Below, in pieces: positions 1 to 22,550 of a stretch of DNA of 22,550 nucleotides (position 1 is its first letter; every line of letters begins with the position of its first letter). The DNA is from a virus. The notes beneath the pieces were generated by a model, which made no database searches, was not told where the DNA came from, and saw only the letters and a list, made by a program, of their open reading frames with translations. The DNA is taken from the IMG/VR virus record IMGVR_UViG_3300032242_003753, positions 1-22,550 of that record; one strand, 5' to 3'. Made by a program: the position numbers and the translations under genes.

Positions 1-131
1 ACATTGTTACTGATAAGAGCATTTGCGTACAGTTCGTTGAAGTTGCTGTTGATATAACCAAACGCTGTGCGCAGGGGAGTGCCGTCCCCGAAGTTTGCTG
101 ATGAACCAGTGTTTACCGTTAGTTTTGCCAC
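1..131 (-). CDS. Partial baseplate/tail-fibre protein, N-terminus only
   Basis: Reads off the left edge of the window. The start is a GTG at 131-129, preceded at a normal distance by a GAGGA ribosome-binding site (139-143) that lies against the stop codon of the upstream gene. The visible 43 residues begin VAKLTVNTGSSANFGDGTPL and continue with an LRTAFGYINSNFNELY segment. This pattern (DGT, LR-AF--IN-NF-ELY) is a frequent N-terminal module of virion proteins in T4-like phages, found in baseplate wedge and short-fibre proteins. By gene order (after gp25, gp6 and a gp7-position gene) it should be one of the peripheral baseplate or fibre proteins, but the missing C-terminal part prevents an exact name. 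Confidence 0.7.
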   Translation of the reverse strand, partial: MAKLTVNTGSSANFGDGTPLRTAFGYINSNFNELYANALISNN

Positions 132-143
132 GTTTTATTCCTC

Positions 144-2576
144 TTAAATCGATACGAATAATTGATCTGCGGTATTAATCGAATTATCGGCGTGAATGGT
201 TGTTGAATCTGCTGTCAAATAATAAGCTACAACATTATTTATTTCCATTGTAGATTCCTCGAATTTGATCACCGCTAGCTCTTTATTCTTTTCAGAGAGC
301 TGAAATTGTCCGAATAATTCTGATCCAGCCACGTGGAAAGTGTTGTACAATATATCTTTGTATTTATCAAGCGTTGAAGCTGTTTTTATTTGATAAGAAA
401 AATCCTGATAAAAATAACTGTCTTGAATATACTTGTTAGAGTTTAGGAAGCTTTGTGTGGTCAACCAAGAACCAGGCGCACTACCTATGCCAGTTTTCAT
501 CGCATAACCCGTAACTTGACTTACGGTGTTATATGCAGAAACTGCCGCCGATAAAGTCGCCCCAATGCCGTTCGCTGATTTGATGTAAATCATTGGAGAA
601 CTATCGTAACCAGAACCATTAGATGTAAGCGTAGCTGAAGTTATAATACCGTTCGTGTATGCTAAACTCGTTACGTTGGAATGCAATCCAGAAACGTTAT
701 TATCGTAAACTAGTGCACTAGAAGTGAAAGTTCCCGAATTCACGTTAACAATCATAAGCGAAGAATTAACAGAGAAAATCGAACCGTTCGCGGTGTTTGA
801 CGAACTACTTACGTTTTGATACACGTAATGCCCAGGCAAATACGTGCCTGCAGTTGTTGACGATGGATCAATGGTAAGAGCTACAGAAGATCCAACTGTA
901 ACAAACCCCTTTGCATAGCTGACGAACGTTCCACCGCCAACGAAAATCAAACTATCGCCGTTGCTATAATTCTGACCGCCGTTCAACACGCTGATAGAAG
1001 CAAGACCCCCGGAAAGGTACATTTCTAAATATTCACCGTCAACGTAACCCTTACCAGAATTTACAGCCGTTACAGTGCTTACGATATTACCACTACCTGC
1101 TGGTGGCGCGTAGATAGTTGCGTCTGACCCTGAAACATAACTAAAATTAGATTTAAAAATAGTCGGAGCTATTCTGAACGAAGCGGAAGGTGTTGAATTA
1201 TTGACTGGTTTACCATAAAGCACTATCGATGAAGAGTTGGTAACGCTTTTAATAATAGCATATTCTATAGAACCAGTTACGGCAGAATTTGCTTGAAGCG
1301 CAATAGTGTCGTTGGCGTTCAAATAATACTGAGCGTTGGCGCTGCCAAAAGTGACATTGCTTGAGGCGGTGTTATAGGTAATTGTTCCGGTAATAAGGTT
1401 AGAAGTTATTACAGACCTAACGAAAACGTTCGCATTTTTGGTGTAATTGTTGCCAGTTTTTATATTTGATAAACTAGCAACAGCACCAAAATTACCTGAA
1501 TTGTATTTCAGGGTTGAAGTGAGTGTTGAGCTACTATTTCCTGTGGGGTTCAAAGGAAAATTATACTGAGAAGAATTGATAGCTTTGCTCAAATAATCAG
1601 CAATCAAGTCAGTATTATAAGTGTAATTTTGAATAGATGAAAGCGCACTTACGCTGAAACTGGCGCCTTGGCCAGTTGTATCACCCGGACCGTTGTATAC
1701 AAACGTCAACGGATTATCAGTATACCCGCTACCGCCATCTGTGATATTGAAAAATAAAGAGCCTTGACCTCTTCCGATGCTGCTTACTCTTACAAGACCG
1801 TTCACGCCTTTTGAAACAACAGCATTGTTTGAAAGGTCTCTGTGTACGATTTTAAGAATGTCACCTACATTGAAATTTTGTCCACCGTTGACGATGTTTA
1901 TAGAATTTAAAGAACCAATAACGCTGGGCGCATTTAGAACAGCAGCTGAATTTGACTGCTGACCTTGTATGATAACTTTTTCGCCAACATTGAAGTTACC
2001 GCCTTGTGGCTGAATGTTTGAAAGGTAAAACGAAGAAATTATATTATAATTTACTGGTTCTGTAGTATAGTTTTCAACAACAGCTGTTGTCCCCGAAGAT
2101 AAACCAACAACCGTTTGACCAATAAAACTAGTCAAATTTGGCGCGTTCGTTATTTCAATATATTGTGGTATTGACCAAGTGTTATCAGAAGGTTTTAAAA
2201 CGTCATACCCGGGAAGGTAAACGTCGACATCCTGATTGTAAATCAGCTTGAATAAAAGCTTGTAACATTGTATTGTACCTTTTGAACGATATACGTCAAG
2301 TATATGTTTCAGTAGGTATCTAGGATTAACAATTATAGAAAAAGGAATACCGTAAAGGTACTTCGTTTGAAAGTGCTGTAAAAAGGCATCTAACGTATTG
2401 TCAATGTCGCGATAATCTAAAAGTGTTCGCGCTTGCCTTACAGCCTGACCTTCTGATTCAAGCCATTCATAATAGGCTTTTACAAACAAAATAAAATCTG
2501 GACCCTCTGTCAAGTAGAACTGAGGGAACTGACTTTCTACGAAATTCGATATCTTTTTTTCTATTTCGAAATTCAT
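144..2576 (-). CDS. Large baseplate wedge-type structural protein (gp7 position)
   Basis: An 810-residue virion protein. The N-terminal 120 residues are well ordered, with a F--AYYEWLE motif (around residues 31-41) followed by a LLDYRDID stretch and a helical YRSKGTIQCYKLLFK segment; this start is typical of large baseplate proteins in T4-like environmental phages. The remainder is rich in Ser, Asn, Gly and Thr with beta-strand character and contains at least five GG/GxGY/F motifs near residues 232, 280, 505, 530 and 653 (for example NGGQNFNVGD, DGGSGYTDNP, NGGQNYSNGD). It follows gp6 by 4 bases, so in T4 order (53-5-6-7-8) it sits at the gp7 place. The wedge role is inferred from position; the protein could also combine gp7 and gp8 functions or carry fibre-anchoring modules. 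No enzymatic motif is visible. Confidence 0.7.
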   Translation of the reverse strand: MNFEIEKKISNFVESQFPQFYLTEGPDFILFVKAYYEWLESEGQAVRQARTLLDYRDIDNTLDAFLQHFQTKYLYGIPFSIIVNPRYLLKHILDVYRSKGTIQCYKLLFKLIYNQDVDVYLPGYDVLKPSDNTWSIPQYIEITNAPNLTSFIGQTVVGLSSGTTAVVENYTTEPVNYNIISSFYLSNIQPQGGNFNVGEKVIIQGQQSNSAAVLNAPSVIGSLNSINIVNGGQNFNVGDILKIVHRDLSNNAVVSKGVNGLVRVSSIGRGQGSLFFNITDGGSGYTDNPLTFVYNGPGDTTGQGASFSVSALSSIQNYTYNTDLIADYLSKAINSSQYNFPLNPTGNSSSTLTSTLKYNSGNFGAVASLSNIKTGNNYTKNANVFVRSVITSNLITGTITYNTASSNVTFGSANAQYYLNANDTIALQANSAVTGSIEYAIIKSVTNSSSIVLYGKPVNNSTPSASFRIAPTIFKSNFSYVSGSDATIYAPPAGSGNIVSTVTAVNSGKGYVDGEYLEMYLSGGLASISVLNGGQNYSNGDSLIFVGGGTFVSYAKGFVTVGSSVALTIDPSSTTAGTYLPGHYVYQNVSSSSNTANGSIFSVNSSLMIVNVNSGTFTSSALVYDNNVSGLHSNVTSLAYTNGIITSATLTSNGSGYDSSPMIYIKSANGIGATLSAAVSAYNTVSQVTGYAMKTGIGSAPGSWLTTQSFLNSNKYIQDSYFYQDFSYQIKTASTLDKYKDILYNTFHVAGSELFGQFQLSEKNKELAVIKFEESTMEINNVVAYYLTADSTTIHADNSINTADQLFVSI

Positions 2577-2580
2577 CTAA

Positions 2581-4416
2581 TTACTTTTGTGTAGGTATAA
2601 TGTTGATCGTAACGTCGTTCAGGTCAATAATCAAAATTTTATCCCTATTCACCAAAATGTCTTTATTCGCCGGAACCATATAAATTGAAATATAGTTTCC
2701 ATATGAAGAAGTTAATAAATTCGATATACTTACAGTACCTGTTTTATAATCAATTGTTCCTAGCGAAGGATTCAAAACTGTAAACACACCGAGAACATCA
2801 GTATACACGACAAGTTTACCGAAATTGTCGTCACGAATAAATGAATGCGCCCAGGAAGTTCCGTTGCCATCAACATATGTAAATTCTGAAGAAGTAATCA
2901 CTGGCTCATCATAAAAAGGAGCTCCAGCGATATAACCTTGAGCTGACAACCTCGATTCGACCTCTGTGGGATTGTTAAACTCGATAACGTAAGAAGTAGG
3001 ATAGTTTAGCAAAGGCGAAATACGCTTGATAATTTTCACTTGCGTATCATTACTTGTTATGCTTGTATCGGTATTGTCGATTGCGGCAGTAAACTTACTG
3101 TACCTAAAATCTTTATTGAAAAGCTCTAGGTTGTTTGCAGAATAATTGTAAACTGTTTGATTCAATAACGTGTTTAGTAGCGAAATAGACTTTGTTGTCT
3201 GTGCAGGGTCGTATTGAACCGTTGTGTTGATTCCGCAATAAATGTATTGTGGGTCAGTTATAACGACTCTGTTAGGTAGAGCAATAAAAGGTAGAAGGTA
3301 ATTGATGATTTCGTTTTTCAAATAGTTCGGCGTGGTCAAAGAACCAGCTGGCTTCAAACAAAGCGCAACAGCGCCGTACTGTTTTGGATTCAATAGTTCG
3401 CCGCCGTAAACGTTCACACCTTCAATTTGAATAAAATTACTCATAACCAAAGAAGCGTAGTCGTCGTTCGAAACTGCTCTTTGTTGCGTAGCGAAATACC
3501 TCGGCGCTTCAAATCTAATTGATTCTAACGACTGCGAATTAGAACTTTTTGTAGAAGGCGAGCTAGCTGTCGCGACACTAGGGGTGATATGCTGTGCGTA
3601 ATTACTTTTTGTCAAGTCAGAAACGCAATTGAACGTTGTGATACCGTCTGCGTTCGTGCCGCTTGAAATTCTATAATTCGCAATAACAGTTGCGCCGTTC
3701 ACAGGAACTCTACCGAAATAGCCGTCACCAAAAGCTATCTCATATTGATTGTTTTGAGCGCCTTGTAAAAAATACACGTTTGACGAACTATCAAGACCGT
3801 ACAAATGTTCTGTTTGAACAAAAACTGTCGGCGTGTTTGAATTGTTTTCGTAAACCGAAACAGTCAAGCTGTCTGTGTCAATGTTTGGGTTAGCTAGCAA
3901 AAACGTCTGAGTTGATTGTGTCTTGTCGATAGTGAACGATTCGTTTATGTAAACGCCTTCAGAAACAGACAAGTTTGTGATAGAATAAGATGTTGAGTTC
4001 GAAATATAAGTCGTTGTATAATCAGCTGTAAAAGTAAAGTTTCCGTTGGCGTTCAAGCCGATAAACTTTGTTCCTTTTGGGATACTGAAAGGATTAGAAA
4101 CAACGTCTGTCGTAACTGTAAAAGAAATATTTGCTGAAGATGACTTGTATGATCTAGGAACGTAGTTCAGCTCTTTCGCATGTGATACGACTGAATTCAA
4201 CTTCTGTGCTGAATCCAAAAACATTTCGGAAGCAACCATATTCAAGTAAAAAGAGTTCAAATAAGAATTATACGTCATAACATCTAGCAATGTGCTGATG
4301 TTAGATGCATTGAAGTTGTAGTCTTTGAAAACGCTCTGCGATTGCAAATAAGTGATAAAATTTTGCTTCAGAGTGTTGAAGTCTAACGAAGTTAGATCTA
4401 TAGAGCTGTTGGCCAT
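2581..4416 (-). CDS. 6: Baseplate wedge protein gp6 (Baseplate_J-like)
   Basis: A 611-residue homologue of T4 gp6 (about 660 residues), the wedge subunit that forms the ring around the hub and drives sheath contraction. The N-terminus has the helical LDFNTLKQNFITYLQSQ stretch followed by DVMTYNSYLNSFYLNMVASE, the usual opening of gp6/Baseplate_J proteins (dimeric arms with a conserved NxYxNxF--N-A--E pattern). A central segment, RFEAPRYFATQQRAVSNDDY (about residues 300-320), is the Baseplate_J hallmark (AP--F-TQ-RAVT--DY). The start ATG directly abuts the gp25 stop codon, and the gp25-gp6 pairing is the conserved wedge core in contractile injection systems. Length, order and both motifs agree. 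Confidence 0.9.
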   Translation of the reverse strand: MANSSIDLTSLDFNTLKQNFITYLQSQSVFKDYNFNASNISTLLDVMTYNSYLNSFYLNMVASEMFLDSAQKLNSVVSHAKELNYVPRSYKSSSANISFTVTTDVVSNPFSIPKGTKFIGLNANGNFTFTADYTTTYISNSTSYSITNLSVSEGVYINESFTIDKTQSTQTFLLANPNIDTDSLTVSVYENNSNTPTVFVQTEHLYGLDSSSNVYFLQGAQNNQYEIAFGDGYFGRVPVNGATVIANYRISSGTNADGITTFNCVSDLTKSNYAQHITPSVATASSPSTKSSNSQSLESIRFEAPRYFATQQRAVSNDDYASLVMSNFIQIEGVNVYGGELLNPKQYGAVALCLKPAGSLTTPNYLKNEIINYLLPFIALPNRVVITDPQYIYCGINTTVQYDPAQTTKSISLLNTLLNQTVYNYSANNLELFNKDFRYSKFTAAIDNTDTSITSNDTQVKIIKRISPLLNYPTSYVIEFNNPTEVESRLSAQGYIAGAPFYDEPVITSSEFTYVDGNGTSWAHSFIRDDNFGKLVVYTDVLGVFTVLNPSLGTIDYKTGTVSISNLLTSSYGNYISIYMVPANKDILVNRDKILIIDLNDVTINIIPTQK

Positions 4417-4842
4417 TTATCTGACTCTTTTTACGTATATGCTGATAGAAATCGGTTGCGTTGTATTTATCAAAGAAAAAACAATGTTTATGTTAATGCC
4501 GTTTTCGTCATTAGTTTGTTGAACGTCGACCGATATTAGGTTTACTCTTGGCTCGAATTGCTGTACAGCTAATATAACATACCTTTGAACGTCTTCAACA
4601 AAAAATGGATCAAACAATTCAAACAACGATTTGTTGATATTAGAACCAAACAAAGGGTTGAATGGTTTTTCGCCTAAACTGGTAAGTATTAGGTTTTTCA
4701 AAGCTTGTTTTACCGATTCAGCATTCTTTACAACAACAAGCTGTTTCGTGATAGGATGAACTGTAAAATTGGTCGCGAAATCGCTGTACGTCTGTTCGAT
4801 GTACAGCGTTTCGGTAATTTTATCAGCTCTTGTAATTGCCAT
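4417..4842 (-). CDS. 25: Baseplate wedge protein gp25 (GPW/gp25 family)
   Basis: A 141-residue protein of the gp25/P2 gpW family (T4 gp25 is 132 residues), which joins the wedge to the first sheath ring and nucleates sheath assembly. Diagnostic features are the VKQALKNLILTSLGEKPFNP segment (around residues 43-62; the family has a G-R-F-P--G turn here), the following LFGSNI, and the conserved EPRV motif near residue 96 (QFEPRVNLISVDV), characteristic of the family. The start is preceded by an AGGA site, and its stop codon abuts the gp6 start. No odd features were seen. Confidence 0.92.
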   Translation of the reverse strand: MAITRADKITETLYIEQTYSDFATNFTVHPITKQLVVVKNAESVKQALKNLILTSLGEKPFNPLFGSNINKSLFELFDPFFVEDVQRYVILAVQQFEPRVNLISVDVQQTNDENGININIVFSLINTTQPISISIYVKRVR

Positions 4843-4851
4843 TTATTTTTC

Positions 4852-5970
4852 CTATGCAAAAGTAGCGAACGTAAACTGATCAGCAGTTGTTTCGGCTGAA
4901 ACGCCGCCAGAAGTGGTTACCGAAATACCAACAGTTTGAGGAGAACCAACGCCAGGCGAAACTGCAGTTATTTGTGTATTACTATTTAACGCAAACGAAC
5001 AATAAGTGTTTCCGAATTTTACTATTTGAGTTCCCGCGAATCCAGTTCCAGTGATAACAACAGAAGTCCCGCCGTAAATAGAGCCAACTGATGGGCTGAT
5101 AGAAGTGATCGCTGGTAGAGGGTAATAGTAAGTGAATTGATCTGCCTGTACAGTTGAAGAAGAACCGCCGCCGTTTGTTATAATAACATCAACAGTCGAA
5201 GCGTAAGGAACTGCTGGAGTCGTTACAGTCATCGAAGTGTCGCTGTTCACTACGAAATTTGCGTATACGCCACCAAACTGAACGGAAGTTGTCCCTGTGA
5301 AATACTTCCCTGTAACCGTAATAGTGTCGCCGCCAGCATTTGAACCGGAAGATGCGCTCATGCTCGAAATAACAGGAACAGCTAATATTTCGACGCCGGA
5401 CAAAGAATAACTTACGTTACCAAATCCTAAAATATACGCAGAACCTCCGGAAATACCCGCTGTGTAATTACTAGCAACAACCAAAGAAGTAGAGTTAGTA
5501 ATGCTTACAATCTGTTGTGTTGAAGGTGTGGCTCCTGTAACTAAAATATAAGAGCCAGGGGTCAGTGTAGTAAAATCAGTATTTGAACCTGTTACGTTCG
5601 CAGAACCTGACGATACAGAAATAGACAAATTGGCGGTGTTACTGCTTCCAGAAGCGTCTAAAATTTGTGTTGACGATCTTTGTGTCGTACTAACGTAAAG
5701 CGCGTCGTTAGCCGAAAGGGCGACAACTGGAGAAACAAAAGAAGTTGAATACGCCCCAACTACGTTGTTAGTGTAAACGTATTGCGTTGAATTAGCCGCA
5801 GCGTCGCCCTGCGCCAACGTAACGGAAAAATAATTGTTTACGCCGTCTTGATTACAAACGTTCAACAAAGCAATCGAAGTGTATGCCACGTTTGATGGCG
5901 CTTTATAAAGGAGCGTAAGTAAATTTGTGTTTGGTTTGATTTGCGCTAACGTTTTAGGATAAATCGCCAT
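4852..5970 (-). CDS. IPT/TIG-domain baseplate or tail surface protein
   Basis: A 372-residue beta-rich protein. The chosen ATG (5970) has a GGAG site six bases upstream, which itself lies in the end of the PAAR gene; an in-frame TTG at 5982 is less likely. The first 100 residues (KPNTNLLTLLYKAPSN, ALLNVCNQDG) resemble a small structural module common in T4-like virion proteins. Residues about 105-185 form a second beta module (VTGSNTDFTTL, GSYILVTG, TSLVVASNYTAG). Two tandem IPT/TIG immunoglobulin-like domains follow, about residues 197-284 and 285-370, recognisable by ITSISPSVGSIYGGTSVVIT and TGTGFAGTQIVKFG-type motifs. Such domains decorate phage virions and often bind surface sugars, but a binding role here is inference. 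It lies between the spike tip and gp25 genes. Confidence 0.75.
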   Translation of the reverse strand: MAIYPKTLAQIKPNTNLLTLLYKAPSNVAYTSIALLNVCNQDGVNNYFSVTLAQGDAAANSTQYVYTNNVVGAYSTSFVSPVVALSANDALYVSTTQRSSTQILDASGSSNTANLSISVSSGSANVTGSNTDFTTLTPGSYILVTGATPSTQQIVSITNSTSLVVASNYTAGISGGSAYILGFGNVSYSLSGVEILAVPVISSMSASSGSNAGGDTITVTGKYFTGTTSVQFGGVYANFVVNSDTSMTVTTPAVPYASTVDVIITNGGGSSSTVQADQFTYYYPLPAITSISPSVGSIYGGTSVVITGTGFAGTQIVKFGNTYCSFALNSNTQITAVSPGVGSPQTVGISVTTSGGVSAETTADQFTFATFA

Positions 5971-5971
5971 A

Positions 5972-6301
5972 TTAGTCTCCAATAATTATGTTTGGTGCCA
6001 CGGAGTCGAGGATAAAACATCTTCCACAAAAACATTGGTACGGGTCGCGAACCCTAGTGATTGGTCTACCGTTTACTGTTTTAGTAACTTGAGAAGCCAA
6101 CGCAACGCCAGGGTGCCATATATTGATTTTGCCAAGATGAAAATTATGCCAAGCAGATAAATCCCCAAGCAAAACTGCAGGCTGACTATTGAAAGTGACG
6201 TTCGGAGAAGTAGGAGTTCCGGAAAACGTCACTGGAGTCGTCGTTGGGTGAAATACTGCGGCGTGTGATGTGAAATTAGAAGTAGCAACTGGTGAAGGCA
6301 T
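5972..6301 (-). CDS. PAAR-like spike tip protein (gp5.4 type)
   Basis: A 109-residue protein in the size range of T4 gp5.4 and PAAR proteins, which cap the membrane-piercing spike with a metal-bound cone. The sequence shows short Gly/Pro/Thr-rich beta repeats (TTTPVTFSGTPTSPNVTF), several histidines (His13, His17, WHNFHLGKINIWHPG near residue 51) and a CFCGRC motif near residue 91 that could provide metal ligands. It follows the beta-helical spike gene, the usual arrangement for spike and tip. It has a private late promoter immediately upstream and an AGGAA ribosome-binding site. The residues that bind metal cannot be assigned without a structure. Confidence 0.7.
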   Translation of the reverse strand: MPSPVATSNFTSHAAVFHPTTTPVTFSGTPTSPNVTFNSQPAVLLGDLSAWHNFHLGKINIWHPGVALASQVTKTVNGRPITRVRDPYQCFCGRCFILDSVAPNIIIGD

Positions 6302-6317
6302 ATCTGTTCCTTTTTAT

Positions 6318-6325
6318 TATTTATA
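6318..6325 (-). promoter_or_regulatory. T4-type late promoter before the PAAR gene
   Basis: An exact TATAAATA box on the minus strand, the T4 late-promoter consensus read by gp55-bearing RNA polymerase. It overlaps the TAA stop codon of the spike gene (CTATAAATA) and would start RNA near 6312, about ten bases before the PAAR start codon, giving extra expression of the tip gene and the wedge genes after it. Confidence 0.65.
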
Positions 6326-7187
6326 GGATAGCTACAGTGGCGCCAATTATAGTCGTTGGTCCTTCACTGGTCGTGCTAATCAAAGGAGCATTGATTATTA
6401 TCCCTGCAGCAGTCATTGTAATTTGAGAAGCCCCAACTTTGAAAATGATAGAAGCTGGAGTCATAATAATACCAGCTGGCGCACTCAACGCACCTGCCAC
6501 ACCAGCGCCGCCAACAGTAAAGGCAGAACCACAAGCAAGAGTTACATCTGTCGTACCAGAAAAGTTCAATTGACCTTTTGAGTTCATATAAGCGGAACCA
6601 AGTGAATCAAAACTCAAATTAGCGTTTACAATATGACCTTCGTTTGTCCCTACATTGAACGCCACATCTTGTGTCGAGTTAACAATAACTTCTTTGCCCG
6701 ACTGAATAGAGTAACCTTCTTCGCCGTAGTTATCTACACGACCGCTGTTAGTGATAAATGTTTGATCACCTTCAACAGTGTGTAACCCGTTACCTCCAGT
6801 TGCGAACGTTTTTTTGTTTTGCGACAAAGCATCAATGTGATCGCCATCAACAGCGTGAAAATTACCACCACCGCTTTCTGTCAATTTACCGTTTTGATGT
6901 TTTTCATAAGTTTGATCTGAATAACTGTCAGAACCTTTAGCCAAAGACCTCGTGCTACTATCAGCATAAAATTTATGAGAACCTTGAACTAAGTCAGATT
7001 TATCCCCGCTTTCGTTTATTTGAAAAACAGAATAGTCGCCATCTTGAGTGATATCAGCGACGGTGTGACCTTCTTGACCCTGTTTATTGTCTATGCGTTC
7101 TTGCCTTCCGCTTGGGCTCGTTATCCATTGCGTAAGATATACATCCGCTTCGTTTGGATCATCTATTCTATTATTATTTGATGGCAT
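6321..7187 (-). CDS. Beta-helical tail spike (gp5 C-terminal/needle-like)
   Basis: A 288-residue protein that resembles the C-terminal triple-stranded beta-helix of T4 gp5 and VgrG needles. Near residue 20 it has a WITSPSGRQERIDNKQGQEG segment, like the SG--I-IDD--G-E boundary that precedes the helix in those families. Residues about 45-288 are regular short strands with recurrent Gly, Asp and Val/Ile, ending in a very hydrophobic Ile/Ala-rich tail (IIMTPASIIFKVGASQITMT). It starts in a TAATG overlap with an AGGAGG site and is followed by the PAAR gene, so it probably forms the needle shaft that carries the tip. In T4 this region is fused to the OB-fold and lysozyme domains; here it is a separate gene. 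Confidence 0.72.
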   Translation of the reverse strand: MPSNNNRIDDPNEADVYLTQWITSPSGRQERIDNKQGQEGHTVADITQDGDYSVFQINESGDKSDLVQGSHKFYADSSTRSLAKGSDSYSDQTYEKHQNGKLTESGGGNFHAVDGDHIDALSQNKKTFATGGNGLHTVEGDQTFITNSGRVDNYGEEGYSIQSGKEVIVNSTQDVAFNVGTNEGHIVNANLSFDSLGSAYMNSKGQLNFSGTTDVTLACGSAFTVGGAGVAGALSAPAGIIMTPASIIFKVGASQITMTAAGIIINAPLISTTSEGPTTIIGATVAIL

Positions 7188-8380
7188 TACGCCCTCCTTA
7201 CTACATTCATTATCAAACCAGGTATAGCTGTGTAATTCAATCTGCCGCCGATCGCCAGCCTAGCAACTTGATTTATCAAACCTTGAGCGATGTTACCTGC
7301 GTTGTTATACGGCGAACCGCCTCCAAACATGTTTGCTAACTGAAAAGCTACTTTTGTCATTGCAACGTTTTTTGCTGATTTAGCCATGGCTTGATTTATA
7401 ACGCCTGGATTCAAATAAGACCTAAACAAACCGTTCAATAACCCATTCATCATATTACCGCCGTTTCCAAACATAAGTTGAACGGCGTTACCGATAAGGT
7501 TCGCAGCCAACCCTCCAAGAATCATTTTCAAACCGTTGGATTGTGCATTGTTACTGTGATACGTTATGATTGGCGCAAGTTGTGCCGCCGTAACTTTTTG
7601 AACACCACCAGCTTGTTTTATCAAAGCTAGGATATCTGCTTCTAATTCTGATGCGGTCGCTTTCGTAAGGTCAATATGCTCTGTGCCTGTAAACGATGGC
7701 GTATTTGCTAAACTAATCGCGAGGTCATGATTTGAAACCAATATTGATACTTCAACGGTGGCTTTATCTATTGTGTATGTCTGCGTTATCGTTGTTCCTG
7801 GGGTTGCGCTGGCGATCATAGCAGCAAGCGAAGTTGGGTCAAGACCAAGAAGCGTGCCACCGATGGTTGTCGCTGTTGATAGCGCTGTATTAGCGTTTGT
7901 TGTAGAATTTATCGAAGAAATAGCAGCCGCAGTGTTGTTCGCCGCCTGAACGTAAGAAGTTGTGTAATAACCTGTTGGTTTATTAGTCAACATACTATGA
8001 ATAGCCAAATTCATCGCCGTGTTCAAAGCGGGCGACATAGCATTGCCGAGCCCAGGCATTACGTTGTTCAACATTCCCATAATAGGACCAATACCAAATT
8101 GACGACCTAAGTTACCCAAAACGTTGCCGAGTGCGCCGCTCATTATATTATTCAAACCAGCTGGGCTTGATAAATTACCCATCATCGAAAGCATAAGCAT
8201 TCTCTGAGCCGCTTGTTGAATTACGGCTGTTTGAGACCCTGGGTCTTGCGATGTTACAACCTGTAAAACAGGTCCTTGCATTTTTGCCGTTGTTGGTGCG
8301 TTCGGCGAACCTTGTGTCGCAACTTTTAATGCAACTGCTGCTATCGCTAATTCAAGAGCTGTTTTCTGACCGTACGCCAT
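7187..8380 (-). CDS. Ala/Gly/Leu/Met-rich protein between the two spike genes, function unknown
   Basis: A 397-residue protein not recognised by family. It lies between the OB-fold gp5-like gene and the beta-helical spike gene, overlapping both by TAATG. Composition is striking: Ala, Gly, Leu, Met and Asn dominate, with amphipathic or hydrophobic stretches such as MLMLSMMGNLSS and GPIMGMLNNVMPGLGNAMSP (residues 65-125) and a similar second set, LGGLAANLIGNAVQLMFGNG (residues 285-330). The middle (about 205-270) looks globular, with beta strands and a SELEADILALIKQAGG helix. The N-terminus lacks a signal peptide. Possible roles are a spike-associated or hub-lining protein, or an ejected membrane-active protein; neither is shown by the sequence. 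Confidence 0.65.
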   Translation of the reverse strand: MAYGQKTALELAIAAVALKVATQGSPNAPTTAKMQGPVLQVVTSQDPGSQTAVIQQAAQRMLMLSMMGNLSSPAGLNNIMSGALGNVLGNLGRQFGIGPIMGMLNNVMPGLGNAMSPALNTAMNLAIHSMLTNKPTGYYTTSYVQAANNTAAAISSINSTTNANTALSTATTIGGTLLGLDPTSLAAMIASATPGTTITQTYTIDKATVEVSILVSNHDLAISLANTPSFTGTEHIDLTKATASELEADILALIKQAGGVQKVTAAQLAPIITYHSNNAQSNGLKMILGGLAANLIGNAVQLMFGNGGNMMNGLLNGLFRSYLNPGVINQAMAKSAKNVAMTKVAFQLANMFGGGSPYNNAGNIAQGLINQVARLAIGGRLNYTAIPGLIMNVVRRA

Positions 8381-8889
8381 TACGCTACGCTGCTCCCGCC
8401 ATCATTGATATCAGGGTTTTCATTATATGGAGGTCCGCCAGTTTTATATAACATAGAAGTTTCAACGTTTTTTTGATTAGCTTGTTCGGCACCAGAAACC
8501 TTTGGATTGTCTGGATCGCCTGGAGTTGATTTGTTACCGTCGTTAGAACCATCTGGCTCTGGATCTTTGAGGCTTGCAGCTTTTGCAAACCCAGCTCTGT
8601 GCATACTACCAATCACGCAAGGTATCTGTTTAGTTTCTGGGTCTAACCAAAAACCAATAAGGCAAGTACCAGGAAGATAATTAGTTGTAGTGCCAATTTT
8701 ATTCAACGAAGGCGTGTTGTTCATAATTGGATACGCCCATGGTAATTCTTCATCGGGAATCGGAGTGTCGCCGATGTTATGGTGGCCATGTACGATTACT
8801 TTTACCTTTCCTGCGCAATCAGGGTCGCGAATATCTCTAACTTCGCAAGTGAAAAACCCAAGACCAACGCCTAACGCCTGTTCGGTCAT
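8380..8889 (-). CDS. 5: gp5-like OB-fold spike base without lysozyme domain
   Basis: A 169-residue protein, starting at the ATG (8889) that overlaps the stop of the upstream hub gene as ATGA; an upstream in-frame ATG at 8910 is less likely because AGGAG lies eight bases before 8889. Residues about 12-105 match the N-terminal OB-fold of gp5/VgrG proteins: VRDIRDPDCAGKVKV, then ELPWAYPIMNN and GTCLIGFWLDPETKQIPCVI, the GRV-V--G---LPWA-P pattern. In T4 a lysozyme domain and a beta-helix follow in the same chain. Here the rest (about 110-169) is only a polar Asp/Asn/Pro/Ser tail. It should form the platform on the gp27-like trimer that holds the spike. Confidence 0.8.
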   Translation of the reverse strand: MTEQALGVGLGFFTCEVRDIRDPDCAGKVKVIVHGHHNIGDTPIPDEELPWAYPIMNNTPSLNKIGTTTNYLPGTCLIGFWLDPETKQIPCVIGSMHRAGFAKAASLKDPEPDGSNDGNKSTPGDPDNPKVSGAEQANQKNVETSMLYKTGGPPYNENPDINDGGSSVA

Positions 8890-10100
8890 GCGTAAGCTCC
8901 TTTCAAACATTCAAGGTTGCATACATATCTAGGTAAATCAGCCGCAGTATGTATTTCATGTTCGACTTTTGATATCAACCAGCGCCCATACATCTGATCT
9001 TCTTTTTCCCCATAGGAATCTGTCGCAGAAGTAATTTTAGGAACGTCGCAAAATATAGTTGTTCCGGCTTCCAAAACTGGATCGCCGATAGTTGTCATAT
9101 GCATCATTTGTTCTTGCATCTGAGCTAGGTTGAGCTGTTTATACGGTATCGCCGCAGGAACAAAACTCTGAGGTATATTCAGTTTTTGATTTGGGTTACG
9201 GTAACTCAACACAGTTCTACCAGCGTTTTCTCCGCCAAATAACCCTCTGAATAAATCATAAGACCAATTACCCATCGCAGCAATTGGATTGATGTCATTG
9301 AAGTTAGAAACTTTATAGCTCAAAGTGTTCGGGTCAAACACAGCGACACGCTGATTGACAACGCCAGCTTTTGCGCGATTCATAGCGTCGAAGTTTTGAA
9401 CGACTTTCCAAGCCAGAATATTATCATCTACGCTTTTGTTGATAGAAGTGCCGATAGTAAAATCCTGTTTGAAATTTTTAACGTCTCCAGCGTTCAACAT
9501 ACCTTCGAGCGTTTCAAAATGAAAGCTACTCCATGTTTGCCAGAACATAAAATTCGAAGATTGAAACGCAGCTGAAACGGCTTCTTTCCTCAACATTTCA
9601 ATAGCATCATAAACCGTTTGGTTCGATATTTTTATATTCCTATTACCCTTTGTAGCTTCGGTTGCTATACCGTTTTGGCTATTGAGTTTAGAAAAAACAT
9701 CTTGTACTATCGAATTTATCGGTTGATTGTATGCCTGTTGAACGTTGATGATCCTACCCGAAATAGCTTCGCGAGAAATACAGCTCAACATATAGGTTTT
9801 AGCCTTTGCTGAACCCTGTATTTCTACTTGACGCACGCTGTTCAAATGAAAGTCGTAATACAGAGGCGAACCGTCAGTCAATTTCGTAATTTGAAAATAA
9901 ACGGTTTCTGTACCTTGTAACTGTAGTTGACCGAGCCAGTCGTCGGTGTCGATTACTTTTATTTCTGCAGTAACACCAGGCGTGAATATCGTTTCAAGGA
10001 TAGACGCTGTGAGAATACTAGCCCTCGCATCCCAGCTGCCTGACAAAGGGGACGTAATAAGAACAGTATCTACAGAAATATCACCTGGATTATAACCCAT
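8886..10100 (-). CDS. 27: Baseplate hub protein, gp27-like
   Basis: A 404-residue protein, close to T4 gp27 (391 residues), the trimeric hub ring that links the tail tube to the gp5 spike. Supporting features are the early beta-rich region with an IFTPGVTAEIKVIDTDDWLG segment (residues about 38-57), a YDFHLNSV strand and a YMLSCISREAI segment near residue 103, and placement directly upstream of the OB-fold gp5-like gene with ATGA coupling, the conserved hub arrangement. The C-terminal half contains a long insert-rich section and ends in MYGRWLISKVEHEIHT, a strand pattern common at the end of hub proteins. Identity rests on these patterns and order rather than strict motif matches. Confidence 0.75.
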   Translation of the reverse strand: MGYNPGDISVDTVLITSPLSGSWDARASILTASILETIFTPGVTAEIKVIDTDDWLGQLQLQGTETVYFQITKLTDGSPLYYDFHLNSVRQVEIQGSAKAKTYMLSCISREAISGRIINVQQAYNQPINSIVQDVFSKLNSQNGIATEATKGNRNIKISNQTVYDAIEMLRKEAVSAAFQSSNFMFWQTWSSFHFETLEGMLNAGDVKNFKQDFTIGTSINKSVDDNILAWKVVQNFDAMNRAKAGVVNQRVAVFDPNTLSYKVSNFNDINPIAAMGNWSYDLFRGLFGGENAGRTVLSYRNPNQKLNIPQSFVPAAIPYKQLNLAQMQEQMMHMTTIGDPVLEAGTTIFCDVPKITSATDSYGEKEDQMYGRWLISKVEHEIHTAADLPRYVCNLECLKGAYA

Positions 10101-10957
10101 TATTCACTCAATAACTTTTTGACAGATTTGACGAAGTCAGGTATAAAATCGGGTTTCAACAAGTTGACGATTTTATTACCTTCGTTTTTCTCGTTTTCTA
10201 TTTCGTAATAAGTCACGGGCGACCAATACGAAATCAGGTCGGTTGGAATATTGTTGCTTAGGTAATTGATAGAATTTGCTGTTATAGAGCAATTAGAACC
10301 GCTCTCTGATCCGTACACGTAACCAGCGCCAATAGAACCTTGCGTATGTTGAACCACCAATACGCTCGAATTAGAAATAACAGCTTGAGCTGTTCCGCCA
10401 GAGCTAAATTTTATGACTTCATTGTTAGCATAAGGGGTGTTATTCGAAGCTCCCGTAATATTCAAACTAACAGTGTAATTGGTTGATATTTTCCAATCGT
10501 CTTTTTTCCTAGAATAAGAAATAGCTGTTCCGTAAGCGTCGTAACCAGTAGTTTGCCAATAATCTTTTTGATTTACAGTCAAACTAGAATACGTGTCGGC
10601 TGAAATAGGATTCGTATTAGCCCAATTGTTTCTCCAATAAACTATTTTTGAAGTCGCGTTAGCGATAGAGCCGTACTTACCAACAATAAAATCCGTAAAC
10701 TGATTGTTGTCCAAATACCATTCGTAATATGGGTCGACAATATCGTTCGCTAGGTAAATTGACCAACTCAAATAAGGGTCTTTATACGTTGTAGAGGCGA
10801 CCGTATCTGCTCTTACGCCGTTCACAATAGACAACGGGTAATACGCGTATGGGTTTTTCAAAGCGTTCGGAGTAACCGTTACGCGTTCTGTTATATCAAC
10901 AACTTTAGTGTTGGCGTAATCAATCGTTTTGAAATTTTTGAAATAAGGAGCTGCCAT
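10100..10957 (-). CDS. 53: Baseplate wedge protein gp53
   Basis: A 285-residue member of the gp53 family (T4 gp53 is 196 residues). The N-terminus has the family signature: YFKNFKTIDYANTKVVDITE, then FAYYPLSIV-like AYYPLSIVNGVRADT, YKDPYLSWSIYLANDIVDPY and WYLDNNQFTDFI. The C-terminus ends with the expected YYEIENEKNEGNK and a helix, VKSVKKLLSE. Between them, residues about 158-240 are an extra Gly/Ser/Asn-rich beta module absent from T4 gp53, which explains the larger size. gp53 completes the wedge and joins it to the hub. The start is adjacent to the gp48 stop, and its own stop overlaps the next start (TAATG). Confidence 0.88.
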   Translation of the reverse strand: MAAPYFKNFKTIDYANTKVVDITERVTVTPNALKNPYAYYPLSIVNGVRADTVASTTYKDPYLSWSIYLANDIVDPYYEWYLDNNQFTDFIVGKYGSIANATSKIVYWRNNWANTNPISADTYSSLTVNQKDYWQTTGYDAYGTAISYSRKKDDWKISTNYTVSLNITGASNNTPYANNEVIKFSSGGTAQAVISNSSVLVVQHTQGSIGAGYVYGSESGSNCSITANSINYLSNNIPTDLISYWSPVTYYEIENEKNEGNKIVNLLKPDFIPDFVKSVKKLLSE

Positions 10958-11725
10958 TTATAATCCCGAAGGTGGTGTAGGAGAAGTAGAAAAATCAGAC
11001 TGCGTGAAGTATTCGATTTCTGTAACGCTCATTCTAATTTCTACAACTGTTGGAGCTGCGTCGTTATTCGCGCCGCCAAAAAAAGATGGTTGACCTTCTG
11101 GGGTATAATTTACTTCAAAAGATCTAATGATAGCTGGTTTGAACGTATAACTAAAATACTGCGTCGTTAAACAACTCAAAGTGATTTGAACAATGTTAGG
11201 GTAACCGAGGAGTGCGCCCTGCAATTTTGTTCCATTAAAAGTTTGAGAAGGTAATTGATTATATTTGATTGTGTTTATAATACTATTCAATTTTGCAGAT
11301 TCTGGTTGATTTGTCGGTGCAAGCCTCCACATAAAATTATGCGTTTTGAAAGCAGGAGCTCTATACATAATTGCGAGTAACGGATTTGCAATTTGACCCG
11401 CTAATGCCACGAGATTTGCTGCAGCACCAGCGACAACGTTAAAAGATTCAGTTGTGTATTCTTGATCTTGATGATCTACTAAAGAATTTGGTATAGGAAG
11501 CCTTATGGTTCCTAAATCTGCAAGTGAAGTAGCCCCTTGACTTCCTTGAAAAAAATCAATAATATTCGTAATTGTGGGTCTCTGATACTCATAAAAACTC
11601 AACGACATCCAATAGTTGAACGGAGGTTTCCCTAAATCGCTAGGGAAACACAGCGCTGTATTATCTCTATTTACGTTTGGTAGGTTTTTTATCGTCGCAT
11701 ATGGCGACGGAACCGGATTTACCAT
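10958..11725 (-). CDS. 48: Baseplate tail tube cap protein gp48-like
   Basis: A 255-residue protein with the tail-tube/cap pattern of gp48 and gp54 in T4-like phages. Key segments are YRAPAFKTHNFMWRLAPTNQ (about residues 123-142), a following IINTIKY helix with LPSQTF, YFSYTFKPAIIRSFEVNYTP, PSFFGG and a C-terminal VEIRMSVTEIEYF. This AP-FK-H-F-W-L-P-N and FKP--I-S--VNY-P pattern is highly typical of gp48. It caps the hub and starts tail tube polymerisation. It is shorter than T4 gp48 (364 residues), mostly through a smaller C-terminal part. It is the first gene of the minus-strand operon, with a possible late promoter in the short divergent region. Confidence 0.8.
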   Translation of the reverse strand: MVNPVPSPYATIKNLPNVNRDNTALCFPSDLGKPPFNYWMSLSFYEYQRPTITNIIDFFQGSQGATSLADLGTIRLPIPNSLVDHQDQEYTTESFNVVAGAAANLVALAGQIANPLLAIMYRAPAFKTHNFMWRLAPTNQPESAKLNSIINTIKYNQLPSQTFNGTKLQGALLGYPNIVQITLSCLTTQYFSYTFKPAIIRSFEVNYTPEGQPSFFGGANNDAAPTVVEIRMSVTEIEYFTQSDFSTSPTPPSGL

Positions 11726-11741
11726 TTTTTATTTCGTCCTA

Positions 11742-11749
11742 TATAAATA
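11742..11749 (+). promoter_or_regulatory. T4-type late promoter for the gp4 operon
   Basis: An exact TATAAATA box on the plus strand within the 48-bp divergent region. Transcription would start about six bases downstream (near 11755), leaving a leader of about 19 bases before the gp4 ATG. It is the only consensus late box found immediately upstream of the plus-strand operon of head, tail and lysis genes. Confidence 0.7.
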
Positions 11750-11758
11750 TATTTTTAC

Positions 11759-11766
11759 TATTTATT
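11759..11766 (-). promoter_or_regulatory. Possible late promoter for the gp48 operon (one mismatch)
   Basis: Reads AATAAATA on the minus strand, one base off the TATAAATA consensus. It is placed correctly to start RNA near 11753 and feed gp48. It lies inside the predicted start region of the opposite, plus-strand transcript. This is a weaker call than the plus-strand box. Confidence 0.4.
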
Positions 11767-11773
11767 GGGTCCG

Positions 11774-12220
11774 ATGAAAACATATAAAGGATATTTCAAA
11801 CCTCAAAACCCGCAAAAATATCGCGGAGATCCTCGTAATATTATTTATAGGAGTTCTTGGGAACTCAAAATGATGTCGTATTTAGATAGACACACTAATG
11901 TTATCGGCTGGAGTTCTGAAGAGGTTGTTATCCCTTACCGTTCTCCGATTGACGGTAGATTGCATAGGTATTTTGTTGACTTTCTCGTAACCTCAATAAA
12001 TAAAGATGGGGTAAAAGAAACTACCCTGATTGAAGTCAAACCAGCAGCTCAAACTCGCCCGCCTGTCCTCAAAGAAGGTAAAAAAACCAGAGCTTATGTT
12101 CAGTCTGTTATGACTTGGGGCGTGAATGAGGCTAAGTGGAAAGCAGCAACTGAATATTGTATAGACCGTGGCTGGAATTTCAAAATATTCACTGAGAAAG
12201 AATTAGGTATCAACTTTTAA
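11774..12220 (+). CDS. 4: Head completion protein gp4 (nuclease-fold)
   Basis: A 148-residue protein matching T4 gp4 (gp50/gp4, about 150 residues), which acts on filled heads before tail joining. Signatures are the N-terminal KGYFKPQNPQKYRGDPRNII, then YRSSWELKMMSYLD, YRSPIDGRLHRYFVDFLV and TLIEVKPAAQTRPP. The E (SWE), D (FVD) and E-x-K (IEVK) together resemble the metal site of a restriction-endonuclease-like fold, consistent with a Vsr/TnsA-type family. I start it at the ATG 11774; the upstream TTG at 11765 has no ribosome-binding site. It ends in a TAATG overlap with the next gene. Confidence 0.9.
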   Translation: MKTYKGYFKPQNPQKYRGDPRNIIYRSSWELKMMSYLDRHTNVIGWSSEEVVIPYRSPIDGRLHRYFVDFLVTSINKDGVKETTLIEVKPAAQTRPPVLKEGKKTRAYVQSVMTWGVNEAKWKAATEYCIDRGWNFKIFTEKELGINF

Positions 12221-12810
12221 TGACAAAGCTTTTTCAAGAAATATTACAGAGCAGTAAAGACGCGCCAACTACAAAACAAGCTGTTGACTGGTTACGCCAG
12301 CAAGCTTTGAAAACAAAAAACATCAACCCTCAATCGTTGATCGATGACGCTGGCGCTTTCAAGCGTATGGTTGGTTTGAGCGAGAACTCTATCGGCAAAA
12401 TGTACATGTTTAGCTATGACCCTAAACACAAAGACACATTGCCATATTACGACAACTATCCGCTGATATTCCCTGTTGAATATTACGGTGATAGTTTCCT
12501 AGGAATCAACCTGCATTATTTGCCGCCGATGCTTAGAGCAAAGCTTATGGACGCTCTAATGGCAACCATAAATAATAAAAAGTATGATAAAACAACAAAG
12601 CTCGTATTGTCTTATCAGATCCTAAAAGGTGCTTCGAAGTTTAAGTATTTCGAACCATGTTTGAAAAAGTATTTATTCAGTCATGTCAAATCGCCATTTG
12701 TTTATATTGCCCCGAACGAATGGAATATTGCGTTGATGTTACCAACTGAAAGATTCGTCGGAGCTTCAAAAACACAGGTCTTTAAAGATTCAACATCGAT
12801 GGTAAGGTAA
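12220..12810 (+). CDS. Probable DNA end protector gp2-like protein
   Basis: A 196-residue protein with a clearly conserved T4-like phage core: GKMYMFSYDPKHKDTLPYYD (about residues 59-78), then PLIFPVEYYGDSFLGINLHY with LPPMLRAKLMDAL, and a C-terminal FKYFEPCLKKYLFSHVKS and LPTERF. This pattern belongs to a conserved virion-assembly family that I associate with the gp2/head-neck region. T4 gene order (3-2-4-53) places gp2 next to gp4, as here, so gp2 is the best guess. The assignment is from memory of the family pattern and synteny, not from an alignment; a different neck or hub assembly role is possible. It starts and ends with TAATG overlaps. Confidence 0.5.
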   Translation: MTKLFQEILQSSKDAPTTKQAVDWLRQQALKTKNINPQSLIDDAGAFKRMVGLSENSIGKMYMFSYDPKHKDTLPYYDNYPLIFPVEYYGDSFLGINLHYLPPMLRAKLMDALMATINNKKYDKTTKLVLSYQILKGASKFKYFEPCLKKYLFSHVKSPFVYIAPNEWNIALMLPTERFVGASKTQVFKDSTSMVR

Positions 12811-13448
12811 TGGCTGGTTTTAACGTAGACACATTCAAAAGCAATATAGCGAAAAACGGATTTGTTCAAACCAACAAATACGACATCAACATCAATTTCA
12901 ACAACGGTAATTTCAACCTGCAGATTGCGCAAGGCGCTGGTCCTAGTTTACCAACAAGTTTCAATGATATAGCTAAAGATTTGAGCTACCGTTGTACAAA
13001 CGCTGTATTGCCAGGTGTTGCTTTGCGTACAATCGACTCTAACAGATATGGTCTTGGCATCATAGAAAAAATGCCTTACACAGGTAATTATACAGATATT
13101 ACGTTGACGTTTATGTGCGACCGTTTAGGTTTGACTTACAACTTTTGGTACGCTTGGATCAATTACATTTTTTCAGTAAACGGTCACGATACCGATAGGG
13201 GAACCGTCGCGGGCGCGAACCGTCCATATTACACAACAGAATACAAAGACAATTATTCTGCTGACATTACGATAAACGTATATGATAATTCTGGCACCAA
13301 CGCTTTGGCGTACACTTTGTACAGAGCGTACCCAATTTCAATAAACGACACTTCTGTAGGTTGGGGCGACAATAACGACTTATTGAAACTTACTACAACA
13401 TTAACATTCCGCGAATGGGAATTTCAAGGAACAACTCTAAGTAGATAA
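12810..13448 (+). CDS. Tail-tube-fold protein (gp19/gp54-like)
   Basis: A 212-residue protein with the phage tail tube pattern: NAVLPGVALRTIDSNRYGLG (about residues 68-87), then MPYTGNYTDITLTFMCDR and FWYAWINYIF, comparable to the LPGV-----YG----YP----D--LTF---------W--W--I motif of gp19. The C-terminal part ends with the beta strand LTTTLTFREWEFQG, as tube proteins do. The usual tube gene sits next to the sheath gene; here the neighbours are gp2-, gp4- and gp26-type genes, so this is more likely a tube-baseplate junction protein of the gp54 kind than the main tube monomer. Both share the fold. It starts in a TAATG overlap. Confidence 0.65.
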   Translation: MAGFNVDTFKSNIAKNGFVQTNKYDININFNNGNFNLQIAQGAGPSLPTSFNDIAKDLSYRCTNAVLPGVALRTIDSNRYGLGIIEKMPYTGNYTDITLTFMCDRLGLTYNFWYAWINYIFSVNGHDTDRGTVAGANRPYYTTEYKDNYSADITINVYDNSGTNALAYTLYRAYPISINDTSVGWGDNNDLLKLTTTLTFREWEFQGTTLSR

Positions 13449-13462
13449 AAGTGAGGTAAATT

Positions 13463-14176
13463 ATGGCACTTCCGAAAATTCAATATCCAACTACTAGCAT
13501 AAAAATCCCACCCACCAACAAAGAATATTCTTTCAGACCAATGTTGGTGAAGGAAGAAAAAATTCTCCTTGTTGCTAAGGCTAGCGAAGACGAAACAGAT
13601 ATACTCACAGCCATCAAACAAGTAATCAACAACTGCTGCCTAGACGATAGGTTTGATGTTGACAAAATCCCTTTGTTCGCTTTGGAATACGTGTTCCTCA
13701 AGCTGAGGTCTATTTCTATCGGCGATCAGGTAAAGGTTTCTTATCGCGATTTTGAAGACAACAAGCTTTATGACTTCAATGTCATTTTGAGTAATGTAGA
13801 AATTCGTTACCCAGAAAACATCGAACCTAAAATTCAAATCAACGAAAATGCTGGCGTCATCATGACCTACCCAACAGCGAATCTTTACAGCGATAAAGAA
13901 TTTTTGGCTACAGTTGGTGAAGAGTCAGCTTTCAAATTGATCGTAAAATGTATCGACAAAGTGTATGACGCTGAAACGGTTCATGAAGCTAAGGAATTTG
14001 AAGAAAAAGATCTTATGGAATTTATTGAACTGCTTGATGTTCAGAGTTTCACTAAGATTAGGGATTTCATGAGTAACATTCCTAGCCTTTATTACAAACT
14101 GGAATATACTAACGAGAACGGTAATGTAAGGACAATCGAGCTAACTTCGTTAACTGATTTTTTTACATTGCGCTGA
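13463..14176 (+). CDS. 26: Baseplate hub/tail assembly protein gp26-like
   Basis: A 237-residue protein resembling T4 gp26 (208 residues) and the T4 baseplate protein family. Typical segments are IKIPPTNKEYSFRPMLVKEE (residues about 13-32) followed by KILLVAKASEDETDIL, an ILTAIKQVINNC helix, LFALEYVFLKLRSISIGDQV and the C-terminal helical FIELLDVQSFTKIRDFMSNI followed by a Y-Y--EY--ENG hairpin. A GAGG ribosome-binding site precedes the ATG. The zero-frame protein stops at 14176 (TGA), 12 bases after a run of seven T at which a -1 slip would fuse it to the gp51-like segment. Small hub proteins of this kind behave as tail assembly chaperones in other phages; that role here is inference. Confidence 0.8.
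   Translation: MALPKIQYPTTSIKIPPTNKEYSFRPMLVKEEKILLVAKASEDETDILTAIKQVINNCCLDDRFDVDKIPLFALEYVFLKLRSISIGDQVKVSYRDFEDNKLYDFNVILSNVEIRYPENIEPKIQINENAGVIMTYPTANLYSDKEFLATVGEESAFKLIVKCIDKVYDAETVHEAKEFEEKDLMEFIELLDVQSFTKIRDFMSNIPSLYYKLEYTNENGNVRTIELTSLTDFFTLR
14158..14164 (+). promoter_or_regulatory. Candidate -1 ribosomal frameshift site (T TTT TTT)
   Basis: A run of seven T in the zero-frame phase GAT TTT TTT ACA, which fits the X XXY YYZ slippery heptamer. A -1 slip reads TTT TTT TAC ATT GCG and continues open to the TAA at 14338-14340. In the -1 frame a TGA lies immediately before the heptamer, so no separate upstream reading exists. A small 5-bp hairpin with a 6-base loop can be drawn at 14182-14197, but it is weak and further away than is usual; no strong stimulator is evident. 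Confidence 0.6.
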
Positions 14177-14340
14177 ATCACAACTCGTTAGAGGGTTACT
14201 ACAAAACAGTTTTTTCTCTGGTTCAGCATCATAAATATTCTATTACTGAAGTGGAAAACCTTATCCCGTTTGAACGCGATATTTACGTCGATATGTTGAT
14301 AGCCTACCTAAAAGAACTAGAAGATAAACAAAAGGCGTAA
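14164..14340 (+). CDS. gp51-like C-terminal extension, made by -1 frameshift
   Basis: A 58-codon open stretch that begins inside the end of gp26 and lacks any ATG, GTG or TTG start near its beginning; the first ATG (in a DMLIAY context) is only about 15 codons from the end. Its sequence is coding-like and conserved in character: YIALNHNSLEGYYKTVFSLV, then QHHKYSITEVENLIPFERDI and YVDMLIAYLKELED. The HHK-SITE-E--PFERDIY pattern is one seen in the T-type extensions of tail assembly chaperones and in the region after gp26 where T4 encodes gp51. The full product would be a gp26-gp51 fusion of about 292 residues (13463-14340, joined at the seven T). It could alternatively be a separate protein from a non-standard start or a sequencing indel. 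Confidence 0.6.
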   Translation, partial: YIALNHNSLEGYYKTVFSLVQHHKYSITEVENLIPFERDIYVDMLIAYLKELEDKQKA

Positions 14341-14348
14341 TACACGTA

Positions 14349-16700
14349 ATGGCAAAAAAACCAAAACTTCAGCCAGCTGGTGATTTCGGCGGAAAAAAAT
14401 ACTACTATACAGCTGAAGGCGATATAGTAGACGAAGGCGGTAATTTACAAGAACCTGGATTCGTAAAAAGAATTGGTCCTATGTTGGACCCATTCGATGC
14501 GAATTACGGTAAAACGTCAGCCAAACCTCCAAAGAAACAAAGAACCCGTACAAAAGCTAAACCAGCTGACACTACGCCAAAACCTGCAACCCCCCCAACG
14601 CCGCCCCCTCCTCCGCAGGGTAAAATCAAGACGCTTGCTAAGTTCGCAGGTAAAAAGTTCTTGCAAAGTTCTTTTCCTACCGTGTATGGTTTGTATAGCG
14701 AGTATCAGGATTACAAAGAGGAAAATTTAAAAAAACAAGAAGAAAAAACCAAAAAAGATAATAAATCTTCTGACGATAAAAGATTACAAAGTGACATCAA
14801 AGCTGGGTTAGATTTTACCAACGTTTTGATGAAAGAGTCGACGAATTTGATTCGTCAATCTTTATCGAATCAAGAAAGAATTATGACTCTACTGAGCGGT
14901 ATATCTTCGACGCTTGAACAGATCAAGCTGTTGATGATGCTCAAGTCAGCTGGAGGTTTGACTTCTGGTTTTGGTAGTTTATTAGATAAACTCAGGTACG
15001 GTTCCGTGATTGGTCTCGGCGCTTTGGCTGTAGGTTCGGCTGTAGCAATAAAAGAAGGTATAGATGAATATAAAGATATACCAAATAGACCCGACAAAGA
15101 TACATTAGACCAATCTTCGACTAAGCCAGATGGCACGCCAAAAACTGACGCTGAAATGCGCGAAGAAGCATTCAAACAGCGTGGTAGGTCTATGGGCGGT
15201 AGACCACAACCTCCCGCGTATGCTGAAGGGACACCTCCGGCTACCCAGCGTAATGCGTTGGCGGAAACAAATCAAACAAAAAACGTTGCAGCGGCTAAAG
15301 AAAATACGTTAGAAAAGAAAAACGTAAACTTAGACGTCGACGATTTTTCTATCAAAAGCCCGAAAATAAGTTTTGAAACGCAAAAATTTATTCTTGATGC
15401 AAAAGAAGTAGAAAAAATCGCACAAAAAATTATTGGCGGTTCCAACCCTCAAGCGGGTGGAGGAGGAGGCGGCGGAGGCTCTGGTTCCGGTGCTGGTTCT
15501 GGTGGTGGCGGAGGCTCTGGAGCTGTCAGCGGGGGAGGCGGTGGCAGCCCTCAAGCGGCGGGCGGTCCTCAAGGAACCACACCACAACCAGCAAATAGTG
15601 CCCCTAGTTCAACGACTCCAGGAGCAGCTTCTGGAACAACAACGCCAGCTGGAACTCCTGCAGGTGGAGCTCCGACGCCAGGAGCTGGAGGAAAATACGA
15701 CGAAGCTGGTTTGATAGGGATAATGAAACAAGCTGGCGCTACCGATGAAGAAGCGAAAGTATTTGCTAAAATTGCGATTAGAGAATCTGGCGGGATTCCA
15801 ACAGCTCATAATGATGATTCTAGCACTGGCGATGATTCTTATGGTCTTTGGCAGATTAATATGATCGGTAGAATGGGTCCAGATAGATTAAAAAGATTAG
15901 GAATAAATGATCCGAAAGAATTATTAGATCCATTAGTTAATGCTAAAGCTGCTCTTATGTTGAAAAGAGGGCAGATGGGTCCAGGACCAGCTGGTTGGAA
16001 ACCATGGAGAGGCAGAGGCGATAATAGTATGCTTCCGCGTGAAGATAATTCTCCAACTCCGTCCCCAACTCCAACTACAACTCCAGGTCCAAGTTCAGAA
16101 AACAACGATCCATTACAGCAACTAAGGGAACAAAGGCAAAGTTTGGCTGAATTGAGGGATACTGGTTTCTCTAGAACTAGAGCTTTTGCTGAAGGCACAG
16201 AAGACAACTCTTCATTTTTTAGAAACCAATACGAAACAAACCCTCAATTTAGGGAAGCTCAAAGGAATCAGGGTAGGTTCCTAGACAATAATCTATTGGG
16301 CGGCGCTGGACAAGATATACAAAAAGGCGATTATGGTTCTGCTTTATTAGGTTTGGGCGGTAGTGCTTTAGGCTTTATGGGAGGCGCTGGTATTGGCGCA
16401 AAAATAATAAAAGGCGTTGGCGGTCAAGGTATTGACATGATACGCGACAGGATGAAGGAAAGCAATAAAGAAGTCCCAGGTCCTATGCCCGCTAGAAAAC
16501 AACAGCAAAGGTTACCAAAAGATTCAGGTAAAGTTGCCGCGCCGCAACAGCAGCAAGACCCAGCTTTGAAATTGCCGCCTTCAAGAATGTCAAAATGGAA
16601 TCAAACAAAAGATCCGTCATCATTGCACAACGAAAATATTCAAAGGTCTTATAGAGTGTACGACCCAAACGGAAAAGTTTCTAAGGAAATAGGATTCTAA
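14349..16700 (+). CDS. Tail-associated protein with lytic transglycosylase (SLT) domain
   Basis: A 783-residue modular protein. Residues about 95-135 are a LAKFAGKKFLQSSFPTVYGL segment running into a highly charged EYQDYKEE helix, a module shared with the next gene. A hydrophobic stretch follows (GSVIGLGALAVGSAVAIKEG, about 217-236), then Gly/Ser-rich (370-405) and Pro/Thr-rich (405-445) linkers. Residues about 447-560 form a lysozyme-like SLT/transglycosylase domain: the catalytic Glu is in IRESGG (about 478), with SYGLWQINM (about 496) and a NAKAALMLKR helix, the classical E-S-G, GLWQIN and A-L-L pattern. An AEGT motif recurs (residues about 294, 616). It probably cuts murein during DNA injection and may act as part of a tape measure or hub. 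No ribosome-binding site is obvious. Confidence 0.78.
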   Translation: MAKKPKLQPAGDFGGKKYYYTAEGDIVDEGGNLQEPGFVKRIGPMLDPFDANYGKTSAKPPKKQRTRTKAKPADTTPKPATPPTPPPPPQGKIKTLAKFAGKKFLQSSFPTVYGLYSEYQDYKEENLKKQEEKTKKDNKSSDDKRLQSDIKAGLDFTNVLMKESTNLIRQSLSNQERIMTLLSGISSTLEQIKLLMMLKSAGGLTSGFGSLLDKLRYGSVIGLGALAVGSAVAIKEGIDEYKDIPNRPDKDTLDQSSTKPDGTPKTDAEMREEAFKQRGRSMGGRPQPPAYAEGTPPATQRNALAETNQTKNVAAAKENTLEKKNVNLDVDDFSIKSPKISFETQKFILDAKEVEKIAQKIIGGSNPQAGGGGGGGGSGSGAGSGGGGGSGAVSGGGGGSPQAAGGPQGTTPQPANSAPSSTTPGAASGTTTPAGTPAGGAPTPGAGGKYDEAGLIGIMKQAGATDEEAKVFAKIAIRESGGIPTAHNDDSSTGDDSYGLWQINMIGRMGPDRLKRLGINDPKELLDPLVNAKAALMLKRGQMGPGPAGWKPWRGRGDNSMLPREDNSPTPSPTPTTTPGPSSENNDPLQQLREQRQSLAELRDTGFSRTRAFAEGTEDNSSFFRNQYETNPQFREAQRNQGRFLDNNLLGGAGQDIQKGDYGSALLGLGGSALGFMGGAGIGAKIIKGVGGQGIDMIRDRMKESNKEVPGPMPARKQQQRLPKDSGKVAAPQQQQDPALKLPPSRMSKWNQTKDPSSLHNENIQRSYRVYDPNGKVSKEIGF

Positions 16701-16701
16701 T

Positions 16702-19131
16702 ATGGGCGTTACATCCGCTATAACTGGTGCATTGACTAGTGACCTCGCAAAATTCGCGGGTAAAAAGTTTTTGGAAAGTTCGTTTCCACAAATGTATTCG
16801 TTGCATAAAGAATACAAGCAATACAAAAAAGAAAAAGATAAAAAAAGAGACAATAAAGACAAAAGCGGAATCGAAAACGACATTGATCAGCTTGATAATG
16901 ACGTAAAAGATACTAACACATTGTTGGAAACAGAAGCTGCTGTTCTCGGCAATCAAACAATGATCATGGAAAAAATACTTCAAGAAGTATCAAGCATGAG
17001 GAATCAGCTTTTACTTGGAAGCTTTGGTGGCGGACCAGACATCAATTCCCGTAATGCGCCTGGCGGCGGACCAGCTGGCGGTGGAGGACCAAAAGGTGGA
17101 GGTCCGTCGGGCGGTATATTCAAAAACGCTGAAGAAGCAAAAAAAGCTGGCGGTGGAAAATACTACGATAAAAACGGTCGCCTTCAAGAAATGAAACCGA
17201 AACCAGGCGGCGGTTTCCGTAGTTCATTTGTCAAAAACGTTGCTGAAGTCAAACCAAGTTTTCTAAGCCAAGCTACAAGTTTCGGTAAAGGTGCTTTGCG
17301 TTTCGCTGGTGGCGCTTTGCGTTTCGCTGGTAGGCTTTATGGTCCATTGGCGCTTGCTGGTTTGGCTTACGATATACACAATGCCACACCGCAATCTATA
17401 GAAGAAAAAATGAATGACCCTTTGAATGAACCAGGCAGCTTGAATAGGTTGCTCGGTATCGACAAATGGTTTGGTGGTGGTAAGAAAAAAGTTTCAAATG
17501 AAGAAAAACAATCCCTGAATACGTTAGCTTACAGGGCTAGCAACAGTATTACATTCAAATCAGAAGAACTCAAAATAACTGCAGATAAACTAGTTTTGAG
17601 CGAAAATTTGATTGATATGCTATTAAGTTTGGCTTCAGGCGCAGTTGATCAAGCTCGAGCGACAGCTCAAGCGGATGCACAAGATAGATCAAAAGCACTC
17701 CTTGACGTTGGCGCACGTTTGGGCGGAGGTAGATCGCCAGCGGCTACGAGTCAACAAGCGAACCCTGCAGAAGCCGAAAAAAATTTAACGCCCGTAACTG
17801 CTAAAAAGTCTGGCGTGTCGGATAAAGTTGGTTCTGCTTACGCTTCTAATTTCCAAGGATTTCTTGACGACTTGGAAGCTACGGGTTATCAAATCAAAAG
17901 CCTTGGCGGGTATTCGTTCAGAGGTAATAAAAATAACCCAAGTATGTTAAGTTATCACGGTCTTGGTGCTGCGCTCGACGTCAATGCCGCGACAAATCCG
18001 TTTCACACTAGACAAACCGACTTCCCGCCAAACATCGGCGATATTGCGAAAGCTCACGGTTTGGGTTGGGGTATTTCGTTTGAAGACCCAATGCATTTTT
18101 CTGCTGCTAAAAGAGAAGGCGGTAGTTTTGATATAGCACAACAAAGGATGCCAGGTTACGCTTCTGGTACACCTTACGTGCCTCAAACAGGTATAGCAAC
18201 GGTTGGTGAATTAGGTTCTGAAACTATCGTTGGTAAAAGCGGTATAAGAAAAACTGCTGCTGGCGCTCACCCAATGATGCTAAGAAAAGGCGAATCAGTT
18301 ATTCCCGCTGGCGAAAAAAGATCGTCTTCTGAAATCATGGCTGAGTATCAAAACGCCAAGGCGTTCGCTGACGGCACCCCGCAAGTTAGACCTTTATTGG
18401 CTCCTGGAGAAACAACTCAACCTATTCAGCCGATTCAGCCGATTAAAATTGAAACGCCCGCTGAAGCAAAAATGAAAAAATACCTCGAAGGTGTTCCTTA
18501 TGACCCTGTTTTGCAGGCTGGCATGAGAAAAATCGGTGGCGCTAAAAATATCATAATGAAAGAAGACCTTTTACATCAAAGTGGCGTTTTTGGTGCTTAC
18601 ATCCCCCCAGACGCTAAAGGTAAAAATGCGGCTTCTGAAAAAACTTTGAGTGCTTTTAGAAACAAAATATTTCTTGACCCAGAACATCCAGGTTTGAAAT
18701 TAGGAGATCAAACTATCGGAGGTAGAGGTCCAGAACAAATAAAAACAACCGCTCAACACGAACTAAGTCACGCCGCAACTCAAGAATATTGGGAAAAGAA
18801 TCTCATCAGCCCGGAAATGTTGAACGAGATAAAAGGGTTCACAGGCAAATCTCCAAAGGACGCAGGTTTGTATGGTAGTGGGTTAGGCGAAGAAGCTAGA
18901 CAAAGAATTAGAGACTTAGAAACTCGCGGAGAGTTTATGGAGTATGACGAGCTCGAAGGCGTGAGTGCTTACGTGAACAAATACAAACCTTACAATGAAA
19001 AAGGGTTGACACCAGATCAGATAGACGAATACGAAGCTTCAAGAGATAGAATGCTATCCAACTTAAATAAAGACGTCAAAAGAGCTTTCAGTTCCGTTGA
19101 CATGCTAGAAAAACTTGCTGACTATAAATAA
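16702..19131 (+). CDS. Tail-associated protein with M15 peptidase and zincin domains
   Basis: An 809-residue protein starting one base after the previous stop codon (TAATATG). Residues 12-45 repeat the LAKFAGKKFLESSFPQMYSL module of the preceding gene, so the two are paralogues. A Gly-rich linker and a hydrophobic FAGGALRFAGRLYGPLALAG region (about 200-225) follow. Residues about 366-470 are an M15 D-Ala-D-Ala/L-Ala-D-Glu peptidase: Zn ligands in SYHGLGAALD (about 416-426) and the DPMH motif (about 463-466). Residues 485-540 (YASGTPYVPQTGIATVGELG) are the VGE-G-E repeat typical of tape measure ends. A C-terminal domain has HELSHA (about 686), a HExxH zincin motif, with a later DELEGVSAY that could supply the third ligand. 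The product is likely a tail murein hydrolase, possibly part of the tape measure. Confidence 0.78.
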   Translation: MGVTSAITGALTSDLAKFAGKKFLESSFPQMYSLHKEYKQYKKEKDKKRDNKDKSGIENDIDQLDNDVKDTNTLLETEAAVLGNQTMIMEKILQEVSSMRNQLLLGSFGGGPDINSRNAPGGGPAGGGGPKGGGPSGGIFKNAEEAKKAGGGKYYDKNGRLQEMKPKPGGGFRSSFVKNVAEVKPSFLSQATSFGKGALRFAGGALRFAGRLYGPLALAGLAYDIHNATPQSIEEKMNDPLNEPGSLNRLLGIDKWFGGGKKKVSNEEKQSLNTLAYRASNSITFKSEELKITADKLVLSENLIDMLLSLASGAVDQARATAQADAQDRSKALLDVGARLGGGRSPAATSQQANPAEAEKNLTPVTAKKSGVSDKVGSAYASNFQGFLDDLEATGYQIKSLGGYSFRGNKNNPSMLSYHGLGAALDVNAATNPFHTRQTDFPPNIGDIAKAHGLGWGISFEDPMHFSAAKREGGSFDIAQQRMPGYASGTPYVPQTGIATVGELGSETIVGKSGIRKTAAGAHPMMLRKGESVIPAGEKRSSSEIMAEYQNAKAFADGTPQVRPLLAPGETTQPIQPIQPIKIETPAEAKMKKYLEGVPYDPVLQAGMRKIGGAKNIIMKEDLLHQSGVFGAYIPPDAKGKNAASEKTLSAFRNKIFLDPEHPGLKLGDQTIGGRGPEQIKTTAQHELSHAATQEYWEKNLISPEMLNEIKGFTGKSPKDAGLYGSGLGEEARQRIRDLETRGEFMEYDELEGVSAYVNKYKPYNEKGLTPDQIDEYEASRDRMLSNLNKDVKRAFSSVDMLEKLADYK
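17293..17334 (+). repeat. 21-bp tandem direct repeat in coding sequence
   Basis: Two adjacent 21-base units (17293-17313 and 17314-17334), identical over 18 bases, encoding ALRFAGG and ALRFAGR. They lie in the hydrophobic region of the 809-residue tail protein and add exactly seven residues, so the frame is kept. Confidence 0.85.
19123..19130 (+). promoter_or_regulatory. T4-type late promoter for the holin
   Basis: An exact TATAAATA box at the stop of the 809-residue tail protein (GAC TAT AAA TAA). RNA would start near 19136 and carry a leader of about 16 bases with a GGA ribosome-binding site before the holin ATG, giving the holin its own late transcript. Confidence 0.7.
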
Positions 19132-19151
19132 AAATAAAAAAGGAAATAGTT

Positions 19152-19643
19152 ATGGCTAAATTCGGAAAATCAATCGCAGCTGACGATGATAACGCCCCTC
19201 CAGCTCCGCCACCAGCAACCGTTGTTGTCGTTGATAACAACAATAACAATAATGGCGGAAGCAATAATAATACGAATTTTCAGGCTCAACAAGCCACTGT
19301 ACAAGCGCAAGCGACTGCTTCCGTTGGTCTAGCTCAAACTTCGATTGATGATGAAGTCATCAAAGAGCAGATGGAAAAAGAGCAAGAGCATTGGGTGAAA
19401 GCATATTGGCGCCCAGCAATGGGTTGGCTCTATATGGTTATTTGTTTTATGGACTTCGTTGGGTTCCCAGCTATCACTATGTTCCTTCCAGTTATTGAAA
19501 AAGGATTCGGGATACAAATGGGTTACACGCCTTGGGTTAGTTTGACACTCAGCAACGGCGGTTTGATTCATATGGCGTTTGGTGCTATCCTTGGCGTTGC
19601 TGCTTACGGCAGGACTCAAGAAAAAGTTCAGAGCAAACAATAA
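19152..19643 (+). CDS. Holin-like membrane protein
   Basis: A 163-residue protein. Residues 1-75 are low complexity: Pro/Ala-rich (15-25), a poly-Asn tract (29-42), then Gln/Ala/Thr-rich. Residues 80-158 form the conserved part: WVKAYWRPAMGWLYMVICFM and DFVGFPAITMF (one or two membrane segments about 89-112), WVSLTLSNGGLIHMAFGAIL with GVAAY (second about 128-152) and the terminal RTQEK. This RP----- to -G---R--EK pattern is that of three-TM phage holins in the gene-transfer-agent release family. The long polar N-terminus is not usual. It stands last in the operon, after two wall-degrading tail proteins, with a private late promoter, and ends at a terminator. It should set the time of lysis; no separate endolysin was found in the window. 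Confidence 0.72.
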   Translation: MAKFGKSIAADDDNAPPAPPPATVVVVDNNNNNNGGSNNNTNFQAQQATVQAQATASVGLAQTSIDDEVIKEQMEKEQEHWVKAYWRPAMGWLYMVICFMDFVGFPAITMFLPVIEKGFGIQMGYTPWVSLTLSNGGLIHMAFGAILGVAAYGRTQEKVQSKQ

Positions 19644-19646
19644 AAA

Positions 19647-19668
19647 AAGGGGAGCCAAAGCTCCCCTT
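19647..19668 (-). terminator. Intrinsic terminator after gp32, convergent with the holin
   Basis: A perfect 9-bp stem (AAGGGGAGC at 19647-19655 with GCTCCCCTT at 19660-19668) and a 4-base loop. On the minus strand the stem runs into a T tract, so it terminates gp32 transcription. On the plus strand it lies 3 bases after the holin stop and is followed only by a weakly T-rich sequence, so it may also act in that direction. Confidence 0.9.
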
Positions 19669-19674
19669 CAATCT

Positions 19675-20583
19675 TTAGCCAGCCAGCTTCTTGAAGAACT
19701 CCAACGATTCATCTTCGTCGTCATCTTCATCAAACTTTGGTGCTGCCTTTGCCTTTGCGGTAGGGGCAGGTGCTTCGTTCCAAGGAGCATCATTGTCTTC
19801 ATCGACAACTGGTGCCTTAGCGCGAGCAGAAGCTGCAGAACCATCAAGCCCAAGCACCTTGTTCAGCTTTGCCTTCAACTCGTCATAGGACTTGAAGTTG
19901 GAAGGAGCAAGGAATTCCTGCAGCGAATGACACTGCTTCCAGGTCTTTTCCATTTCATCATCGCTACCGAACAACGGACCAGCGCCAGCGAACTCTGACT
20001 TGTCGTAGTTACGATAACCTTCAACGTTGCGAATCTTCAACTTGAAGTTAGCGCCATCCCAAAGGTCGAATGGGTTCATTGGCTTCTCATCAGCAAACTG
20101 AGGGTTCATAGCCTCATTGAGCTTGTCGAAAACCTTCTTGCCGTACTTGAACAAGAACACCTTACCTTCGTTCTCTGGATTCTGCTGATCAGTGATCACG
20201 TAGATATTAGAGATAAAAGTCAGCTTGCGCTTCTGAGCACGGGCAATAGCCTTGTCAGACTCGATACCAGAGTTCCAAAGCTGAGTGTTCATCTCACCAA
20301 CGGGATCCTGCTTGCCGATAGTTGTAAGGGAGTTTTCGATGTACCAAGAACCAGTCGGACCCTTGAACCCATGATTGAACATGCGAATGAAAGGAACGTC
20401 TTCGTCGCCAGGTGCTGGGAGGAAACGAATAACAGCGTAGCCATTGCCAGCCTTATCCACGTTGGGGTACCAGAAACGGTCGTCGTTCGACTTATCGCCG
20501 CCACCGTTGATCTTAGAGAGTTCAGAGGTAAGCTTATCGAGTGATGCCTTACCTGATTGTGCCTTAAGCTTAGAAAAGTCCAT
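19675..20583 (-). CDS. 32: Single-stranded DNA-binding protein gp32
   Basis: A 302-residue homologue of T4 gp32 (301 residues), which coats ssDNA in replication, recombination and repair. The N-terminal basic region carries KASLDKL (self-association); the core has RFWYPNVDKAGNGYAVIRFL (about residues 36-55), the FNHGFKGPTGSWYIEN segment (about 69-84) and LWNSG, RAQKRKLTFISNIYVI and GKVFLFKYGKKVFDKL. The C-terminus is a long acidic linker ending DEDDDEDESLEFFKKLAG, as in T4, used for binding partner proteins. The His of the zinc site is present, but the three Cys ligands of T4 gp32 are absent (SLTTIGKQDPVGEMN follows), so this is probably a zinc-free variant. Lys is mostly AAG and the gene looks richer in G+C than its neighbours, consistent with high expression. 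Confidence 0.92.
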   Translation of the reverse strand: MDFSKLKAQSGKASLDKLTSELSKINGGGDKSNDDRFWYPNVDKAGNGYAVIRFLPAPGDEDVPFIRMFNHGFKGPTGSWYIENSLTTIGKQDPVGEMNTQLWNSGIESDKAIARAQKRKLTFISNIYVITDQQNPENEGKVFLFKYGKKVFDKLNEAMNPQFADEKPMNPFDLWDGANFKLKIRNVEGYRNYDKSEFAGAGPLFGSDDEMEKTWKQCHSLQEFLAPSNFKSYDELKAKLNKVLGLDGSAASARAKAPVVDEDNDAPWNEAPAPTAKAKAAPKFDEDDDEDESLEFFKKLAG

Positions 20584-20584
20584 A

Positions 20585-20616
20585 GTATTCTCCGTATTGT
20601 TAGTATTGATCGTATT
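20585..20616 (-). promoter_or_regulatory. Leader with four AATAC repeats at 9-nt spacing (possible gp32 operator)
   Basis: On the minus strand the pentamer AATAC (GTATT on the plus strand) occurs at 20585, 20594, 20603 and 20612, exactly 9 bases apart, between the promoter and the gp32 start codon. The ribosome-binding site GGAG (20590-20593) lies between two of the copies. The stretch is unstructured and A/C-rich, the kind of RNA ssDNA-binding proteins prefer. T4 gp32 is known to repress its own translation by binding an unstructured leader; the link to these repeats is inference. Confidence 0.5.
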
Positions 20617-20642
20617 GTATGATGAGCAGTATCAACGCTCAA
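20614..20642 (-). promoter_or_regulatory. Sigma70-type promoter for gp32
   Basis: On the minus strand a -35 box TTGAGC (20642-20637) and a -10 box TACAAT (20619-20614) are separated by exactly 17 bases. RNA would start near 20607, about 24 bases before the gp32 ATG. This lets the host polymerase, or an early-middle form of it, transcribe gp32 independently of the late genes. Confidence 0.6.
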
Positions 20643-20659
20643 CATTATTTAGTATACCT

Positions 20660-21241
20660 CTATTCGCCATATTTGTCAAGCAAAATCTTTTTGACTTTCT
20701 CTCGATCATATTTGAGGAACGGGCGGTATTTGATGACCTTGGTTGACAGTTCTTGCCAAACAGGATCATACTCAAGCTTCTTGTTCCAGTAAGGCATACA
20801 CCCTACCATATCAACAAGAACGATTAATGTTTCGAGGCTAATCTCTTTACGCAGATAAAGCTTCAAAACAAAAGGGTGACTGTTGCTCTGAATTTTGAAA
20901 TTGGAGTTGAAATCCTCATCAAGTTTCGCAGCTTCAGTTTGAAACATGTAGGTGAACGACTGATTACGCTTCACCCAGTCATTGTATACCTTCTCAGCTG
21001 TTTGCGAGTAGGCAATTTCCTTGATCCAAGTTTTCTCGTTTTCGACGATGTTGGCGAGCATATAGTTGACAGGGTCAGCGTGCTTCGCAACCTTCATAAA
21101 ATACAACTTGTCCTTACGAGTATCAAAGCTCTGAGTTGATACACGGGTCTTGCCGTTGTACTTGAAGTAGTCGTAAGATGGTTTTGTGAAATGGTTTTTT
21201 AGAGCCATGTATTCTTTGTAGCATTCAAATGCTGACATCAT
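20660..21241 (-). CDS. 59: gp59-like replicative helicase loader
   Basis: A 193-residue protein, near T4 gp59 (217 residues), which loads the gp41 helicase onto gp32-covered forks. Shared pattern with T4 gp59: a YDYFKYNGKTRVS segment (about residues 23-35; T4 has YDVIKYN--MRVS), then RKDKLYFMKVAKH, a LANIVENEKTWI helix (T4 L-SNLVAN-DAWIGDI), and the C-terminal FVLKLYLRKEISLETLIVL. It sits directly upstream of gp32, as in T4 (33-59-32). The start ATGATG at 21241 overlaps the stop of the upstream gene, so either Met is possible. No strong ribosome-binding site is seen, which points to translational coupling. Confidence 0.8.
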   Translation of the reverse strand: MMSAFECYKEYMALKNHFTKPSYDYFKYNGKTRVSTQSFDTRKDKLYFMKVAKHADPVNYMLANIVENEKTWIKEIAYSQTAEKVYNDWVKRNQSFTYMFQTEAAKLDEDFNSNFKIQSNSHPFVLKLYLRKEISLETLIVLVDMVGCMPYWNKKLEYDPVWQELSTKVIKYRPFLKYDREKVKKILLDKYGE

Positions 21242-21498
21242 GCACTAACTTTGTTGTAGTAATCAGAGAAAAACGAATGCATCTCTCGCCAAAAATCCAT
21301 CTCATTACACGGAAGCTTCCATGTTTGGTATAGCTGCCAGATACGTTTATCAAGATCATCAATAGCTGTATCACATTTACCTTCAAGAACAGTATACCCT
21401 TTATCTTCAAGGAAGTCAATAATATCTTCTTCTGCAAACATATCGAGGTCGACATCAACCTCTGTCTCTACGTATGCAGAAACCGTTTTTCTACCCAT
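21238..21498 (-). CDS. Small acidic protein of unknown function
   Basis: An 86-residue protein starting at the ATG (21498) that overlaps the stop of the SprT-like gene; a GTG one codon earlier is possible. The N-terminal half is acidic, VETEVDVDLDMFAEEDIIDF with LEDKGYTV, a pattern met in small T4-like phage proteins; the C-terminal half is aromatic, RIWQLYQTW, then EMDFWREMHSFFSDYY. No known domain or catalytic motif is visible. It stands in translational coupling with the SprT-like gene before it and gp59 after it. Its position recalls the gap between gp33 and gp59 in T4-type genomes, but it does not resemble gp33 itself. Confidence 0.6.
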   Translation of the reverse strand: MGRKTVSAYVETEVDVDLDMFAEEDIIDFLEDKGYTVLEGKCDTAIDDLDKRIWQLYQTWKLPCNEMDFWREMHSFFSDYYNKVSA

Positions 21499-21950
21499 CA
21501 CTTTTTCCTTTCTTCATTCAGGAAATAATAATATAAACCCTTTTCACGACCATGAGCTTCAATTTCCCATGGCTGTTCCCAATAATCTATCTTTGCGTGA
21601 TCGTAAACTTTGTTGTTGAACTTGACTTTATGTTTACGCATATAGTCTTTCAACTCGCCCTTAGCGTATTGCTTGAGGTGAACCATCTCATGGGCGAGAG
21701 CTAGAAGCGTTTGCTCCTTGCTTAGGTTTGGGTGAATTGTTATCGTGAAATCTCGAGGTCTATGATTGTCGGTTATCCAGTCACAATAACCGTAAACGTC
21801 ATTACCCATATCTTCGGAATTGAACTCAAGTTCGAGCTCGATTTTTTCGAAAAGTGCTTTACTAAGCAATCTTTTTGCGTAAAAGTTAGCTGCTTTTTTA
21901 CATACAGCAACAGAAACCTTTTTAGGTCTACCGATGGTTTTTATTAGCAT
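21498..21950 (-). CDS. SprT-like zinc metalloprotein
   Basis: A 150-residue SprT-like protein. The central ALAHEMVHLKQYAKGEL (HExxH, about residues 85-101) is the zinc site, with a following KIDYWEQPWEIEAHGREKGL whose Glu in the WEIEAH motif supplies the third ligand. The N-terminal half is the usual helical region (ANFYAKRLLS) followed by beta strands with DFTITIHPNLSKEQTLLALA. SprT/Spartan-type proteases cut proteins crosslinked to DNA; a similar job near replication genes is possible, but phage members are not characterised. I start it at the ATG at 21950 because a GGAGG ribosome-binding site lies five bases before it; an upstream in-frame ATG at 21962 has no site. A late promoter lies just upstream. 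Confidence 0.75.
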   Translation of the reverse strand: MLIKTIGRPKKVSVAVCKKAANFYAKRLLSKALFEKIELELEFNSEDMGNDVYGYCDWITDNHRPRDFTITIHPNLSKEQTLLALAHEMVHLKQYAKGELKDYMRKHKVKFNNKVYDHAKIDYWEQPWEIEAHGREKGLYYYFLNEERKK

Positions 21951-21976
21951 GTCGCCCTCCATCTTAGTGTCTGCTG

Positions 21977-21984
21977 TATTTATA
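21977..21984 (-). promoter_or_regulatory. T4-type late promoter before the SprT-like gene
   Basis: An exact TATAAATA box on the minus strand. It overlaps the TAA stop codon of the gp33-like gene (CTATAAATA). RNA would start near 21971, with about 20 bases before the SprT-like start. The same fusion of stop and late box occurs before the PAAR gene. Confidence 0.65.
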
Positions 21985-22210
21985 GCGGTAACCTAGCGCC
22001 CTTTTTTAGGATGTTAAGATTTTCTGCTTCTTCCTGAATTTTCATTTTGAAGGCAGCATCTTTTTTGATATACGAAGCAACGTACTCAACTTCGATATTA
22101 TTCTTTTCGCACCAGTAAATTACTGCGTCAATGTATTCCATATTTTTGGTTAGGCATAAAGTTTCAATTTCAAAAACAAAATTATTTGTCGTCAGCGTCA
22201 ACATATTCAT
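21980..22210 (-). CDS. 33: gp33-like late transcription coactivator
   Basis: A 76-residue protein resembling T4 gp33 (112 residues), which binds the RNA polymerase beta-flap and links the late sigma gp55 to the sliding clamp. The run from ETLCLTKNMEYIDAVIYWCE to NNIEVEYVASYIKKD and KMKIQEEAENLNILKK aligns well with the T4 gp33 core, in which a G-MSYLEA, EENSI-E, A-FI, EKIQSEA and NLL pattern appears. It lies upstream of gp59 and gp32, as in T4 (33-59-32). The C-terminus ends at GARLPL; the T4 sliding-clamp motif (a final LDFLL) is missing. The start is the first of two in-frame Met codons (MNM) inside the end of the preceding gene. The assignment rests on my own visual alignment. Confidence 0.6.
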   Translation of the reverse strand: MNMLTLTTNNFVFEIETLCLTKNMEYIDAVIYWCEKNNIEVEYVASYIKKDAAFKMKIQEEAENLNILKKGARLPL

Positions 22211-22397
22211 AACCCTTTATCAGCCTAATACCAAAATTGATCATATCGGAAGCGATCAACGTCCCGAAAGTGATGCCACATAGTTCTGCGATGCTAGGGA
22301 ATTTAGCAAGGTAAATCACTCCATAAACAACAAATTGAGATAGGACGATAATAAGAACGCCGACTGGAATGTCTTTGATAGTTTTCACCTTGCTCAT
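22182..22397 (-). CDS. Small membrane protein of unknown function
   Basis: A 71-residue protein with two predicted membrane segments: PVGVLIIVLSQFVVYGVIYL (about residues 11-30) and ELCGITFGTLIASDMINFGI (about 38-57), joined by a short loop, and an acidic C-terminal EYVDADDK. A GGAAAC ribosome-binding site lies just before the ATG. It overlaps the gp33-like gene by 29 bases, so the two are likely co-translated. No family is recognised; a small holin, antiholin or exclusion role is conceivable but unsupported. Confidence 0.6.
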   Translation of the reverse strand: MSKVKTIKDIPVGVLIIVLSQFVVYGVIYLAKFPSIAELCGITFGTLIASDMINFGIRLIKGYEYVDADDK

Positions 22398-22412
22398 ATT
22401 GTTTCCTGAAAA

Positions 22413-22489
22413 TGGCGGTCCCTGAAGGATTCGAACCCTCGACCCACGGAGTAGAAATCCGTTGCTCTATCCAGCTGAGCTAAGGAACC
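22413..22489 (-). tRNA. tRNA-Arg (anticodon UCU)
   Basis: A complete 77-nt cloverleaf on the minus strand. The acceptor stem GGTTCCT pairs with AGGGACC (one G-T pair), the D arm is GCTC-AGCTGGATA-GAGC, the anticodon stem ACGGA pairs with TCCGT around loop TTTCTAC (anticodon TCT at its centre), and the T arm is GAGGG-TTCGAAT-CCTTC. The discriminator base is G and the CCA end is encoded. It reads AGA codons, which are frequent in the neighbouring A-rich genes. Position near the window edge suggests further tRNAs may lie beyond. Confidence 0.95.
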
Positions 22490-22503
22490 ATAAAAGAGAG
22501 GAT

Positions 22504-22531
22504 GGCGGGATTCTGTTTCCACGTTCCCGCC
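22504..22531 (-). other. 7-bp inverted repeat upstream of the tRNA
   Basis: GGCGGGA (22504-22510) and TCCCGCC (22525-22531) form a perfect 7-bp stem with a 14-base loop. On the minus strand it is followed by a T-rich ATCCTCTCTTTTA stretch before the tRNA, so it may be a weak terminator of an upstream transcript or an RNA processing feature. It is too close to the window edge to judge. Confidence 0.4.
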
Positions 22532-22550
22532 GAACGCATGTTAGGCAGCA

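Follow-up and report, generated by a model that had tools for sequence, protein, structure and literature searches.

The gp26 gene of the phage studied here, together with the reading frame that continues from its 3' end in the -1 frame, is best read as a G/GT-type tail assembly chaperone gene whose long form would be made by -1 slippage, and on sequence evidence we give this reading a probability of about 90%. A programmed -1 frameshift and the G/GT arrangement of tail assembly chaperones had both been put forward in an original prediction on this DNA; the slippery heptamer, its frame, the homology of the extension, the conservation of the site across related phages and a downstream stem now support the frameshift, and the same comparison supports a G/GT-like logic. 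The window, i.e. the whole stretch of DNA that was analyzed, is a linear virus record of 22.55 kb, and its relevant features are collected in Table 1.

gp26, its extension and the slip site

The gp26 protein matches Pfam family PF12322 over its full length (2e-49, 168.7 bits, curated cut-off 24.5) and phrog_150 at 1.1e-54. Its gene starts with an ATG and in the zero frame ends ACT GAT TTT TTT ACA TTG CGC TGA. The seven T are phased gaT TTT TTT, fit the X XXY YYZ pattern, lie inside the overlap and are separated from the gp26 stop by 9 nt (12 counted from the A-site codon). The -1 frame is open for 58 codons (14164-14337) and closes with TAA at 14338-14340, giving a predicted fusion of 234+58=292 aa with the junction peptide DFFYIALNHNSLEG; short and long isoforms with a common N-terminal domain are thus predicted from the anatomy of the gene. 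The extension matches phrog_634, the "baseplate hub assembly catalyst" (gp51), at 2.4e-25 and aligns to the C-terminus of gp51, and a tblastn search with it matched 602 phage records, usually beside gp26. The original prediction had described a heptamer in the correct phase before the gp26 stop, 58 open codons, this junction peptide and a gp51-like extension, and on each of these points it agrees with the sequence.

It had also named conservation of the slip site in related phages as a check, and T TTT TTN was kept in phase beside the gp26 stop at 183/183 related loci. The last base of the heptamer is C at 98 of these, T at 83, and G and A at one each; among the first 80 contigs, T TTT TTT or T TTT TTC stands in the correct phase at every usable locus. 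The remaining Phe-Phe pairs in the same genes are encoded by the heptamer in 2 of 114 cases. Clustered at 60% protein identity, the 180 longest loci gave 31 groups, and the probability that every group would have the heptamer, estimated from each locus's own codon usage, was about 10^-19, a rough bound in which shared ancestry means that independence is overstated. By these sequence counts, the heptamer is conserved beyond the need of the protein. The layout is not attributable to chance because the phrog_634 match, the heptamer at every related locus and the codon-usage estimate all speak for it. The same layout is found in phages of Vibrio, Sinorhizobium, Rhizobium (TTTTTTG), Acidovorax, Nitratidesulfovibrio, Pelagibacter, Methylophilales, Stenotrophomonas, Pseudomonas and Aeromonas. 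Scans that used the tails from vibriophages and Sinorhizobium phages as queries added few further contigs. In Kuttervirus EP75 (L104 3223-3396) and Vibrio phage D509 (L103 2055-2255), gp26 is followed by a tail in the -1 frame, and the canonical T TTT TTN heptamer is absent from both.

Table 1. Features of the gp26 region, in coordinates of the window
Feature	Position	Strand	Basis or detail
Tail tube-like protein, just 5' of gp26	12810..13448	+	phrog_45 2.3e-35
gp26, 237 aa, predicted short chaperone isoform, PF12322 T4_baseplate family	13463..14176	+	Pfam, phrog, AF2
TGA in -1 frame, directly 5' of slip site	14155..14157	+	sequence
T TTT TTT slippery heptamer, -1 phase	14158..14164	+	sequence; T TTT TTN in phase in 183/183 relatives
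-1 frame extension, 58 aa, gp51-like C-terminal tail	14164..14340	+	phrog_634; 602 phage records; aligned to T4-type gp51 C-terminus
5' arm of downstream stem, GCUGAAUCA	14172..14180	+	7-nt spacer after heptamer
gp26 zero-frame stop (TGA), within 5' arm of stem	14174..14176	+	sequence
3' arm of downstream stem, UGGUUCAGC	14219..14227	+	pairs with 14172-14180
783-aa tail protein, lysozyme/SLT domain, candidate tape measure	14349..16700	+	Pfam SLT_3 5e-12; relatives' downstream genes annotated tape measure

Access to the extension and its probable stimulatory signals

A start for the extension upstream of the slip site is ruled out in the window because the -1 frame TGA abuts the heptamer, and downstream of it ATG, GTG and TTG are absent before extension codon 30 (GTG), the first ATG coming at codon 44. 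The claim that the extension has no usable start of its own is thereby upheld. Across 179 loci, a -1 frame start codon 5' of the heptamer was found at only one, and 105 have no ATG, GTG or TTG ahead of extension codon 9. These counts bear on termination-reinitiation, in which the extension would be a small gp51 gene of its own, translated from a start just past the gp26 stop, as many records annotate it. The S-PM2 record, for example, annotates it as gp51 from an ATG just past that stop (the S-CAM1 record leaves it unannotated), TAATG or TGATG overlaps occur at KVP40-type and Rhizobium loci, and an ATG lies within the first 8 extension codons at 41 of 96 T6C loci. Some of these relatives could reinitiate at a nearby ATG; as a general account reinitiation is very unlikely, since it lacks a canonical start codon close to the gp26 stop in the window and at the 105 loci just mentioned and leaves unexplained a heptamer that is kept at all loci, the ATG-bearing ones included. 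Some annotated starts moreover cut into the conserved block, and T4-type gp51 is the full-length fused form.

Frameshifting at the heptamer would probably be stimulated by RNA structure. The original prediction saw no strong stimulating hairpin, a view that we revise: in the group of the window a 9-bp stem, stronger than in synonymous recodings, begins 7 nt 3' of the heptamer, a spacer within the 5-9 nt expected for a stimulatory structure. It was found by folding each sequence separately and was then counted on named pairs; RNAalifold returned no consensus structure for alignment A1 (28 rows). Over the 28 sequences, 94% of cells were paired (slid controls 16-43%), with double-sided changes in 4 of the 9 stem pairs. 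The 60 nt 3' of the heptamer fold at a mean of -13.3 kcal/mol, compared with -8.1 elsewhere in gp26, and the mean fold z against protein-preserving (synonymous) recodings is -3.9 for the T7 group, to which the window belongs, and -2.5 for the T6C group. The window by itself gives z -1.1 over 103 nt and -2.0 against recodings.

A second signal occurs in the T6C group, where the 3' end of 16S rRNA can pair with an element some 7-12 nt ahead of the heptamer. Its key codon is GAG in 47 cases and GAA in 10, against 595 GAG and 1494 GAA in the gene bodies. This SD-like element, a type of stimulator that frameshift sites may have or lack, is absent from the T7 group; an upstream anti-SD pairing element is also present in E. 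coli dnaX. We tentatively propose, at slightly less than even odds, that T4-like phages have two cassette designs in which the signals as well as the proteins are tuned to a fixed short-to-long ratio, T4 having met the same need through two paralogous genes. Under this tentative proposal, one design would combine T TTT TTT with a wide-loop stem and no SD-like element (the group of the window), and the other would combine T TTT TTC with an SD-like element and a short hairpin (the marine cyanophage group).

The length of the T run and the same two signals also weigh on transcriptional slippage, in which RNA polymerase would slip on the run to yield mRNAs one base short, and the fusion would follow by ordinary translation. 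The window has seven T and 8 loci have eight, which would suit such a process; none has more than eight, and 100 of 183 have just six, mostly as T TTT TTC. Six T are too short for efficient polymerase slippage. Transcriptional slippage is disfavored because of these six-T loci and is highly improbable, the conserved stem 3' of the heptamer and the anti-SD element 5' of it both being of types that are known to stimulate ribosomes. A homopolymer sequencing or assembly error that splits one in-frame gene, raised as a possibility in the original prediction and conceivable for a T run in a metagenome contig, has a negligible probability, since the same frame break is present at all 183 loci, across many independent contigs and isolates from different laboratories, and the TTTTTTC loci carry a shorter run.

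T4 genes 26 and 51 and a possible chaperone fold

Since T4 gp26 (208 aa) and T4 gp51 (249 aa) each match PF12322 along their full length, and a C-terminal tail beyond this domain is found in gp51 and not in T4 gp26, the two appear to be paralogous isoforms. A profile of the extension finds gp51 of Aes508 (8.5e-9), JSE, KP15 and T4 (1.2e-3), with no gp26 among its matches. T4 and the window thus share the PF12322 domain and a homologous tail; they differ in that T4 has two genes, 26 and 51, on opposite strands and divergently transcribed, and no slip site, its gene 26 ending GAG TTC TTT GAG TTA CTA TAA without the heptamer. When the shared domain was placed in an unrooted tree, a branch set each of three groups apart from the rest (frameshift-type gp26, T4-type 26 and T4-type 51), with weak support for T4-type 26. 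As judged from these comparisons, the predicted short and long isoforms come from the two divergent paralogous genes 26 and 51 in T4 and its close kin, and from one gene via frameshifting in most T4-like relatives. The original suggestion that T4 26 and 51 are two halves of one chaperone system therefore stands as to the G/GT-like logic and falls as to the halves, both proteins being full-length PF12322 members and gp51 bearing an extra tail. The arrangement in Klebsiella phage KP15 (L105 2501-3795) is different from the divergent T4 pair, as both genes share a strand there and 51 comes before 26.

The AF2 model of gp26 has a pLDDT of 92.6. In a fold comparison, the resemblance lay in its first 90 residues: 3fgx scored Z 8.2, 2ob9 (the tail assembly chaperone of HK97) came second at Z 7.3, and the next row stood at 3.9; Z values of 7-8 lie near the noise level of the tool. 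The same comparison did not list 2ob9 for the gp51 model, Foldseek alone gave no significant PDB match for gp26, and profile searches of PDB sequences returned nothing relevant. The predicted N-terminus of gp26 resembles the HK97 chaperone, and we take this resemblance as support and not as proof.

In the frameshift reading, most ribosomes would complete gp26 (237 aa), and a minority would slip by -1 when the Phe-Phe codon pair of T TTT TTT occupies the P and A sites, probably aided by the stem 7 nt downstream, so as to produce the 292-aa form with the gp51 tail at its end. By analogy with lambda, coating of the tape measure protein would fall to the short form, and recruitment of tube subunits to the tail of the rarer long form. 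T4 and its close kin, in which the slip site is missing, would draw both forms from the paralogous genes 26 (short) and 51 (long). The lambda heptamer is G GGA AAG and that of the window T TTT TTT, and a weak N-terminal fold is the most that the proteins have in common.

Known systems and the tail gene neighborhood

The idea behind the original prediction is not new. As far as the parts of the literature drawn on here indicate, tail assembly chaperone genes of T4-like phages were identified by Vladimirov, Gautam and Davidson (Virology 2022;566:9-15), and the record of Acinetobacter phage Konradin lists gp26 and gp51 as assembly chaperones of the tape measure protein. The title of the 2022 paper mentions a "mechanism other than translational frameshifting", a phrase that probably refers to T4 kin, in which 26 and 51 are separate genes, and might mean more. 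A later paper that cites it treats polyT as the -1 frameshift signals of TAC-N genes in T4-like phages (PMC12846349). On the same partial basis, the 2022 systems and the window belong to one gene class, apparently with the same short and long isoforms; the phage of the window is uncultivated, unlike those systems, and the 2022 paper may or may not describe the stem and the upstream stimulators. These signals are the part of our account least certain to be already published.

Two further systems resemble the window in arrangement. In lambda gpG/gpGT, a -1 frameshift near the end of the small gene and ahead of the tape measure gene gives a minor, C-terminally extended form (PMC5009743). At the chaperone locus of Vandenendeviridae and Andersonviridae, a poly-T site ahead of the tape measure gene has likewise been put forward as the place of a -1 frameshift (PMC12846349), although the motif there is GTTTTT and the phages belong to another family. 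T4 gp51 itself is required yet absent from the particle (PMC3004832). In cyanophages and vibriophages, gp51 has a "reduced" look, corresponding to just the last fifth of the T4 protein (Sullivan 2010, PMC3037559), and the frameshift reading would explain this, because the "reduced" protein would be the second part of a frameshift product. On this reading, many records omit the extension or assign it a false start.

The placement of gp26 ahead of long tail proteins, as originally predicted, is borne out: the 783-aa protein with an SLT lysozyme domain directly follows gp26 and its extension in the window. In Pelagibacter and Sinorhizobium phages, the putative tape measure gene lies one gene further on. 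The protein that follows gp51 in S-PM2 (L002 6173-9676, 1167 aa) has a tail lysozyme domain and a weak ADP-ribosyltransferase-like match at its N-terminus. Within the window, the long tail proteins at 14349-16700 and 16702-19131 adjoin one another and have a common N-terminal motif, LAKFAGKKFL-SSFP--Y-L--EY--YK, with different cell-wall domains (SLT lysozyme-like in the first, M15 peptidase in the second), as if duplicated. Just 3' of these two genes, at 19152-19643, is a 163-aa protein that matches the gene-transfer-agent-type 3TM holin family (PF11351).
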